64,000 nt of DNA from contig NC_013922.1 in the NCBI RefSeq assembly GCF_000025625.1, positions 2,852,001-2,916,000 of the forward strand, in the 5' to 3' direction. Position 1 is the first letter of the stretch, and every line of letters begins with the position of its first letter. This DNA is from Natrialba magadii ATCC 43099. GTDB lineage: Archaea; Halobacteriota; Halobacteria; Halobacteriales; Natrialbaceae. The position numbers and the translations under genes are program-made. Under the pieces are notes generated by a model. That model was not told where the DNA came from. It did no database searches and saw only the letters and a program-made list of their open reading frames with translations. Positions 1-64,000 of this stretch are shown piece after piece.

Positions 1-161
1 TCCTCCTCGTCGGCGTCGTCCTCCTGAATAACGATTCCGTGTTCGTTCAGCTCCTCCAAACGTTGTCCCCTGGCGAGCAGCGTAACGTTGTGTCCCACCT
101 CGTGGAGTCGTGCTGCTTTCAAACTGCCCAGCGGTCCCGCACCGAATACCAGAATGTTCAT
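1..161 (-). CDS. Ketopantoate reductase-like protein, N-terminus only (cut by window edge)
   Basis: The minus strand from an ATG at 161 reads MNILVFGAGPLGSLKAARLH and continues to the window edge, giving 53 residues. The opening beta strand followed by GAGPLGS is the Rossmann NAD(P)-binding signature of the ApbA/PanE 2-dehydropantoate 2-reductase family, and the following VGHNVTLLARGQRL matches the second strand and cofactor-discriminating region. Members reduce ketopantoate to pantoate or act on related 2-oxoacids. The catalytic C-terminal domain lies outside the window, so a role in coenzyme A synthesis versus a generic dehydrogenase cannot be decided. Confidence 0.7.
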   Translation of the reverse strand, partial: MNILVFGAGPLGSLKAARLHEVGHNVTLLARGQRLEELNEHGIVIQEDDADEE

Positions 162-842
162 TCTGATGACCCCCTCCCATCGCAGTACCGGTGCTCACCG
201 CAAGCCCCGTGAGGCTCGAGTTGACGAACGCGACGAAATCCGAGTTCGGTTGTGCCACCCATAGTGTACATAGCGTATCGCATTCGATATAGGCGCGGGA
301 GAGATATGAAATACGAGCGCCATCACCAAGCGATGGCTGTTTGTCCGTGTTCACAACCGATGTCTGTTTGTCTGTGTGCACAACCGATGTCGACCGCCTC
401 GCAATGAAGGCAGATAGCGAACGTCCTGATGGGCATCGTTGTCCACTCGTTCACCCACGAATTCGACATCAGTATCTCTCGCTGAGAGGCCTGTGAGACC
501 GATTGGACTCGAGTAGTGAGTCAGCGTCACGAGCAGACTCTCACTTGCTCGTCCCCGGGCCAAACCTGCCGTTGTTCCACTGCGGTCTGGGGAGGATAGC
601 AGAAAGCAGTACTCTGACGCTACAGTCGTAATTCCAGGTCGTTCGAGGTTGGTAACTGGCGAATAGTGGCTGGTCGCGCAACTGGATTTCAGAGAAGGTA
701 CTGAGTACAACTGGACGGATGAGTTTCAACGGGCGCTGTAGAGTCGATGAGTAATCACAATGGTATCGTACAGTCTGTCACTTTCTCAGACACAATTATA
801 CATCTAGATGATAACAATATGTGCCATTGATGATGGTCAGGT
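162..842. other. Intergenic region without a supported gene
   Basis: About 680 bases separate the cut gene from the Tat-signal gene. Short minus-strand reading frames here have no recognisable motif and I do not accept them. An AT-rich stretch just upstream of 843 (about 790-825) is the likely promoter of the next gene. A 26-bp tandem duplication is listed separately. Confidence 0.6.
338..389. repeat. Imperfect 26-bp tandem duplication
   Basis: The segment starting CTGTTTGT at 338 recurs at 364 with a few substitutions, both copies ending in CACAACCGATGT. It looks like slippage in noncoding DNA; no function is evident. Confidence 0.6.
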
Positions 843-3532
843 ATGGTCGAGTTGACCAATAGACGACAATTTTTGGCAGCGTCCGGAACAACAGCCATCG
901 GCCTCGGTGCCGGGTTTGGATTCACGAGCGGCACGGGTGGTGCCCAGGAAGATCCTGCTGAGGGGTTCGAACGCAGGATCCAGTGGGGTGGGATGGGCAG
1001 TGAAAACGCGACGCAGCGTGTCCGGGAGAACTCGGATTCTGGAAGTGGAACCTCACGCGCGGTGGGCCGACGGCGATTCAGGAGGCTCAGTTGACCGTCG
1101 TTTTCTCTGACGGCGAAACCCTGACTGTGCCCGGATTTTTCCCGGGTGGTGGAGGTGGTGCAATCCAGTTCGAGGTGACACGGCCAGGTGGTGGGACTGT
1201 CGAGAGTGCCTTCGTCGATTTCAACGGCGGTGGTCCAAATGCCCTGTTGACGATCAGCGAAGGCGATTGCATCGAAGATCCAGACCAGATTCCGGAGATA
1301 ACGGCGATGACCGACGTTGCGACCGATGTCAATGGCGGCGGGGCCACTCTCAACGGATCCCTGATGACTGTTGGTGATCCCTTCCCTGTCGAGGTCTTCT
1401 TCCAGTATCGGGTGGCTGGCGAGGCCGCCTGGGAACCCACCGGCGCGACGACGCTCACCGCACCCGGGCCGTTCAGCGTTACGATCGATGGGCTGGCCCT
1501 CGACACCACCTACGAGTACCGCGCCGTCGCGGTCGCGGCCGATGGAACCACTAGCACGGGTGCGATCATGCAGTTCACCAAGTCTGCTGAGCCGGTCATG
1601 GACCCGGTCGTCTTCACCGGCCCCGCGACCGAGATTAACGAGTCGACCGCGACGCTGAACGGCGAGCTCGTCGAACTCGGCGATTTCTCTCCGGTCAACG
1701 TCTTCTTCGAGTACCGCATCGTCGGTAACAACGACTGGCTCGAGACGGCTCCCCAGCCGTTCACCGCACCCGGACCGTTCAACGCCGAGGTAGACGTCGA
1801 ACCCGGGAACGACTACGAGTACCGCGCCGTCGCGGTTGCAGACGGGGTCCGGATCGAGGGACTGACACAGACGTTCACGAAGCCCCTGCTCCCACCGGAG
1901 GAGGAACTGCCGACCGTCGGCACCGAACCCGCCACGGAAGTCAACGAAGCGACCGCGACTGCAAACGGCGTTCTCGTCGATCCCGGAACGTTCGGCGAAG
2001 TGGAGGTGTTCTTCGAGTACCGCCTCGTGGGAGTCGAAGACTGGTCCGAGACGATACCGCCCGAGACGCTCACCGCACCCGGACCGTTCAGCGCCGAGAT
2101 ACCCGGGCTGACCGAGGGTCTCGAGTACGAGTACCGTGCGGTCGCGGTCGCGAACGACAGCGTCGTCGTCGGACCGATCCAGCGATTCGCGAAGGTCGAA
2201 CCGCCAGTCGATCCACCCGAGGAACCAGACGATCCACCGGTCGATCCACCCGAAGAACCAGACGATCCACCGGTCGACCCACCCGAAGAACCAGACGATC
2301 CACCGGTCGACCCACCCGAGGAGCCAGACGACCCACCGGTCGACCCACCCGAGGAACCAGACGACCCACCGGTCGACCCACCCGAGGAGCCAGACGATCC
2401 ACCGGTCGATCCACCCGAGGAACCAGACGACCCACCGGTCGACCCACCCGAGGAACCAGACGATCCACCGGTCGATCCACCCGAGGAACCAGACGACCCA
2501 CCGGTCGATCCACCCGAGGAGCCAGACGATCCACCGGTCGACCCACCCGAAGAACCAGACGATCCACCGGTCGACCCACCCGAAGAACCAGACGATCCAC
2601 CGGTCGATCCACCCGAGGAACCAGACGACCCACCGGTCGACCCACCCGAAGAACCAGACGATCCACCGGTCGACCCACCCGAGGAACCACCCTTCGAACC
2701 ACCGATCCAGCCACCGATCGAACCACCCTTCGAACCTCCAGTCACCCCACCGTTCGACCCACCTGAGACGATCCCGATCGAACCGCCAATCGTCGTCGAC
2801 CTGCCGACGGTCGGTACCGAACCGGCGACCGACGTGAACGAGTTTAGCGCCACGTTGAACGCCACTGTCACCGATCTCGGGCAGTTCCCCACCGTCACCG
2901 CCGGCTTCGAGTACCGCGCTGTCGGAATTGACACCTGGCTCACGACGGACACCGTCTCACTCGAGGAACCCGGGTCGATCAGCATCGAAGTCACGAATCT
3001 CGAACAGGGCGTTCAGTACGAGTTCCGCCCTGTCATCATCACCGATGCAATCACCATCAGGGGCGACCTCGAGACGTTCGTCAAGGACGAACCCGACATA
3101 GTCCTGCCGGCCATCGGCACCGATCCCGCGACGAATGTCAACGAGTCCTCGGCAACACTCAACGCGACACTCGAGACACTCGGTGATTTCGCGACCGTTG
3201 ACACCTCGTTCCAGTATCGCGTCGCCGGTACCGAAACATGGCTCGAGACCGACGTGATCTCACGGACTGAACCAGGCTCGTTCGCCGCCGATATCGACGG
3301 ACTGGAGTTTGGGATTCGGTACGAATTCCGTGCAGTCGTCGAGGTAGACAACCTGTTGATTGTCGGTGAGATCCAGTCGTTCACCAAGGGTCTACCTGAG
3401 CCAATTCCTGCCCCAAAACCGCTGCCGGTCCCTAGTATCGAACCGACACCGGTGATGCTTCCAGCACCGGTCGAGATTCGAAAGCCCCCGAAACGAAAGC
3501 GAGAGACGAAGCGGAAACCACAGACGAAGTGA
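843..3532 (+). pseudogene. Tat-exported fibronectin-like repeat protein, split by a frameshift
   Basis: The ATG at 843 opens a twin-arginine signal peptide (TNRRQFLAASG, then a hydrophobic stretch ending near AQE), but this frame stops at 1094. The mature part is in another frame: reading back from 1091, sensible sequence (CPGELGFWKWNLTRGGPTAI) extends upstream to about 1019. One indel between roughly 1003 and 1020 therefore separates signal peptide and body. The body has an N-terminal domain, three fibronectin-III-like repeats of about 93 residues (each with an F-x-YR and a YEYRAVAV motif), a proline/acidic spacer, two more such repeats, and a lysine/arginine-rich tail. It would be a surface or secreted protein. 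Either a real pseudogene, phase variation or a sequencing error explains the split; TTG at 1091 would give a product without export signal. Confidence 0.8.
2206..2690 (+). repeat. 33-bp coding tandem repeat, about 15 units
   Basis: Each unit encodes the eleven residues VDPPEEPDDPP. Units differ only by synonymous third-position changes (gag/gaa, gat/gac), so the array is under coding selection or recently homogenised. It forms a stiff, acidic polyproline-like spacer between fibronectin-like domains three and four. Confidence 0.95.
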
Positions 3533-3570
3533 ACCACACATCCAACTGGGTGTAGTGAGTCCGCTGTGTC

Positions 3571-3596
3571 GGTGGGTTAAGCCCGTTCCACCCACC
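3571..3596. terminator. Hairpin between convergent genes
   Basis: GGTGGGT (3571-3577) pairs with ACCCACC (3590-3596) across a 12-base loop, between the 3' ends of the repeat protein and geranylgeranyl reductase genes. There is no clear T-run, so a terminator role is inferred from position only. Confidence 0.4.
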
Positions 3597-3640
3597 TCGT
3601 TTGCGGAAAGCATGCCTCGTCGGTGTCATCGTCGTGTCGG

Positions 3641-5056
3641 TCAGTACTTTGGATCAGCGCCGGTCGCCTCGTAGACCGCCTCCATCACGTCGTCACGTCG
3701 CTGTTGCCAGTGCTCGAGTGCGGCGGGATGGTCGGGATAGTGGTCGTAGAGTTCGAGCAGGTCGTCGGCGCGGCGTTTAGTCTGGAACAGCGTCCAGATG
3801 GTGCCCCAGTGACCGCGACTGTTGAGCAGGCTCTCGAACGCGAGCTTCGGGCCGACGCTGGTGCTGCCCTCGTAAAGGGCCTCGGCGAGTTTCTCGCCGG
3901 GCATCGCGGCGAGCAGCCCCATCAGGTCGTCGACGTCGATGGCCGTCGAGAGAATGTTGTAGACGTCCAGTGCAGCGTAGCGAGCGCCGAAATGGTCCAT
4001 CACGCGTTCGTTGTACTCCCAGAGGGCTTTCTCGCTGACGTCGCCCGTCTCGAGTCCCTCGATAGCCTGTTCGGCAGCGTATTTGCCGGCGTAGGCTGCA
4101 CCAGCGATGCCGCCGCCGGTGGTGGGGTTAACGTGGCCTGCGGCGTCGCCAACGGCCATGTAGCCGGGGTGGACGGCCGAGTCGTACGGCCGGCGAGTCG
4201 GCAATGCAGCGCCGAGTTTGTCGTCGACCTCGGCACCGTCGAACTCGGCACGGTTCTCGAGGTCGTGTTTGAGGTCGTCGACGAGTTTCATCGGCTCTTC
4301 GGTCATCTGGAAGCCGAGGCCGGCGTTGATTTCGGTTTCCGTGCGCGGGAAGTACCAGAGGTAGCCCGCAGCGCGTTCGGTCGGCTTGAACACGAGCGCG
4401 TCCGACCACTCTACTGGCTCCTCGACGTGGACGACCTCGCGGTAGGCCGAACAGAAATGTGAGTAGTTGACGTTGGTGTCGAACGTCGAGGTCGAGAAGT
4501 CGACGTTGTCCTGCAACACCGAGAGCGCGCCCGCGGCGTCGATGACGATGTCGGCCTCGTAGGTGAGCGGTTGGCCCTTCCGGATCGCCTCGACACCGGT
4601 GACGCGGCCGTCGTCGGCTTCCTGCGTGACGTTCTGGACGACAGTATCGTAGTGGAAGTCAGCGCCTGCCTCCGCCGCTCCCTCGATAATGCGTCGGCCA
4701 TACTCCCAGCGGTCGATGACGGCGAGTTCGCCGGGAACCGGGATTTCGAGGACGGTATCCTCCTGTGGAATCTCGAAGCGGCCGTGATCGACGCCGGTGT
4801 TGGTAAACGCGGGTTCGAGTTTGGACTTCGGAATCGCGTCGGGGAACGCGTCGGCTCCCTTCAGGGCGTCACCGCAGGCGATGTGGCCCGCCTCCTCCTC
4901 GGTTTTGCGCTCGAGGACGACAACCTCATAGCCCGCCTGCGCAATCGTCGCCGCCGCGTAACAACCCGACGTCCCCGCGCCGACGACGACCACGTCGGGT
5001 GATCGGGTTTCGGCCTCGGGCGTCGACCCGGCAGCCGACTGTTCCTGTGTGCTCAT
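3641..5056 (-). CDS. Geranylgeranyl reductase family protein (archaeal lipid saturation)
   Basis: This is a 471-residue flavoprotein. A dinucleotide-binding motif VVVGAGTSGCYAAA sits near residues 23-36 and the second FAD motif GDAAGHVNPTTGGGI near residues 302-316, the pattern of the digeranylgeranylglycerophospholipid reductase family. These enzymes reduce the geranylgeranyl double bonds of archaeal membrane lipids or quinone side chains, using FADH2; ferredoxin can be the electron donor in archaea. A 2Fe-2S ferredoxin gene is divergently transcribed next door, which fits but does not prove a partnership. The N-terminal 20 residues are low-complexity and may be an extension. Which isoprenoid it reduces is not visible. 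Confidence 0.85.
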   Translation of the reverse strand: MSTQEQSAAGSTPEAETRSPDVVVVGAGTSGCYAAATIAQAGYEVVVLERKTEEEAGHIACGDALKGADAFPDAIPKSKLEPAFTNTGVDHGRFEIPQEDTVLEIPVPGELAVIDRWEYGRRIIEGAAEAGADFHYDTVVQNVTQEADDGRVTGVEAIRKGQPLTYEADIVIDAAGALSVLQDNVDFSTSTFDTNVNYSHFCSAYREVVHVEEPVEWSDALVFKPTERAAGYLWYFPRTETEINAGLGFQMTEEPMKLVDDLKHDLENRAEFDGAEVDDKLGAALPTRRPYDSAVHPGYMAVGDAAGHVNPTTGGGIAGAAYAGKYAAEQAIEGLETGDVSEKALWEYNERVMDHFGARYAALDVYNILSTAIDVDDLMGLLAAMPGEKLAEALYEGSTSVGPKLAFESLLNSRGHWGTIWTLFQTKRRADDLLELYDHYPDHPAALEHWQQRRDDVMEAVYEATGADPKY

Positions 5057-5270
5057 ACCAACAGTGTGGACACCGTGGTAAGAAAACGTTTTATGGTCAC
5101 TTCGTCCTCATCGGGAGGACAGAACGGACGCGGGCGACGCGCTATCCTCGCGAACTGCCACAGATCGGAGTGGTTCACTCCGGGACACGTTCTCAGGCGT
5201 GAGTTTCGTCCTATCCTCGAGGACAGATGTGTAATAAAGAGTTTTAGTGTCGTTCTTCGTAGCACCCCGT

Positions 5271-5618
5271 ATGACCGAATACACGATCGAGTTCGTCGGC
5301 ACGGGCGAGACGATCACCTGCTCGGACAAGGAGACCATCCTGAGCCGCTGTCTCGAGGAGGGCATCGCCCAGGAGTACTCCTGCCGTGTTGGCATGTGTC
5401 TGGCCTGCTCGGCCGAAATCATCGAGGGTGAGGTCACTCAGCCAGCGGCCCGTGGGTTCACCGAGGAGGAGGCAGAAGCCTACGCCCTGACCTGCATGGC
5501 GCGCCCGCAGTCGGACCTCAAACTCGAGCGCGGCAAGTACCCGCCGAGCATCGAATCGGATCTCGAGGCGGGCGAGGCCGGGAACGCAGGCGGCGACACT
5601 GCGGCAGCCGACGACTGA
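5271..5618 (+). CDS. [2Fe-2S] ferredoxin
   Basis: A 115-residue protein starting MTEYTIEFVG, chosen over a longer frame because this start gives the normal beta-grasp N-terminus. Cluster ligands follow the plant-type pattern: C38-x4-C43-x2-C46 and C75. It is a soluble low-potential electron carrier. It is shorter than the ~129-residue halophilic ferredoxins that carry an acidic N-terminal insertion; here the acidic, alanine-rich part is at the C-terminus instead. It is divergent from the geranylgeranyl reductase gene, sharing about 210 bases of promoter region. The electron partner is unknown. Confidence 0.9.
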   Translation: MTEYTIEFVGTGETITCSDKETILSRCLEEGIAQEYSCRVGMCLACSAEIIEGEVTQPAARGFTEEEAEAYALTCMARPQSDLKLERGKYPPSIESDLEAGEAGNAGGDTAAADD

Positions 5619-5900
5619 GTCTGGGAGTTTGATTTTGACGCGGCGCTGTACGCGGATTAGCGTGAGCAGTGCAACCATGGACCAGCGAGAGCACTGCAAT
5701 TACTGCCGGGCGTGACCAGCAACGCAGCGAACAACTCGAGTTGCGATGCCAGGACGCGACAGTAGAAGCGGGATGACGAACAGCGCCGCCAGTAGATCGG
5801 TGTACAGCGAGAAACAGCAGATTCCGAGCAAACGGGGGGTCCGTGACTAGTTCACAACTGCAGCTATCGCCCGCAGACCACACGACGGACGCCGACTCGA

Positions 5901-7046
5901 TCAGTCGACGAAGTCGATGTCGTCGGCGTCCATCTCGGGCTGGACCGTCTCACCCTCCGGGCGTCCGTAGATCTGTGGCGACTGGACACCGGTGACGACG
6001 ATCATCGTGCGCATGCTGCCCTCGAGTGTCTCGTCGATCGAGGTCCCCCAGATGATGCGCGCGTCGGGGTCGATCCGGTCGTAGATCTCTTCGACGACGC
6101 CCTCGGCTTCCTCGATGGACATGTCGTTGCCACCGGTGACGTTGACCAGTGCGGAGCTGGCACCGGAGATGTCGACGTCGAGCAGGGGCGATCGCAGGGC
6201 GGTCTTGACCGAGTCCTCGGCCTTCGCTTCGGAGTCGGACTCGCCGAGTCCGATCATCGCGACACCGCCGCGTTCCATCACGGTACGAACGTCTGCGAAG
6301 TCCAGGTTGACGAGACCGGGCTTCGTGATGAGTTCGGTAATGCCCTTCACCGAGCGCATCAGCACTTCGTCGCTGACTTTGAACGCCTGGCGGACGGGGA
6401 GCTTGCCGACGGAGTCGAGCAGCCGGTCGTTCGGGACGACGATGACGGTGTCAGAAACGTCGCGCAGGCGCTCGAGTCCCGCCTCGGCGTTGGTTCGGCG
6501 AACCTCTCCCTCCGCGGTGAACGGCGTCGTCACGATCGAAATCGTCAGCGCGCCCGACTCGCGGGCCGCCTTCGCGACGACGGGTGCCGAGCCGGTGCCG
6601 GTACCGCCACCGAGTCCGGCGGTGACGAAGACCATGTCCGAACCGTCGATGGCGTCGTAGATATCCTGCTGGCTCTCGAGTGCGGCTTCCTCGCCGACCT
6701 GGGGGAGCGAGCCCGCGCCGCGCCCGCCAGTCTTCTCCTCGCCCATGAGGATCTTGGTGTCGGCCTCGATTTCCACGAGGTGCTGGACGTCGGTGTTCGC
6801 GGCGACGAGCTTTGCACCGTGGATACCTTCCTCGTGCATCCGGTTGATGGTGTTCCCGCCGGCACCGCCGCAGCCGACGACGGTGATGTCGGTCTGGAGG
6901 TCCTGCAGAACGTCCTCCAGTTCGTCGTCTGTCATCGTCCCGGTTTGTCTACTCTCTGACCCGTCTGCCGACTGACCGTCCGCGGGGGCGTCGGTCGGCT
7001 CCCCCTCCTCGGCCTCGTCGATGGCGTCGTCGATGAGTGAGTCCAT
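5901..7046 (-). CDS. ftsZ1: Cell division protein FtsZ1
   Basis: A 381-residue tubulin/FtsZ GTPase. An acidic N-terminal tail (about 50 residues) precedes the nucleotide-binding start [17 protein letters not shown]; the tubulin signature [10 protein letters not shown] is at residues 146-155, and the T7-type loop NLDFADV follows in the C-terminal half. It polymerises at mid-cell and recruits the division machinery. In haloarchaea two paralogues act together, FtsZ1 mainly organising the ring and FtsZ2 driving constriction. The beginning [14 protein letters not shown] and the [13 protein letters not shown] linker match FtsZ1 rather than FtsZ2, whose N-terminus differs. It is the last gene of a minus-strand run with dtdA upstream, but 158 bases separate them, so it probably has its own promoter. 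Confidence 0.93.
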
Positions 7047-7204
7047 TCTTGGCCCCTTCTAAACGATGGAGCATAATTACCTTTCCCCTACACGTCAGCC
7101 ACCTGGCTGACATGTTACTGAAATATTACCTGTCGGCCCCCGATTGTGTGACAACCAGCAACCACGAACGGGTAATTACTGCTTACGCTCAGCTCCCAAA
7201 CCAC

Positions 7205-8665
7205 TCAGATTTCGAACCGATCGATCTGGCGGCGCTCCACGCGGTCGGGCGCGATCTCCTCTCCGTCGACCGTCACCGGTTCGCCGCTCGCGAGCGCGCC
7301 GAACTTCGGCCCCTCCGGGACGCCCGCTTTCTGGGCGAGCGCGGGGTCGAACGCTGTTTTCTCGGCGACGACTGCGTTCACGACTGTGTCCACGTTCGCG
7401 TCTGCGTCCGCATCCATGTCCGTTTCCGCACCCGTGTCTGCGCCCGCATCCGCCTCTCCTGCGATCTTCTCCGATGTCTCGACCGTGACCGTCTCGTACG
7501 CTGACTCGAGTACCCCCGCCAGTTCCTCGACGAGTTCGAGCCGCGTCGCTCCCTCCGGCAGCGCGAACTGGGTGCCGACGCGGCTGCCACCGTTTTCAGT
7601 CGTGAACGCGACGCTGTGGGCCTCGACGATGGTTCGGACGCGCTCGGGGTCGACTCCCTCCGCGGTGTCGATCAGGTCGCCCGGCAGGTCGACGACGGTG
7701 AACGACGGCTCTCGGTGCTCGCCGAAGCGGATACCCTCCTCGACCGTCCCCAGATCTGATTCAACGGCGTCGATGAGGTCGAACGGCCGGTCGCCGACCT
7801 CTCGAAGCCACGTCTCGCTGACCACACGATGGCCCGCCTCTTCCAGAGTGGACTCGAGTACCGGCCACTCGCCGTCGAGCAGTGCGACGTCTGTGCGGCT
7901 GGCTTCGAAGGCGGCGTCGATGACTTCTCGGTGGGCCGTCGGATGGCCCATGGACTCGAGTGCCCAGTCGGCTGCGATGTGGCCCACGGCCCAGGGCGTT
8001 TCGCGGACGACGCGCTCGAAGCGCGGCGCGTAGTGGTTGCCGCCGAAGCCGACGAGTTGCCGGTCACGATGGGGCGCGACGTCGTTGCGAGCGAGTTCGA
8101 GAATTCCACGGGCGACGGCGCGCGCACCGTCGGGGTCGTCCCACTGTTCGTCGTCGCTGCCGAGTTCGGCGAACAGCGACGGACAGCCAACGTCGGTCGG
8201 GCCGTGGTGGGTGCACTCCATTCCAACGTCGTACTCCTCGGGCGCGAACTCGTCGAACGCCGCGAGCAGTTCCGCGAGCGCGTTCGGACAGGCTTCGGCG
8301 ACGGTATCGTCGTCGCCGCCGTACTCGGCCGGGCCGAAGTTCCCCGTGAAGTGGCCGGTCAACAGCGCGCCCGTGTCGCCGGAGTGGCGGGAGGCGAAGA
8401 CGAGCAGGTCCGGGTCACAGTCGAACGCATCGGCGGGGGACTCGAGTTCGATGTGCAGCGTGTCGAAGGATCGGAGTTCGATGTCGCCGTAATCGTCGAG
8501 GGTGTCGAGAGTGTCAAGGGTGTAGTAGGTGCCGCCGCCGTCGGCGTCGGGACGGTCCTCGTCCCGGTGTTCCGTCCAGTCTGCGAGGTCGCGAAGCTGA
8601 TCGCAGATGTGTACCGACGCCCGATCGGCGCGGCTTTCGACGATCGCAACGTCCGTCTCGGTCAT
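7205..8665 (-). CDS. dtdA: D-aminoacyl-tRNA deacylase, archaeal type
   Basis: A 486-residue member of the archaeal/plant DtdA (DTD2, GEK1) family, which hydrolyses D-amino acids wrongly attached to tRNA. Family signatures are the zinc-associated HHGPTDVGCPSLFAELGS block near residue 153 and GFGGNHYAPRF near residue 206. It also carries an extra low-complexity acidic/alanine stretch (about residues 405-430, Asp-Ala-Asp repeats) inserted before the C-terminal segment, and a repeated TLDTLDTLDD near residue 50. These inserts are not part of the family core. It is monocistronic or loosely linked to ftsZ1 downstream. Confidence 0.92.
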   Translation of the reverse strand: MTETDVAIVESRADRASVHICDQLRDLADWTEHRDEDRPDADGGGTYYTLDTLDTLDDYGDIELRSFDTLHIELESPADAFDCDPDLLVFASRHSGDTGALLTGHFTGNFGPAEYGGDDDTVAEACPNALAELLAAFDEFAPEEYDVGMECTHHGPTDVGCPSLFAELGSDDEQWDDPDGARAVARGILELARNDVAPHRDRQLVGFGGNHYAPRFERVVRETPWAVGHIAADWALESMGHPTAHREVIDAAFEASRTDVALLDGEWPVLESTLEEAGHRVVSETWLREVGDRPFDLIDAVESDLGTVEEGIRFGEHREPSFTVVDLPGDLIDTAEGVDPERVRTIVEAHSVAFTTENGGSRVGTQFALPEGATRLELVEELAGVLESAYETVTVETSEKIAGEADAGADTGAETDMDADADANVDTVVNAVVAEKTAFDPALAQKAGVPEGPKFGALASGEPVTVDGEEIAPDRVERRQIDRFEI

Positions 8666-8739
8666 ATCTGTGCTGGTGTGCTGGGTGTCGTTAATGCTGT
8701 CGAACAGCGATCACCAGAACAGTGCCCGCTTTCGGCCGG

Positions 8740-9702
8740 CTACGGCAACAGGAGGTAGATGAATCCCACGTAGCCCGCGAGCAGTAGCGCACCGTCGAGC
8801 CGGCTCAGCCGCCGGCCGTGAGCCATTAGGCCGACCAACAGCAGGGTGAATCCGAGCAGGTAGGGGAATTCGAATCGGATCGTTCCCGGCGAAATTTCGA
8901 TCGGCGTGATGACGGCGACGATCCCGAGGACGGCGAGGATGTTGTAGATGTTCGAGCCGACGACGTTGCCGACGGCGAAGCCGGTTTCGTCGCGGATTGC
9001 GCCGACGGCGGAGGCCGCGAGTTCGGGCAGCGAGGTGCCAAGTGCCAGTACCGTCAGTCCGATGAAGAGGTCGGAAAAGCCAAGCGCCTCGAGGAGGTCG
9101 GTGCCGCCGGAGATGAGCCAGCGCGAGCCAAGGACGAGCGCGAGGAGGCCAGCGAGAACGAGGCCGATGTCTCGGAGAGAAACGCCGTCACGGCTGTCCG
9201 CATCAGTTTCTGGAGTGTCATCCAGCGGCAGCGAGTCCGCGCTGGCTGCATACAGCAGGTAGCCGGTGAAGACGAAGAGCACGAGGAGGAACACGACGCC
9301 CTCGAGCCGTCCGAGCGTGCCGTCGACGCCGAGGACGACGAGCAAGACCGCGGCGAGCACCATCGTCGGAACGTGTCGGCGCATGACGAGCCCACCGACC
9401 GGGAGCGGGCGGATAAGCGCCGCGACGCCGAGCACGAGGCCGATGTTCGCGATGTTCGAGCCGAGGACCGCGCCAAGTCCGACGTCCGTCGAGACGTCGA
9501 GCGCGCCGATCGTCGCGACGAACAGTTCCGGTGCGGTCGTCGCGAACGCGATCACCGTGACGCCGACGGTTGCCGCACGGAGCCCGATTCCAAGGGCGAG
9601 CCGGCCGGCTCCGGCCACGAGGAGTTCAGCACCAGCATAGAGGGCGACGACGCCGGCAACGAGGAGGAGGGCAGCAAATCCGAGTCCGAAGTCGGCGGCC
9701 AT
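8740..9702 (-). CDS. Sodium/calcium exchanger family membrane protein
   Basis: About 320 residues with roughly ten hydrophobic segments in two homologous halves. Each half holds a CaCA alpha-repeat: GVTVIAFATTAPELFVATIGA-like sequence near residues 47-67 and GLTVLALGTSLPELAAS near 214-231, with the acidic PE residues that bind cations. It resembles YrbG/CaxA-type antiporters that exchange Ca2+ for Na+ or H+ across the cytoplasmic membrane. I chose the ATG at 9702 (MAADFGLGF), because an upstream in-frame extension to 9762 runs into an inverted repeat shared with 13.95 kb and adds no sensible protein sequence. Confidence 0.85.
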   Translation of the reverse strand: MAADFGLGFAALLLVAGVVALYAGAELLVAGAGRLALGIGLRAATVGVTVIAFATTAPELFVATIGALDVSTDVGLGAVLGSNIANIGLVLGVAALIRPLPVGGLVMRRHVPTMVLAAVLLVVLGVDGTLGRLEGVVFLLVLFVFTGYLLYAASADSLPLDDTPETDADSRDGVSLRDIGLVLAGLLALVLGSRWLISGGTDLLEALGFSDLFIGLTVLALGTSLPELAASAVGAIRDETGFAVGNVVGSNIYNILAVLGIVAVITPIEISPGTIRFEFPYLLGFTLLLVGLMAHGRRLSRLDGALLLAGYVGFIYLLLP

Positions 9703-9721
9703 ACACGTCGATACTCGGAAT

Positions 9722-9763
9722 CGTCGTATAACAGTTGTTGTAAATACGATTTCTTTATTCACG
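9722..9763. repeat. Left inverted repeat bounding the RAMP cassette
   Basis: The sequence CGTCGTATAACAGTTGTTGT at 9722 and the following TAAATACGATTTCTTTATTCAC recur in inverted orientation at 13937-13977, with a core of about 30 positions holding one mismatch and one indel. It lies in the promoter region of the exchanger gene and just downstream of the last gene of the RAMP operon. CGGAA precedes it at 9716-9720 and follows the right copy at 13978-13982. Confidence 0.75.
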
Positions 9764-9812
9764 GAACCGAGTGATGTTTAGTTGCCGATTCGCCTGTCAT
9801 CGTCCGGTTCTC

Positions 9813-10745
9813 TCACTCCGTAGTTTTGCCGTTCTTCTCTGAGTTCTTACACTGATCTGGACGGGGGTCGACCGGCTTCACTCGAAGCTCTCCGAACCCG
9901 TACTTCGAGTGCGTCCCGACCCGGAGGATGCCGCTCTTCGCGGTCTCGACTGGGCGGTCGCCCTCGTACTTCACGAACTGTCCGTGGTCGACGGTCTGGA
10001 GCCGGTAGACCTCCCGTTGCTCAAGGATCTTCTCCTCTCTCTCACGGAGATCGCGCCGACTCTCTTTCCACCACCACGGCACGTCCTGGTCGGCGGCGCT
10101 GGGATACTCCGACTCCAGTACGAACGGCGTCGTCACCTCCACAAGGAAGGTATCACCGTCCTCGAGCCGGGAGTAGTCCAGGTCATCGAGATCAACAACT
10201 TGCGTGTCCTTCAGCCGGGTGACGCCGTAGCCGTAGTTCCGTTTGCCTCCGAACTGGAGGCCCTCCAGCACGTCCTCGCCCAACGGGAGTGCACCGGGGT
10301 CATCCGCGTGCAGGTAGGCGTTGATGTACCACTTCGTGGTCTGCTGCTGCTTGCGAACACCCTCCGGCTTGCCCATGATCGTTTCGTGGGACAGCGTCGG
10401 GTGCCCGCTCTGCGGGCGGATGTCGTGCGTGTTCAGCGCGTCTCGCGGTCGACTGTCGAGAAGCCAGCGCTGGGCCGGGTTCCGCATCAGGAACAGATCA
10501 TCGTAGCTCTCGACGTCCGGCAGGCCGCTTCCGAGGTACGGCCGGATGCCGCTCTGAGAGTGCTCTTCGGGAAACGTCCCGAACTGGCCGGGAACGAACA
10601 TCCCGTGACTAGCCTGGAGGTGCTGGTGGACATCGTGCGGAACGTGCTGGTCGAGGGCGTGGAGGATGGCGTTGCCCGAGACGTAGTACGGATGGCCGAT
10701 GTAGTCCATCTCCAGCTCCCAGTGAACCTGCTGGATGCGCGTCAC
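9813..10745 (-). CDS. Diverged Cas5-like RAMP protein (HRAMP-type)
   Basis: A 310-residue protein starting at a GTG whose codon overlaps the TGA of the upstream gene (GTGA). Two glycine-rich loops typical of RAMP ferredoxin folds are visible: FGGKRNYGYGVTRL near residues 163-176 and VGTHSKYGFGELRV near 275-288. A tryptophan- and charge-rich segment (DVPWWWKESRRDLRERE) lies between them. RAMP proteins bind guide RNA in class 1 CRISPR complexes; Cas5 caps the 5' handle. Assignment as the Cas5 homologue rests on its company (Cas7-like partner, conserved third protein) and my recollection of haloarchaeal HRAMP loci, not on an alignment. It is the last gene of a six-gene overlapping operon. Confidence 0.65.
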   Translation of the reverse strand: MTRIQQVHWELEMDYIGHPYYVSGNAILHALDQHVPHDVHQHLQASHGMFVPGQFGTFPEEHSQSGIRPYLGSGLPDVESYDDLFLMRNPAQRWLLDSRPRDALNTHDIRPQSGHPTLSHETIMGKPEGVRKQQQTTKWYINAYLHADDPGALPLGEDVLEGLQFGGKRNYGYGVTRLKDTQVVDLDDLDYSRLEDGDTFLVEVTTPFVLESEYPSAADQDVPWWWKESRRDLREREEKILEQREVYRLQTVDHGQFVKYEGDRPVETAKSGILRVGTHSKYGFGELRVKPVDPRPDQCKNSEKNGKTTE

Positions 10746-11482
10746 TGGTCGAAAACCCCCTGGAAGTCCTCGATGGACTGGAGTGCCGTCGACCACGCGC
10801 CGATCCGGCGGAGGTTCGAATCCAGCACCATGTCGTACTTGTCGTGTGCCGTGTCCAGCGGGTGTGCCGTGAGGCGATTCCACGTCGACGCCCAAGACCG
10901 CCACGGGCGACTCCCAAGTCGGGCCGACGGCTGGCCTCGAGCGTCGACATCGATCCGCAGGGCGAACTCCTCGCTGGCGTAGATCGTCCGGTGAAGTACG
11001 ATCTCGTCGGCGTCGTCGACGACCAGCCGGAGATCGGCGAACTCGTGACCGGCGCGGTAGTTGTCCAGCAGGGCCGCCACGAGCAAGGTGTGGTACTTCA
11101 GGCTCGTGTACGGGTAGTAGACGCTCTCGTTGAACGCCGAGACGACATCGCTCTCCAGCCACATCCGATGGATGGTCTCTGGATCGTCTTCGGTCAGGAG
11201 TTCCTGGACGGCACCCTCGACACCGTTGCGCGTGAATTCCTGCGGGTCGTATCGGCTTTCTCCCTCGATGAGCGACAGCCGGTAGAGCGTCTCGTGGTTC
11301 TCGACTGTTTGCTCAGGCTGGCCGCTGGGCCGGCTCAGTGCGGACGCATCGCCATCAGCGCCGTGAGGGACGGTCTGGTTCACGGGCACCCCCGCGAAGG
11401 TCTCGGGGGCGTACTCGTGGGGCTGCCCGTTCATCTTGTGGGCGTCGTGGCGGTAGACCGCCACCATCGTGTCGTCGCTCAT
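10742..11482 (-). CDS. Conserved partner protein of the RAMP operon
   Basis: A 246-residue protein whose ATG overlaps the stop of the Cas7-like gene by four bases and whose stop overlaps the Cas5-like start. I see no known catalytic motif. It has a histidine/tyrosine-containing N-terminus (AVYRHDAHKMNG), an acidic middle with a likely helical stretch (SLKYHTLLVAALLDNYRAGHEF) and a tryptophan-rich C-terminal part. HRAMP loci, as I recall them, carry one uncharacterised conserved protein with the Cas5 and Cas7 homologues; this is the obvious candidate. It may act as a small or large subunit of a ribonucleoprotein complex, but that is inference from position. Confidence 0.6.
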   Translation of the reverse strand: MSDDTMVAVYRHDAHKMNGQPHEYAPETFAGVPVNQTVPHGADGDASALSRPSGQPEQTVENHETLYRLSLIEGESRYDPQEFTRNGVEGAVQELLTEDDPETIHRMWLESDVVSAFNESVYYPYTSLKYHTLLVAALLDNYRAGHEFADLRLVVDDADEIVLHRTIYASEEFALRIDVDARGQPSARLGSRPWRSWASTWNRLTAHPLDTAHDKYDMVLDSNLRRIGAWSTALQSIEDFQGVFDQ

Positions 11483-12342
11483 GATCCCTCCTCGATGCGC
11501 TCCTCGAAGGCGTCGACGAACGCCGGACGGAAGTCTTCGGCCCACTGGTCGTCCTTCTCGTCCATCGCGTTCGTATTGCCTTTCCCGCGGTCGAACACAC
11601 GCTTCAGTTCGCGCTCCTCGTAGAGCGGGTTGATGAGTTCGCAGTCGACGATCCCCGCGCCGAAGTTGCGAGCACCGCCCAGTTGGTGCATGAAGTCGGT
11701 CTTGTGGGCATCGAGGAAGTCGATGCTCTCGGCTAACAGGCCCAGGAACTCCGGCTTCATCTCCCGGAAAGAGAGGTGCCAGCAGCCGTCCAGATTCGCC
11801 ACGGCGTCGATCTCTGCGTTCCGCAACGGTTCGCGATTGTCCTCTCGATTCCGGGAGACGACGTTCCGATTGAGCCGGCGGTAGTGACCTTCGGCTTGCC
11901 CGCGCGTGTAGTCCACGCTGTTGCGGACTGGATTGAACTTGATTGGTCGTCGCATCACCTTGCCAGGAACACTACCGAAGCCGCCGAAGAGGTCGAAGAC
12001 GACACAGCCGTCGTCTTCCTTCGGATCGTCGGTACACACGCCCTTCTTGTGGTAGCCCGCCTCGAGATCGCGATCGTAGACGCCATCCTTGCGGAAGTTC
12101 GCGTTCGCTTCCCCAGGGTGGCAGGCAGTACCGCCGTACTGCTGGACAATCTCCTCCATCCCATGACGTAGCCATCCAGAGAGTGGGAAGGCGGGGATGA
12201 TCCCACCGATCTGGTTCTGTGGATCGTCGTCCTCGTAATTGCCGTTGCTGGCGTGGTGCCGATCGGTCATAATCGAGTCGCCGACTACCAGCAGGTCGGT
12301 CTGAATCCGGACGAACACGTCGCGGTCGATGTCTTCAATCAT
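11479..12342 (-). CDS. Diverged Cas7-like RAMP protein (HRAMP-type)
   Basis: A 287-residue RAMP-fold protein. Near residues 48-64 it carries GIIPAFPLSGWLRHGMEE, equivalent to the IP-x-SSLKG-x-LR signature of Cas7/Csm3/Cmr families. LFGGFGSVPGKVMRRPIKF (about 119-137) resembles the following LFG block, and QLGGARNFGAGIVDC (221-235) is the C-terminal glycine-rich loop. The early VRIQTDLLVVGDSIMTDRHH resembles the first RAMP strand. Cas7 proteins polymerise along guide RNA as complex backbone. Only one Cas7-like gene is present, as in type I or IV complexes. It overlaps the upstream nuclease gene by 8 bases and the downstream gene by 4. No Cas10, Cas8 or Cas3 is encoded nearby. Confidence 0.75.
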   Translation of the reverse strand: MIEDIDRDVFVRIQTDLLVVGDSIMTDRHHASNGNYEDDDPQNQIGGIIPAFPLSGWLRHGMEEIVQQYGGTACHPGEANANFRKDGVYDRDLEAGYHKKGVCTDDPKEDDGCVVFDLFGGFGSVPGKVMRRPIKFNPVRNSVDYTRGQAEGHYRRLNRNVVSRNREDNREPLRNAEIDAVANLDGCWHLSFREMKPEFLGLLAESIDFLDAHKTDFMHQLGGARNFGAGIVDCELINPLYEERELKRVFDRGKGNTNAMDEKDDQWAEDFRPAFVDAFEERIEEGS

Positions 12343-12994
12343 GATGGCCGATCACCTCGGTTGTCTCTCCGAGGTCAACTTGCTGGGCAATACTCACAGC
12401 GGCACTTCGATCACGGCATACGGTGTCGACGGAGCAGTCTTCGGTAGTACACTCCAGCGTGTCGTTCTTGAGGCGACCGAGATCGCCACAGACGTGGCAC
12501 TGCTGGGTCGTGTACTTCGGATTAACGTACGTCACGGGAATTCTGACCTCCTGTGCTTTCAGTGCAACCGCGTGCTGGAGGGCCGAGAGCAACCACGTCC
12601 CGACGTCGTCGACCGTCCGACGTTCCCACAGTGTCGCCTCGCAGAACGATAGGTCCTCGAGCACGAGCGTCGGTGCGGGAAGCTCCTGGGCGTAGCGAAC
12701 AACGCGGACAGCGGCATCGTAGACCTGCGGTCGGATCTGGTGCCAGAGTGCCGCGAACAGCTGAGTCTGCCCGTCTGTGGTGTCAAATTTCGCGCCTTGG
12801 AGTGCTTGCATCGCCTCGGCGAGGATTTTGTGGCGTTTCCGAACGTGATCGCCCTCGATCACGAGCGCTGCCTCCAAGTCGCCGTCTGCTGGGGCTACGG
12901 CGACGAGGTTCTTCACCCCGACATCCACACCGACCGGCGTGGGCTCCAGTGGTCGATCTCGGAAAGTCGTCGCGGGGAGCGATGTGCTGCTCAT
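12335..12994 (-). CDS. Miniature TnpB-like RuvC nuclease inside the RAMP operon
   Basis: A 219-residue protein with the full RuvC and zinc-finger core of the TnpB/OrfB (IS605, Cas12 ancestor) family: RuvC-I GVDVGVKNLVAV (D24), RuvC-II LVLEDLSF (E113), zinc ribbon C166-x2-C169 and C182-x4-C187, RuvC-III CRDRSAAVSIA (D195). It lacks the ~150-200 residue N-terminal region that binds DNA and RNA in TnpB; the RuvC core starts almost at residue 20. No TnpA, no other IS605 element and no degeneration are seen. The start at 12994 is chosen for its ATGA overlap with the upstream gene. Conservation of all three carboxylates suggests an active nuclease recruited by the RAMP proteins. Confidence 0.8.
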   Translation of the reverse strand: MSSTSLPATTFRDRPLEPTPVGVDVGVKNLVAVAPADGDLEAALVIEGDHVRKRHKILAEAMQALQGAKFDTTDGQTQLFAALWHQIRPQVYDAAVRVVRYAQELPAPTLVLEDLSFCEATLWERRTVDDVGTWLLSALQHAVALKAQEVRIPVTYVNPKYTTQQCHVCGDLGRLKNDTLECTTEDCSVDTVCRDRSAAVSIAQQVDLGETTEVIGHHD

Positions 12995-13305
12995 CGGCTG
13001 TTCACCCACTTCTCACGGTCAGCTGGATCGAAGGCCACGATCTCGTTGAGCGCTTCCTCGAGTTCGGTGGCCGTTCGGAAGGCGTCGAGATTCAGTGACT
13101 CGATCATCGGCCCGTCCTCCGCGTGGACGTGCCAGACGTTCGTCGTTCGGCCGTCGTCGACCTGGCTGATCAGAACCAAATCGTGGTACTCGAGAGCGAC
13201 ACCGTAGGTAGACGCGCCCTCCATCATTTGTGTGAGGAAGTCGAACGTCAAGTGGGAGATATTCTCACAGGGGGCGATCACGTCCGTCAGCTCGAGGAGA
13301 CTCAT
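12991..13305 (-). CDS. Small hypothetical protein of the RAMP operon
   Basis: A 104-residue acidic protein between the nuclease and the first gene of the operon, overlapping each by ATGA. It shows no catalytic or metal motif. The C-terminal half (LNLDAFRTATELEEALNEIVAF) is predicted helical and the centre (TNVWHVHAEDGPMIESLN) looks like a beta hairpin. Tight coupling argues that it is translated with, and functions with, the nuclease and RAMP proteins; it may be an adaptor or regulatory subunit. Not recognised. Confidence 0.55.
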   Translation of the reverse strand: MSLLELTDVIAPCENISHLTFDFLTQMMEGASTYGVALEYHDLVLISQVDDGRTTNVWHVHAEDGPMIESLNLDAFRTATELEEALNEIVAFDPADREKWVNSR

Positions 13306-13562
13306 CGTGACTCCTCCTTGCAGTAGCTGTAGCCGTCATCGCGGCGATTGTGGCGGCACGTTGCTTCGACGCCGCAGCAAATCCATCGGACACGTCTCTT
13401 GTTGGTAATGCGATCGTCTTCGTTCGCGTCGGTGCCGGAATTCTGAAGTCCGGCGGATGCCTTCATTGACATGCTTCGTCTGCTGGCGAAGCACGGTCGG
13501 GCGTGCTCCAACACGCCCCGGCCAACTTCTGACCGGTGTCCCGCGCTTCTTACCAGAAACAT
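13302..13562 (-). CDS. Small cysteine-containing protein, first gene of the RAMP operon
   Basis: An 86-residue frame from an ATG at 13562, or 56 residues from ATG 13472. The C-terminal part has four cysteines (C62, C63, C69, C81 of the long form) in a basic context, compatible with a small zinc finger. The ATG at 13562 lies about 27 bases downstream of a TATA-like element, as expected for a leaderless haloarchaeal mRNA, whereas the shorter start would leave a structured ~90-base leader. Its stop overlaps the next gene by ATGA. Function unknown. Confidence 0.5.
   Translation of the reverse strand: MFLVRSAGHRSEVGRGVLEHARPCFASRRSMSMKASAGLQNSGTDANEDDRITNKRRVRWICCGVEATCRHNRRDDGYSYCKEESR
13473..13518 (-). 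promoter_or_regulatory. Two consecutive stable hairpins at the 5' end of the RAMP operon
   Basis: GCTTCG (13473-13478) pairs with CGAAGC (13487-13492) over an 8-base loop, and GGGCGTG (13499-13505) pairs with CACGCCC (13512-13518) over a 6-base loop. They lie between the operon promoter and the ATG at 13472. They are either early coding sequence of the 86-residue form or a structured leader or small RNA. Confidence 0.45.
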
Positions 13563-13583
13563 GTATCTCCGTGATAATAAAAG

Positions 13584-13617
13584 TTAGTTTATAAGCTAAT
13601 GTTGGCTTATAAGCTAA
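13584..13617. promoter_or_regulatory. Two tandem 16-bp palindromes over the RAMP promoter
   Basis: TTAGTTTATAAGCTAA (13584-13599) and TTGGCTTATAAGCTAA (13602-13617) are near-perfect palindromes 18 bp apart, each centred on a TATA-like TTATAA. The left copy sits at the right distance to be the TATA box of the minus-strand operon; the right copy may serve the divergent gene. A dimeric repressor binding here would block TBP and control both. Confidence 0.65.
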
Positions 13618-13690
13618 CCATTATGGCGATATAACCTAATGTCTATGTTGTATGCCACCATCGGATGGCGGTATGGGAGTCACGGCGATT

Positions 13691-13870
13691 ATGACTAAGA
13701 CGGACCGGGAACGTGTCAGTGGGGAAGCAGATGTTCCCGACAGCAAGCGATACGAGTCCATCTCTCGCGTGCGCCAACGGATTGATGAGCTTGAGACGGA
13801 TGCCGAGATTCTGAAGGAAAACCACCCTGATCTGTACGAGGAGCTCCGAGAGGCGGTTTGTGACGAATGA
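13691..13870 (+). CDS. Small helical protein divergent from the RAMP operon
   Basis: A 59-residue protein (MTKTDRERVSGEADVPDSKR...) with two predicted charged amphipathic helices (SISRVRQRIDELETDAEILK and HPDLYEELREAV). An upstream ATG at 13652 would add 13 residues. Small charged proteins of this type occur in haloarchaeal accessory regions and could be a regulator or an antitoxin-like partner, but I see no helix-turn-helix or named domain. It shares the palindrome-bearing promoter region with the RAMP operon and lies inside the inverted-repeat boundaries. Confidence 0.6.
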   Translation: MTKTDRERVSGEADVPDSKRYESISRVRQRIDELETDAEILKENHPDLYEELREAVCDE

Positions 13871-13904
13871 GCGACGAGAACGACGAGAATTAAACAGAAC
13901 TCTA

Positions 13905-13918
13905 TCACTTATAAGTGA
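13905..13918. promoter_or_regulatory. 14-bp perfect palindrome TCACTTATAAGTGA
   Basis: It has the same CTTATAAG centre as the palindromes at 13584-13617, located just downstream of the small divergent gene and upstream of the right inverted repeat. It may be a third operator or a TATA box for a transcript crossing the repeat. Confidence 0.4.
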
Positions 13919-13936
13919 GATGGTTCCGTAGTCCTT

Positions 13937-13977
13937 CGTGAATAAAGAAATGTATTCACAACAACTGATAAGCGACG
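13937..13977. repeat. Right inverted repeat bounding the RAMP cassette
   Basis: CGTGAATAAAGAAATGTATT followed by CACAACAACTGATAAGCGACG is the inverted copy of 9722-9763. GGTTCCGT also precedes both copies on their inner sides, with 10 extra bases here, so homology extends further. It contains its own short palindrome, GTGAATA pairing with TATTCAC. Confidence 0.75.
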
Positions 13978-14093
13978 CGGAACGAGCACACGAGGACGAG
14001 AAACAGAGCGGACGCTAATGGGCCAGCGTCCGATGGGAAACCCTGCCGGAGTCACACCCGTTATGTCGCCCCCGCGTCGACTACGAGCCAGCT

Positions 14094-14936
14094 ATGGCTA
14101 TGGATGTCTTCGGACTGCTCGGCAATCCCGTCGGGCACTCGCTGTCGCCGCCGATGCACGAGGCCGCCTACGACGAACTCGCATACGACGCACGTTACGT
14201 CACCTTCGAACCAGCTCCCACCGATCTCGAGACCGCAATCACCGGCGCTGACGCGCTTGGTATCACGGGGCTGAACGTAACGATCCCGTTCAAGCAGGAC
14301 GTGCTCGACCTGGACCTCGTCGAACCCGACGAACTGGCCACCCGGATCGGCGCGGTGAACACCATCGATTTCGAGCCGGACTCGAGTCGCTCGAACTCGT
14401 CGGGACGAGCCACCGGTCACAACACCGACGCCGCCGGCGCGCTGCGCGCGCTGCGTGAGCACGACGTGACCATTGCGGGCGCTGACGCCGTCGTCGTCGG
14501 TGCCGGCGGTGCCGGCCGCGCCATCTCGTTCGCACTCGCGGACGCGGGCGCAACCGTCGCCATCGCGAACCGGACCGAATCGACCGCACACGATCTCGCC
14601 GCTGACGTGCCGGACGCAACGGGACATGGGCTCGATGGGACGGTACTCGAGTCCCTGCTTGCCGAGGCCGACGTGCTGGTCAACGCGACGAGCGTCGGGA
14701 TGGAAGAGGACGCAACGCCGGTGCCGGCGGACGCGCTCCACGGGGAGCTTACCGTGATGGATGCGGTGTATCAGCCGCTGGAGACGCGATTGTTGCGTGA
14801 TGCGGCCGCCGCTGGGGCGACGACGGTCGACGGTGCGTGGATGCTTCTCTTCCAGGGCGTCGAAGCGTTCGAACTGTGGACCGGCCAGGATGCGCCGGTC
14901 GGTGTGATGAACGAAGCGCTGCGCGCGCGGCTGTAG
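14094..14936 (+). CDS. aroE: Shikimate dehydrogenase
   Basis: A 280-residue enzyme that reduces 3-dehydroshikimate to shikimate with NADPH. The N-terminal substrate domain shows [13 protein letters not shown] (10-22) and LNVTIPFKQ with catalytic K67, then GAVNTIDF. The NADPH domain has [17 protein letters not shown] and the NRT loop (IANRTEST). Length is normal for AroE. Other chorismate-pathway genes lie in this window (aroD at 29 kb, DHQ synthase II at 31 kb, aroA' at 37 kb). It is the first gene after the RAMP cassette and a plus-strand start of a run leading to pab genes. Confidence 0.95.
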
Positions 14937-15103
14937 GCTGGAAACGGGGGTGGCTGTAGACTGGAAGCAGGGGTTTGAGAGGGGTATATACAAGCGGTCA
15001 GAGATGGTGGAGAGAGATCACCATCGGAAACGCGAACACACACTGCGGTTTTGGCCCATCGTATCAGGCGAATTTAAGTGACAGAGACGACTATGTCGGA
15101 ACA

Positions 15104-15907
15104 ATGGCAATCCTCGATAAGCTGAAGTCGTTGTTGGGACTCGACGACTCGAGTTCGGAGCGCCGGGGGTCTCGGGACGTTGGTGTCACAGTCGAACGGG
15201 AACGATCGGAGAAACGAGAGGGTGAGGAGGCGACACAGAGCACGCCGGCACCGGCGTCGGCGACCTCGTCTCGGGAGGCAGAGACAGAGACAGAGACAGA
15301 GTCAGAGACAGAGACAGAGACGGAGCCGGAGCCGGAATCGGAGTCGGACGAAGCTGGCGACGCGGAGGATGTCGGTGAGTCGGACGACGAGTCAGCGGTG
15401 ATCGAAGAGGCGGAGGAAGAGCAGGAGACAGAGACAGCATCGGACACAGAACTCGAAACCGACGCCGCTGCAGCCGGCACCAGTGCGGCCGGCTCGACCG
15501 GCTCGATGACCGAGACGAGCGACGGCCCAGACGAGGCAGCAGAGCCGGCCGAAGCGACCGGTCCGACGGATTCGGACGCGGCACCGACCGAGGAGAAGAC
15601 CCCAGAGATCGACGAGCAAGCGCACGTCGAAGCGGCCAGCGACGTCGACAGCGAAGCCGAGACGGACGAAACTGCCGACGAAGCCGACAACGAAGATGCA
15701 GCTATCGACGAGTCTGACTCCGACGCCCCCGCCGAATCCGTCACCGAAATCAAGGGTATTGGACCGGCCTACGCTGACCGCCTCGCAGGTGCTGGCGTCG
15801 AAACCGTTGCCGAACTCGCCGACGCCGACGCGGCCGAACTCGCCGAGGGAACGGATATCTCCGAAAACCGCATTCAGGGCTGGATCGACCGCGCAGAAGT
15901 ACGATAG
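15104..15907 (+). CDS. Acidic protein with C-terminal helix-hairpin-helix domain
   Basis: A 267-residue protein: a short N-terminal helix (MAILDKLKSLLGLDD), about 180 residues of low-complexity Glu/Thr/Ser/Asp sequence (TETET and SESD runs), and a C-terminal ~60-residue helix-hairpin-helix (ITEIKGIGPAYADRLAGAG-type, KGIGPAYADRLAGAG visible) that usually binds DNA non-specifically. The acidic linker would be extended and soluble at high salt. Haloarchaeal genomes often carry such a gene next to pab genes. It might be a nucleoid or repair accessory factor; the role is unknown. Confidence 0.75.
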   Translation: MAILDKLKSLLGLDDSSSERRGSRDVGVTVERERSEKREGEEATQSTPAPASATSSREAETETETESETETETEPEPESESDEAGDAEDVGESDDESAVIEEAEEEQETETASDTELETDAAAAGTSAAGSTGSMTETSDGPDEAAEPAEATGPTDSDAAPTEEKTPEIDEQAHVEAASDVDSEAETDETADEADNEDAAIDESDSDAPAESVTEIKGIGPAYADRLAGAGVETVAELADADAAELAEGTDISENRIQGWIDRAEVR

Positions 15908-15999
15908 CGACGGTCTATTTCTGCTGTCACACGTTGTAGCGGCCGAGATCCAGTCCCAAAACCGCAACATGATTAGGGAACTGGGTCCTCTCAGCGGCT

Positions 16000-17781
16000 A
16001 TGAGCGAGCCGCGCGTCGTCACGTCGTTCGAATCGTTTCGAGCCGCCCTCGAGTCAGCCGACACTGAATCTGGGCGCTCGGACGGAACGACGCGCGGACC
16101 GATTCGCGTGCCGGTCGAAGTTACCGTTACGGCTGAAGACCCCTTCCAGGCGTACTGCCGGGCTCGAGGCGCACGTACGGGGGACGCCAGTGAGGACGAC
16201 ACCCACGGTGCCTTCCTCGAGACGACGGGCGGACAGCCCGGCTGGGGATACTTCGGCGTCGACCCAGTCGACCGGCTGCAGGCCGCACCCGAGGCGGTCA
16301 CGCGGTGGGACGCACAAGACGACGACCGAAACGTCGGCTCCAGCGCACCGACACTCGCCGCACTCGAGGGTCTCCTCGAATCCGACCGACTCGCCCGCGG
16401 CGACTGTTCGGTTCCGTATCCGTGCGGTGTGATTGGGTGGCTCTCCTACGGCATCGCGCGGGAACTCGAGGACCTCCCTGAATCGGCAGTCGACGACCGC
16501 GGACTACCACAGCTCGAGGTCGCGACGTACGACCGGCTGGTGTCGTGGGAGGAACCGATCGAGGGCGACGAGGTGACGCTGCGAATTACGGCGTGTCCGC
16601 GGGTTGGTGGTGCACCGTCGTCCCAATCACCCACCTCCCCCGCAGCACTCGCCACCGACCCCGTCTACAGCCGGGACGACCTCGAAGCCGCCTACGAACA
16701 CGGCCGCGACCGCGCACTCGAGGTAGCCCAGCGCGTACAGGACGGCGATTCCGCGATCGGTGAGCCACCGGTCGACACCACGGAAGCGACGTTCGAAAGC
16801 GCCTGTGGCCGTGAGGCGTTCGCCGAGCGCGTCCGCCGGGTCAAAGAATACATTCGCGACGGCGACACCTTCCAGGCGAATATCTCCCAGCGGCTGGTCG
16901 CCCCCGCGGCGGTCCACCCCGTCGCGGCCTACGACGCGCTGCGGGGCGTGAATCCTGCGCCATACTCGTGCCTACTCGAGTTCAGAGCCGCGGATCTAGT
17001 AAGTGCGAGTCCAGAGTTGCTGCTCGAGCGCGAGGTGGCACACACTTCGACGGCCGATGGCCGCCATGGGTCGCGAGAGCGCGCCACCGATTACGTCAGG
17101 ACCGAACCCATCGCGGGTACCCGGCCACGCGGTGAGACGCCAGAACAGGACGTCGAACTCGAAGCCGATCTGCTGGCAGACGAGAAAGAACGCGCCGAGC
17201 ACGCAATGTTAGTCGACCTCGAGCGCAACGATCTGGGAAAGGTCTGTAAATACGGCACCGTCGAGGTCTCGGAGTACCGCCGGGTCGACCGCTACGCCGA
17301 GGTGATGCACCTCGTCTCGGACGTGACCGGCCGACTCCGTGCCGACGAGACGCTCGCCGACGCCATCGCAGCGGTGTTCCCCGGCGGGACGATCACCGGC
17401 GCGCCCAAGCCGCGGACGATGGAGATTATCGACGAACTCGAGTCCACCCGGCGCGGGCCGTACACGGGTAGCGTTGGCATTTTCGGCTTCGACGGGCGGG
17501 CGACGCTCAACATCGTGATCCGAACGCTGGTCCGCCAGGACGCGGAGTATCACCTCCGGGTCGGTGCCGGAATCGTCCACGATTCGGAGCCGGAACTCGA
17601 GTACGACGAGACGCTGGCCAAGGCTCGCGCGCTGGTGAACGCGGTCGACGATGCGCTGGGTGAGCGGGCTGAGATGGGTGTCAGTGGGGACGGGGAACGT
17701 GGCGGAGCGAGCGAGAACGGAGAGCGTGGCGGAGCGAGCGGGGAGGGCGACGAGATGAACGGAGGTGGTCCCGATGAGTAA
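16000..17781 (+). CDS. pabB: Chorismate-utilising enzyme, component I (PabB/TrpE family)
   Basis: A 593-residue protein of the aminodeoxychorismate/anthranilate synthase family. It has PIAGTRPRG near residues 370-378, [17 protein letters not shown], and the chorismate-site [20 protein letters not shown] region near 461-480. The partner amidotransferase and an ADC-lyase-type aminotransferase follow in overlapping frames, which favours p-aminobenzoate synthesis for folate-type cofactors. However, the PIAGT motif has alanine where bacterial PabB enzymes have the catalytic lysine (PIKGT) and anthranilate synthases have alanine, so TrpE activity cannot be excluded. The C-terminal 40 residues are a Gly/Ser/Glu low-complexity tail. 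Confidence 0.78.
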
Positions 17782-18670
17782 CCAGGAGCCGACGCGGTTG
17801 CTCGTCGTGGACAACTACGACTCGTTCGTCTACAACCTTGTCCAGTACGTCGGCGAGGTGGCAGACGAGGTGATCGTCCGCCGGAATGACGATCTAGATC
17901 TCGCGACGGTGCGAGCACTCGACCCGACGGGTATCGTCGTCTCGCCTGGCCCGGGAACGCCCGAGGAAGCCGGCGTCTCGATCCCGCTATTCGCAAAGAC
18001 CGAGTACCCGATCCTTGGCGTCTGTCTCGGTCACCAGGCGCTGTGTGCGGCAAATGGTGCGCCGGTGGGTCACGCGCCAGATGTCGTCCACGGCAAGCCT
18101 TCGACGATCAGTCACGACGGCGAGGGTGTGTTCGCCGGCCTCCCAGAACACTTTCAGGTCGGGCGGTACCACTCGCTGGCGGTCGAACGTGACGAGCTAC
18201 CGGACTCGATCATCGAGACAGCGCGGACGACAGACGACGGCGAGATTTCGATGGCGGTTCGCCATCGTGAGAAACCACACATCGGCGTCCAGTTCCATCC
18301 GGAAAGTATTCTGACGCGGGCGCTCGATTCGGAACACGAACGAAGAGGGAACGATGAGACAGGGGCTACAGCGACGGGTGATACGGACGGCACAGACGGC
18401 ACAGACGCCACAGACGGCACAGAGGCCACAGACGGTACAGACGACACGGACGGCACAGACGGCATCGAACTCACACTGGGCAAACAGATGATCAAAAACT
18501 TCTGCGAATTCGCCGCGGACGCCACCCAGAGGGGCGCTACTGAGATGAGCGCTACTGAGACGGACACGGCCGAAACGGACACTACCGGAACGGACACTAC
18601 CGGAACGGACACTACCGGAACAGACACTACCGAAACGGACACGACTCGGACTGACGGTGAGCGGCGATGA
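17774..18670 (+). CDS. pabA: Glutamine amidotransferase component II (PabA/TrpG family)
   Basis: A 298-residue class I amidotransferase that supplies ammonia to PabB. It shows [18 protein letters not shown] at the start, catalytic Cys in GVCLGHQAL near residue 84 and the His-Glu pair in GVQFHPES near 174. It is about 100 residues longer than normal. A Thr/Asp/Gly low-complexity insert (about residues 196-232, repeats of DGTDGT) separates HPES from the final QMIKNFCEF helix, and a C-terminal tail of five-residue TDTTG repeats follows. The ATG at 17774 overlaps the pabB stop (ATGAGTAA), so the earlier GTG is not needed. Its stop overlaps the next start by ATGA. Confidence 0.85.
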
Positions 18671-19599
18671 CGAACGGCATCGACAGACCGGACGAACCAA
18701 CCGGTTCGACCGAGAGCGAACTGCACTACCACGTCAACGGCGACCTCGTCCCCGCGAGCGAGGCCACCGTCAGCATCGACGACCGCGGCTTTCGCTACGG
18801 CGACGGCGCGTTCGAAACGCTTCGCGCCTACGGCGGCACCCTCTTCGGCTGGAACCGCCACATGCGCCGGCTCGCGGAGACCTGCGAGGCGCTTTCGCTC
18901 GACCACGGACTCTCGCCGGACGACCTCCACCAGCGAATCGACGAGACGCTCGCGGCAAACGACATCGAAGACGCCTACGTTCGCCTCTCGATCACGCGTG
19001 GCGTCCAACCCGGCAAACTCACCCCCCAACCCGTCGACGACCCGACCGTCGTCGTCTACGTCAAACCGCTCCCCCGCGGCGGCTTCCAGGGCAAGACCGT
19101 CTGGGACCGACCCGCCGTCCTCCAGAGCGTCGAAACGCGCCGAATTCCCGACGAAGCGCTCCCCGCGGGCGCGAAAACCCACAACTACCTCAACGGCATC
19201 CTGGCCCGCACCGAACTCGATCAGGCCGCCGACGAAGCCCTCATGTGCGACACCGACGGTCTCGTCGCCGAAGGGACGACGAGCAACCTGTTTTTCGTCC
19301 GCGACGAGACGCTCTACACCCCCGCTGCCGACGGCTCCCTGCTTCCGGGCATTACGCGCGAGCTGGTACTCGAGTTGGCTGCTGAAACGGACGTACCAGT
19401 CCAGGAGGGATCGTACGAACTCGAGTTCGTTGCGGGAGCGGACGAGGCGTTTCTGACGAACAGGACGTGGGAGTTGCGACCGGTGGCGAGTCTGGATGGG
19501 ACGCCGATTGGTGGTGGGCCGATTACGGCACAGTTGTCGGGACTGTACGACGAGTTAGTCGAGCGGACGTGTTATTCGCGGACGGGTGACTGGCTGTAA
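18667..19599 (+). CDS. pabC: Class IV aminotransferase-fold protein, probable aminodeoxychorismate lyase
   Basis: A 310-residue PLP enzyme of the fold shared by ADC lyase, branched-chain aminotransferase and D-amino-acid aminotransferase. It has VSIDDRGFRYGDGAFETLR near residue 36, the PLP lysine in AGAKTHNYLNG near 170, and the cofactor loop LVAEGTTSNLFFV. Placement directly after pabB and pabA with a 4-base overlap supports the lyase step releasing pyruvate and p-aminobenzoate from ADC. A broad aminotransferase remains possible because the family is not separable by eye. Confidence 0.8.
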   Translation: MTNGIDRPDEPTGSTESELHYHVNGDLVPASEATVSIDDRGFRYGDGAFETLRAYGGTLFGWNRHMRRLAETCEALSLDHGLSPDDLHQRIDETLAANDIEDAYVRLSITRGVQPGKLTPQPVDDPTVVVYVKPLPRGGFQGKTVWDRPAVLQSVETRRIPDEALPAGAKTHNYLNGILARTELDQAADEALMCDTDGLVAEGTTSNLFFVRDETLYTPAADGSLLPGITRELVLELAAETDVPVQEGSYELEFVAGADEAFLTNRTWELRPVASLDGTPIGGGPITAQLSGLYDELVERTCYSRTGDWL

Positions 19600-19723
19600 C
19601 TGGGACGTTCGCGCCTGCTACTGAGCGTTGAGTGATGCACACGAGACGCCGGCGGGGCCGGCATCGCAGCGTCGTCCGACGCAGTCGAAACGTTGACCAC
19701 TCGCGACTCAAAACTGCGTGGCG

Positions 19724-20236
19724 ATGGGGATAGACGCTGCTCGACGGATTGCACCGCTTTCTGCCGTGCCGACTGACTCGACGCTCCTGTTTCGAGTTGC
19801 CGACCGAGATCAGATCGAGGAACGCAACAGTAGTGACAGCGAAAGTAACACAACGACCTGCAGCGACGGCGGTGTCGACTGCGAGGACGAACGCGAGGCA
19901 ATCCTCGTCGCCACCGAAACCGACGACACTGATACCCCGACCGCCGTCTCCTGCTGGCTCAACTTCTGCCAGCACTTTACACACATCAAACTCGACAAGG
20001 GCTCGGGCGCGGCCATGCGAGACGACGAACTCATCTGCGAGAATCACGGCGCGTACTTCGAGGCCGACTCCGGACTATGCACGTACGGCCCCTGTGAGGG
20101 CGCGACGCTCGCCGCACTCGAGACGACCGTCGTCGACGGCGATGTCTATTTGACGGACGACGAGTACGAGTTCGTCGGCCGCGGTCCGGTCGAGACGGAC
20201 GACGATCTGACGTCGACGTCGAACGTCGAGTTCTGA
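19724..20236 (+). CDS. Rieske-type [2Fe-2S] protein
   Basis: About 170 residues with the two Rieske ligand motifs C82-x-H84 (FCQHFTH) and C105-x2-H108 (CENHGAYF), plus C119 and C124 after the second motif, where Rieske domains often form a disulfide. No membrane anchor or signal peptide is visible, so it is a cytosolic electron-transfer or assimilatory-type Rieske protein rather than a bc1 subunit. The N-terminal third contains a Ser/Thr/Asp-rich insert with two extra cysteines. A GTG two codons upstream (19718) is an alternative start. No oxygenase partner is adjacent. Confidence 0.8.
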   Translation: MGIDAARRIAPLSAVPTDSTLLFRVADRDQIEERNSSDSESNTTTCSDGGVDCEDEREAILVATETDDTDTPTAVSCWLNFCQHFTHIKLDKGSGAAMRDDELICENHGAYFEADSGLCTYGPCEGATLAALETTVVDGDVYLTDDEYEFVGRGPVETDDDLTSTSNVEF

Positions 20237-20280
20237 GACGATCGTCTCGCAGAAATCGCACCCGAGCGGGGTGTGAGCCG

Positions 20281-20655
20281 TTAGTGCTCACGAACCGCCG
20301 CCGGCCGAACGAGATCGCGCTCCTGATCGTACGCAACGAGACCCGCGTCAACGAGCCGCGGCAGATGGTCGTGATACAACGAGATATAGACGTCCGCGAC
20401 GCACTCTGCAGAGAGTTCGGTTACGGGTTCGCCCGTCTCGCGAACCGCAACCTCCTCAGCAACATCGGGGAGGGTAAGCGCCTCCTCGTGGGTCGTCATG
20501 ACCGAAAGGAACTGTCGACGGCGCTCGCTCGCGAGGAGATCGAACGCCGCATCGACTCCCTCCGGATCGAGGCGCTGCTCGCGCTGGTCGAACCACTCGA
20601 GTACCGCGAGAACGAACGCGGCGTGATCGGGTTCAGAGTGTGAGGTCGCAGTCAT
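20281..20655 (-). CDS. Winged-helix protein, haloarchaeal DUF7344 type
   Basis: A 124-residue protein: DPEGVDAAFDLLASERRRQFLSVM is the usual first helix pair of haloarchaeal DUF7344-like winged-helix proteins, followed by TLPDVAEEVA, LYHDHLPRLVDAGLVAYDQERDLV (recognition helix and wing). These are presumed transcription regulators, often single-domain. It is convergent with the Rieske gene and its promoter region begins immediately with a 30-bp G-rich tandem repeat, an unusual upstream context. Confidence 0.75.
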   Translation of the reverse strand: MTATSHSEPDHAAFVLAVLEWFDQREQRLDPEGVDAAFDLLASERRRQFLSVMTTHEEALTLPDVAEEVAVRETGEPVTELSAECVADVYISLYHDHLPRLVDAGLVAYDQERDLVRPAAVREH

Positions 20656-20674
20656 ATGATGGGGGTGAGGTGGG

Positions 20675-20816
20675 TTGGGTCTGGGTCCGAGTCTGGGTTT
20701 GGGTCTGGATCTGGGTCCGAGTCTGGGTTTGGGTCTGGATCTGGGCCCAAGTCTGGGTTTGGGTCTGGATCTGGGTCCAAGTCTGGGTTTGGGTCTGGAT
20801 CTGGGTCCAAGTCTGG
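20675..20816. repeat. 30-bp G/T-rich tandem repeat, about five units
   Basis: Units such as GGGTCTGGATCTGGGTCCAA plus GTCTGGGTTT repeat head to tail with one or two substitutions. There are no spacers, so it is not a CRISPR array. The strand is strongly G-rich with GGG runs every few bases, able to form G-quadruplex structures, and it abuts the start of the DUF7344-like gene. Confidence 0.9.
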
Positions 20817-20994
20817 TCCTGAGATCGGGTGTGGCAAGCGGTCAGTTCAGCCGCGTAGTGGCGAGTCGTGTTGTGAGTCCGTGGCTGCGTGCGGAGACAG
20901 CGGGTTATGGTATCGGTCGAGGTGAGACGCTAACCAGAGTCCGGCAGCGTGTGTGCCGAGTCAGGGGTAGCATCAGCAGTTCGAGCCAGAACCG

Positions 20995-21042
20995 CTGAAC
21001 TGCTGAACCGCTGAACTGCTGAACTGCTGAACCGCTGAACCG
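20995..21042. repeat. 8-bp tandem repeat CTGAAC(T/C)G, six copies
   Basis: Six contiguous octamers alternate irregularly between CTGAACTG and CTGAACCG. Noncoding; looks like slippage expansion. Confidence 0.85.
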
Positions 21043-21259
21043 GCCCGGAATCATCGTTCTGGGCTGTCACCACCTGTGAGTACGTACCGGTTTCTCGGGG
21101 TCGCGATAAATATTAGTGTCGAAACGACCTCAGTTTTGTCACGCTTTCTTACCTGTTTGTGCTGCACAATCCGACCCCTCGCAGTTCGCGGTCGGACACC
21201 GTGCGGACAGACGGAATTGCAGGGTGGCGAGCACAGATTCTGGCCGCAGGGAAACCGCC

Positions 21260-21553
21260 CTACTCGATGGTAAACGTTGGCTCCTCGACGGATTCGCTCT
21301 TGCAGGAGGGACACCGCGAGGGGCGATTCACGAGATCGTCGAACTCCTCGAAGCCGCAATCGCGACACCGCGGCGGAGCGACGAGTAGTTGCTCGTCGTC
21401 CGTCGCGTCGACCGACCGGGAGACGTGTTCGACGTGGCGAACCACTGCCTGTGGCGTGAGATCCAGTTCGACTGCGAGCTCGCTCGGTGTCGCCGGCTCG
21501 GCGCGCAGCGCGTCCGCAAGTCGCTGGCGCGTCGTTTCGTCGGCTTCTCGCAT
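21260..21553 (-). CDS. HTH domain plus zinc ribbon transcription regulator
   Basis: A 97-residue protein: residues 1-50 form a helix-turn-helix (TTRQRLADALRAEPATPSELAVELDLTPQAVVRHVEHVS) and the C-terminal half a zinc ribbon with CRDC and CPSC pairs. This matches the archaeal predicted regulators that fuse HTH to Zn-ribbon (COG3357 type). I use the internal ATG at 21553 (MREADETTRQR), the usual beginning of the family; an ATG at 21568 is five codons further out. It is divergent from the nucleotidyltransferase gene about 100 bases away. Confidence 0.82.
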   Translation of the reverse strand: MREADETTRQRLADALRAEPATPSELAVELDLTPQAVVRHVEHVSRSVDATDDEQLLVAPPRCRDCGFEEFDDLVNRPSRCPSCKSESVEEPTFTIE

Positions 21554-21658
21554 GAGCGGGTGTATCACCGCGACCGTTATCCGTCTACCGCTCTGCCTGC
21601 CACGACCGAGACCTGTGAAAGGGCAAGTGACTTACATCCTGCTGGTGAATCACGGTCC

Positions 21659-22627
21659 ATGAAGGCCGTCGTCCTTGCAGGTGGCTATGCGACTCGGATG
21701 TGGCCGATCACGAAACATCGGCCCAAGATGTTCCTCCCGATCGGTGACTCGACCGTTATCGATCGTATCTTCGCCGACCTCGAGGCGGACGAGCGAATCG
21801 ACGAGGTCTACGTAAGCACGAACGAGCGCTTCGCGGCCGACTTCGAGGCCCACCTCGCAGACAGCGAGTTCGAGAAGCCACAGCTCTCGGTCGAGGACAC
21901 GACCGAGGAAGACGATAAGTTCGGCGTCGTCGGCGCGCTCGCGCAGTTGATCGACCGCGAGAACGTCGACGATGACCTACTGATCATTGCGGGAGACAAC
22001 CTGATCAGCTTCGACGTCTCGGCGTTCGTCGATTACTTCGAGGCAAAGAACGCGCCAACGCTCGCCGCCTACGACGTTGGCTCCCGTGAAAAGGCGAAAT
22101 CCTATGGACTGGTTGAACTCGAAGACGACCGCGTGGTCGACTTCCAGGAGAAACCGGACGAGCCGAATTCGACGCTGGTCTCGATCGCCTGCTATGCGTT
22201 CCCCCAGGAGTCGCTGTCGCTCCTGCCGACGTACCTCGAGGAGGGGAACAACCCCGACGAACCCGGCTGGTTCGTCCAGTGGCTCCAGAACCGCGAGCCA
22301 ACGTACGCCTACACCTTCGAGGGCGCGTGGTTCGACATCGGAACACCCGAGAGTTACCTCGACGCCGTCTCCTGGCATCTCGATGGGGAGTCACTGATCG
22401 CAGACTCGGCGACACTCGAGAACACCACCATCGGCGACAACGTCCACGTGATGGAGAACGCGACACTCGAGGGGACGAACCTCGACCATGCCGTGATCTT
22501 CCCGGACGCGACGGTCCAGGACGGCGATATCCGGCGCTCGATCATCGATGAAGGAACGCATATCAAGAATCTCGATCTCGCGGGTGCGCTTATCGGTGCG
22601 CATACGACGATCACGAACGGATCGTAG
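21659..22627 (+). CDS. Sugar nucleotidyltransferase
   Basis: A 322-residue enzyme with the nucleotidyltransferase opening MKAVVLAGGYATRMWPIT, the RPKMFLPIGD substrate loop, DLLIIAGDNLISFDV metal-binding aspartate, and DFQEKP. The C-terminal ~80 residues contain hexapeptide-like repeats (LIADSATLENTTIGDNVHVMENATLEGTNLDHAVI) forming a left-handed beta helix. It makes NDP-sugars from sugar-1-phosphates for glycosylation or polysaccharide synthesis. Base and sugar specificity cannot be read. The ATG at 21659 is chosen because the family starts there; an upstream extension is antisense to the HTH gene. Confidence 0.88.
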   Translation: MKAVVLAGGYATRMWPITKHRPKMFLPIGDSTVIDRIFADLEADERIDEVYVSTNERFAADFEAHLADSEFEKPQLSVEDTTEEDDKFGVVGALAQLIDRENVDDDLLIIAGDNLISFDVSAFVDYFEAKNAPTLAAYDVGSREKAKSYGLVELEDDRVVDFQEKPDEPNSTLVSIACYAFPQESLSLLPTYLEEGNNPDEPGWFVQWLQNREPTYAYTFEGAWFDIGTPESYLDAVSWHLDGESLIADSATLENTTIGDNVHVMENATLEGTNLDHAVIFPDATVQDGDIRRSIIDEGTHIKNLDLAGALIGAHTTITNGS

Positions 22628-22672
22628 TTGCACGAACGAATCGTAACTGCACAATCAGATCGTAGCTGCACC
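22619..22672. repeat. Imperfect ~19-bp direct repeats after the nucleotidyltransferase
   Basis: ATCGTA(G/A)(T/C)TGCAC occurs three times (from 22621, 22640 and 22660), starting at the stop codon of the preceding gene. No function apparent. Confidence 0.5.
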
Positions 22673-22798
22673 GGCTAAAACGGCGAGAGAACAGGGGAGC
22701 CAGCAACGAGAATCCGATGGCGAGAGCAGTTCGAGCTCATATTGCCGTCGCGTGAAACGCGGTAAACATTTAATCAGGGTGAGCCCTTAGCATCAGGT

Positions 22799-23461
22799 AT
22801 GCTCGACGCCCTCTTTGGGAACGTGGCGCTTTTGCTCCTCTCGGCGGGTCTCGTACTGATGGCGCTCGAGGCCCTTTCACCGGGAGCACACCTCATCGTC
22901 ATCGGGATTGCGCTGGTCGGTGCGGGCCTGATCGGTGTCTTGACCCCGGTCGGCAGTCCGTTCATTCTGGCAGGACTGACGCTCCTCATCGGTATCATCG
23001 CGGCCTACATCTACAACGAGTTCGACTTCTACGGCGGGAAGGGAACCGCCCAGACCTCAGACTCGGGCACGCTCGCTGGCTCGACGGGCTACGTCACGGA
23101 GACAGTCACGACTCGCGGCGGCGAGGTCAAACTCGACGACGGCGGCTTCGCACCGTTCTACAGCGCCCGCACGACCAGCGGCTCCATCGAAGAGGGCGAG
23201 GAAATCATCGTCCTCGACCCCGGCGGAGGGAACATTTTGACCGTCGAATCGCTCGGTGCGATCGGCGAGGACGAAATCGACCGCGCACTCGCATCGAACG
23301 CGAGCGAGGCGGAGACGGATGAAGCGACCGAGCCAGCGGACTCGGAGATGGACTCGAGTTCGAGTACGACCTCACAAGCGGGCGGTGCAGAGACACAGAC
23401 GGGGAGCAATACTACCGGCAGTATCGACGAGTCGGTAACGGAGACAGAGAAGTCCGGATAA
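22799..23461 (+). CDS. NfeD family membrane protein
   Basis: A 220-residue protein with an N-terminal hydrophobic region of three or four segments (LLLLSAGLVLMALEALSPGAHLIVIG, ALVGAGLIGVL, FILAGLTLLIGIIAAYIY) and a C-terminal OB-fold (GYVTETVTTRGGEVKLDDGGFAPFYSAR...GEEIIVLDPGGGNILTV), followed by a Ser/Thr/Glu low-complexity tail. NfeD proteins pair with SPFH/stomatin proteins in membrane microdomains and quality control. The partner gene is next, 127 bases downstream on the same strand. Confidence 0.88.
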   Translation: MLDALFGNVALLLLSAGLVLMALEALSPGAHLIVIGIALVGAGLIGVLTPVGSPFILAGLTLLIGIIAAYIYNEFDFYGGKGTAQTSDSGTLAGSTGYVTETVTTRGGEVKLDDGGFAPFYSARTTSGSIEEGEEIIVLDPGGGNILTVESLGAIGEDEIDRALASNASEAETDEATEPADSEMDSSSSTTSQAGGAETQTGSNTTGSIDESVTETEKSG

Positions 23462-23588
23462 CTGCTCAGTCGGAGACGAGTGAGTCGGACGAGCACGTCG
23501 CAGCGATGGTGTTTTTGCCGTGCAATTCTGTAGCAAAAATTGGTTAAACAAGGGAACATTTTTCCCGTCACCGACGCAAGGGTGAGTT

Positions 23589-24767
23589 ATGGTCGCAGAA
23601 CTGATTCCCCTACAAACCACTGGTGGCGCCGTGTTGTTCCTCGGTGCTCTCGTTCTCGTCGTGGTCGTCGCTGCACTGCTCAGCGCGATCGAGATCGTCG
23701 ACGCGTACGAGAAACGTGCCCTCACCGTCTTCGGCGAGTACCGCAAGCTCCTGGAGCCGGGTATCAACTTCGTCCCGCCGTTCGTCTCGAACACATACCG
23801 GTTCGACATGCGAACGCAGACGCTGGACGTTCCCCGACAGGAAGCAATTACCCGCGACAACTCGCCTGTCACCGCCGACGCCGTCGTCTACATCAAGGTG
23901 ATGGACGCGAAGAAGGCCTTCCTCGAGGTCGACAATTACAAGAAGGCGACCTCGAACCTCGCCCAGACCACCCTCCGTGCCGTGCTGGGTGACATGGAAC
24001 TGGACGACACGCTCAACAAGCGCCAGGAGATCAACGCTCGCATCCGCCAGGAACTCGACGAACCCACCGACGAGTGGGGGATCCGTGTCGAGTCCGTCGA
24101 GGTCCGTGAGGTCAACCCATCGAAGGACGTCCAGCGCGCGATGGAGCAACAGACCTCCGCAGAGCGCAAACGCCGTGCCATGATTCTCGAGGCACAGGGT
24201 GAACGCCGCAGTGCCGTCGAGAAAGCAGAGGGTGAAAAGCAGAGTGAGATCATCCGAGCACAGGGTGAAAAGCAGAGCCAGATCCTCGAAGCACAGGGTG
24301 ACTCCATCTCGACCGTCCTCCGTGCCCGTTCGGCCGAATCGATGGGCGAACGCGCTGTCATCGACAAAGGCATGGAGACGCTCGCCGAGATTGGCCAGGG
24401 CGAGTCCACAACCTTCGTCCTCCCACAGGAGCTCTCGTCGCTCGTCGGCCGCTACGGCAAGCACCTCTCCGGCAGCGATGTCCAGGAAGACGGCACCGAA
24501 CTCGAGAGTCTCGGGTTCGACGAGGAGACGCGCGAACTGATCGGTCTCGACGATATCAGCGAGATCATCGGCGAGATCGACCAGGAAGCCGACATGGATG
24601 TCGAAGCGATGGAGCAGGAAGCCCAGGCGATCAAGGAAGGACAGGATCCCGCAGAAATCTCGGACCCTGACGAAGTCATCGAAGAGATGGATCAGGAGTT
24701 CCAGGGACAGGGCCAAACTGACGGCGGCTCACCTGTCGACGACGCCAACACCGGCAGCTCGAACTAA
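23589..24767 (+). CDS. SPFH/Band 7 (stomatin-like) membrane protein
   Basis: A 392-residue protein: one N-terminal membrane segment (GAVLFLGALVLVVVVAALLSAI), an SPFH domain (VDAYEKRALTVFGEYRKLLEPGINFVPPFVSNTYRFDMRTQTLDVPRQ), then a long charged coiled coil with GE(K/R)QSxxIRAQGE repeats, and an acidic tail. It likely oligomerises into membrane rafts with the NfeD protein encoded just upstream. Slipins of this type can be substrates of partner proteases. The acidic C-terminal 100 residues are a halophilic elaboration. Confidence 0.9.
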   Translation: MVAELIPLQTTGGAVLFLGALVLVVVVAALLSAIEIVDAYEKRALTVFGEYRKLLEPGINFVPPFVSNTYRFDMRTQTLDVPRQEAITRDNSPVTADAVVYIKVMDAKKAFLEVDNYKKATSNLAQTTLRAVLGDMELDDTLNKRQEINARIRQELDEPTDEWGIRVESVEVREVNPSKDVQRAMEQQTSAERKRRAMILEAQGERRSAVEKAEGEKQSEIIRAQGEKQSQILEAQGDSISTVLRARSAESMGERAVIDKGMETLAEIGQGESTTFVLPQELSSLVGRYGKHLSGSDVQEDGTELESLGFDEETRELIGLDDISEIIGEIDQEADMDVEAMEQEAQAIKEGQDPAEISDPDEVIEEMDQEFQGQGQTDGGSPVDDANTGSSN

Positions 24768-24789
24768 GTCGCGCAGTCGACCGCGGTTT

Positions 24790-24811
24790 TACGCTTCAGA
24801 TCGCCTTTTTT
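24790..24811 (+). terminator. T-run terminator after the SPFH gene
   Basis: Six consecutive T at 24806-24811 follow a GC-containing stretch 40 bases after the SPFH stop. Archaeal termination commonly uses such T-tracts. Confidence 0.5.
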
Positions 24812-24925
24812 GCGGGCGTATGGTGCAACTAAAGAGTGGTTGGCGTCCCTGACGCTCACGTCCTGCTGAACGAAACGGAGCGAAACCGGTTTTACGGTCG
24901 GCGTTCTTTCGGATGGTAGACAGAC

Positions 24926-25570
24926 ATGACATCGTCCGACGGGGTCGACGACGAGAAACGAGCGACCCTGCGCCGATTCGCCGCCGTCGGCGCGTCCACT
25001 CCGCTCGCCGGCCTCTCCGCGACAGCGTCAGCTGAAACCGGCGACAGCGACGCTCGCGATGCGATCACGGGCTATCTTTCGACGACACCGGGCGCGCACT
25101 TCTCGAAGATCCGAGACGACCTCCAGCTTGGGACCGGTGAAACCCAACACCACCTGCGACGACTCGAAGATGCCGACACGATCGAACGATACAGCGACGG
25201 CGACTACAAACGGTTCGTACTTGCCAACCGCTTCGACGAGTTCGAAAAGCAAGCACTCGGCTACCTCCGCCGGGACACGCCACGAGGCATGCTGGTCGAA
25301 CTGCTCTCGACTCCCGACGCAACGGCGGGCGACCTCGCAGAGGCACTCTCGGTGTCCGCGCCGACGGTGAGCAAGTACGCAGGTGAACTCGAGGAGGCGG
25401 GGCTGCTCTCCCGGGAGGGCGGCTATACGGTCGAACGGCCGACGACGGTGCTGTTGCTCGTCGTTCGCCACGCGGATTCGTTCGACGAGCGCGCCACGCA
25501 GGTCGCGCGCAACGCGGATCAGTATCTGAGCTACGAGTCGGAGACCGACGCCGACCCGGACACAGTCTGA
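24926..25570 (+). CDS. Tandem winged-helix regulator with Tat-like N-terminus
   Basis: A 214-residue protein with two helix-turn-helix domains. The first (residues about 45-95) reads ITGYLSTTPGAHFSKIRDDLQLGTGETQHHLRRLEDADTIERY; the second (about 120-165) reads GMLVELLSTPDATAGDLAEALSVSAPTVSKYAGELEEAGLL. This two-wHTH arrangement is common among haloarchaeal regulators. The N-terminus (RRFAAVGASTPLAGLSATASA) resembles a weak twin-arginine signal or membrane anchor with an arginine pair. If real, it would place the regulator at the membrane; more likely it is a hydrophobic helix of the domain fold. Confidence 0.78.
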   Translation: MTSSDGVDDEKRATLRRFAAVGASTPLAGLSATASAETGDSDARDAITGYLSTTPGAHFSKIRDDLQLGTGETQHHLRRLEDADTIERYSDGDYKRFVLANRFDEFEKQALGYLRRDTPRGMLVELLSTPDATAGDLAEALSVSAPTVSKYAGELEEAGLLSREGGYTVERPTTVLLLVVRHADSFDERATQVARNADQYLSYESETDADPDTV

Positions 25571-25626
25571 GTGTTAGTGTTTCACCGCGGGACCGCCTCA
25601 GCGCGGTCAGGTATCAGTCCCCCCTT

Positions 25627-25678
25627 CTATAGTAACAACTGCAACTAGTTACACACTGACTTGCAGTGGCTACTATAG
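25627..25678. repeat. 52-bp palindromic dispersed element, copy 1
   Basis: The ends CTATAGTAACAACTGCAA and TTGCAGTGGCTACTATAG are inverted repeats (17-18 bp, two mismatches) around a ~16-bp centre. The reverse complement matches 48252-48305 closely (first 28 bases with one difference). The TAG stop of the adjacent HAD gene lies inside the right arm, so the element forms the 3' end of that gene. Confidence 0.8.
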
Positions 25679-26356
25679 TTCGTCGAGCACATCGAGCAGT
25701 TCCGAGAGGGACTCGAGTTCGTACGTCGCGTCAGCGGGGCGCTCCAGCCCGCGATTGTGCTCGCGGCGGACGAACGCGGTGTCGAGACCAGCGGCGGTGC
25801 CGGCGGTGACGTCCTTTTCGAAGTCACCGACGTAGAGGCCTCGCCGGCCGTTGTTGGTGTCGCTGTTATTCAGATCGAGTGAGGCGAGTGCGTCCTCGAT
25901 GTAGTAGGGGTCTGGCTTGCGTCGGTGGTAGCCCGGGAACGTCGGGTCGCGTCCACGAACGACGTCGAACGCGAAGTCGTAGTAGTCGGCGACGAACTCG
26001 GCGGTCTGGTGGCGGTTGTTGGTGACGAGTCCAATCGTCGTACGCTCGGCGAGATCGGAGAGGACGCCGGTGTCGTCGTAGCGGCCGCGCTCGCCGGAAC
26101 GGAGGCGTTCGTGAGTTCCCTCGGAGGCGTAGCGTTCCTTTCGCTTCCAGAAGTGATCAGGGTCGATTTCAAGTTCGGCACAGCGACGCTCGACTGCGTC
26201 GGTGCCGTGCCGTCTGAGGTCGCGACGTTGTTCTGGTGTCGGCGAGACGCCGAAATCGGAGAGCGCGGCGTCAGCCGCGTCGGCATACACCTGCGGTTCG
26301 GTGCGGGGACCCTCGAGAATGATCCCGTCCATGTCGAAGAGGATCGGTATCGTCAT
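25673..26356 (-). CDS. HAD superfamily hydrolase
   Basis: A 227-residue haloacid-dehalogenase-type phosphatase. Motif I is PILFDMDGIILEGP with the nucleophile aspartate, motif II GLVTNN, motif III the lysine in HRRKPDPYYIEDAL, and motif IV VGDFEKDV. The helical cap lies between motifs I and II. It resembles phosphoglycolate-phosphatase-like HADs acting on small phosphoesters; substrate unknown. The ATG at 26356 places motif I at residue 6, as usual. Its last codons and stop coincide with a palindromic dispersed repeat. Confidence 0.87.
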   Translation of the reverse strand: MTIPILFDMDGIILEGPRTEPQVYADAADAALSDFGVSPTPEQRRDLRRHGTDAVERRCAELEIDPDHFWKRKERYASEGTHERLRSGERGRYDDTGVLSDLAERTTIGLVTNNRHQTAEFVADYYDFAFDVVRGRDPTFPGYHRRKPDPYYIEDALASLDLNNSDTNNGRRGLYVGDFEKDVTAGTAAGLDTAFVRREHNRGLERPADATYELESLSELLDVLDEL

Positions 26357-26537
26357 TCGTCCGTTCGTAGTTGCGCAGTGAGCCGAATAAAGGAGGGGGC
26401 AGCGACTGCGGCGTTCGCTCGCTGTGGCTGGAGCGAACAGTTCGGTAACCAACTCGAAGCAGGGCAAAATCGAGTCCAAACGCAGGACCACCACTCCGGA
26501 GCGATCGCTGGATCAAAGCCGAACTAAAACCGAAGAC

Positions 26538-26771
26538 TCAGCAGCTAACCTTCCAGGTCGTACTCGAGGAGTAACCCCACTTCTCGATCTCGATATCGTA
26601 GTCGCCTTCCTGGAGGGCACTAATGTTCGAACCGACCTCTTTTGCCGTCATCCCGAGCTCCTGCCCGATAAGCCGGGACTTGAAGTACGTCTTCGTTGCA
26701 GCATGCTCTCGGAAGTACTGCAGGATCTGACGCTGTTTGCTCGTGAGGTCGGGGGCCATTGCGGTGCTCAT
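26538..26771 (-). CDS. Small winged-helix protein, haloarchaeal DUF7123 type
   Basis: A 77-residue protein: LTSKQRQILQYFREHAATKTYFKSRLIGQELGMTAKEVGSNISAL is a winged-helix core, followed by a short beta wing (DIEIEKWGYSSSTTWKVSC). It is a widespread haloarchaeal small protein, annotated as DUF7123 as far as I recall, probably DNA-binding. Two 23-bp direct repeats lie upstream (26806 and 26886). Confidence 0.8.
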   Translation of the reverse strand: MSTAMAPDLTSKQRQILQYFREHAATKTYFKSRLIGQELGMTAKEVGSNISALQEGDYDIEIEKWGYSSSTTWKVSC

Positions 26772-26805
26772 ACTAGCAGAAACGACGGGGCCACCCTTAG
26801 GGGGT

Positions 26806-26908
26806 TTGGTACGTGCAGTTAATGGGCTCCCGTCTTGCGATTTTCACACCAAGTAATCGATGAATAATCGGCTGGAAACGGGAAGTTGGTACGGCCAGTT
26901 AATGGGTT
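26806..26908. repeat. Two 23-bp direct repeats exactly 80 bp apart upstream of the small winged-helix gene
   Basis: TTGGTACG(T/G)(G/C)CAGTTAATGGG at 26806-26828 and at 26886-26908 differ by only two or three bases. They sit 35 and 115 bases upstream of the minus-strand start at 26771 and could be duplicated promoter or operator elements. Confidence 0.55.
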
Positions 26909-26961
26909 CGCTGCCCGGACTCTCAAACAACGCTGAAGGTTGGGTGGAGGACGGCCGACGA

Positions 26962-27534
26962 TCAGTCATCGTAGTAGGCGGTGAGAAACGGACCGAACGC
27001 ACACGCGACACCCGCCCCGAGTGCTCGCGTACGGTCGGTGAGCCCGTCCGTAAGAACTCCGGCAGCGCCGTTCGTCTCCGCGATGCCGGTCGTGTCGAGT
27101 ACGTCGTCCATCACCGGCCCGAGCTCCTCGCCGTTCTCGAGTCGACATGCCACCTCGTCAGGGAGACGAAGCGACGGCCCGCTGCCAACCTCGAGTCGAT
27201 CTCCGTCGGTGACGGCAGCCCACATGATAAGCGACAGGCCATCGACACCGTCGAAGCGGGCAACGCCGCCCTCGAGTCCGACGGCGTAGTCGGGCGCGAC
27301 TGTCACCTCCTCGGTTGCACCTTCGTCAGTCCGATCGAACGCACCAGCCTCGTACGCTCGCCGGGCGCGATTTCGCGCACCTGTACTAGTCTCTGCAACC
27401 GACCAGGGCTGTTCCGGGACGCCCGAATCGACAGCCACCGGGGTGACCGTCGGTTCGAGTAACGCGTGGGACTCGAGTGTGCGTTCGACGGCATCGACCT
27501 TGACTGGGTTCGTACTCCCGACCGCAATCTCCAT
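26962..27534 (-). CDS. Inosine/xanthosine triphosphatase (YjjX/DUF84 family)
   Basis: A 190-residue protein opening MEIAVGSTNPVKVDAVERTL, with the family motif SGVPEQPWS, GARNRARRAYEAG, and YAVGLEGGV. These enzymes hydrolyse non-canonical ITP and XTP to keep them out of nucleic acids. The length is normal and the catalytic region intact. It is divergent from the tfb gene, sharing about 210 bases of upstream sequence. Confidence 0.9.
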   Translation of the reverse strand: MEIAVGSTNPVKVDAVERTLESHALLEPTVTPVAVDSGVPEQPWSVAETSTGARNRARRAYEAGAFDRTDEGATEEVTVAPDYAVGLEGGVARFDGVDGLSLIMWAAVTDGDRLEVGSGPSLRLPDEVACRLENGEELGPVMDDVLDTTGIAETNGAAGVLTDGLTDRTRALGAGVACAFGPFLTAYYDD

Positions 27535-27746
27535 GTTCGACGGTGAGCGCGGTTCACACTTGGATTCGCCGGTTTGGTGTCGCGGATTTTATCGTCATTG
27601 ATCATACCAGTTCCCACGAATTACGCGTTTTCGCGGGGTGTCGAAGGTGGATTCCGAAATCCTTAACCCGTGTGTCTCGGAACGAAGTAGGTAACGAATC
27701 CGTCCGGGCTTTTGCAGTCGTCTGTCCGGGCAGTATTTGCCATCGT

Positions 27747-28727
27747 ATGAACAACGCACCATCAAACACGAGAGTACGACGTAGCGAACAGCGAACGGCC
27801 GAGGAGGAGACCGAGAGCGAGCAGAACGACCTTGCCTGCCCCGAGTGTGCGGGGAATCTCGTTGTCGACGACGAACACGGCGAAACGGTCTGTGAGGACT
27901 GTGGACTCGTCGTCGAGGAGGACTCTGTCGACCGCGGCCCCGAGTGGCGTGCATTCGACGCCGCCGAGAAAAACGAAAAGTCCCGCGTCGGTGCCCCGAC
28001 GACGAACACGATGCACGACAAGGGCCTGTCGACGAACATCGACTGGCGGAACAAGGACGCCTACGGCAACTCGCTTGGCTCCCGCCAGCGCGAGAAGATG
28101 CAGCGCCTGCGCAAGTGGAACGAACGCTTCCGGACCCGCGACTCGAAGGAGCGTAACCTGAAGCAGGCACTCGGTGAAATCGACCGCATGGCCTCCGCAC
28201 TCGGCCTACCAACCAACGTCCGTGAGACCGCATCTGTCATCTACCGACGCGCACTCGACGAGGATCTGCTCCCTGGGCGCTCGATCGAAGGTGTCTCGAC
28301 TGCCTGTGTCTACGCTGCTGCCCGGCAGGCCGGCGTTCCCCGGTCGCTCGACGAGATCGCAGACGTCTCGCGCGTCGAGAAGAACGAAATCGCGCGTACC
28401 TACCGCTACGTCGTTCGCGAACTCGGCCTCGAAGTCCAGCCTGCAGACCCAGAGAGCTACGTGCCACGCTTTGCCTCCGGTCTCGATCTCTCCGACGAAG
28501 CCGAACACCGTGCCCGCGCACTCCTCCAGAACGCAAAAGAGAAGGGCGTCCACAGCGGCAAGTCGCCGGTCGGCCTCGCAGCCGCAGCCGTCTACGCCGC
28601 AGCCCTGCTAACCAACGAGAAGACGACCCAGGCCGCCGTTTCGGACGTTGCTGACATCTCCGAAGTGACGATTCGAAACCGCTACCACGAACTCCTCGAA
28701 GCCGAGGAGACGCTCGGACTGGCCTGA
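27747..28727 (+). CDS. tfb: Transcription initiation factor IIB (TFB)
   Basis: A 326-residue TFIIB homologue. The zinc ribbon has CPEC (C31, C34) and CEDC (C49, C52); the B-finger/linker region follows (GAPTTNTMHDKGLSTNIDWRNKDAYG), then two cyclin folds starting near residues 135 and 230. It recruits RNA polymerase to TBP-bound promoters and recognises the BRE. Haloarchaea encode several TFBs with different promoter preferences; which paralogue this is cannot be told by eye. The acidic 25-residue N-terminal extension is a typical elaboration. A T-rich tract follows the stop. Confidence 0.95.
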   Translation: MNNAPSNTRVRRSEQRTAEEETESEQNDLACPECAGNLVVDDEHGETVCEDCGLVVEEDSVDRGPEWRAFDAAEKNEKSRVGAPTTNTMHDKGLSTNIDWRNKDAYGNSLGSRQREKMQRLRKWNERFRTRDSKERNLKQALGEIDRMASALGLPTNVRETASVIYRRALDEDLLPGRSIEGVSTACVYAAARQAGVPRSLDEIADVSRVEKNEIARTYRYVVRELGLEVQPADPESYVPRFASGLDLSDEAEHRARALLQNAKEKGVHSGKSPVGLAAAAVYAAALLTNEKTTQAAVSDVADISEVTIRNRYHELLEAEETLGLA

Positions 28728-28732
28728 ATTCG

Positions 28733-28755
28733 GGTTTTCTGTTCTCAGTTTTTAT
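28733..28755 (+). terminator. T-rich terminator after tfb
   Basis: Two T-runs (TTTT, then TTTTT) occur within 25 bases of the tfb stop codon. Confidence 0.45.
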
Positions 28756-28829
28756 ATCGACAACAGTATTCAACACTAGTGTCGACACTGGTTGCGCACT
28801 ACTGCGATCCATACTCTAATAGCAACAAC

Positions 28830-28897
28830 AGCACCAGTGCCAATAACAGCACCAACAGCAACACCAACACCAACACCAACACCAACACCAACACCAC
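28830..28897. repeat. CAACAC hexamer tandem repeat between tfb and aroD
   Basis: About six exact CAACAC units (28859-28897) are preceded by diverged AACAGCAC-like units. It lies 60 bases upstream of aroD. An in-frame upstream extension would translate it as Asn/Thr repeats, but the aroD start at 28953 makes this noncoding. Confidence 0.8.
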
Positions 28898-28952
28898 ACA
28901 AACTGCAACAACCGACACCGTTTTTCGATCACTCACCCACCACTGCATACGA

Positions 28953-29681
28953 ATGGGTCTCGAGTTCGAGTCGTTCACGCTCACCGCGTCGACAGCCGAC
29001 CTCAGTGAGGAGCCAGCCGCACGCAGCCACGCCGATGCAATCGAGTTCCGGATGGACCTGGCCAGTGAGCCAGTCGCCGCACTCGAGTCGTACGATGCTG
29101 TGTACGAAGAGACGGCCGATGCACTTCCCGTGCTGGCGACGAACCGCGCCGTCTGGGAGGGTGGCGAGGCCGAAGACGACAAAGAGCGCCTGGACGCGCT
29201 TGGTGAGGTAACGAAACTTGACGCAGTACAGGCGATCGACATCGAACTCGCGTCGCTGCGTGATGGGACAGCCACAGCGCTTCGCGAGACGGCTGCAGCG
29301 CGCGACGTGACTGTCGTGGCCTCCGCACACGACTTCGAGGAGACACCGAGTGTCGCCGCGATGAGCGAAACGCTCACCGACGCCTGTCGGTACGGCGATG
29401 TGGGCAAACTCGCCGTGACGGCGACGGACCGAAGCGATGCGCTGGCGCTGTTGACCGTTACACACCAACTCGCACGAGAGGGGGAACAACGAGAAGGAGA
29501 ACACACCATCGCCACGATGGCGATGGGCGCTGCCGGGAGCCACACACGGGCCGTCGCACCGGTGTACGGCTCGCGAATCGGCTACGCCCCGGTCAACCCG
29601 GCGAAGGCGACTGCACCGGGACAGTACGATCTCGAGACGCTGTCACGGCTGGTCTCGGAACTGGAGCCGGCAGACGACTGA
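28953..29681 (+). CDS. aroD: 3-dehydroquinate dehydratase, type I
   Basis: A 242-residue class I enzyme that dehydrates 3-dehydroquinate to 3-dehydroshikimate through a Schiff base. The general base histidine is in VVASAHDFEETP (H126) and the Schiff-base lysine in DVGKLAVTATD (K152); EFRMD near residue 31 is the substrate-binding start. The C-terminal MGAAGSHTRAVAPVYGSRIGY binds substrate. A Glu/Arg-rich insertion (AREGEQREGEH) is present before that block. It acts between DHQ synthase II and AroE, both in this window. Confidence 0.93.
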   Translation: MGLEFESFTLTASTADLSEEPAARSHADAIEFRMDLASEPVAALESYDAVYEETADALPVLATNRAVWEGGEAEDDKERLDALGEVTKLDAVQAIDIELASLRDGTATALRETAAARDVTVVASAHDFEETPSVAAMSETLTDACRYGDVGKLAVTATDRSDALALLTVTHQLAREGEQREGEHTIATMAMGAAGSHTRAVAPVYGSRIGYAPVNPAKATAPGQYDLETLSRLVSELEPADD

Positions 29682-29785
29682 GAGCGATCCGTCTCACAGC
29701 GACCGAGACGGATAGCCGAAGGACTCGAGTGAACAGCAAACAGAATCGGAATGTTAAGGAGTCGCCTCTCATATCATTACACACG

Positions 29786-30244
29786 ATGACATGGCTTCGT
29801 GCCCTCGTTGCCGGCGGCGTCTCTCTGTTCCTCCCCGGCGTCGGCCACGCACTGATCCGTGACTGGATCCGTGCGCTCATTTTCGGCGGACTGTTCATCT
29901 CTGCAGCAGTGGTCTTTCTCCCGACCGGAGAGATCGCCGCGGCCGACTCAGTCTCCGAGAGTATGACTGCGGTCGCCGACGAGACGGATACGATTACGCA
30001 GTTCCTCTTCTCCTTTATCGCTCTGTTCGCCGCAATCGACGCGACGTTCCGCGGACTCGGCTTCCCACCGGGGTCGAACACGAACGCAGACGGTGAGGGT
30101 GGACCGTCCTGTCCGGAGTGTGGCAAGGAACTGGACGAGGACCTGACGTTCTGTCACTGGTGTACGACGCGACTCGAACCCGCGGCGGCTGAGGCGGATG
30201 CAGATGGTGCTGCAGAGCATGTTGAAGAGCCGCCTCGGCAGTGA
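29786..30244 (+). CDS. Small membrane protein with C-terminal zinc ribbon
   Basis: A 152-residue protein: two hydrophobic segments (ALVAGGVSLFLPGVGHALIRDWIRALIFGGLFISAAVVFL, then FLFSFIALFAAIDATFRGLGF) followed by a zinc ribbon CPECGKELDEDLTFCHWC and an acidic tail. Such proteins are common in haloarchaea (DUF7575-like zinc ribbon as I recall). The ribbon likely faces the cytoplasm. Role unknown. Confidence 0.75.
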   Translation: MTWLRALVAGGVSLFLPGVGHALIRDWIRALIFGGLFISAAVVFLPTGEIAAADSVSESMTAVADETDTITQFLFSFIALFAAIDATFRGLGFPPGSNTNADGEGGPSCPECGKELDEDLTFCHWCTTRLEPAAAEADADGAAEHVEEPPRQ

Positions 30245-30303
30245 CAGCAGTAGTAGCATAGTAGTGGTATCAGTACCAACACCGGCAATACCCCGCTAAT
30301 CCG

Positions 30304-30393
30304 GCTGATTCGGCCAATGCAACCGATCCAGCTGATTCGGCCAATACAACCGATCCAGCTGATTCGGCCAATGCAACCGATCCAGCTGATCCG
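30304..30393. repeat. 27-bp tandem repeat, three full units plus partial
   Basis: GCTGATTCGGCCAATGCAAC plus CGATCCA repeats at 30304, 30331 and 30358 with a single G/A difference, then a partial unit. The period is a multiple of three (nine-residue frame WIGCIGRIS on the minus strand) but no convincing gene uses it. Confidence 0.9.
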
Positions 30394-30538
30394 CATCAGC
30401 CAGCACCACTTTTCCGGTCGCGACGTTGTTCCGTCCGCAAAACCACACTGTTCTTGACGCTGCAACCGCCGTGGACGAACCGATTTGGGTCACAACCCGG
30501 CGAACCTACTCGAGTCGGTGTCCCGAACCGAGGCTACT

Positions 30539-31828
30539 CTACTTTTCGATGATACTCTCCTCGACCGCTTCGCCGAAGTGACGCGCCGTATCCTCGTAGT
30601 ACAACAGGAGTTCGTCACCGGCTGCGAGATCCGTGACGGCCGTTCGACCGTCGCCGGTTGCGACCTTGATCGTCTCGGCGTTCTGGAGCAGCGTCTCGAT
30701 GTGGTCGCCGTCGTCGGTTTCTAAGGCCACGCGGAACATCGGTCGCTTTTCGATTTTGACTCGGCCGACGATCGCTTCGCGCGTGTTGCCGTTCGTATCG
30801 ACGACCTGCACCTCGTCGCCGCTCTGCAGTTCAGAGAGGTACTTCGTCCCGCCGTCTGGCGTCCGCACGTAGGCGTGGACCGCACCCGCGTTGACCCGGA
30901 AGGGGCGTGAGGCGACGTACGGCGACTCGGCCGTCTCGGCGTGGACGAAGACGAGACCGCGACTCATCGACCCGACGAGCATCCCTTCGTCGTGCTCGAG
31001 GAGGCTCCCGGTGTCGACACACACTCGATCCGCGCTGCCGATTTGCTCGACGTCGGTCACCTCGGCGTACTGGAGGTCGAGCGATTCGCGTTCTGCCTCG
31101 TCGCGAACCTCGACCGTTCGTCTAATCTCGTCGGGGTTATCGGAATCGAGGAGGACCGCATCGGAGCCGAGCTCGAGCGTTTCGAAGGCGGTTTTGGCCT
31201 CCTCGGCGCTGGTGACGCCCGCAATGAGATCGGTCTCCTCACCGATGCGAGCGATCAGGTTCTCGAGTGGAATGATCGTCCAGTCCTCGCCGATGACGAT
31301 GGTGTACTCTCCCTCCTCGGCGGCGGCTTCGGCGAACGCCTCGTACTCGGTGTCGAGGATGCGGACGTAGGCGCCGCGGTCGATGTCCTTGTCGCCGTCA
31401 CGACGCAGTGTCGAGAGGTCGGCCGAACCGGAGAAGTCGTTTGGCAGGTCGATCGTCGCGTCGCCCTCGCCGTCCTTGCCGACGATGACGGCATCGGCAG
31501 CTGTGCCGTTGCCCGTCTCAGCGGAGAGTTCCACATCGAGGTTCTCGGGATCGCCGACGTTGTCGATTTCGTCGAGTTCGTCGACGCCGGTGCTTTCGGT
31601 GTCAGTGTCGTCGTCGACATCGGCTTCCGCATCGTCGACCAGCGTCACGTCGCCATCGGTTCGGAACGCAGCGACGTTGATGTCGCCGAGTTCGCGCACG
31701 CGTTCGACGTCCTTCTCGTCGACCAGTACCCAGTCCGCGCCGGCCTCGAGTGCGGCCGTGATACGGGCACGGCGGTCGTCCCAGTCGCCGACGGTGTCGT
31801 CGGCTTTGATCCAGACGGATCGTGTCAT
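30539..31828 (-). CDS. 3-dehydroquinate synthase II (archaeal AroB')
   Basis: A 429-residue enzyme beginning MTRSVWIKADDTVGDWDDRR, the standard start of archaeal DHQ synthase II. It converts 2-amino-3,7-dideoxy-D-threo-hept-6-ulosonate to 3-dehydroquinate by NAD-dependent oxidative deamination and cyclisation. Conserved blocks include VIGEDWTIIPLENLIA, LLEHDEGMLVGSMSRGLVFVHAE, RPFRVNAGAVHAYV and the C-terminal ELLLYYEDTARHFGE. An acidic insert around residues 60-105 (DDDTDTES) lengthens the protein beyond the usual ~380. The partner first enzyme (AroA') is at 37 kb. An upstream in-frame start at 31900 adds a non-conserved basic segment. Confidence 0.93.
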   Translation of the reverse strand: MTRSVWIKADDTVGDWDDRRARITAALEAGADWVLVDEKDVERVRELGDINVAAFRTDGDVTLVDDAEADVDDDTDTESTGVDELDEIDNVGDPENLDVELSAETGNGTAADAVIVGKDGEGDATIDLPNDFSGSADLSTLRRDGDKDIDRGAYVRILDTEYEAFAEAAAEEGEYTIVIGEDWTIIPLENLIARIGEETDLIAGVTSAEEAKTAFETLELGSDAVLLDSDNPDEIRRTVEVRDEAERESLDLQYAEVTDVEQIGSADRVCVDTGSLLEHDEGMLVGSMSRGLVFVHAETAESPYVASRPFRVNAGAVHAYVRTPDGGTKYLSELQSGDEVQVVDTNGNTREAIVGRVKIEKRPMFRVALETDDGDHIETLLQNAETIKVATGDGRTAVTDLAAGDELLLYYEDTARHFGEAVEESIIEK

Positions 31829-31963
31829 GACTCGACGGTCGAAGGGAACCGGCTTGAACGTGGCGGATCTGGCAGGCGATGTCGATGAGCGTTGTCTCAT
31901 GTTGGCGGGAGCGATGGCGGCGGAAGCGTGTACTAACGATCCGTGTATCCCGGTAGTAAGATA

Positions 31964-32001
31964 GTACTGATAGTATCGATAGTATCGATAGTATCGATAC
32001 T
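31964..32001. repeat. 9-bp tandem repeat forming overlapping palindromes
   Basis: ATAGTATCG repeats about four times between the divergent DHQ synthase II gene and the gene at 32044. The last copy forms the 12-bp palindrome AGTATCGATACT (31990-32001). It could be a multi-site operator or simple slippage. Confidence 0.7.
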
Positions 32002-32043
32002 TTTGTAGAAGTAACTAATACTCTATCCAGACATAGTCTAACC

Positions 32044-32712
32044 ATGGGTCAGCGCCAGTTCGAATCCGACGACGCGGACGCGACAACCACCCCAGCCGAG
32101 ACGGATACCACGGATGCAACGGACGCATCCGACTCCGTCATCACGGTCGGTGAGGCCATCGACCAACTGGATGCCGACGCACTCGGCCCGGTTGCCCGTG
32201 CAGCGTTCGCCCACGCCGGTGAACTGGCAACACTCGAGTACGGTCGCCCCGCTGCCGTCCTGGGGGCAATTCGACTCGCGAGTCGGCGCAGCCGGCACGC
32301 GACACTCGAGTGTGAGCGGCTCGCGGCTGTGTTCGATGCGGACCCCGACGCGGTGTCGAGGGCCGACGCAGCTATCGCGAGTACGCTGACCCCACCCGCT
32401 GACGCATCGACGATTCGCACCCTCCGCCGGCGACTCATCGTCGTCGAGGAGTTGCTGGCCGCAGCGCGCGCTGCCGAATCGTCAGCAGTGCCCGCCCACC
32501 ACACCCAGCAGTGGAGTCCGACGTTCGCTGACACAGCCCCCTGGCTACTCGGCCGTGTGGAGGCTGCTGCAACCCGCTGTGAGGACGCCGCCCCGTTCGG
32601 ACTCGACGAAGATGGATTACAGGCTCACGCCGACCGACTGCGTTCGGATCTCGAGTTCGCCCGGCTCGGAACGACGCTCGCGACGCTGGTGGCACGACGC
32701 CAGACAGTGTGA
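32044..32712 (+). CDS. Alanine/arginine-rich helical hypothetical protein
   Basis: A 222-residue protein, acidic and threonine-rich for the first 30 residues, then almost wholly helical with regularly spaced alanine and arginine (ARAAFAHAGELATLEYGRPAAVLGAIRLASRRSRHATLECERLAAVF). No metal or catalytic motif and no membrane segment is seen. It begins just after a palindromic tandem repeat and is divergent from DHQ synthase II. I do not recognise a family. Confidence 0.6.
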   Translation: MGQRQFESDDADATTTPAETDTTDATDASDSVITVGEAIDQLDADALGPVARAAFAHAGELATLEYGRPAAVLGAIRLASRRSRHATLECERLAAVFDADPDAVSRADAAIASTLTPPADASTIRTLRRRLIVVEELLAAARAAESSAVPAHHTQQWSPTFADTAPWLLGRVEAAATRCEDAAPFGLDEDGLQAHADRLRSDLEFARLGTTLATLVARRQTV

Positions 32713-32766
32713 TTGACAACGGGAGAAGCGAGACGACAGGCGGCGTCGGTCGTGAGCTGTGACGTG

Positions 32767-33717
32767 CTACGAGTTGTTCTGTTGGTCCAAGTCCGAGAGT
32801 TTGTGCTTGAATGCCCGATACGCGTTGTCACCCTGCTCGGTGAGTGAGACGACTCTGCGACGGCCGACGGATTCGATCGTAACGTAACCGTCGGCTTCGA
32901 GCGGGTCCAGCACGTGCGTATCGAGGACGCGAAACGCCCCTTTGTCCTCCCCGGTTCGCTCGTCGGGCGACTGACGATCAGCCATAAACGAGAGGCCGTG
33001 GTCGCGCGCGAACTCGATGAGATCCTTCTTTTTCGGTGGTGCAGTCCGGTCGTCGTGGTAGCCGTCCCACGAGGCCGGATCGCGGAGAAATCCCATGATG
33101 GCGATCTGGTCCGCAGTCGGCGAGTCGATCGGGTACGTCGGCAGCCCGTCGACTTCGTCGATCCCGGTCGATGCCGGCTCGACCGACCCATCGTGGGCGT
33201 AGGTCTCCGGTTCGACGTAGAACGCCCGCGCGTCGGTCGAGACGTCCATACAGGCCATCGTCGCCCCGATTGCGGCGATGGTCCCGCCGCCGGAGACGTT
33301 GACCGAGACGTCGTCGGCGGCGTGCTTCGAGGCGATCGTCGTCACGGCACCGAGGACGGCGTAGACGTCCGTGAGATCGCACTCCCACGTCTGGACGTCC
33401 GGCACGATAGACTCGAGTTCGTCGCGTAACTCGTCGTGGTACGTTGCGGGTGGACCGTTGCCGTCGGTGGGAGTCGCGGTATCGGCGGGAGTTGCGGTGT
33501 CAGCGGGATCACCAGAACTGGAGCCAGCGTGATCCATGCCAGCAGTCGATTCAGGTCCCGGAACCGGCGATTCGCTCGCCTTGCCGTAATCTGTCAGCGA
33601 CCCACCGTCGTGTTCGAGGAGGTAGACGAGGTCGGCGCGCTGGCGACGAATCGGTTCGACGATTCGGTCGTACTCGTAGCCCAGCGGCACGATGTGCACT
33701 CGCTTGACGACGTCCAT
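32767..33717 (-). CDS. CARF-like domain plus winged-helix regulator (DUF6293/HFX_2341 type)
   Basis: A 316-residue protein. The N-terminal Rossmann-like domain starts KRVHIVPLGYEYDRIVEPIRRQRADLVYLL and has a glycine-rich VNVSGGGTIAAIGATMACM segment (about residues 137-155), arranged as in CARF domains that bind cyclic oligonucleotides. A Thr/Ala/Asp low-complexity insert lies between. The C-terminal part is a winged helix (FRVLDTHVLDPLEADGYVTIESVGRRRVVSLTEQG). Haloarchaeal proteins of this type are annotated as regulators. CARF-HTH proteins often accompany CRISPR-Cas loci; here it stands alone, 19 kb from the RAMP cassette. Confidence 0.75.
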   Translation of the reverse strand: MDVVKRVHIVPLGYEYDRIVEPIRRQRADLVYLLEHDGGSLTDYGKASESPVPGPESTAGMDHAGSSSGDPADTATPADTATPTDGNGPPATYHDELRDELESIVPDVQTWECDLTDVYAVLGAVTTIASKHAADDVSVNVSGGGTIAAIGATMACMDVSTDARAFYVEPETYAHDGSVEPASTGIDEVDGLPTYPIDSPTADQIAIMGFLRDPASWDGYHDDRTAPPKKKDLIEFARDHGLSFMADRQSPDERTGEDKGAFRVLDTHVLDPLEADGYVTIESVGRRRVVSLTEQGDNAYRAFKHKLSDLDQQNNS

Positions 33718-33846
33718 ACGCCGACAACGACCGCCTCCGAAATAACACCTATCGAATCAGTGGACTCTCACAGAGACCAACGGCCAACTCGTGTGGAGCG
33801 GATCACGACGAAACGTTCAGAACCGTCGCGTTCGTACGTACACACA

Positions 33847-34548
33847 ATGGCAGCTTACGACGCGATTTATTTCGATCTCGACAGCACTCTCTGCGAACCC
33901 ATCCAGGATCCGGACACTCTCCTCGCTGGCACGTTCGACGACGCCGGTATCGAGCCGTTCTGCACGCCCGCCGACCTCCGAGCCGCGATTCCGGACCTCC
34001 CGACGGCAGAGACCGCCCGCGAGTTCTACGAATCGCTCTTCTCGACCGTCGCCACACAGGCCGAGCCACACGTCCAGGATCGACTCGGCTCCGACGGTCC
34101 AGCGGAACTCGCCGCGGCCTACCTCGAACGCGAGGACCCGACCGCCGTCGAGTTTCGACCCGGGGCGAAGACGGCACTCGAGTTCGCTCGCGAACAGGGG
34201 CCGGTCGGCCTGATTACGAACGGCGGCCGCGAGACGCAAACGCAGAAGCTCCGCGCGCTCGACATCGAGGATGCGTTCGACGTGCGTGTCTTTACGGATC
34301 CGGCGGCCGGCATCTTTCCAAAGCCGGACACTGCACCGTTCGAGTACGCGCTTCGAGAGCTCGAGGCGACGCCGGAGACGGCGATTCACATCGGTGACTC
34401 GTTGCACGCGGATGTCGGCGGTGCGAACGCGATCGGGCTCGATTCAGCCTGGATCGAACTCGAGAATCAGGTGCAACACGGCGATCCGACGGTACACCAG
34501 CCAACGTACGAGCTTGGGACGCTAGAGTCGTTCGAGGCGATTCTCTGA
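33847..34548 (+). CDS. HAD superfamily hydrolase
   Basis: A 233-residue phosphatase-type HAD: motif I AIYFDLDSTLCEP, motif II GLITNGGRETQ, motif III lysine in IFPKPDTAPFEYAL, motif IV IHIGDSLHADVGGANAIG. The cap is helical (subfamily I). It most resembles phosphoglycolate phosphatase/epoxide-hydrolase-like HADs; the substrate is unknown. It is not closely similar to the HAD at 25.7 kb. It starts with ATG 33847 so that motif I is at residue 6. Confidence 0.87.
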   Translation: MAAYDAIYFDLDSTLCEPIQDPDTLLAGTFDDAGIEPFCTPADLRAAIPDLPTAETAREFYESLFSTVATQAEPHVQDRLGSDGPAELAAAYLEREDPTAVEFRPGAKTALEFAREQGPVGLITNGGRETQTQKLRALDIEDAFDVRVFTDPAAGIFPKPDTAPFEYALRELEATPETAIHIGDSLHADVGGANAIGLDSAWIELENQVQHGDPTVHQPTYELGTLESFEAIL

Positions 34549-34596
34549 GGAGATGGCTGTGGCGTGTCCGACGAGTCCTGAGTTGCAGTTTCGGAC

Positions 34597-35208
34597 CTAC
34601 TCGAGAAGGTCCGTGTGGACGACCGCGCGGTACTGGCTGTCGGTCGCGTCCTGCAGGCGAGTCAGGAGGGCGGCTGCGTCGGCGAACGAGTCGGGGAGTT
34701 CGAACGGGTCGTCTGGCTGGTCGTCGCGTTGCTTGCACAGTTTGGTGAACGCGAGTAGCCGGTCGTCGGTGCCGGGTCGGGCGTAGACGGTGGTGATGGT
34801 GTTGCTGTCGGTGTGGCTGCTAGCGTCGGTGTTGCTGTCGGTATGGCTGCTGTCATCAGCACTCTCACTGGTGCGTTCCCCAGCAGCGCCGACCTGCTCG
34901 CGCCAGTGTTCGATGACAGGCTCGACAACACGGCGCGTCTGTCGTTTCTGTTCGGCGAGGTCCGAAGCATCGATACCGGCGTCACCAAGCACGTCGTCGA
35001 AGACGTCCTGCAGTTCCTCGGTCTCCTCTTCTATGTATGGCGCGTCAGCCTCGGCCTCGATTAGTTTCTCGAAGGCGACTACCTCCTCGCGGCGGACGGC
35101 GATGGGGTAGACGAAGTCGTGTGTCTCCTTCGGAAGCGTGTACGACTGCCCCTCCACGCCCTGTTCGCCCGGCTCGGACGAGCCGAGCATTAGATCGAAT
35201 AGTCCCAT
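34597..35208 (-). CDS. Haloarchaeal hypothetical protein
   Basis: A 203-residue acidic protein (MGLFDLMLGSSEPGEQGVEGQSYTLPKETHDFVYPIAVRREEV). It has a helical middle (EETEELQDVFDDVLGDAGID, EQKRQTRRVVEPVIEHWREQV), a Ser/His/Thr/Asp/Asn repeat insert (DSSHTDSNT twice) and a C-terminal domain ending AVVHTDLLE. No known motif. Probably a conserved haloarchaeal family, since the N-terminus looks well ordered, but unnamed here. Confidence 0.6.
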   Translation of the reverse strand: MGLFDLMLGSSEPGEQGVEGQSYTLPKETHDFVYPIAVRREEVVAFEKLIEAEADAPYIEEETEELQDVFDDVLGDAGIDASDLAEQKRQTRRVVEPVIEHWREQVGAAGERTSESADDSSHTDSNTDASSHTDSNTITTVYARPGTDDRLLAFTKLCKQRDDQPDDPFELPDSFADAAALLTRLQDATDSQYRAVVHTDLLE

Positions 35209-35254
35209 GTCTAGAACAGGTCCACAGCGCCGAATAAGTGTTCCGCGCTCGGTT

Positions 35255-35298
35255 ACGTCTCACGTCTCACGTCTCATGTATCTCACGTCTCATGTGAC
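35255..35298. repeat. Degenerate CTCA(C/T)GT repeats
   Basis: CTCACGT/CTCATGT octamer-like units recur five or six times between two minus-strand genes. No function evident. Confidence 0.6.
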
Positions 35299-35347
35299 GT
35301 GGGTGGTGGGCAACCGACAACGGGCAAGCAGACGACACAACAACACA

Positions 35348-35920
35348 CTACCACTCATCACCCAGCGCCGCCTTCACCCCACCGTAGCCGCTCGACGACG
35401 ACCACGTTCGGCCACTCTCGACGTGCTCGACCTCGTACTCGCTCCCACACACGCCGCAGCGATAGCCGTCCGGCGCACGAACCGGCTTCGACGCCTGATG
35501 GCGTTTGGCCGACCACTCGCAGTCGGTGTCGAGACAGCGCAACACGTACCGCGGCTCCGAAAACGACCGACAGTGTCGCGGCGCGTCCAGGTCGGCCGCC
35601 CGCTCGCGAAACCGCGGCCCGTGTCCTGATTCGCCAAACTGCTGGTACTCCCAGGCGTGGACGAGTTCGTGCCTGACGACCGCGGCGAACTCCGACCACT
35701 CGTAGCGCTCGTACGCCCGCCGCGCCAGCACGATCGTCGCCTCCTCGCAATTCGCCCGCCAGCGACAGAGTCCCGCCCGGCGCTTTGCCCGCGCGGAGAC
35801 ATCCCACTCGAGTGCGGACAGATCGAGCGTCAGGTCGCTGTCGGCGACGACTTCGCGGGCGTGGATCCGCGCCCGTGCGATGATTTCGTCGTCGATCGTG
35901 AGCTGTTCGCCGTCGGTCAC
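35348..35920 (-). CDS. SprT-like zinc metalloprotease-fold protein
   Basis: About 190 residues from a GTG at 35920. The zinc site is HELVHAWEYQ (HExxH) with a further histidine in GHGPRFRERAADL, as in SprT/Spartan domains. A C-terminal zinc ribbon follows (CLDTDCEW and CGVCGSEY). SprT-type proteins cleave DNA-protein crosslinks in eukaryotes; the archaeal and bacterial members are less known. The longer upstream frame begins with a basic region without homology, so I prefer GTG 35920 (VTDGEQLTIDDEIIARAR). Confidence 0.82.
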   Translation of the reverse strand: MTDGEQLTIDDEIIARARIHAREVVADSDLTLDLSALEWDVSARAKRRAGLCRWRANCEEATIVLARRAYERYEWSEFAAVVRHELVHAWEYQQFGESGHGPRFRERAADLDAPRHCRSFSEPRYVLRCLDTDCEWSAKRHQASKPVRAPDGYRCGVCGSEYEVEHVESGRTWSSSSGYGGVKAALGDEW

Positions 35921-36090
35921 GTCTAGGGGCTGGGAACGCAGACGGTGACTGAAATTCTTCCGGTCCAGAAGACGACGTTGTACACGGTTTTGCCGTCTCC
36001 GGTGGACGTGATCTGTTTCCGACCACGACCACAACCACGATCACGACTGCGGTCGGTGCGTCTTTGCCCGTTCGCTGCAACCGCCACAGC

Positions 36091-37107
36091 ATGAACGACC
36101 TCGCAGTTCCGGAACCGCGGGAGCCGGATCCGGGCAAGTCGATCCGCCCCGCGGCGCTAGTGCTCCCAGCCGTCGCGGAACCGCCGCTAACCGAGCGCCG
36201 ACCCTGGCTCGAGCGCACCGCCATCGTCGACGCTTTCTCGATCACGGGTGTGAAAACGCCAGTCTACCTGACGGCCGCCGGCGTCGCGATCACGACGACC
36301 GGCATCGGCAAGAGCGACGCGGCGACAACGGTGACGGCACTGCTCGCCTCGTCCGAAATCGACCTCTCGGCCGCCTACGTCGTCTCGGCGGGGATCGCAG
36401 GCGGACCGCCGGAACGGATCGCACTCGGATCCGTCGCCATCGCCGACGCGGTGGTCGACTGGGATCGAAAGCATCGCTGGGATCGGGCGACGGACGGGAA
36501 TCACGAGACGCAGGCGGATCACGAGGCACAGGCGGATCACACGGTTCGTCCCGAACCCAACGAGGGCAGCGACGACCCTGACGCCGGGCTCGACCTCCTC
36601 GCGTACCGACCGCACGACTACGTCCACGATCTCGAGGACGCACTCGTCAATGCCGCCTGCGAGGCCGCCACCGATGTCTCGCTTCGAACGGATGCTGACG
36701 CGCAGGCGTATCAGGACCGATACCCAGGCGCGCCGGAGGCAGGTCCTGCGGTCGAGCGCGGCCCGACTGTCTGCGGCGACGAGTTCTGGCACGGCCCGCG
36801 CTACGCCCGCGAGGTCGAGTGGCTCTGTGACGCCTACGGAGTCTCACCGTACCTGACGACCCAGATGGAAGACGCCGCGACGGCAACCGCACTCGAGCGC
36901 TTCGACCTCCGCGATCGGTATCTGAGCGTGCGCGCCGTGGCGAACTACGACCGCGCAGCGCCCGGCCAGTCCGTCGAGGAGAGTTTCGACGGGAACGAGG
37001 CCAGTCTGGCGCTGGCGCTCGACAACGCGGCCCGTGTGGGCGGTGCAATCGTCGATGACCTCGTCGAAAGCGACCCACTCGAGATCAGGCCAGAAAACGG
37101 CGTTTGA
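36091..37107 (+). CDS. Nucleoside phosphorylase / purine nucleoside permease-like protein
   Basis: A 338-residue protein starting MNDLAVPEPREPD. VTTTGIGKSDAATTVTALLASSE-like sequence near residue 75 (ITTTGIGKSDAATTVTALL), YVVSAGIAGGPPERIALGSVAIADAVVDWD, and CGDEFWHG match the purine nucleoside permease (NUP) family within the nucleoside phosphorylase superfamily. YLTTQMEDAATATAL is the nucleoside-binding end. No signal peptide or membrane segment is visible, so a cytosolic phosphorylase role is likelier than transport. A His/Ala/Asp repeat insert lies around residue 140. Confidence 0.75.
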   Translation: MNDLAVPEPREPDPGKSIRPAALVLPAVAEPPLTERRPWLERTAIVDAFSITGVKTPVYLTAAGVAITTTGIGKSDAATTVTALLASSEIDLSAAYVVSAGIAGGPPERIALGSVAIADAVVDWDRKHRWDRATDGNHETQADHEAQADHTVRPEPNEGSDDPDAGLDLLAYRPHDYVHDLEDALVNAACEAATDVSLRTDADAQAYQDRYPGAPEAGPAVERGPTVCGDEFWHGPRYAREVEWLCDAYGVSPYLTTQMEDAATATALERFDLRDRYLSVRAVANYDRAAPGQSVEESFDGNEASLALALDNAARVGGAIVDDLVESDPLEIRPENGV

Positions 37108-37113
37108 GTGGCG

Positions 37114-37148
37114 AGTGTGGAGAGTGTGGAGAGTGTGGAGAGTGTGAT
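37114..37148. repeat. 9-bp tandem repeat AGTGTGGAG
   Basis: Three to four head-to-tail units immediately after the nucleoside phosphorylase-like gene. Noncoding. Confidence 0.75.
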
Positions 37149-37267
37149 GAGTGAAACGGACGTGACGAGAACGTCGAGAGCGCCAAAAGTCCGAGAAGAA
37201 CAGTAACCAACCGTAGCGAGCGGTGATCGGTGATCCGAGATCCGGGTCAGTGCTCAGTTCTCAGTGC

Positions 37268-38071
37268 TCAGTGTTCGACTTCGAGTGCGAGACCGGCCTT
37301 TGCGAGCGCATCCTCCGTCGACAGGTCGTCGTGGACGACACCGGAGACCGCGCGGGTGATAGCCTCTGGGTTCTCGTGCTGGAAGATCGACCGGCCCATC
37401 GAGACGCCAGACCCGCCGGCGTCCATGACGCCACGGACCATCTCCACCGTCTCTCGGTCGGTGCCCTTCGAGCCGCCGGCGATGACGACCGGCAGGCGAG
37501 TTGATTCGACGACGTGCTGGAAGCTCTCGGCGTCGCCGCTGTAGCCTGTTTTCACGATATCTGCACCGACCTCTTCGGCGAGACGGACCGCGTGGCCGAG
37601 CGCCTCTGGGTCCTCGGAGTCGACGCCGGGGCCGCGAGCGTAGGCCATCGCGAGCACCGGAATCCCAAACTGACCCGCTTTTCGCGTCACGTCTGCAAGC
37701 TGGCTGGTCTGTTCGGGTTCGTAATCAGAGCCGACGTTGATGTGGAAGGAGACGGCATCAGCACCGGCACGAATCGCCTCTTCGACGGTTCCGGTCAGAC
37801 GTTTATCCTGCTCGTCCGGACCGATCGTCGTCGAACCGTTGAGATGGACGATGTAGCCCTTCCCGTTCGTGTTATCGTGGACACGCGGGGCGATCCCCTT
37901 CTGCGTGAGGACGGCGTCCGCACCGCCGCGGGTGACGCCGTCGATAGTCGATTCGATATCCTTCAGTCCCTGGACGGCCCCCATCGTGAGCCCGTGGTCC
38001 ATCGGGATAATTACGTACGAGTCGTCTGTGCCGATTCGATTCAGTCGTGCTGTGAGTCCTGCTGTAGTCAT
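37268..38071 (-). CDS. 2-amino-3,7-dideoxy-D-threo-hept-6-ulosonate synthase (AroA')
   Basis: A 267-residue class I aldolase that starts the archaeal shikimate route, condensing aspartate semialdehyde with a 6-deoxy-5-ketofructose phosphate to ADH. IIPMDHGLTMGAVQGL carries the catalytic D25, and DIVKTGYSGD carries the Schiff-base K174. The C-terminal GGSKGTDRETVEMVRGVMDAGGSGVSMGRSIFQ binds phosphate. Its product feeds DHQ synthase II at 31 kb. It lies 24 bases downstream of trpA on the same strand and probably belongs to the trpCBA transcript. Confidence 0.93.
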   Translation of the reverse strand: MTTAGLTARLNRIGTDDSYVIIPMDHGLTMGAVQGLKDIESTIDGVTRGGADAVLTQKGIAPRVHDNTNGKGYIVHLNGSTTIGPDEQDKRLTGTVEEAIRAGADAVSFHINVGSDYEPEQTSQLADVTRKAGQFGIPVLAMAYARGPGVDSEDPEALGHAVRLAEEVGADIVKTGYSGDAESFQHVVESTRLPVVIAGGSKGTDRETVEMVRGVMDAGGSGVSMGRSIFQHENPEAITRAVSGVVHDDLSTEDALAKAGLALEVEH

Positions 38072-38095
38072 TGCGAGTGTATAGCAAACTTGCGG

Positions 38096-38986
38096 TTATG
38101 GCTGTTCTGGTTCCGGTGCTTCTTCCCGCCGCCGCTCGTGTCCGTTCCGCTGTCCCTGCTCGCCGCCGCGGCGCGCCCCCCGCTTGAGTTCGCGCGCCTT
38201 GGACTCGAGTGCATCCGCCGCGGGCGCGTCGCCGGTGCCGTGCTCGGCGATGATGTCGACGAGCGCGCTGCCGACGATGACTCCGTCCGCGCCGGCCTCG
38301 ATGATTTCGGCGGCGTGGTCGCCCTCGCTGACGCCGAAGCCGACGGCCTTGGGGACATCGTACTCGGAGAGCCGAGTCAGGCTGTCGTGGGTCGCGTTCG
38401 AGACATCCGCTCGCGCGCCGGTCGTCCCGAGTCGGGCCTGAACGTAGGCGAAGCCCGAGACCTGGGACATGATTCGGTCCAGGCGCTCGCCGGCGGTCGT
38501 CGGCGCGACGATGAAGACGAGATCGAGGCCGTAGTCGTCGCAGGCGTCACGGAGCGGGTCCGCCTCCTCCGCGGGGAGGTCGGGAACGATGATCCCCGAG
38601 AGGCCCGCGTCGGCTGCTCGCTCCACGAACGGACGGACATCGGGTTCAGAGCCGTACTGGAGGATCATGTTGTAGTACGTCATCACCAGCAGCGGCGCGT
38701 CCGTCTCGAGTTCGTCCACGAGTTCGAAGAACCGCGCGGGCGTCGTCCCGGCGTCGAGCGCGCGGTTGATCGCGGCCTGGATGGTCGGGCCCTCGGCGAT
38801 CGGTTCGGAAAACGGCAGTCCGAGTTCGATCAGGTCCGACCCGCCGCGGTCAAGGGCCTCGACGTATTCCTTGGTGTCCTCGAGCGAGGGGTCACCCGCC
38901 GTGATGTACGTAATGAGCGCGGGGTGGTCCTCGCGGATGGCGGCCTCAATGTCGCTGTCTATCGCCGCTGTCTGTTCACCGCTCAT
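38096..38986 (-). CDS. trpA: Tryptophan synthase alpha subunit
   Basis: A 296-residue TIM barrel that cleaves indole-3-glycerol phosphate to indole. [33 protein letters not shown] (catalytic E54), [10 protein letters not shown] and [10 protein letters not shown] are in place. The second catalytic acid, aspartate in most TrpA (FSDPxADGP), is glutamate here (FSEP), a variant I believe is common in haloarchaea. The C-terminal 40 residues are an extra basic/acidic low-complexity tail. Its ATG overlaps the trpB stop by four bases. Confidence 0.95.
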
Positions 38987-40254
38987 GTATCGAACACCTC
39001 CACGTCCGGCGCAGCGTCGAGGTCGCGTTTCTCGGTCTCCTCGAGTACCGTCTCCAGATCCTTGTCGCCGCGTCCGGAGACGTTGACGACGACGAGGTCG
39101 CCGAGTTCCGCGTGGTTTTCTTCAAGGTATCCGAGGGCATGACTCGATTCCAGCGCCGGGATAATTCCCTCGAGATTCGAGAGTCGGTGGAAGGCGTTGA
39201 GTGCAGCGTCGTCGTCGACACTTGCCGGTGTCACGCGGCCGGTGTCGACGAGGTGTGAGAGCTCCGGCCCGACGCCGGCGTAGTCAAGCCCCGCGCTCAC
39301 GCTGTGAGATTCGACGATCTGGCCGTCGGTGGTCTGGAGGAGTTTCGTCATCGCGCCGTGGAGGACGCCGTCGGTGCCCGTCGAGAGCGTCGCGGAGTTG
39401 GGTGCGAGTCCCTCGTCCTGATCGATCTCGAGACTCGAGCCGCCGGCTTCGACTGCGTAGAGGTCGACACTCGAGTCCGGTACGAACTCGTGAAATGTCC
39501 CCATCGTGTTCGAGCCGCCGCCAGCGCAGGCGACGACGCTGTCGGGGAGTCGACCGGCCTGTTCCTGTATCTGGTCGCGAGCCTCGGCGCTGATGACGGA
39601 CTGGAAGTCACGCACCAGCCGCGGGAACGGGTGTGGGCCGACGATAGAGCCGATGACGTAGTGGGTGCGTTCGACGGTGGTTGCCCAGTCGCGCATCGTC
39701 TCGTTGATCGCCTCCTTCAGGGTGCCGCTGCCGGCGTCGACGGGGTTGACCTCGGCACCGTTCATCCGCATCCGGTAGACGTTCGGGCGCTGGCGGTTCA
39801 CGTCGGTCCGGCCCATGTAGATCTCGCAGGGCATGTCGAGGTGGGCCGCCGCCATCGCGGTGGCCGTCCCGTGCTGGCCAGCGCCGGTCTCGGCGATGAT
39901 CCGCTCTTTGTCCATGTATTTCGCGAGCAGTACCTGGCCGAGCGCGTTGTTCAGCTTGTGTGCGCCGCCGTGGACGAGGTCCTCGCGCTTGAGGTAGATC
40001 TCGCGACCGTAACGCTCGCTGAGCCGATCCGCACGCTGCAGCGGCGTCGGTCGGCCGCCGAAGTCGCGCATCCGCTCGCGAAACTCGTCCATGAACCCGT
40101 CCTCGTTGTCGAGGACGTATCGCTGGTAGGCGTCCTCGAGTTCCTGCAGGGCGGGCATCAGTGCCTCCGGAACGTACTGACCGCCGTAGTCGCCGAACGT
40201 ACGCTCGCGGTTCGGTTCGTCCTCGGCGGGTGGGTTTGATTCGGTTTCGCTCAT
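38983..40254 (-). CDS. trpB: Tryptophan synthase beta subunit
   Basis: A 423-residue PLP enzyme that joins indole to serine. [17 protein letters not shown] is the standard opening; the PLP lysine K100 is in [31 protein letters not shown] and [15 protein letters not shown] bind the carboxylate and cofactor phosphate. It is the TrpB1 type that works with TrpA, whose gene follows with a 4-base overlap. An acidic N-terminal extension of about 18 residues is present. Confidence 0.97.
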
Positions 40255-41120
40255 GTCTGTGTGCGTGTCTCCGTCGTTGCTGTCGGTTCTGCTGCCTCCA
40301 CCAGTCGTCGCGTGTTGGCCGTCACATCGCCGTCAGCGCCGTGGTCCATGATGGCGCTTCCGACCAGTAACGCGTCCGCGCCCGCGTCGCGCATCCGACG
40401 GACGTCCGCAGGAGTAGAAATCCCGCTTTCGGCGATCAGCGTGACATCGTCCGGGTCCTGTCTCGCGGTTCCACCGCTCGACTCATCGAGGCGACAGAGT
40501 CGCTTCGCGTGCGGTGCGACCGATTCGAACGTCCCCAGATCGACCTCGAGTTGCGCGAGATCTCGGTTGTTCACTCCGATGAGCGTCGCGCCGGCGTCGA
40601 GTGCGTCAGCGAGTTCCTCGCGGTCGTGAACCTCGACGAGGGGCTGGAAGCCGCGCTCACGAGCGGCCGCCACGAGGTCAGCGAGATTGTCGACGAATCG
40701 GGCAATCAAGAGGATCAGATCGGATTCGACCACGTCCAGACTCGCCTCCTCGAGGATGAAGTCCTTCCGGAGGACGGGGACGTCGACGGCCTCTCGAACC
40801 TGCCGCAGGGCGTCCGGCGAGCCGCCGAAGTGGGTTGGTTCAGTCAATACTGAGATTGCCGTTGCACCGCCTGCAACCATCGCTTCGGCCAGTTCGGCAG
40901 GGTCGTCCTCGCGCGTGCCGTCCGTCGTCGGACTCGTCGGTTTCACCTCTGCGATGACCGGTACCCGGCCGTCGTGTTCAGTCCGCGCGGCCGCGTCGGG
41001 AAACGACCGCGCATCGACATCGAGCGGTGCTCGTCCCTGGGTGCGCACCTCCCCAGCGCGCTCGGTGGCGGCTGCGAGAATGGATTGCACCGGTGGTGCG
41101 AGCTCCGTACCAGAAGTCAT
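40251..41120 (-). CDS. trpC: Indole-3-glycerol-phosphate synthase
   Basis: A 289-residue TIM barrel that forms indole-3-glycerol phosphate from Cd[17 protein letters not shown] carries the catalytic lysine region, [15 protein letters not shown] the second lysine, and LIGVNNRDL and LIAESGIS the substrate phosphate site. It leads the trpCBA-aroA' operon; its stop overlaps trpB by ATGA. Two TGTACA boxes lie directly upstream of its start. trpD, trpF and dedicated trpE/trpG genes are not in the window, as expected where haloarchaea split trp genes into two clusters. Confidence 0.95.
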
Positions 41121-41123
41121 TGT

Positions 41124-41149
41124 TGTACATCAACGTACTCATTTGTACA
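41124..41149 (-). promoter_or_regulatory. Two TGTACA boxes upstream of trpC
   Basis: TGTACA occurs at 41124-41129 and 41144-41149, exactly 20 bp apart, with a GTAC half-match between them (41135-41138). TGTACA is the TRP-box consensus bound by the repressor TrpY in Methanothermobacter. The position, 4 to 29 bases upstream of the trpC start, fits repression of a leaderless promoter. Confidence 0.6.
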
Positions 41150-41225
41150 AAAGTGTTGCGCCATCCGCCGCTGCTCACGGCGACGACCGGCGACTATTCA
41201 AGGCCGTATTCCCTACGGACCGCGT

Positions 41226-41696
41226 ATGGAGGACGTTACGGACGCCGGGATCTACGCGCGGGAGTCGACGTATCTCGACCGGTACGTACAGCTCGGTGCC
41301 GCCAGCGGGCGTGTGCTGACCGTTTCCTTTCCAGACACACCCGAGGACGACGCCGGAACCGACCATCCAGTACTCGATCAGGTCTTCGAGTACTTAGACG
41401 GCCTCGAGCCGGTGACGTTCGACGACGTACAGGTCGCACTGACGATTCCGACCGATCAGCGCGCCGTACTCGAGCAAGTGCGGTCAATTCCCTACGGTGA
41501 CCAGGTCGACGTCGCCACGCTCACACAGATGACGCCCAACCTCGACCCCGACGATCAGGACGACGTCATCCTGGTTCGGACCGCGCTCGACGAGAACCCG
41601 GCCCCAATTCTGATCCCCGACCACCGCGTCCGCGACGGGCCAAGTGCTGCACCCCCGGCTGTTGAGCAAAAACTGCGCTCGCTCGAAGAACTATAG
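41226..41696 (+). CDS. Alkyltransferase-like (MGMT-fold) protein lacking the active cysteine
   Basis: A 156-residue protein. The C-terminal half is the O6-alkylguanine-DNA alkyltransferase DNA-binding fold: RSIPYGDQVDVATLTQ, LVRTALDENPAPILIPDHRVRDG. The universal PCHR motif reads PDHR, with aspartate D132 in place of the alkyl-accepting cysteine, as in alkyltransferase-like (ATL) proteins that bind lesions without repairing them. It is divergent from trpC. The N-terminal half is acidic and does not look like the normal MGMT N-domain. Confidence 0.82.
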   Translation: MEDVTDAGIYARESTYLDRYVQLGAASGRVLTVSFPDTPEDDAGTDHPVLDQVFEYLDGLEPVTFDDVQVALTIPTDQRAVLEQVRSIPYGDQVDVATLTQMTPNLDPDDQDDVILVRTALDENPAPILIPDHRVRDGPSAAPPAVEQKLRSLEEL

Positions 41697-41715
41697 TTGT
41701 ACTGTCAGTCGACTC

Positions 41716-42063
41716 TTACTCTGCCGTCCACGTCACGTACAGATACAGTCCAATCCCGACGAAGACCAGCAGCGACGACACCTGATCGAGTGTCGGCGAC
41801 TGCGCGAACAGCGCCCCAAACTGTGTGATCCCGCCCACGATCAGAAAGACGGCACCGCCTAACGCCGCCGAGAGCTCACCATCCGACAGATCGAACAAGA
41901 CGACCCCGACACCGATCGCGATCGTCCCGAAGACGAACTCGGCGGCAAGCGACGCGATCACGTCACCAGTCATCGCACTGTAGACGACCAGCGCGAAGTA
42001 GAGGATAATTCCGAGAAAGATCGCACGATACGCTGCATCCGGTACGGCGTCACTACGACTCAT
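41716..42063 (-). CDS. Small four-helix membrane protein
   Basis: About 115 residues from ATG 42063 (MSRSDAVPDAAYRAIFLG), with four predicted membrane helices: AIFLGIILYFALVVYSAM, FVFGTIAIGVGVVLFDL, ALGGAVFLIVGGITQFGALF and SSLLVFVGIGLYLYVTW. No catalytic motif. It follows the CPBP protease gene after about 45 bases and may be co-transcribed with it. Convergent with the ATL gene. Confidence 0.65.
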   Translation of the reverse strand: MSRSDAVPDAAYRAIFLGIILYFALVVYSAMTGDVIASLAAEFVFGTIAIGVGVVLFDLSDGELSAALGGAVFLIVGGITQFGALFAQSPTLDQVSSLLVFVGIGLYLYVTWTAE

Positions 42064-42107
42064 ACCCCATTGTCTTCGCGTAGAATTGTTACCGTTCGGA
42101 TTTCGTG

Positions 42108-43130
42108 TCACTCCTCGAGGTCCGAATCGGACGCCGCAGACGTGGAGGAGGGTGTAGACGCTGACTCTGTCCCCACCAACGACTCACTCCACTCGAGTCC
42201 GATCGCTTCGTGCACGACGAACTCGAGTGCGTTGATCAGGTAGTGAGCGACGACGACGACGAGGAAGCTGCCGGTGACGATGAACAGGGCGGCGAGGACG
42301 AGGCCGAGTGCGCCGGTGACGATAATGCCGACGGTGCCTTGCATGCCGTGGCCGAGCGCGAACGCGATCGACGAGAAGACGGCGAGCAGCCACGGTGAGA
42401 TGTCGAAGCCGGCCGAGAGGACGCCGATGAGCGCGGCGCGAAAGAGCAGTTCCTCGAAGATGGCGATGATTGGGAGGACGACGAGCAGGAGGACGAGCCA
42501 GCCGCGTGCGGAGTCGGGAGCGAGCATCGACCGGAGCCGTTCGTCGTGGTCGAAGCCGAATCGTGTCGCGAGTGCGGCACCGAATTCGTTCCCGATGTAG
42601 AGAAGGATGCCGGCGACTGTGCCGATGAGGAGTCCGGTCGTGAGGTAGTCGACGCTGAACTCGATGCCGAGTGCCCATGCTGGGATACCGGTGTAGAGAA
42701 TTGCGCCGAGGATGAGCAAGAGGAAGAGACCCTGCGAGATGGCGACGTTCGCAAGGAGCATTCCGGTCGAGAGATCGGTGGGGTCGATTTCGTCGCGCTG
42801 GGCACGGGAGGGAGAACGTGCTGTGTCGTGTGGTCGGTCGCTGTCCTCAGTGTCGGTTTCGGTAACCGACACGGGACGATCCTGATCGGGTTCCGTCGGT
42901 ACGTCTGTGGACGTCGCAGTGTCCGCTGACGGTGAGTAAGCGGTAGAATCAGTGGTGACAGTATCAGTGGTGGTTGTAGTGGTACCGGCACCGGTGCCGG
43001 CACCATCGTGTTCACCATCACCAGTGTCAGTATCAGCATCAGCAAACGACGACTGTGTGAGATGCGAAAGAACGAGCAACAACACGAGGACGACGCCCGT
43101 GATCGCCGCGAACGCCGTCCACTGTACCAT
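42108..43130 (-). CDS. CPBP family intramembrane metalloprotease
   Basis: A 340-residue membrane protein. After one N-terminal helix and a ~90-residue Thr/Asp/Ser low-complexity region, several membrane helices carry the CPBP (CAAX/bacteriocin-processing) motifs: PIIAIFEELLFRAALIGVL (EExxxR) , AFALGHGMQGTVG, and HYLINALEF. Members cleave prenylated or other membrane proteins or confer peptide immunity; the substrate here is unknown. It is 19 bases downstream of lonB, so membrane proteolysis functions are grouped. Confidence 0.85.
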   Translation of the reverse strand: MVQWTAFAAITGVVLVLLLVLSHLTQSSFADADTDTGDGEHDGAGTGAGTTTTTTDTVTTDSTAYSPSADTATSTDVPTEPDQDRPVSVTETDTEDSDRPHDTARSPSRAQRDEIDPTDLSTGMLLANVAISQGLFLLLILGAILYTGIPAWALGIEFSVDYLTTGLLIGTVAGILLYIGNEFGAALATRFGFDHDERLRSMLAPDSARGWLVLLLVVLPIIAIFEELLFRAALIGVLSAGFDISPWLLAVFSSIAFALGHGMQGTVGIIVTGALGLVLAALFIVTGSFLVVVVAHYLINALEFVVHEAIGLEWSESLVGTESASTPSSTSAASDSDLEE

Positions 43131-43148
43131 CGATCGACCCTCCTGTCG

Positions 43149-45485
43149 TTACTGTGGACTTGGGTTCGACCCGCTTGCGGAGCCGACCGTCTGCTGGTCG
43201 AACGCCGAGCCGGTGATCGACTTCAGGCGGTCGACGAGCGAGTCCTTCTTCGGTTCGCCCTCGAGGGCGACATCGAGCACTTCGCTGATGTTTTCACAGG
43301 GGATGATCTCGACCATCTCGTCGTACTCGTCTTCGATCATCACGTCCTGCTCGTTGGCCTTCGGAATGATGACCTTGCTACAGCCGGCCTTGGCGGCGGC
43401 TTCGATCTTGTGGGTCACCCCACCGACCGGGAGCACGTCGCCACGGACCGACAGCGAACCGGTCATCGCGACCGACTGGTTGACCGGGATGTCCTCCAGT
43501 GCGGAGATGACGGCGGTTGCCACCGTGATGGAGGCGGAGTCTCCGTCGACACCCTGCTGGCCGGCCTGGACGAACTGGATGTGGATGTCCTTCTCCGAGA
43601 GGTCAACGTCGGAGAACTTCTTGATGATCGCCGAAACGTTCTGGACGGACTCCTCGGCCATCTCCTTGAGCTTCCCGGTGGCGATGACCTGACCGCCACC
43701 CTGTGCGGGCGCGATCTCTGCCATGACGGGCAGCATGATCCCCGAGTCTTCGCCCATGACTGCGAGGCCGTTGACGCGGCCTTCGACGCCGTCGTCGGTG
43801 ACCTGCAGTTCGTAGTCCTTGCGGCGCTCGATGTAGTCGTCGGCCAGCTGCTGTTCGATCGACCGGGAGCGCTGCTTGGCCTGGAGCACGTCGTCGCGAG
43901 TCGTGCGGTCGCGGTCCTCGGCGCGGGCGATGTCGCCAGCGACGCGGACAAGTCCACCGAGGCTGCGGAAGTGCAGCGTCAGGTGGTTCTTCCGGCCCGA
44001 GCGGCGCTTGGCCTCGAGGAGCAGTTCCTCGACGGCGTCACGGGTGAAGTGTGGCAGGCGACCGTCGCGTTCGACCTCCTGGGCGATGAACCGGGCGTAC
44101 TTCCGGCGCATCTCCGGCGTGGACTCGATGGTGTCGTCCATGTAGACCTCGTACCCGTATCCTTTGACACGGTTGCGGAGTGCGGGGTGCATGTTCTCCA
44201 TCGCGTCTAAGTTCCCTGCAGCGATCATGACGAAATCACAGGGGACGGGCTCCGTCTGGACCATCGCGCCCGAGGAACGCTCGGACTGGCCGGTGATCGA
44301 GAACTCGCCTTCCTGGATCGCCGTCATCAGCTTCTGCTGGGTGCGCACGTCGAGCGTGTTGATCTCGTCGACGAACAGCACGCCCTTGTTGGACTTGTGG
44401 ATCGAACCCGGTTCGACGCGGTCGTGAGATGGCGTCTCCATCCCACCGGACTGGAACGGGTCGTGACGAACGTCGCCCAGCAGCGCGCCGGCGTGAGCGC
44501 CGGTCGCGTCCTCGAACGGTGCCTGGCGCTGCTCGCCGTTGTTGACGATCATGTTCGGCACCATTGCGTCCGTGCCGCGGCTGGTGTAGCGGAAGATCAG
44601 CCAGATAACACCAGCTGCGATGATCCCCATCAGGATACTCGCCGGGCTGAGGATCGTGTAGCCGATGATGATCGCGATGATGATCCACATCAGGATCGAG
44701 CGCATCTGGTTGCGCTTTCGCGCTTCCTCCTTGTGCGCGTCGATGATCTGTTCACCTTTCCCTGCTGGGACGGTGCGAACCTTCGGCTCGTTGCCGTCGT
44801 CCGGGTTGTGATAGACCAAGACATCCTGCAGGTCCTCCTGTGGCAGGAGCTGACTCATCGCCTTCGCCAGCATCGACTTGCCAGTCCCCGGGGAACCGAT
44901 CATCATCACGTGCCGGCGCTGCTTTGCTGCCTTGATGATGATATCCCGCGCTTCGTCCTGCCCGATGACCTGATCGACGAGTCGGTCGGGGACCTCGATG
45001 TCCTCGGTCGAATCGATCTGGAGACCACCGAGGAGGTCGTCTTCGGCAATCTCCTCGTCTACTTCGACACCTGGATCGACTTCGACCGTACTACCGAGGT
45101 CTTCGACGGTCTCAATGTCGTCGTCGCCACGGTCAGTACTATCGACAGCACCGCCAGAACCGGTAGAACCGGCATCATCCCGCTCGTCGGACTCACTGGT
45201 TCCAAGGCCGTCGTTTCCGACGGTAATCGTACTATCCTGTTCGCCCTCGTCGCTGGTGACATCAGTTCCGCCGTCGACATCATCTGGGTCACCGGTTTCA
45301 TCGGTCGGCGACCGGTCTCCCTGACGCTCTTGCTCCGTAGACTGCGAGTTGGATGCGGGGGCATGAGACTCCGAACGCTCCTCCGTGCGCTCGGGCTCCC
45401 GCTCCGACTCCTGCGCCTGTTCCTCGTCCGGCGCAGCTCCGGAGGCGTCCTCGGGAGGGTCGTCAACGTTCGTATCGTTGCTCAT
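43149..45485 (-). CDS. lonB: Membrane-anchored ATP-dependent protease LonB
   Basis: A 778-residue archaeal Lon. About 130 acidic low-complexity residues precede the AAA+ domain: Walker A GSPGTGKSML near residue 196 and Walker B VLFVDEIN near 367. Two adjacent membrane helices (about 262-297, SILMWIIIAIIIGYTILSP and SILMGIIAAGVIWLIF) sit inside the AAA+ domain, the mark of LonB. The protease domain has the catalytic serine in VDGDSASITVA and lysine in GGVTHKIEAA. In haloarchaea LonB is essential and degrades proteins of lipid and carotenoid metabolism. ATG 45485 (MSNDTNVDDPPED) is the natural start; upstream frame is basic and non-acidic. Confidence 0.95.
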   Translation of the reverse strand: MSNDTNVDDPPEDASGAAPDEEQAQESEREPERTEERSESHAPASNSQSTEQERQGDRSPTDETGDPDDVDGGTDVTSDEGEQDSTITVGNDGLGTSESDERDDAGSTGSGGAVDSTDRGDDDIETVEDLGSTVEVDPGVEVDEEIAEDDLLGGLQIDSTEDIEVPDRLVDQVIGQDEARDIIIKAAKQRRHVMMIGSPGTGKSMLAKAMSQLLPQEDLQDVLVYHNPDDGNEPKVRTVPAGKGEQIIDAHKEEARKRNQMRSILMWIIIAIIIGYTILSPASILMGIIAAGVIWLIFRYTSRGTDAMVPNMIVNNGEQRQAPFEDATGAHAGALLGDVRHDPFQSGGMETPSHDRVEPGSIHKSNKGVLFVDEINTLDVRTQQKLMTAIQEGEFSITGQSERSSGAMVQTEPVPCDFVMIAAGNLDAMENMHPALRNRVKGYGYEVYMDDTIESTPEMRRKYARFIAQEVERDGRLPHFTRDAVEELLLEAKRRSGRKNHLTLHFRSLGGLVRVAGDIARAEDRDRTTRDDVLQAKQRSRSIEQQLADDYIERRKDYELQVTDDGVEGRVNGLAVMGEDSGIMLPVMAEIAPAQGGGQVIATGKLKEMAEESVQNVSAIIKKFSDVDLSEKDIHIQFVQAGQQGVDGDSASITVATAVISALEDIPVNQSVAMTGSLSVRGDVLPVGGVTHKIEAAAKAGCSKVIIPKANEQDVMIEDEYDEMVEIIPCENISEVLDVALEGEPKKDSLVDRLKSITGSAFDQQTVGSASGSNPSPQ

Positions 45486-45918
45486 AGAACTCTGTTCGGT
45501 ACCTGTTTCGAAGGGATTGCCACTGATATACTTTCTCCATGCGTCGAATCGTGTCGAGTGCCGAAAACAGCGGATAGGGAGGCTAATGGACACGTCTTCA
45601 ATCTGGACAGTATGGTATCGAACGCGGCCGAACGCAGTCGTACGTGACGAACGAACAACCGTTAGTTTCCTAGACACTCACAGCTAGAAACCGGTTGTGC
45701 ATACGAGAACTCCGAATCGGTTCATACCTGCCGGCGACGTATGTGTGGGTGTGCATGCGTGTTCGGCTCTTCGAACCAAACCTCGAACCAAACCTCGAAC
45801 CAAACCCGCCTCCCCCACCCTCTGAACAAGATTCGCCTGACCACCTGAAGCCAACCGTAGCTGAATCGCGTACAACCAACTCGCCACGCTTAAGCGCGAG
45901 GCCAAAACAGTATCCGGC
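45486..45918. other. Divergent promoter region between lonB and nadM
   Basis: About 430 bases without a supported gene. It contains three perfect 12-bp repeats (listed) and an AT-rich patch upstream of lonB near 45520-45540. Confidence 0.6.
45771..45806. repeat. 12-bp perfect tandem repeat TCGAACCAAACC, three copies
   Basis: Exact copies at 45771, 45783 and 45795, about 110 bases upstream of nadM. Each starts with a TTCGAA/CTCGAA-type half palindrome. Confidence 0.9.
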
Positions 45919-46437
45919 ATGACCCGGGGGTTCTACATCGGCCGCTTTCAGCCCTTCCACAACGGCCATTACAACATGGTCGAACGCATCGCCGCCGACG
46001 TCGACGAACTCGTCCTCGGCATCGGCAGCGCCGACAACTCTCATACTATTCGCAACCCATTCACCGCCGGCGAACGGATTATGATGATCACCAAATCACT
46101 CGTCGACACCGACCTCGTCACCTACGCCGTCCCCATCGAGGACTTAGAACGCAACTCCGTCTGGGTGAGCCACGTCCAGAGCATGAGCCCTGACTTCGAC
46201 GTCGCCTACTCGAACAACCCGCTCGTCATCCAACTCTTTCGCGAGGCCGACATCGAAATCCGCCAGTCCCCGATGTTCAACCGAGATGTACTCGAGGGCT
46301 CCGAGGTTCGCGAACGGATGATCAACGGCGACGACTGGGAGTCGCTCGTCCCCGAACCGGTCGTCGAAGTCGTCGGCGAAATCGGCGGCATCGAGCGCAT
46401 TCAGATGGTCAGCGGCTCGGATTCGAACGGCGGGTAG
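45919..46437 (+). CDS. nadM: Nicotinamide-nucleotide adenylyltransferase
   Basis: A 172-residue archaeal NMN adenylyltransferase that makes NAD+ from NMN and ATP. FYIGRFQPFHNGHYNMV contains the HxGH nucleotide-binding motif; VLGIGSADNSHTIRNPFTAGERIMM and the C-terminal GSEVRERMINGDDWESLVP (equivalent of ISSTxxR) complete the active site. Length is typical. It is followed by a small membrane protein and a SAM hydrolase gene; nadM next to the latter family is a recurrent haloarchaeal arrangement. Confidence 0.95.
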   Translation: MTRGFYIGRFQPFHNGHYNMVERIAADVDELVLGIGSADNSHTIRNPFTAGERIMMITKSLVDTDLVTYAVPIEDLERNSVWVSHVQSMSPDFDVAYSNNPLVIQLFREADIEIRQSPMFNRDVLEGSEVRERMINGDDWESLVPEPVVEVVGEIGGIERIQMVSGSDSNGG

Positions 46438-46440
46438 CGC

Positions 46441-46986
46441 GTGTACACCCCGGTTCCAGACCGCTCACAGGGGCGTGATTTGTCTCGGTTTCCATCAGTC
46501 TGGGTAGCGACAGCGATAGCGATACTCGGCGTCGCTGCACTCGGTGGGATGCTCGTAACACTCGCCGTCGTCACCGAGGTAACGACACCGACGAGCGGTT
46601 TTGGTGCACTCAGTAATACGCTGCAGAGCCTTTCGATGTACGCAGTCGCGCTGGCGTTGACCGCCGGTCTGCCACCGGGTTTTGTCGTGCTCCGACGAGT
46701 CATCGACGCAGCAAGGTCGGGAACAGAGCTTGCACTCAGACCCGGCACGTTCGTCCTACTCTGTCTCGAGTGCTGTGCGCTCGCCAGCGCCGCCGTGAGC
46801 TATCCGATCGTCGTCATCTTTGCGGAGTTCTGGGGACCCGGGTTCCGACCAGCGTCGATCGCACTGACGCTTGGACTCGAGTCCGTCGCTGGCGTAACCG
46901 GCCACGAGGCGGTCGCCCTGTTCCTGCTGGCAGTGGTCTGCTGGGCGGTTGCCTGGCTGGTTGCGGCAGTTCGTGGCGAGGCGTGA
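46441..46986 (+). CDS. Four-helix membrane protein between nadM and SAM hydrolase
   Basis: A 181-residue protein from a GTG three bases after nadM. Four hydrophobic segments are visible: VATAIAILGVAALGGMLVTLAVV, MYAVALALTAGLPPGFVVL, FVLLCLECCALASAAVSYPIVVIF and AVALFLLAVVCWAVAWLVAAV. No family recognised. Tight spacing suggests an operon with nadM, although it could be a lineage-specific insertion between nadM and the SAM hydrolase gene. Confidence 0.6.
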   Translation: MYTPVPDRSQGRDLSRFPSVWVATAIAILGVAALGGMLVTLAVVTEVTTPTSGFGALSNTLQSLSMYAVALALTAGLPPGFVVLRRVIDAARSGTELALRPGTFVLLCLECCALASAAVSYPIVVIFAEFWGPGFRPASIALTLGLESVAGVTGHEAVALFLLAVVCWAVAWLVAAVRGEA

Positions 46987-47064
46987 GGAGCCGGCGGAGT
47001 CTCGCCCTCCGACCGGGAGTCCGCTTCCGAACAGCCTTTCCTGAATCGTCGAGTTCGATACAGT

Positions 47065-48144
47065 ATGATCACGATCGCGTCGGACTTTGGGTCGCCGTAT
47101 CCGGCGGCGATGAAGGGCGTGCTCTGTCAGCGTGTGGGTGCCAGCGCTGAAACGGGAACTGGCGCAGGAACAGGAACAGGCACGGCCACGGGTACAGACG
47201 CGGAGACGGACACAGACACCGGAACTACTCCCGTCACTTCATCCACCTCGCCCACTCCGTCCACCACTACCAGCACCACTCCCAACACCGACACCACCAC
47301 CAGACTGGTCGACATCGCCCACGACTTCCCACGTCAGGACATCCGGGCGAGCGCCTTCTGGTTGCGCGAAATCCTGCCGTACTACCCGCCCGCAGTTCAC
47401 CTCGTGGTCGTCGACCCCGGCGTCGGCACCGACCGCGATGCACTCGTCGTCCGCGCGGGCGATCACATCCTCGTCGGGCCGGACAACGGCGTCCTGCTAC
47501 CCGTCGCCCGCCGACTCGCAGGCGTCGACGAAGATGCATCCGTCAGTGGCACGACAGTGAAAGGAGTACTCGAGTACTACGTCATCGACGAAACTGAACT
47601 CGAGCCGCCGGCGGTTGCGGGCCAGGGTGGTCCCCAGCGCAGCAATGACAACACTGCTGGCCCAGCAAGCAACACGTTCCACGGCCGCGACGTGTTCGCA
47701 CCCGCTGCTGGCGACGTTCACGAGTTTGGCCTCGACCGGCGCGACGAGCTGCTCGAACTCCCTTTCCTCGAGCGGACCGACTCGGTCGTCGACTGCACGC
47801 TGCCGAGCGCAACTGTCGACGACGACCGCGCCGAGGGGGAGGTGCTCGTCGTCGACGATTTCGGCAACGCCATCACGAACGTTCCGGGGCGGTTTCTGAC
47901 GGCAGGTGGCCGTGACCACGACAATGACAACGACAACGGCCACGACCGCAACCACGTACTCGCGAACGGCGAACGCGTTCCGGCTGTGGACACCTTCGCC
48001 GCCGTTCCCGTCGGCGAGCGCCTCGCAACCGTCGGGAGCCACGGCTACGTCGAACTCGACGTCAACCAGGGACGGGGCGACGAGGCGTTCGACCTCGGGG
48101 TTGGGAATGCAGTGGTACTCGAGTTCCCCGCGGTCGACTCGTAG
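47065..48144 (+). CDS. SAM hydrolase / SAM-dependent hydroxide adenosyltransferase (DUF62)
   Basis: A 359-residue protein. ITIASDFGSPYPAAMKGVL at the start, IRASAFWLREILPYYPPAVHLVVVDPGVGT, HILVGPDNGVLLP and VDDFGNAITNVPG are the DUF62 signatures; these enzymes hydrolyse S-adenosylmethionine to adenosine and methionine. A Thr/Gly/Asp low-complexity insert (about residues 30-77) interrupts the N-terminal domain between the first helix and the VDIAHDFPRQDI strand; a second Asn/Asp/His insert lies near residue 285. Both are absent from the family core and probably surface loops. Confidence 0.88.
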   Translation: MITIASDFGSPYPAAMKGVLCQRVGASAETGTGAGTGTGTATGTDAETDTDTGTTPVTSSTSPTPSTTTSTTPNTDTTTRLVDIAHDFPRQDIRASAFWLREILPYYPPAVHLVVVDPGVGTDRDALVVRAGDHILVGPDNGVLLPVARRLAGVDEDASVSGTTVKGVLEYYVIDETELEPPAVAGQGGPQRSNDNTAGPASNTFHGRDVFAPAAGDVHEFGLDRRDELLELPFLERTDSVVDCTLPSATVDDDRAEGEVLVVDDFGNAITNVPGRFLTAGGRDHDNDNDNGHDRNHVLANGERVPAVDTFAAVPVGERLATVGSHGYVELDVNQGRGDEAFDLGVGNAVVLEFPAVDS

Positions 48145-48251
48145 CGGTGAACGACGAGCGAGGAAACACTAACTGGTGACCGAACAGTTGTGAGCGCCAG
48201 CGCTGGGGCTAATTGGCACGGGCAAACAGATCAAGAGGGGCCAGAAAACGG

Positions 48252-48305
48252 CTATAGTAGCCACTGCACGTCAGTGTGTGAATAGTTACAGTTGGGATAC
48301 AATAG
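48252..48305. repeat. Palindromic dispersed element, copy 2
   Basis: CTATAGTAGCCACTGCACGT begins a 54-base segment matching the reverse complement of 25627-25678. The left arm is nearly identical; the right arm has drifted, ending ATACAATAG. It lies between convergent genes and ends a few bases from the stop of the HalOD1 gene. Confidence 0.8.
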
Positions 48306-48309
48306 TGCG

Positions 48310-48681
48310 TTAGCCAACGATGTCAGTTCGCTGGGGATCAATCACGATCTCGCCGTCGTCGTGAATCGTCACGCCGTGTTGGGCGAACAGAAACGAGATC
48401 GAACCGGTCCGCTCGCCGATCCGGTGTGTCGAACGCTGCCGCCAGTCGGTGACCAGCGTGTCCAGGGCGTCCGGATCAATGCTATCAGCGAGCGGTTCGA
48501 GTTCGGCTGGCTCAACGTCTGTAATCGAAGAGATGGCGATCGGAAGCGACGTTGTCACGGGATCGTACTCGCTATCGTCACACCACATGTGGTACGTTCC
48601 ACGGGTGTCGTCGTAGTAGACGGTCTGTCCAACCGCCTCGTCGACCGGCGTCAGTCTGTCTACTGGAGCCATGCCGGACAT
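48310..48681 (-). CDS. HalOD1 output domain protein
   Basis: A 123-residue single-domain protein. VETVYYDDTRGTYHMWCDDSEYDPVTTSLPIAISSITDVEPAELEPLADSIDPDALDTLV-type sequence (VYYDDTRGTYHMW..DPVTTSLPIAISSI) and the final GSISFLFAQHGVTIHDDGEIVI match the haloarchaeal HalOD1 domain, thought to be an output module of signalling pathways. No receiver or sensor gene is adjacent. A dispersed palindromic element touches its 3' end. Confidence 0.83.
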   Translation of the reverse strand: MSGMAPVDRLTPVDEAVGQTVYYDDTRGTYHMWCDDSEYDPVTTSLPIAISSITDVEPAELEPLADSIDPDALDTLVTDWRQRSTHRIGERTGSISFLFAQHGVTIHDDGEIVIDPQRTDIVG

Positions 48682-48990
48682 AACAACTACTGGGTATGGG
48701 TGTTAACACTTAACACTATTGGCCAATCAGTCGACGGGACCAGTTCGAACATCAGAATACGTTACCCAAACGTTCGGAAAGTGGTTCCGGCATGCCGTGC
48801 GGATGCTCCCTCTTGCAACGCGTACGGAGACGGATCACTACGGAACACGGACAAATACGGACGAAGACGGGTGAACACAGACGAACGCGGACGTACACGG
48901 ACGAACGCAGACGAACACAAACGAAACACAAAAAACCGCAACACGGTACACCCGTACCGCTGCGGAAGTCGGAAGACAGCGACGAACGCG
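48682..48990. other. Intergenic region with degenerate 12-bp repeats
   Basis: About 300 bases upstream of the HalOD1 gene and downstream of the thermosome gene. From about 48840 to 48935 ACGGACGAA(C)-like units recur seven or eight times, listed separately. No gene supported. Confidence 0.6.
48840..48935. repeat. Degenerate ~12-bp repeats ACGGACGAACGC
   Basis: Units such as ACGGACGAACGC, ACAGACGAACGC and ACACAAACGAAA follow one another at 12-base spacing. The A-rich end lies just downstream of the thermosome stop. Confidence 0.7.
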
Positions 48991-50568
48991 TTACTCGGCA
49001 GCGATGACGTCGTCGATACGGACGATCATCGTCGCGGCTTCGGTCGCGCTCTCGACCGCTTCACGCTTGACATCGGCCGGGTCGACGACACCGGACTCGA
49101 GTGGGTCGCCGATCGTGACGTCTTCGCCGTCGGTGATCAGGCCGGCGCGGCCCTCGGATTCGTGGGCGGCGCGGAGGTCGACGAGTGCGTCGATTGGGTC
49201 CTGACCGGTGTTCGCGGCGAGCGTTCGTGGCACGACGTCGAGCGCGTCCGCGAAGGCGGTGACAGCGAGCTGTTTGCGGCCCTCGATCCCGGCGGCTTCC
49301 TGGCGGATCTTGTCGGCGATGGCGATCTCGGTGGCACCTGCGCCGGGGACGACCTCGCCCGACTCGAGTGCGGTCGCAACGACGTCGAGTGCGTCACCGA
49401 TGGCGCGCTCGAGTTCGTCGACGACGTGTTCGGTGCCGCCGCGGACGAAGACGGTAACGGTCTCGGCGGCTGCGCCGCCCTCGATGAACGCGAGATCGTC
49501 GTCGCCGTAGTTCTCGGCGCTGATGCGGTCAGCGTGTCCGAAGTCGGCCTCCTCGAGGTCGTCGAGAGCGCCGACGCGGGTGGCGCCGGTTGCGGAGATG
49601 ATGTCCTTGGTGTCGCTGCTGCCGACGTTCTCGAAGACGAGGATGCCCTCGTTCGCGAGGAACGTGCTTACGCGGTCGTCGACGTCGTCCGTGGTGACGA
49701 CGACGTCAGCGCCGCTTTCAGCGACGGTTTCGGCGTAGCCCTGCACTTCGCTCTCCTCGGCGTCGATGGCCGCGTTGAGCTGGTCGATGGAGTCGATGGC
49801 GTACTCCGCGTCGACGTCGCCGGTGCGAACGCCGAGTTCGACGTCGAGGACAGCAATCGACGCGTCCTCGACCGACGAGGGCATACCCTCGTGGGCCGGC
49901 TCCTCGTCGATGACGATGCCAGGGACGAGTTCGGTTGCGTTCGAGGAGGCACCGACCTGGGTGTGGACGGTGACGTTATCGCGAGCGACGCCGTCGTCGG
50001 TCTCGACGTGGCGGACGGCCTCGACGACCGTCTCGGCGAGGGATTCGGCGGTGAGACCGCCGGTGCCCTTGCCGGTCATGCTGGACTCGCCAACCTGCTT
50101 TAAAATCTCGTCGTCGACGGCGGCGTCACCGACCTGCTCGTCGATCGCTTCCTGTGCGATCGATGCGGCCTCGTGGTAGCCCTCGACGATGGTCGTGGCG
50201 TGGACATCCTGTTCGATGAGGTCCTCGGCTTCACCGAGCAGGTTGCCAGCGATCACGCCTGCGGTCGTCGTCCCGTCGCCGACTTCCTCCTCCTGAGTCT
50301 CGGCGACTTCGACGATCATCTGGGCCGCGGGGTGCTCGATGTCCATCTCGTTCAGGATGGTCGCGCCGTCGTTGGTGATGACGACCTCACCACTCGAGTC
50401 GACGAGCATTTTGTCCATCCCACGGGGTCCGAGCGTCGTCCGTACGGCCTCGGCAACTGCCTTGCCGGCCATAATATTAGACGACTGGGCGTCACGGCCC
50501 TGTGTTCGCTGGCTGTCCTCGCTCATAATGAACATGGGCTGCCCGCCCATGCGTCGCTGTTGTGCCAT
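48991..50568 (-). CDS. Thermosome subunit (group II chaperonin) without GGM tail
   Basis: A 525-residue ATP-dependent chaperonin. [32 protein letters not shown] opens it; ATP-binding motifs are [28 protein letters not shown] and [17 protein letters not shown], with [11 protein letters not shown] later. It ends [14 protein letters not shown], without the Gly-Gly-Met-rich tail usual in haloarchaeal thermosome subunits. A shorter third subunit (CCT3) exists in Haloferax as I recall, so this may be its counterpart rather than a truncation. ATG 50568 lies about 40 bases downstream of a strong TATA box. Confidence 0.93.
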
Positions 50569-50602
50569 GGTTGAATCCTCACTAACAATGTCGTCAGCAC
50601 TT

Positions 50603-50611
50603 CTATATAAG
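50603..50611 (-). promoter_or_regulatory. TATA box of the thermosome gene
   Basis: The minus strand reads CACTTATATAGAA across 50601-50613, a good archaeal TATA element placed about 38 bases before the ATG, so transcription would start roughly 10 bases upstream of it. Confidence 0.65.
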
Positions 50612-50725
50612 TGTTTCCCTCTTGCACCTCCTCCGTCTTGCGATTCCTGCAGCGACGCGTAACCGTCGCCTGTTATCCGCGGAGTCGGTAGCAAAATATG
50701 GTTCGACTCACAACTACCGCGTGGG

Positions 50726-51568
50726 ATGCTGGAGCTGGAACATGGGTTTCGCGTCGTCGACAGCTACGCCCGGCTGGCCCCCGGACGACGCGGCGAACCG
50801 CGCGGTCGGACGATTACCCCTGACCGCCTCGAACGGGAGATGCATCAGGCAGGAATCACCAGATCGGTCGTCTTTCCGCCGGCCGAACCGGAAACGAGCT
50901 ATATCGCGGCCAACAACGGCGTCGCCAGACGCAGCGTCGACCGGCCGTTCGTCGCGTTCGCCCGAATCAACGGCACGCGACGAGCGAGTGCAACCGCCAC
51001 GAGTCGCCTTCACAACGCCGTCAGCTGCCGCGGCAGGAAAGACTTCCACACGACACCCGACGACGTCGAAAAGTACGCCTACGACGACCGCTTTCACGGC
51101 TTCGTCCTCGATCCACTCACCGACGGCCTGCCAGACGAGGAAGTACTCGAGACACTCGATGACGTGGGCCTCCCGCTGATTGTCCGCGGTGGGGCGGACG
51201 CGCCACCGGCTGCGCTCGCCGAAACCGTCTTCGGCCGCTCGTTCCCCGTCGTCGTCGCACACTTCGGCGGTCATCCCCTCGACCGGGACCACATGCACGA
51301 GATGGTGGACTTGCTTTCCGAGTTCGACGACTGCTACGTCGAGACGAGTTTCGTCCGCTATCGGGACGTACTCGAGCGCGCGCTCCTCGAGCACCCCGAT
51401 CGCGTCCTCTTTGGCAGTGGTGCGCCGGCCTGTCATCCGAACGTCGCGGTGATGGAGATTTTGACGCTGGATGTCTCCAAAGACAAGCTCTGGCGGGCGT
51501 TTTCGAAGAACGCGTGTCGCGTGATCGAGGCGCTGTCGCCGGATGCACAGTTTCGGATTCGTCACTGA
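50726..51568 (+). CDS. Amidohydrolase-like metal-dependent hydrolase
   Basis: A 280-residue TIM-barrel protein of the amidohydrolase-2 type. It has RVVDSYARLAP near residue 9 in place of the usual D-x-H-x-H, DDRFHGFVLDPLTDGLP (strand with lysine/aspartate position altered), VVVAHFGGHPLDRDHMHEMVDLLSEFDDCYVETS, and VLFGSGAPACHPNVAVMEI. The first metal-binding histidines are replaced (VDSYAR) and the final D is SGAP, so activity is uncertain; it could be a non-catalytic homologue. Divergent from the thermosome gene. Confidence 0.7.
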   Translation: MLELEHGFRVVDSYARLAPGRRGEPRGRTITPDRLEREMHQAGITRSVVFPPAEPETSYIAANNGVARRSVDRPFVAFARINGTRRASATATSRLHNAVSCRGRKDFHTTPDDVEKYAYDDRFHGFVLDPLTDGLPDEEVLETLDDVGLPLIVRGGADAPPAALAETVFGRSFPVVVAHFGGHPLDRDHMHEMVDLLSEFDDCYVETSFVRYRDVLERALLEHPDRVLFGSGAPACHPNVAVMEILTLDVSKDKLWRAFSKNACRVIEALSPDAQFRIRH

Positions 51569-51744
51569 GAGCTGTGAGGTGAGCATCGAGCATGACGACC
51601 GTGCCCCGCCAACCTCCCAGACCTGACAACGATACTCCACTGCTGCGACGAGTGCAGTGATTTATAGTCGTGCCCCAATACCCGCCACGTATGAACGCGG
51701 GACGGATTCGGATGCGGTCATTATTTGCTCGACACTCGACGAGC

Positions 51745-51815
51745 ACCCGGTGCTCCTGGCGCACCCAGCGCACCCTGCTCACCCGGCGTACCCAGCGCAC
51801 ACAGCGTACCCAGCG
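51745..51815. repeat. CCCAGCG(C/T)A-type short repeats
   Basis: ACCCAGCGCA, ACCCAGCGTA and similar nonamers recur six or seven times in the ~285-base gap before the DUF368 gene. Noncoding on the chosen start. Confidence 0.6.
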
Positions 51816-51853
51816 CCCCCGGTACAGCTGGAACACCCAGCGACCACCAGCCA

Positions 51854-52816
51854 ATGGGATATAACGTCGACCAGGGCGTCGGCGACCGCCTCGCCCTCCT
51901 CCGGACCTACTGCTACGGCCTCTGTATGGGCATCGCCGACGCCCTCCCCGGGATCTCCGGCGGCACCGTCGCCCTCCTCCTTGGCTTTTACAGCCGCCTC
52001 ATCACCGCCGTCACCGCCCTCACGCCCGGCCGCGCACTCGAGATCCTCCGCGGCTACGACCCCGACCGCCGTGACCGTGCGCGCGAGGCCCTACTCGAGA
52101 TGGACCTGCAGTTTCTGCTCCCGCTCGGTATCGGGATGGTGACGGCGGTCGCGCTTATCGGCAGTGCGGTCTCTGCGCTCTCCGAATCACAGCCGATTGC
52201 GCTCTTTGGGTTCTTCATCGGGCTCATTGCCGCCTCGGCGGTGGTCCTCTTTCGGAGCCTGCCGTTCAGCACGACGAGACACGTGCTCGCGGCAGGGGCA
52301 GGAACTGCGCTCGCGTTGCTCGTCGCGAGTAACGTCCTCCAGCTACCGGGGACCGGACTGGTGCTCATCTTCCTCTCGGGCGCGCTCGCGATCAGTGCGA
52401 TGATTCTCCCCGGCGTCTCGGGCTCGCTCATCCTGATCTTACTCGGCCAGTACGTCGTCATGATGACCGAACTGAGCGACTTCATCACCGCAATCGGCCA
52501 GTTCGCCTCGGGCGTCGGCTCGGTACAGGCCGTGTTCGATCCGGGGACGGCCGTCGTCGTCTTCGTCCTCGGCGGGCTGGTCGGCCTCGTCACGATCGCC
52601 CGTGTCGTCCGGGCGGCCCTCGACTGGCAGCGCGACCTGACGTTGCTCTTTCTGGTCGGGCTCATCGCCGGCTCGGTGCCCGCACCGCTTCACAACATCG
52701 GGGAGGCACACGCCTGGACGACCGAGGTTATCGGACTCACGCTCGCCTGGGCGGTGCTCGGGGCACTCGTATTGTTCGCACTCGATGCGCTGGCAGGCGG
52801 GTTCGACCCAGAGTAA
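51854..52816 (+). CDS. DUF368 membrane protein (polyprenyl-phosphate translocase family)
   Basis: A 320-residue protein with eight or nine membrane helices. The paired inverted motifs GIADALPGISGGTVALLLGFY (near residue 25) and AISAMILPGVSGSLILILLGQY (near 180) define DUF368. Bacterial members (PopT) recycle undecaprenyl phosphate across the membrane; in archaea the analogous cargo would be dolichyl phosphate used for N-glycosylation. A glycosyltransferase-2 gene lies convergently next to it, which fits. ATG 51854 (MGYNVDQGVGDRLALL) is chosen; upstream frame is repeat-derived. Confidence 0.88.
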   Translation: MGYNVDQGVGDRLALLRTYCYGLCMGIADALPGISGGTVALLLGFYSRLITAVTALTPGRALEILRGYDPDRRDRAREALLEMDLQFLLPLGIGMVTAVALIGSAVSALSESQPIALFGFFIGLIAASAVVLFRSLPFSTTRHVLAAGAGTALALLVASNVLQLPGTGLVLIFLSGALAISAMILPGVSGSLILILLGQYVVMMTELSDFITAIGQFASGVGSVQAVFDPGTAVVVFVLGGLVGLVTIARVVRAALDWQRDLTLLFLVGLIAGSVPAPLHNIGEAHAWTTEVIGLTLAWAVLGALVLFALDALAGGFDPE

Positions 52817-52845
52817 GATTCCTCGCCGTCAGCGCTTCGTTCAGA

Positions 52846-53751
52846 CTACCGGCGGTCGTACACTCGAACCGCCCGATCGTGGCGCACCGAAATTCCGTTC
52901 GGATTGCGCTGTGCCGAGCGATCACCGACACGTGCCCGAATCCCGTCGACGAACCCGCGTGCGGTGTTGGTAACGACGTCAGTGCCGTCAGAGACCCAGC
53001 CCGTCGGTGTCGCCTCGCCGGAGACGATCCGGCGAACACCAGCGCCACCGTCGCGAAGCGCGCTGCCGATCGTCCGCACGACGACCGTCGGTCGGGGACC
53101 GTAGTTCTTCGCGAGTCGGTAGGAAAGCGCTCGATACGTCGTCCCCCAGTCACGTTTAGTCTGGCCGCCATCGGCACCGACTTCGGCACGAACGGCCATC
53201 TCGGACCGCCAGTGGACGTCGAAGTCGAGACCAGCCACTCGGTGGGCACAGTCTCGGGCGCCGTCTCCCTTCAGATACTCGTCGAAGCCGTCGAGCGCGT
53301 CGAGAACGGTCCGATCGAAGGCGACGTTGCTCCCATCGAAGAGCGTCACCGATCGGCGAGCGACCGTCTTCGTCTGCTCCTGTTCGGTCGTCTCGAGTTC
53401 CACCGAGCCAGTGACCGGCCCGGTGGCCACGTCCGCGCCGTCCGCAAACGCGGTTTCGATGGCGTCGACCCAGCCCGATTCGACTGCGTGCGAGCCGTCC
53501 AGAAAGGCGATCACGTCGCCCGTCGCGACGCCACAGCCGGCGTTACGCGAAACGTTTTCGTTTCGCTCTGAGATTTCGACGAGAACATCGACATCAGGTC
53601 GGTCGCGGACGACACCCGTCGTTCCGTCCGAGGAAGGGCCGTTGACGACGATCACTTCCGTCGACTGCGGTGTGACCTCGTAGAGTGCATCCAACGAGGA
53701 CAGCAATCGCTCCCGGTCGTTGAGCGTCGAGACGACTACCGAGAGCTCCAT
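52846..53751 (-). CDS. Glycosyltransferase family 2 protein
   Basis: A 301-residue GT-A enzyme. MELSVVVSTLNDRERLLSSLDAL, VIVVNGPSSDGT, RNAGCGVATGDVIAFLDGSHAVESGWVDAI and FDGSNVAFDRTVLDALDGFDEYLKGDGARDCAHRV follow the GT2 plan. The metal-binding DxD position reads DGS(H), somewhat unusual but seen in some family members. The last 60 residues have no membrane anchor. It probably adds a sugar to a lipid carrier or glycoprotein. The ATG at 53751 is preferred over a GTG two codons upstream. Confidence 0.85.
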   Translation of the reverse strand: MELSVVVSTLNDRERLLSSLDALYEVTPQSTEVIVVNGPSSDGTTGVVRDRPDVDVLVEISERNENVSRNAGCGVATGDVIAFLDGSHAVESGWVDAIETAFADGADVATGPVTGSVELETTEQEQTKTVARRSVTLFDGSNVAFDRTVLDALDGFDEYLKGDGARDCAHRVAGLDFDVHWRSEMAVRAEVGADGGQTKRDWGTTYRALSYRLAKNYGPRPTVVVRTIGSALRDGGAGVRRIVSGEATPTGWVSDGTDVVTNTARGFVDGIRARVGDRSAQRNPNGISVRHDRAVRVYDRR

Positions 53752-53823
53752 ATACACTGGTAGAACACCCCCGGGAGTAAAAATACGATGGGATTGTCCC
53801 CGGTGGTGATACCGAGTGGTGGG

Positions 53824-54531
53824 TTACCGAAGCCGCGTGTTCCAGTACGACACCGACGCAAAGTGATCGGTGACTGCGTTTCCACCAACCGCTGTATCGA
53901 TCGTCCGAATCGGCGAGGCGAGCGCGTTCGGAATCGACCGGTAGAGACCGTACGGAACGAGGAAGTCGTCCTCGACGTCGACCAGCGTCAGATTCGTCTT
54001 CGCGAGCAACTCACTGACCTCGCTCTTCGAATACAGTCGCGATCCCATCGGCAGCGCCCAGTTGTAGACGCTGCGTGCGCTAAACCGGTTGAACGTATCG
54101 AAGACGATCTGGTCGCGCGAGACGCGACGCATCTCCCGCAAGAACGCCTCCGGATCGTCCGCGAGGTGGAAAAAGCGCATCGCGATCACCGTATCGAAGT
54201 GATCGTCCGGGAACGGCAACCGTCCAGCATCACCACGCAGGAACTCGAGTGTCCCCGCGAGATCGGCGCGCTGTGCTTTTGTTCGTCCCTGTTGGAGCAT
54301 CGCTGCAGAGATGTCGAGTCCAACGACGTCGGCGCCCTGTTCGGCGAGCATCACCGTGAATCGCCCGGTACCACAGGCGATCTCGAGGATATTCCGGTCC
54401 TCGACGGGCATGATCGCCTCGAGGACGGCTTGCTTCTCGCGGCGGTCAATTAGCTGTCCGCCCTTCGAGAAGCGTTTGTCGTCGTACTCCTCGGCGACGT
54501 CGTCGGCCTGGTACCACTCCTGTCCTTTCAC
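53824..54531 (-). CDS. Class I SAM-dependent methyltransferase
   Basis: A 235-residue methyltransferase. Motif I is NILEIACGTGRFTVMLAEQGADVVGLDIS, with LEFLRGDAGRLPFPDDHFDTVIAMRFFHL as the later motifs, resembling the UbiE/MenG and ubiquinone-type group. The substrate is unknown. GTG 54531 (VKGQEWYQADDVAEEYDDKRF) is the natural start; a longer frame from 54600 adds non-conserved sequence. It is in the same direction as the glycosyltransferase and may be co-transcribed with it. Confidence 0.85.
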   Translation of the reverse strand: MKGQEWYQADDVAEEYDDKRFSKGGQLIDRREKQAVLEAIMPVEDRNILEIACGTGRFTVMLAEQGADVVGLDISAAMLQQGRTKAQRADLAGTLEFLRGDAGRLPFPDDHFDTVIAMRFFHLADDPEAFLREMRRVSRDQIVFDTFNRFSARSVYNWALPMGSRLYSKSEVSELLAKTNLTLVDVEDDFLVPYGLYRSIPNALASPIRTIDTAVGGNAVTDHFASVSYWNTRLR

Positions 54532-54682
54532 ACTGGGCGCAACTACAGTAGCCGTGGGATAAAACGATACTGGAGTCGGTCGGCAAATCTGACTGGTCAC
54601 CAGACCAGCCAGTCCCGAACAAATTCGCCAGGTTACCTGTCGTGTTCCGGCGACGGCCGGCGATCACCCCGCACCGAGCTCC

Positions 54683-54741
54683 GTATTAATATCACATGTG
54701 TATTCCTTATACAACTTGGATTATTCGTATCCACATATAGG
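54683..54741 (+). promoter_or_regulatory. AT-rich promoter with CACATGTG palindrome
   Basis: An unusually AT-rich 60-base stretch holds CACATGTG (54693-54700) and a TATA-like CATATAGG (near 54734), about 40 bases before the winged-helix gene start. Confidence 0.5.
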
Positions 54742-54776
54742 GAAGCTTTACCAGCACTGCTTCCGCTCGACATGGT

Positions 54777-55058
54777 ATGAGCACGAGTACCGCAGAGGAT
54801 GGCACCGCAGCAGCCGAGGAGGTTCTCTCAGCCGACGAGTACCGCGAGCGCCTTCGTGACCTCCCGCCGAGCGCGAAACTGGTCGCGAAAGTTCTCGAAA
54901 CTGATTCGCCGCTCTCGCAGGGACAGCTCGCCGAAGAGTCGCTGCTTCCGGACCGCACCGTTCGCTACGCGCTCAACCGCCTCGAGGACGTTGGCCTCGT
55001 CGGTTCGCGCTACAGTTTCCGCGACGCACGCAAGCAAGTCTACTACCTGAAGAACTGA
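54777..55058 (+). CDS. Small winged-helix regulator (MarR-like)
   Basis: A 93-residue protein: acidic N-terminal 20 residues, then LRDLPPSAKLVAKVLETDSPLSQGQLAEESLLPDRTVRYALNRLEDVGLVGSRYSFRDARKQVYYL, a compact winged helix with recognition helix and basic wing. Haloarchaea carry many such single-domain regulators. The upstream palindrome could be its own operator. Target genes unknown. Confidence 0.85.
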   Translation: MSTSTAEDGTAAAEEVLSADEYRERLRDLPPSAKLVAKVLETDSPLSQGQLAEESLLPDRTVRYALNRLEDVGLVGSRYSFRDARKQVYYLKN

Positions 55059-55117
55059 TCGATCGATCGGTTCCGTTCTGCCGACAGCCACATTGTCTTC
55101 GCCCGTGAGGTCGACGT

Positions 55118-55951
55118 ATGGTCGCGTCTCCGTCCGACACCGCCGCCGTGACTGAGTCCATCACTGTTACTCGCTGTGCCGTCCCTGTCGAAACACGCGC
55201 GCCGAGCGGCGAGACGAACGCGTACGTCCTCGGCGAAGCCCCCGCCGTGCTCGTCGATCCAGCAGCCAGAACCGACGCACTCGACGAACTCGTCGCCAAC
55301 CGCACCATCGAACACATCGTCGTCACCCACACGCACCCGGATCACGTCGGCGCTGTCACCGCCTACGCCGACGAAACCGATGCAACCGTCTGGGCCAGAC
55401 GCAGCCATCTCGACCGATTTGAGGCTGTAACCGGGTTCACACCCCACCGCGAGTTCGGGCCGGACACGACAATCCGGCTGGACGATACGGTCCTCCGCAT
55501 CCTCGATGCACCAGGCCACGCACCCGACCACGTCGCACTCGAGTGCGGCCGCAACGGACCAATCCTTTGCGGTGACTGTGCGATCAGCGAGGGGAGTGTC
55601 GTCGTCGGCGCTCCCGAAGGAGACATGCGCGCGTACGTGACGACGCTGCGCCGACTCTGGGCACAGAATCCGCCAGCCCTCTATCCGGGACACGGACCAA
55701 CGATCGACGCGCCGCGGGAGACGCTCGAACGACTACTCGAACACCGTGCACAACGTGAGCGGCGCGTACTCGCGGCCGTCGAGGACGGCGCGACGACGCT
55801 CGCAGCGATCCTCGACAGCGCGTACGAGAAGAATCTAACCGGCGTTCGTGACCTCGCGCGAGCAACCGTCCGTGCGCACCTGCAGAAACTCGATGCCGAG
55901 GGGGCACTCGAGTGGGATGCTGACCGCGGGGATACTCGAGTGGGATGGTGA
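55118..55951 (+). CDS. MBL-fold metallo-hydrolase
   Basis: A 277-residue protein with the metallo-beta-lactamase metal motif THTHPDHVGAV (residues 70-80), DAPGHAPDHVALEC carrying a further histidine, CGDCAI aspartate and YPGHGPTID. The last ~70 residues form a helical/winged domain (LERLLEHRAQRERRVLAAVEDGATTLAAIL...), as in LACTB2-type hydrolases. Such enzymes act on thioesters, RNA or phosphodiesters; the substrate is unknown. It is the last intact core gene before the integrative-element region. Confidence 0.87.
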   Translation: MVASPSDTAAVTESITVTRCAVPVETRAPSGETNAYVLGEAPAVLVDPAARTDALDELVANRTIEHIVVTHTHPDHVGAVTAYADETDATVWARRSHLDRFEAVTGFTPHREFGPDTTIRLDDTVLRILDAPGHAPDHVALECGRNGPILCGDCAISEGSVVVGAPEGDMRAYVTTLRRLWAQNPPALYPGHGPTIDAPRETLERLLEHRAQRERRVLAAVEDGATTLAAILDSAYEKNLTGVRDLARATVRAHLQKLDAEGALEWDADRGDTRVGW

Positions 55952-56189
55952 GTGCGTGCGATTGCGGTGAGTCTATCTTCGCCAACAAGTGGGTGGGAAT
56001 CACATCGACGTGAGCTGCCTCGGAGCGAATGGTTCAAGAATCTCCGATTCTCGCCATCTCGAAGAACTTCGTTCCGCGGCGACCCATCGACGTATCTTCG
56101 GCACGTCGAAATCACAGGAGAGCGTTGCTCCCTCGAACGACTCTGAGACATCCTGCTTCTACGACGTGCTTTGCAGACACCGGAGGTGT
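55952..56189. other. Left part of degraded element A, no intact gene
   Basis: Reading frames here are short and lack motifs. The sequence leads into a degenerate DUF7563-like gene and appears to be decayed mobile-element DNA. Confidence 0.5.
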
Positions 56190-56342
56190 GTCCATAGTGC
56201 CCACAGTGAACGCAGTCGCGACAGGCTGGCTCGTCGTCCCGATCGTCACCGAAGACGCTTCGGACTCGCCCGATGACCTGGAGCGCTGCAGTGTTCGCAG
56301 GTCGAACGGTCGACCGACGGCCACGGTGCGACCGTCATGCTG
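56190..56342 (-). pseudogene. Degenerate DUF7563-like zinc-finger gene (element A)
   Basis: From 56341 the minus strand reads MTVAPWPSVDRSTCEHCSA, matching VTIAPWPPADRSSCEYCGA of the intact gene at 61320-61559, then goes out of frame although DNA similarity continues (TCTTCGGTGACGATCG). It is a frameshifted paralogue, marking a second, older copy of the same element end. Confidence 0.75.
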
Positions 56343-56510
56343 ACCACCCCGGTTCGGCTACTACTTTCGCAAGACGGCAGCGACCCGAAACCAATCGCTG
56401 GTTCAGTTCCAGTTCAGAGCTTCCTGTTTCCAAAACACAAAACCGGCTCTTTGGCGGGTGAAGTGCCGGAGGGCAGCCGAATACGATTCGTCCATACGTC
56501 GGGTCTTTTG

Positions 56511-56529
56511 CGGATGGGCCCTGACGGGA
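56511..56529. repeat. att-like copy of the tRNA-Met 3' end (internal)
   Basis: ATGGGCCCTGACGG (56514-56527) is identical to 61831-61844, the 3' end of tRNA-Met. The preceding GGGTCTTTTGCGG resembles GGGTTTTTTTCGG before the copy at 61725. It likely marks the junction between a decayed element A and element B. Confidence 0.6.
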
Positions 56530-56575
56530 CTGGACTGTGCGACTCTCTGAACGTTCGAGATTTCGTGGATCATGG

Positions 56576-56833
56576 TTATAGGTCGGGAAGGTAGTCACGT
56601 CGCTGTTCGGCTTTCTCGCGGGCGTTACGGCGGTCGTAGTGGCGATCGAGGATATCGTCGCTCGCGTCGAGGCGATCGCCGACGACTCGACGCGGAACGT
56701 CCTCGCGGCGGTAGGCCGTCACCCGACCGCTCCGGACGTCGTGGGGCGACCTCGAGGACGGACACGTGCTCGCTTTCGCGTAGTAGGTCGCGTCGCACTC
56801 CTCGGGATCGCGATCGTGCCGGAGGCGGTGACG
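56576..56833 (-). pseudogene. C-terminal fragment of a tyrosine recombinase (integrase)
   Basis: The minus strand encodes HDRDPEECDATYYAKASTCPSSRSPHDVRSGRVTAYRREDVPRRVVGDRLD and DDILDRHYDRRNAREKAEQRRDYLPDL. HDVR is the HxxR catalytic pair and DRHYDRR holds the tyrosine nucleophile of haloarchaeal integrases. Only the last ~85 residues exist; upstream sequence is replaced by the divergent nuclease gene. Its 3' end lies 50 bases from the att-like site, the expected place for an element-encoded integrase. Confidence 0.8.
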
Positions 56834-57208
56834 ATGCCGAGCCACAGAGCGAACAAGTGGGGAACCGCGTGCGAGTACCGGCTGGCGGAGAAATACAACC
56901 TTGAACTCGAACGCGCCAGCTGGCACGACGCCGTAAAGAACGGGACGCCGTGGGAACTGAAAGCGACGAAACGGACCCACGCAGACGGCCAGCCGGGGAA
57001 CTTCAAGATCTACCGGCAGTATCACGAAAGGCTCCAGGAGGCAGGCGGGCGTTACGGGTTCGCCGTCTATCGTATTCGCGGCCGCGGCTGCCAGGTTCTG
57101 CAGACGACGACGATCGCGGCCTCGAGGCTCCCGACCGTGCGGTGGCACGGGGGCGGCGATCACCGCGGGACCGAGCAAGCGAAGCTCGCGATCGGCGACG
57201 TCTTCTGA
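56834..57208 (+). CDS. PD-(D/E)XK nuclease-like protein of haloarchaeal mobile elements
   Basis: A 124-residue protein: MPSHRANKWGTACEYRLAEKYNLELERASWHDAVKNGTPWELKATKR. E14, D32, and E41-x-K43 (ELK) form a PD-(D/E)XK-type site; GFAVYRIRGRGCQVLQ is the following strand pair. Similar small proteins occur in haloarchaeal proviruses and plasmids, where they may be Holliday-junction or restriction-like nucleases. It is divergent from and abuts the integrase fragment. A longer frame upstream is antisense to the integrase and not used. Confidence 0.72.
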   Translation: MPSHRANKWGTACEYRLAEKYNLELERASWHDAVKNGTPWELKATKRTHADGQPGNFKIYRQYHERLQEAGGRYGFAVYRIRGRGCQVLQTTTIAASRLPTVRWHGGGDHRGTEQAKLAIGDVF

Positions 57209-57398
57209 CGGTCCGTCTCTGTTGAAGTCCTCAATAGCTGATCAGATTTGCCTGTTCAATACAGATAATGAGTTCTTTCAAGAAGGCTCACTATCTGGTG
57301 GTCAGACTGCGATGCGGAAATCGCAATTGTATACAAAATGCCCTGACTGCAGGCAACCTTAGAACTCAAATAGCCCAGCGCCAATCTCTTTCCCAATA
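57209..57398. other. Lower-GC stretch of element B without a gene
   Basis: A plus-strand frame from 57268 has no recognisable motif and is antisense to a better-looking gene fragment, so I do not call it. Confidence 0.5.
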
Positions 57399-57562
57399 CT
57401 ATCTGACCTGTACTATCGCAACCCAATCGTCATCAGGTACCTCACCATCGCCCATCACCTCTGGCGGAATCGTTCCTCCGGGTTCTTCGCTTTCGACGTC
57501 TAATGCCAAAGTCCGAACGATCTCCTGGTACTGCTTGACCCTGTAATTGATTCTATGACACG
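57399..57562 (-). pseudogene. C-terminal gene fragment of unknown family
   Basis: The minus strand reads CHRINYRVKQYQEIVRTLAL, then DVESEEPGGTIPPEVMGDG and DDDWVAIVQVR before a TAG at 57399-57401. The sequence looks like a genuine halophilic protein end but has no start; it is fused upstream to an 82-bp duplicate of the protease gene in another frame. Confidence 0.55.
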
Positions 57563-57644
57563 CTCTTTGCAGTAATCTTTTCCTATGCGACCCGCCGTTG
57601 AAAGTGCCCCGGAGAACTCATTGGTCCCACTATCGCTCGCTAAC
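57563..57644. repeat. 82-bp duplication of an internal protease segment
   Basis: This segment matches 58466-58547 with about five substitutions and translates to LASDSGTNEFSGALSTAGRI as in the protease. It indicates a deleted second protease copy or gene conversion between paralogues. Confidence 0.85.
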
Positions 57645-57670
57645 TCGACGGCCGGTTCGCCACTCCCTCA

Positions 57671-58165
57671 TTATTCGTCGACGCCGCCGTCGTCGACCCA
57701 CACTCTGAGCGTCCAGCCGTCATATTCGACGTAGTGAGTCGCCTCTCTCGATCTCGCCCCGTCGTTTCGATGCTGGCCGTTGGAGCCGCTTTCGGAGCGC
57801 GCGTTCCGTGCGGTTTCGAGGGTTTCCTGGCCCTCGTCGCTCGCCCGCCCCGTGTGGTCCGATTGGGCGGATCGACCGATCGGATCGTCGGCCTCAATGC
57901 GTTCGACTGCCTCGAAGAGACTCGGATAGAGGCCACGGCCCGCGATGTATTCTTCGTCAGCGTCGAGAACGGAGTAGCCACTGTAAACGTCGGCTTCGTC
58001 GACGACTTCGGCATGGAGGAAGATCCATCCACCGCCATCGTTTCCGTCGTCCTCTTCGGGTTTGTCATCGTCATCTGGTTCGTCGTCCAAACCTTCGTCG
58101 TCAGATCCGACGCACCCTGCGGTGAGAAGTATGGCCACGCACACTAATCGTCGAGTCACATACAT
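57671..58165 (-). CDS. Predicted lipoprotein
   Basis: A 164-residue secreted protein with a hydrophobic signal and lipobox (LVCVAILLTAGCVGS, cysteine 18), an Asp/Glu linker (DDEPDDDDKPEEDD), and a small domain (WIFLHAEVVDEADVYSGYSVLDADEEYIAGRGLYPSLFEAVERI). It ends with a Ser/Gly/Arg-rich stretch and YVEYDGWTLRVWVDDGG. It follows the Tat protease after three bases, so the two are co-transcribed; it may be an inhibitor, immunity protein or co-substrate. No family recognised. Confidence 0.7.
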   Translation of the reverse strand: MYVTRRLVCVAILLTAGCVGSDDEGLDDEPDDDDKPEEDDGNDGGGWIFLHAEVVDEADVYSGYSVLDADEEYIAGRGLYPSLFEAVERIEADDPIGRSAQSDHTGRASDEGQETLETARNARSESGSNGQHRNDGARSREATHYVEYDGWTLRVWVDDGGVDE

Positions 58166-58168
58166 TGG

Positions 58169-59584
58169 TTAAACTACTTCGACGTTGAATCCATCTTCTA
58201 TGTCTCCGATCCATATACCAAGGGCTAGATCTTGGGGCGGCCATCCATCGCCAGGATCCCTCCTGTCACCTGCTCTATGGAGGCCGGAAACCATAAAATC
58301 GCCGTTTTCATCGACAAAATATGGACAACCTGAGTCACCCCCGCCGTCAGATGCGTCACGCATCAGTTCGATCTGGTCGGGACGATCGGGGTCCTCATCG
58401 TATCCCCAAAGCGTGTGTTCGCACCGACCTGTTCGGATCCCTTGTTTACAGGTTGGACCCATATTGTCTTTGTAGTAATCTTTTCCGATGCGACCTGCCG
58501 TTGAAAGCGCCCCGGAGAACTCATTGGTCCCACTATCGCTCGCTAACCGATTACCAGCACTGAGCTCTTCATCAATGCCAACCCTATATGTCTCGATCAA
58601 CGCAGCATCCCACGGCCAGCTTTCTTCTCCCCTCCGGTCTTTTATTTCATCAACTTCACCAATTTTGTCAGTATTGAGAATTCCTCCCTGATGAATTGTC
58701 CGTCCAATTGCATCTTGTGGATCTTCCTCCGGTTCACCGTCGTCGTCCAGGTCACTCTCGAAAACACCATGTGCTGAAGTTAAAAATTTCGGATCTCCAA
58801 AGGTTGATTTCACGCGAGGGCCAAGCGAGAGCGTCCCGTCGTACCCGTCGGGATCAGTATCTATCCGACACCCAGTAGCGCAGGTAATGTCTCCGTCATC
58901 GTTCTCGTATCTATATGGATGCTGGAAAAATTCGACACCGGTCGTTCCCTCGTCGCATTCTTCGTCGTCACAGGATTCATCCCACTCGACTGATTCAGAA
59001 AACCGCAACTCAATACCATCTCTTTCGGTTTCATAGTCGCCTTCGCCTGCTACCCCAGAAACCGTGTCTGGGAGTTCGCCTTGTAACTCGTCTACGGTGA
59101 TGTCCGCGGTTTCTTTTTTTGTTTCCGACAGTTCGGAGAGTGAGGTTCGTTTATCAAACGAGTCGTATCTAATTCTCGTTGAGCGGACGACGCCGACGTG
59201 GTAGGGTTCAGTTCCGTTGTTACTTTGCATGATGACTTTAGACGAAATTAGTCCGCTGTCATCCAGTTGATCGATTCTCCGTTGAACCTTTCTCGCAGCA
59301 TCGAACGCAGTTTCCGCTACCATCCAATCGTTGTGTGAGATTGTGTAGTATTCGGGTTCACGTTCGCTGAGGGTTTCGGGATACGGTGGTTCCTCGTACT
59401 TTTCAGCATCTGGTCGCTTGAGAGCTCCCAATCGGGGAACTTCTTCTGTGGGATCACCGGTTATGTTTTCTAGTTTTTCTTTGTCCAGGTGCAGTGCAGC
59501 CTCGGCTGATACGCCCATTGTCACAAGCGATTTGACGAACCTTCGCCGTCCCATTCCACGCAACTTGTTGGTTCTATCGACCAT
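58169..59584 (-). CDS. Tat-exported trypsin-like serine protease
   Basis: A 471-residue protein with a twin-arginine signal (GMGRRRFVKSLVTMGVSAEAAL). A chymotrypsin-fold triad is visible: histidine in FLTSAHGVFES (near residue 270), aspartate in WPWDAALIE (near 328) and serine in DGGGDSGCPYF (near 418). The middle has acidic, cysteine-containing loops (DESCDDEECDEGTTG). It would be secreted or surface-bound. Codon usage and GC are visibly lower than in the flanking core genes, in keeping with acquisition in element B. Its stop is three bases from the lipoprotein start. Confidence 0.8.
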   Translation of the reverse strand: MVDRTNKLRGMGRRRFVKSLVTMGVSAEAALHLDKEKLENITGDPTEEVPRLGALKRPDAEKYEEPPYPETLSEREPEYYTISHNDWMVAETAFDAARKVQRRIDQLDDSGLISSKVIMQSNNGTEPYHVGVVRSTRIRYDSFDKRTSLSELSETKKETADITVDELQGELPDTVSGVAGEGDYETERDGIELRFSESVEWDESCDDEECDEGTTGVEFFQHPYRYENDDGDITCATGCRIDTDPDGYDGTLSLGPRVKSTFGDPKFLTSAHGVFESDLDDDGEPEEDPQDAIGRTIHQGGILNTDKIGEVDEIKDRRGEESWPWDAALIETYRVGIDEELSAGNRLASDSGTNEFSGALSTAGRIGKDYYKDNMGPTCKQGIRTGRCEHTLWGYDEDPDRPDQIELMRDASDGGGDSGCPYFVDENGDFMVSGLHRAGDRRDPGDGWPPQDLALGIWIGDIEDGFNVEVV

Positions 59585-59676
59585 GTTTCCAGAATTAATT
59601 TCATGATATAAAAAATTATCGTTGGTAGTGATTGTCTATGGAACGGCCGTGGTGAATCGCCATACGGCGGTTGATT

Positions 59677-60234
59677 TCACTGTTTGATGGCACGCTTAAT
59701 GTTATAAACGACACACATCAGGTCAATTTCACGGAACTCTCGATACCAGGATCGCGCACGCACGGCGTCGCCGAGCGTGCGCTTGATCACTGAGAAGACG
59801 GTCTCAGACAGGGCTCTTTGGCCGTAGAGAGCCTCGTCAATCCGCGCGTTATGCGCGTGATCGATGGGGCGGAACTCACGATGCTTGATCAACGGTCTGA
59901 CGCCCTCTTCCCTCAGTTTTTCACGTAACCGTTGCCAGTCGTAGCCTTTGTCCGCAGCGAGGCTGTGCAACTCGCCCGCGTTGCGGCGGGCGAGTTGCCA
60001 GCCGATCTGCGTATCGTGGCGTTTCTTCGTCGTACAATGAACGTCGAGAATGGCCTGCGTTGCGGTGTCAACGAGAGCTGTTACTTTGAGTGTCGGGACG
60101 CGATAATTCGTTCGACGGCAGTAGTGCTTGCTTGCGGTTTCACGGTCGAAAAATGTTGCGTCCATCGCCGCTTGACCGGAGGACTCGTGCAGCTGCGACG
60201 ACAGTCGCAGCAGCACTCGCCAGACGGCGATTTT
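59677..60234 (-). pseudogene. C-terminal half of IS5-type transposase
   Basis: The frame reads WRVLLRLSSQLHESSGQAAMDATFFDRETASKHYCRRTNYRV and continues through LHSLAADKGYDWQRL to RALSETVFSVIKRTLGDAVRARSWYREFREI, the DDE transposase core and C-terminal E motif. The N-terminal ~90 residues are missing here. Confidence 0.85.
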
Positions 60235-60323
60235 GATTCTTTCGGCTCTGGTGAATCACTAGACGGCGTCGACTTCGACCGTCAGAACTAGGGAGTTGAA
60301 GCGGGAAACAGCGGATGCTCTCT

Positions 60324-60600
60324 ATGTCCAAAGTTGCCCGCTTCACTGGGAAGGTCGTGACGTTGGCTAAAAGTGCTGTTGGTGGCCGAGGCGAAGCCGC
60401 CGCCCCGCACGGCGGTGGCGGCTTCGCCGACTACGCCGTCGTTTCGCTGCATTGTCTGCGGATTTACCTGGAGAAATCCTACCGCGAGTCGCTTGATTTA
60501 CTGAGCGAGATGCCACAAATACTGGCGGAGATCGGCCTCAATGCGGCCGATCTCCCGCATCACTCCACGTTAGTAAAGGCGTTTGAAAGAATAGCAGTGG
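60324..60600 (+). pseudogene. N-terminal half of the same IS5-type transposase, inverted
   Basis: MSKVARFTGKVVTLAKSAVGG...ADYAVVSLHCLRIYLEKSYRESLDLLSEMPQILAEIGLNAADLPHHSTLVKAFERIAV is the usual start of this transposase and ends exactly where the minus-strand half begins. Confidence 0.8.
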
Positions 60601-60711
60601 TGAGAGACCTGATTACAGAGGCACGGCGTGAGGGTGAACTCGTGGGTAAGATGACGCTCGCTATCGACGAGACGAAAGGCCACCCGTGGACGGGCGAGAT
60701 CGAACTCGACA
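60601..60711 (+). pseudogene. ISH3-family transposase fragment
   Basis: The plus frame continues as LITEARREGELVGKMTLAIDETKGHPWTGEIE, the characteristic start of the ISH3 transposase catalytic region, then ends. It was joined to the IS5 fragment by rearrangement. Confidence 0.7.
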
Positions 60712-60842
60712 TCGTCGTACCGCAGCGGGAGTCGCGGCCGACGGTGGCCCTCGGAACACTCGCTGCGTTTCCAGCCGACCCAGATCTCACACGCAGGGCA
60801 GTACCACGGCGATTCCGCCCGATCACGATCGCCGCGACTCAT
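60705..60842 (-). pseudogene. Truncated small zinc-finger protein gene
   Basis: From 60842 the minus strand reads MSRGDRDRAESPWYCPACEIWVGWKRSECSEGHRRPRLPLRYDDVE, a small CPAC-type zinc-finger protein as found in haloarchaeal mobile elements. It runs out into antisense ISH3 sequence, so it is truncated at the C-terminus. Confidence 0.6.
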
Positions 60843-61327
60843 CGCGAATCACCGCCGTCGCGATCAGTAGCCGTGTGTATTGATCGACTCCTTTCTGGTA
60901 TGACTGTTCGAATAACAACGCAATATATTACCAATATTAGACGTATTTGAGAGGTATGGTTTCCGTACAATTTCGGGAAGACGTTGGAAAAACGGAGGGA
61001 ACAATAGCTCTCTTGATCGCACTGACGGGCGTCGTTTTTGCCGCTGTCTTCCCCGGAATCACCGTTATTCTGACCGTTCTTGTACTGCTCGTCAATCTGT
61101 GGCTGCTGTACCTCGTCTATAGACTGCTGATGGCAGTAGAGGAAATCGCGTATCAGTCCTGATCGATCAATACCGCTCGAAGAGTGACCCCCATCCGTTC
61201 GAACCTCCAAACTCTCGATCGCGCGGCGAACGTCGTCGTCGCTCGCTTGATGGGCCGGATGGGCGATGGGCGTCCGGCTGTCGACGTCGTACAGCCGACT
61301 CGCGGGGACGAACTCGTCATCACGCAT
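60839..61327 (-). CDS. Hypothetical element protein, C-terminus doubtful
   Basis: From an ATG overlapping the DUF7563-like stop (ATGCGTGA), the frame reads MRDDEFVPASRLYDVDSRTPIAHPAHQASDDDVRRAIESLEV, which looks like a genuine short halophilic protein, then Gly/Ser-rich sequence. The second half is antisense to the small membrane protein gene and looks non-coding, so the real gene may end earlier by decay. Confidence 0.35.
   Translation of the reverse strand: MRDDEFVPASRLYDVDSRTPIAHPAHQASDDDVRRAIESLEVRTDGGHSSSGIDRSGLIRDFLYCHQQSIDEVQQPQIDEQYKNGQNNGDSGEDSGKNDARQCDQESYCSLRFSNVFPKLYGNHTSQIRLILVIYCVVIRTVIPERSRSIHTATDRDGGDSR
60956..61162 (+). CDS. Small membrane protein
   Basis: A 68-residue protein (MVSVQFREDVGKTEGTIALLIALTGVVFAAVFPGITVILTVLVLLVNLWLLYLVYRLL) with one or two membrane helices and a short acidic tail. 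An AT-rich, TATA-like CAATATATT lies about 30 bases upstream. It may be an element-encoded membrane protein. It is antisense to the tail of the gene at 60839-61327; only one of the two is likely coding there. Confidence 0.55.
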   Translation: MVSVQFREDVGKTEGTIALLIALTGVVFAAVFPGITVILTVLVLLVNLWLLYLVYRLLMAVEEIAYQS

Positions 61328-61559
61328 CCGCCTCACCCCCGTGACGGCCGGGCGACGTCTCCGGGTCCGGAGTCTCGACGTCTTTTCCAGCAGCGGACCC
61401 GCGGCTCAGACGGCGGTAGCTATCGCACTCGTTACAGCGATGGGCTCGGTCGTCGTCGTCACCGAAGACGCGCCGGAACCGATCGGTGACGTGGGCACCG
61501 CAGTACTCGCACGACGATCGGTCGGCCGGTGGCCACGGCGCGATCGTCACGCAGACCAC
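61320..61559 (-). CDS. DUF7563-like zinc-finger protein of element B
   Basis: A 79-residue protein: SCEYCGAHVTDRFRRVFGDDDDRAHRCNECDSYRRL, with paired CxxC motifs forming one zinc knuckle pair, followed by a Gly/Glu-rich tail. Small proteins of this kind (DUF7563 as I recall) are abundant in haloarchaeal proviruses and plasmids. A dead copy lies at 56190-56342 at the equivalent end of element A. It overlaps the next gene by 8 bases. Confidence 0.7.
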   Translation of the reverse strand: MVCVTIAPWPPADRSSCEYCGAHVTDRFRRVFGDDDDRAHRCNECDSYRRLSRGSAAGKDVETPDPETSPGRHGGEADA

Positions 61560-61724
61560 CCCGTTTCGGCTACGAATTTCGCGGGACGGGAGCGACCCGG
61601 AACCAGTGACTGGTTCGGTTCAGGTTCTGAGGGCGGTTCCCCCGAAGGGTAAAATGGGCTGCTTGGACGAGTGAGGACCCGAGTATCGGCCGAATCGGTT
61701 TCGGCCACGCTTCGGGTTTTTTTC

Positions 61725-61795
61725 GGATGGCCCTGACGGATTACGAACCTCGGTCGGAGCGAAGCTCCTCCCTGCTTCGAATCCGTCATTGGTCC
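61725..61795. repeat. att-like copy of the tRNA 3' end within a long inverted repeat
   Basis: GGATGGCCCTGACGGATT (61725-61742) copies the tRNA-Met 3' end with one base missing. It is also the left arm of an inverted repeat whose right arm, TTCGAATCCGTCATTGGTCC (61776-61795), copies the T-arm in the other orientation. It lies 40-100 bases from the tRNA 3' end. Confidence 0.6.
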
Positions 61796-61831
61796 ATTCC
61801 GCGACCCTCGCGGAGTGCTCGGTTCGCTCCA

Positions 61832-61937
61832 TGGGCCCTGACGGATTCGAACCATCGACCACTCGGTATCTCACACAACCGCACAGAGCCGGTCGTGTTA
61901 TGAGCCGAGCGCTCTAACCAGACTGAGCTAAGGGCCC
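61832..61937 (-). tRNA. tRNA-Met (CAU), elongator type, with a 31-nt intron
   Basis: Reading the minus strand: acceptor GGGCCCT pairs with AGGGCCC (61833-61839) plus discriminator A; D-stem GCTC/GAGC; anticodon stem CTCGG/CCGAG with loop CTCATA-A; T-stem GATGG/CCGTC around TTCGAAT. Anticodon CAT is at 61900-61902. A 31-base insertion (61868-61898) follows position 37, the canonical archaeal intron site, giving a 75-nt mature tRNA. Haloarchaeal elongator tRNA-Met is known to carry an intron. A CAU anticodon could also belong to tRNA-Ile2. Confidence 0.9.
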
Positions 61938-62021
61938 CGGTCTATCCGGAAGGAAACGGGGATTGTAGTTAACCCTTACTCTCCGACTTCCGTGAGGGCA
62001 TGCTATCTGCTTTCTGGGGAC

Positions 62022-62098
62022 CAGGTTCCAGGTTCCAGATTCCAGATTTCAGGTTCCGGACACCGGGCACCAGGCTCCAGGTTCCGGGTTCCCGGTTT
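62022..62098. repeat. CCAGGTTC-type short repeats between tRNA-Met and the DUF7091-like gene
   Basis: CAGGTTCCAG, CAGATTCCAG, CAGGTTCCGG and similar 7-11 base units recur about eight times. No gene is seen in the ~240-base gap. Confidence 0.7.
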
Positions 62099-62178
62099 CA
62101 CTTTTCACTCTGGCCTCACTCCCGTCCACTGAGGACGATCAAGTAAATACGAGATTGAGCCAACGCCCCACAGGTACA

Positions 62179-62559
62179 ATGACAACCGAGTACGACCCCG
62201 AGCAGCGACGGGCCTATGTGGCAGGCGACCGAACGAGTACAAGTACTATGTCGGATCGGCGGCGGCTTGAGCGGTTCCTTCGGTCGAAACTGCAAGAGGC
62301 GGGTGAGCAGTACGAACAGCTGCGGGACTCGACGGATAAACAACTCGAGGACGCACAGCAGGCGTACGAAGTAGCGAAGAACGCTCGGCAGTTGCCGTCG
62401 GACGACGACGGGCGTGTAAAACTGGTCTGTCGGCGGTATGCAGAGCGGCGAGCAGCGATGCTCGACGAGGAGTATCGGCCGGCATGTTACGAAGCGGGGC
62501 ACCCGGATTGTGAGGGATGTGCAGAGGATGTTCGGGAGGGGCGGATTGAGACCTGGTGA
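62179..62559 (+). CDS. Haloarchaeal conserved protein, DUF7091 type
   Basis: A 126-residue protein. After a short N-terminus, MSDRRRLERFLRSKLQEAGEQYEQLRD is a charged helix, and the C-terminal LVCRRYAERRAAMLDEEYRPACYEAGHPDCEGCAEDVREGRIETW has three cysteines (CYEAGHPDCEGC) and a histidine, perhaps binding zinc. It matches a conserved haloarchaeal family (DUF7091 as I recall). The segment around residues 54-73 (KQLEDAQQAYEVAKNARQLP) is a coiled-coil extension. ATG 62179 gives MTTEYDPEQRRAYV. Confidence 0.72.
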   Translation: MTTEYDPEQRRAYVAGDRTSTSTMSDRRRLERFLRSKLQEAGEQYEQLRDSTDKQLEDAQQAYEVAKNARQLPSDDDGRVKLVCRRYAERRAAMLDEEYRPACYEAGHPDCEGCAEDVREGRIETW

Positions 62560-62685
62560 GTTGTGAGTTGGCAGGTTGTCTGGTTGGAGGGTTGATAGAC
62601 TGGCTGGTTGGTAGGCTGGTGAACCGATGAATTAGTGAGTCAAAACAACCCCTAAAAAGAACGCGCACTCTCCGAACGACAGAAA

Positions 62686-63762
62686 TCACGCGCTCGCCTG
62701 CAGTCTGTCGAGGTCACGTTCCAGACGATCTGCATACTGGAGCCGAAGTTCGCGTGCGTCCTCGAGAGAAACCGATTCGCCTGAATCAACCTCGGTAGTC
62801 AACGGATCGTACCGATCCGTCTGGAACCCAAGTCTGTCGAGGTAGTCGACGACAGCCTCTGAGTCGAGCCCATCGATCATCGCGGCGTCGACGTACTCGT
62901 GGAGCGAGTCGAACGTGGGCAGGACGATGTCATCCGTCCCGTGGCTTGTGGTCTCGCCTTCGATTCTGACGTTCGTGTGGTGGAGGGCTTCCATGATGGA
63001 GTCCATGTCGGAAACGAGTTGTAGCACGTGACTTGGGAGCGTCGCGTCGGGCGAGCGCCACTCGACAGTCGGCATCTCGTCGCGCAACCTGACTGGTGCC
63101 CACACGGCGTCGTCGACCGTGAAGTGCTCATCGATCTGTGCCCGAGAAATCCCGTTTGCTGCCGCTCGCTCGGTGAACTCGTCGAAACAGTGCTCGAGTC
63201 GGCGGTGCCACTCGGCGACGGTGTCGACGTAGTTCCAGAGCTGACCGTGATTCGGCAAGTCCGCATAACACTGTCTGCGGTAGATGTGTGCACGAGCGCT
63301 ACTCGCGACGTATTCGCCCTGAAAGTACGGCGAAGAGTTACACAGTGCAAGCGCCGGATCGAGTGCGATGAGTGTGTTGAGCTGGTCGGTGACGTTTCGC
63401 TTTTCGAAGTGGATGTGCGTTCCGGCGCAGTGTTTCGCGTAGTCGAAGTTCGTCCCGAGTAGCTGGCGCTGAATCTCTCCTCGCTCGTCGGCTCGCAACT
63501 CGATCGACTCACTGTTGATCGGGGTTCCGAGCGGGACCAGCGCCTTGTCGAGTTCGGCTGCCCGGTCGAGAACCGTACGGAACTGTTCGACGAACGTCCG
63601 TCGGAGTTCAGGAATTGTTTCACATGGCGGTGTCTTCAACTCGAAGAGACAGTCAACGAACTCCGTCTCTGTAAATTCCGAGATGTCGGCCAGTTCACCA
63701 GGTGCTGTGAGCGCACCTTCGTTATCGACGACCCAGTATTCGACCTCAATACTCTTTTGCAT
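62686..63762 (-). CDS. gshA: Glutamate-cysteine ligase family protein (GCS2 type)
   Basis: A 358-residue protein of the carboxylate-amine ligase / glutamate-cysteine ligase 2 family. SIEVEYWVVDNEGAL is the family start; LFELKTPPCETIPELR, AGTHIHFEK, and EWRSPDATLPSHVLQL are the ATP- and substrate-binding blocks. Haloarchaea accumulate gamma-glutamylcysteine as their main thiol, and this family supplies the ligase, which is the likely role. A YbdK-type weak ligase is the alternative. ATG 63762 is used. Monocistronic; nothing recognisable follows to the window end. Confidence 0.8.
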   Translation of the reverse strand: MQKSIEVEYWVVDNEGALTAPGELADISEFTETEFVDCLFELKTPPCETIPELRRTFVEQFRTVLDRAAELDKALVPLGTPINSESIELRADERGEIQRQLLGTNFDYAKHCAGTHIHFEKRNVTDQLNTLIALDPALALCNSSPYFQGEYVASSARAHIYRRQCYADLPNHGQLWNYVDTVAEWHRRLEHCFDEFTERAAANGISRAQIDEHFTVDDAVWAPVRLRDEMPTVEWRSPDATLPSHVLQLVSDMDSIMEALHHTNVRIEGETTSHGTDDIVLPTFDSLHEYVDAAMIDGLDSEAVVDYLDRLGFQTDRYDPLTTEVDSGESVSLEDARELRLQYADRLERDLDRLQASA

Positions 63763-64000
63763 AGGTGAAAGCAGGTAGCTGATTCGGGGGGCAATTGGGG
63801 ACCAAGCGGGCCGAGGCTCGACTCGCTCGGGTAGTCGACGGGCAGTCGCACTGACACTGGTTGGGAGATAGTCTGTCCAACGTTTGTTAGTGTAGGGCTG
63901 GAAGCCGAGAATGCCCAGTGCTTGCTAGTGCCACCTCCGATCACATTACTCAGACGGTCAACGATTCCTGTATGCCCCTTCGACCGCCGACGAAAGCCAC
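63763..64000. other. Terminal noncoding stretch
   Basis: Upstream region of the ligase gene to the window edge. I see no gene or motif. Confidence 0.5.

Follow-up and report, generated by a model that had tools for sequence, protein, structure and literature searches.

The cassette is a transposon that carries an HRAMP module, the published array-less derivative of class 1 CRISPR-Cas systems, and the copy described here is without a transposase. Coordinates refer to positions within the window, the whole 64,000-nt stretch of DNA that was analysed. The interval originally singled out, 9722-13977, nearly coincides with the transposon, because the element spans 9732-13967 and is bordered by 4-bp target duplications. 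The HRAMP label given by the original prediction is upheld; beyond it, the analysis adds a Cas10 fold, the transposon, a viral-type leader, and a two-clade split with an exchangeable RuvC cargo. The structural part of this account, a transposon with a minimal type III-derived effector, a leader and a regulator, is highly probable. Taken as a whole, the element is read as a type III-like defence cassette that is mobile, has no array and has captured a viral switch; as an explanation of structure and mechanism together, this reading has an even chance.

In the proposed mechanism, the regulator and leader would keep expression of the operon at a low level, to be raised by infection with, or induction of, a virus of the matching regulatory type. 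Cas10, Cas5 and Cas7 would then assemble on RNA from a source other than a CRISPR array. Attack on nucleic acid may come from the Cas7 backbone, from the HD-like site in the Cas10 part or from a nuclease among the cargo (RuvC, for example), and the transposon would carry the cassette between haloarchaea. Such a virus-triggered effector with non-array RNA is plausible, at somewhat below an even chance. Guidance of HRAMP by non-CRISPR RNA is possible.

Effector genes and their type III affinity

Five open reading frames lie on the minus strand with overlaps of 4-8 nt, at 9813-10745, 10742-11482, 11479-12342, 12335-12994 and 12991-13305. Six overlapping genes had been claimed; these five stand, and the sixth, 13302-13562, is mostly structured RNA leader. 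The operon opens with the leader and variable small cargo genes and closes with the three effector genes (Cas10-like, Cas5-like and Cas7-like). The Cas5-like gene (9813..10745, minus strand, 310 aa) is of the Cmr3/Csm4 type and the Cas7-like gene (11479..12342, minus strand, 287 aa) of the Csm3 type. The predicted RAMP glycine-rich loops are present (GGKRNYGYG and GGARNFGAG), the Cas5-like protein containing such loops, as is the Cas7-type motif IIPAFPLSGWLR in the Cas7-like protein. The Cas5 and Cas7 names are borne out by profiles, with PADLOC Cmr3 matching 44/44 Cas5-like relatives (best 7e-9) and the Csm3 model matching 29 of the 49 Cas7-like relatives. Structural matches to the Cas7-like model are solely CRISPR Cas7 proteins, the best being of type IV-A with a Z score of 11.1. 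In the PDB, neither the single Cas7 and Cas5 sequences nor profiles of the three families turned up a convincing relative by sequence.

A Cas7 homologue occurs in 105 of 391 halobacterial genomes, and in nearly all of the 60 loci read it has the Cas5 gene and the gene of the third protein as neighbours. Both this co-occurrence and an RRM-type fold, the absence of either of which had been named beforehand as contrary evidence, were found. The 80 loci kept are from haloarchaea or uncultured archaea, with the exception of one short MAG contig, and no match to HRAMP Cas7 was found in phage records. The Cas10-Cas5-Cas7-like trio is under purifying selection (dN/dS 0.06-0.37), including in copies that have lost the transposase. 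The keeping of a trio of type III affinity across Halobacteria was counted in favour of a defence cassette.

The remaining effector gene (10742..11482, minus strand, 246 aa) was thought to belong to a system without Cas10. This is wrong at the level of the fold, for the predicted structure of its product is that of a compact Cas10. The AlphaFold model has a pLDDT of 91 and aligns with Csm1 across 231 of its 246 residues (VIA-align Z score 12.7), and its structural matches are Csm1/Cmr2 chains only. The protein is unnamed by Pfam, NCBIfam and PADLOC, and was placed by structure comparison only. An RHDxHK motif is invariant in the family, and the GGDD cyclase motif is absent from the aligned sequences. 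An active cyclase is also missing in some type III systems. The HD-like site reads SLKYH where Cas10 has SLYDH, and since one metal-ligand Asp is thereby missing, the site may be dead; the lack of this Asp was counted against a defence role.

According to the predicted folds, the HRAMP trio of Cas10, Cas5 and Cas7 is a minimal type III-like effector. It shares with type III CRISPR-Cas (Csm/Cmr) a Cas10-like subunit (by fold only), a Cas5 (Cmr3/Csm4)-like subunit and a Cas7 (Csm3)-like subunit. In contrast to those systems, the window system lacks an array and adaptation genes, Cas1 included, and its Cas10 part is one third of the normal size and lacks GGDD. Should the compact-Cas10 assignment of the third protein be correct, HRAMP would be a minimal type III-like effector complete in itself, and its reconstitution from three small proteins would be feasible. 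As the original prediction had it, an array scan of the locus found no repeat-spacer array, and Cas1 was not found anywhere in the genome; that these searches gave no guide source was counted against the defence cassette. The Cas6 Pfam model has no match in the same genome, but this absence is uninformative because the model misses Haloferax volcanii as well.

HRAMP, or haloarchaeal RAMP (Makarova et al. 2019, doi 10.1093/femsle/fnz079, cited in PMC8730458), is described in a passage of PMC8730458 as array-less Cas5/Cas7 homologues accompanied by nucleases and uncharacterised proteins, and a passage of PMC12669027 gives HNH or PD-(D/E)xK as the commonest associated nuclease. The window cassette conforms in having diverged Cas5 and Cas7 proteins with type III affinity, a conserved third protein, no array and a distribution limited to Halobacteria. 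Relative to that passage of PMC8730458, it differs in lying within a transposon and behind a viral-type leader, in having RuvC cargo where HNH or PD-(D/E)xK is usual, and in a third protein identified here, by fold, as a compact Cas10.

The transposon and the two HRAMP clades

The transposon is 4236 bp long and has terminal inverted repeats, CAGTTGTTGTAAATACGATTTCTTTATTCAC at the cas5 end (9732..9762, plus strand) and its counterpart at the regulator end (13937..13967, minus strand), the latter located by end-repeat comparison. Identical 4-bp target-site duplications, ATAA, flank both sides (9728..9731 and 13968..13971). The empty site is clean in three congeners (G338, G162 and G262), where ATAA is present as a single copy. 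Among 14 elements with both ends resolved, the 4-bp duplications are exact in 12 (P 2e-10); longer target duplications were weighed by eye and dropped in favour of 4 bp. Relatives such as L033, L036, L047 and L059 encode a DDE transposase of ~610 aa (DDE_Tnp_1) that the window element lacks, and the window copy is thus a non-autonomous member. The L036 element measures 5.8 kb and retains an intact transposase and both ends, and a pHSAL2-type copy (L142) occurs in Halobacterium salinarum. The same genome also has elements whose ends are similar but which carry no HRAMP genes; the trio is thus not required in cis by the ends. The evidence for the transposon, and the persistence of selection on the trio after transposase loss, were counted for the defence cassette.

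HRAMP falls into two sister clades, a transposon-borne clade A and a clade B without transposon ends. HNH/DnaQ/PD-(D/E)xK nucleases, of the kind found in defence systems, are present in clade B and were counted for a defence role; their genes are absent from the transposon-borne clade, including the window locus, and no locus combines them with transposon ends. A recognisable nuclease is mostly missing from transposon-borne loci, which was counted against that role. If it holds that one clade is nuclease-less within transposons while nucleases occur in its transposon-free sister, the choice between defence and transposition becomes directly testable.

The same division would suit a CAST-like function, in which the Cas10-Cas5-Cas7 complex picks the target site or steers or limits the transposase and does not act in defence. 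Known CASTs lack an interference nuclease, and the window element resembles them in that a transposon flanked by target duplications carries a CRISPR-derived effector from which the usual nuclease is missing. The DDE transposase subfamily is mostly HRAMP-linked, and transposase distances correlate with Cas7 distances (Mantel r 0.36, p 0.01). However, the window family has DDE_Tnp_1 and 4-bp duplications rather than Tn7-like proteins, and has no array; Tn7-like families have no match among the window genes, no TnsC/TniQ-like partner was recognised among the genes of the window element, and no guide was found. The HRAMP-less elements, for which the trio is dispensable in cis, and the continued selection on the trio in transposase-less copies also argue against a CAST-like function, which is unlikely. 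A further proposal makes clade A HRAMP an independent, second kind of CRISPR-derived transposon, in which a trio lacking the sister clade's interference nucleases steers or controls the DDE transposase and a captured halovirus leader ties expression to infection; it is unlikely.

Cargo genes

The stand-alone RuvC and zinc-ribbon gene (12335..12994, minus strand, 219 aa) is exchangeable cargo. Its product matches NCBIfam guided_TnpB (1.7e-15) at model positions 196-388 of 389 and corresponds to the C-terminal half of TnpB. The predicted catalytic core is there, with D24/E113/D195 intact and the zinc-ribbon cysteines present. With TnpB and Cas12f nucleases the protein shares the zinc ribbon and the D-E-D residues of RuvC, but it is the C-terminal half only, without the N-terminal RNA-binding part. 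The original prediction made RuvC the HRAMP effector, and a dedicated nuclease working with the Cas5-Cas7 complex would accord with the intact residues, with the position of the gene immediately before cas7 (8-nt overlap) and with the fact that most close homologues adjoin HRAMP genes. Nonetheless, only a minority of HRAMP loci have the gene, others having different cargo in its position, and at four loci (L187-L190) the same leader is followed by a homologue with no HRAMP genes. The effector claim is not supported on these grounds, and a dedicated partnership seems rather unlikely.

The adjoining cargo gene of unassigned function (12991..13305, minus strand, 104 aa, family 21) was seen only alongside RuvC cargo in the loci read, and purifying selection on it is weak. 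The first cargo gene (13302..13472, minus strand) encodes a Cys/His-containing protein of 56 aa, and its start codon, the ATG at 13472, abuts the leader as in relatives.

The leader RNA and its occurrence in viruses

The structured RNA leader (13473..13554, minus strand) comprises stems P1, P2 and P3 and an alternative P4. Covariation is seen in alignments of 12 and 31 sequences, and the fold scores z -4.1 against shuffled sequences. An 86-aa protein in its place was rejected because tblastn matches are scattered over different frames, as a conserved RNA would give. Covariance models (R1/R2) place the leader ahead of roughly half of the operons carried by transposons, at the opening of early operons in tailed haloviruses, Humcor1 and BJ1 among them, and in genomes without cas7, which rules out an RNA exclusive to HRAMP; it was not found with clade B HRAMP. 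Plain blastn of phage records gave no match, and a covariance model was needed. A covarying RNA with no credible match in Rfam 15 is common to haloviruses and mobile cassettes of their hosts, and offers a way to study the activation of these systems.

RAMP proteins bind RNA, and with so strongly conserved a structure ahead of transposon-borne operons, the RNA could be imagined as a guide or scaffold of the complex and not an mRNA leader. This is very unlikely, given its occurrence in viruses and cas7-less genomes, its absence from clade B, and its location between promoter and start codon with no evident guide segment. The conserved RNA looks like a 5' leader that viruses have too, and not like a guide. 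The trio might also be a passenger with no defence role, for example a leader-binding regulator of the element's own expression, in keeping with a leader immediately upstream of the operon and with the lack of a conserved nuclease in the transposon-borne clade. The sister clade, however, retains the same trio beside nucleases with neither leader nor transposon, and a passenger trio is improbable.

Upstream of this 5' leader, a putative promoter region (13576..13615, minus strand) contains a TATA-like TTTTATTA and two 18-bp tandem repeats, which from their sequence are a possible operator. A small divergent gene of family F5 (13652..13870, plus strand) probably has a regulatory role, since the family occupies the identical leader-adjacent position in HRAMP loci and in haloviruses. 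The sharing of leader and regulator with tailed haloviruses was counted for the defence cassette. Early control in Humcor1 and BJ1 has the same divergent small regulator, structured leader and immediate start codon; the virus drives a SWIM-protein gene and other early genes from it, whereas the transposon drives cargo and HRAMP.

Identity and distribution of the cassette

The cassette at 9722–13977 of the window, identified after PMC8730458 and PMC12669027, is an HRAMP system. The genes, overlaps and motifs of the HRAMP-like cassette in the original prediction were borne out when the sequence was re-read. An open reading frame is likewise present within the sixth gene predicted at 13302–13562, but it is shorter than proposed, encoding 56 residues from 13472 on the minus strand, with a structured RNA upstream of it. 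The Cas7-like protein has homologues in 105 of 391 halobacterial genomes. In nearly all of the 60 loci read, with genes called by a simple script, the Cas7-like gene is followed by one and the same third-protein gene and by the Cas5-like gene. Natrialba magadii carries a second HRAMP copy, and a genome search for Cas1, positive in the Haloferax volcanii control, found none. HRAMP was reportedly described by Makarova et al. in 2019.

In a congener genome (L192, L193) decaying HRAMP cassettes hold several broken cas7 copies beside intact-looking RuvC genes. Loci L122 and L129 are HRAMP cassettes after cas7 loss; the leader, third gene and cas5 are present in the elements and an intact cas7 is missing. 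A haloarchaeal-type HRAMP Cas7 on a 3-kb contig binned as Elusimicrobia (L245) probably reflects a binning error.

The three core proteins

All 44 relatives of the Cas5-like protein match PADLOC Cmr3, and 29 of 49 relatives of the Cas7-like protein match a Csm3 model. The predicted Cas7-like structure, of moderate quality (pLDDT 75.6), matches CRISPR RAMP proteins, the best being from type IV-A (Z score of 11.1). Family searches with the third protein (246 residues; 10742–11482, minus strand) returned no match. Its AlphaFold model (pLDDT 91) retrieved Csm1 in all of the top 27 Foldseek matches, although their E-values, at 0.3 or higher, are weak. VIA-align, a re-examination of Foldseek's candidates rather than an independent search, aligned 231 of 246 residues with a Z score of 12.7 and an rmsd of 3.9, to Csm1 and Cmr2 chains only. 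The conserved motifs RHDxHK, GADxDAxxLSR and SLKYH stand in the same order as in Cas10, RHDxHK replacing HDxGK and SLKYH replacing SLYDH. The aligned family has lost the Asp of YDH, and no GGDD was found in it. HRAMP thus appears to be a minimal Cas10–Cas5–Cas7 effector, the Cas10 assignment being based on predicted structure.

Transposon ends and two HRAMP clades

The interval is bounded by a pair of 26-nt inverted repeats, and comparison of loci revealed a common end motif, CAGTTGTTGnnAATACGATTTCTTTATTCA, directly after cas5 as well as at the far end. Of the 14 loci with both ends resolved, 12 are flanked by identical 4-bp direct repeats (NTAN), as against 11% of mismatched end pairs (P 2e-10). 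The window element spans 9732–13967 with ATAA on both sides, and three congeners retain the uninterrupted site with a single ATAA. Many relatives encode a DDE transposase of ~610 residues just inside the far end. Among the 391 genomes most of its close relatives are no more than about 8 kb away from HRAMP genes, with a few exceptions, as read from the coordinates. Neither Natrialba magadii copy contains an intact transposase.

In the Cas7 tree, a branch with 100/100 support divides the group that contains the transposon-borne loci (first group) from loci with HNH, DnaQ-like or PD-(D/E)xK-like nucleases, and no locus combines the transposon with such a nuclease. With up to 10 mismatches allowed, the end motif follows cas5 in 41/48 first-group loci versus 0/13 second-group loci and 2/1220 shuffles. 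Among 57 fresh loci from another collection, with up to 8 mismatches, the motif was found in 10 of 16 testable first-clade loci and none of the second clade; a nuclease accompanies 33 of 34 second-clade loci and none of the first.

The absence of nucleases from the transposon-borne clade and the linkage of transposase to HRAMP favour the main rival explanation, that the Cas10–Cas5–Cas7 complex serves transposition, as in CAST. Against it stand the persistence of the trio where the transposase is gone and the absence of recognisable Tn7-like partners from the window element. Because dN/dS is 0.06–0.37 for the three core genes, each compared with the window copy, they are under selection even without transposase.

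Elsewhere in the genome, two elements of about 380–390 bp whose ends are of the same type (L145, C1:3297815, with GTAT on both sides; L146, C1:3326345) look like MITEs of this transposon family. Locus L048 has three extra end-motif copies upstream of HRAMP, around −3047, −818 and −437 relative to cas7, perhaps nested insertions. At 58001–60000 of the window, GC content falls to 0.51 versus about 0.62 elsewhere, perhaps marking another recent insertion.

Leader RNA and RuvC cargo

The leader region folds better than 200/200 shuffles (z −4.1). Alignments of 12 and then 31 sequences support an outer stem (P1) together with hairpins P2 and P3. An alternative hairpin, P4, uses one of the P1 strands and stops at the AUG. 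For both P1 and P4 the covariation scores exceed those of all 500 shuffles, which give no strict probability because the sequences are related; slid controls clearly fail. P1 and P4 are mutually exclusive, which suggests that the leader works as a switch.

Covariance searches, whose E-values are rough, placed the leader ahead of roughly half of the HRAMP operons borne on transposons, did not find it with the other clade, and detected it away from HRAMP in many genomes. At those sites it stands at the head of small-gene operons, next to a small regulator in divergent orientation; SWIM-protein and Orc1-like genes are often present as well. The same arrangement occurs in the tailed haloviruses Humcor1 (51.5 bits), BJ1 (39.4) and DL_1.7 (36.8) and in two IMG/VR contigs. 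We conclude that leader-bearing HRAMP operons have an early control region of halovirus type; the direction in which it was transferred is our inference. Between leader and divergent regulator, at 13580–13615, lie two tandem repeats of 18 bp, each with a TTATAA core, which may serve as an operator.

A mobile element carries a conserved trio and a shared control region. Expression of the operon would be linked to infection, and the complex may use RNA that does not come from an array and may cut through the HD-like site, through Cas7 or by means of cargo nucleases.

The 219-residue RuvC protein corresponds to the C-terminal half of TnpB (D24, E113, D195). Its proposed role as the HRAMP effector was not supported. 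The gene occurs in a minority of HRAMP loci, its place is taken elsewhere by unrelated cargo, and homologues stand without HRAMP behind the leader RNA, with SWIM-protein or TAT-signal genes, in L187–L190, probably virus- or plasmid-derived operons. RuvC is best seen as exchangeable cargo, which may work together with the HRAMP complex.
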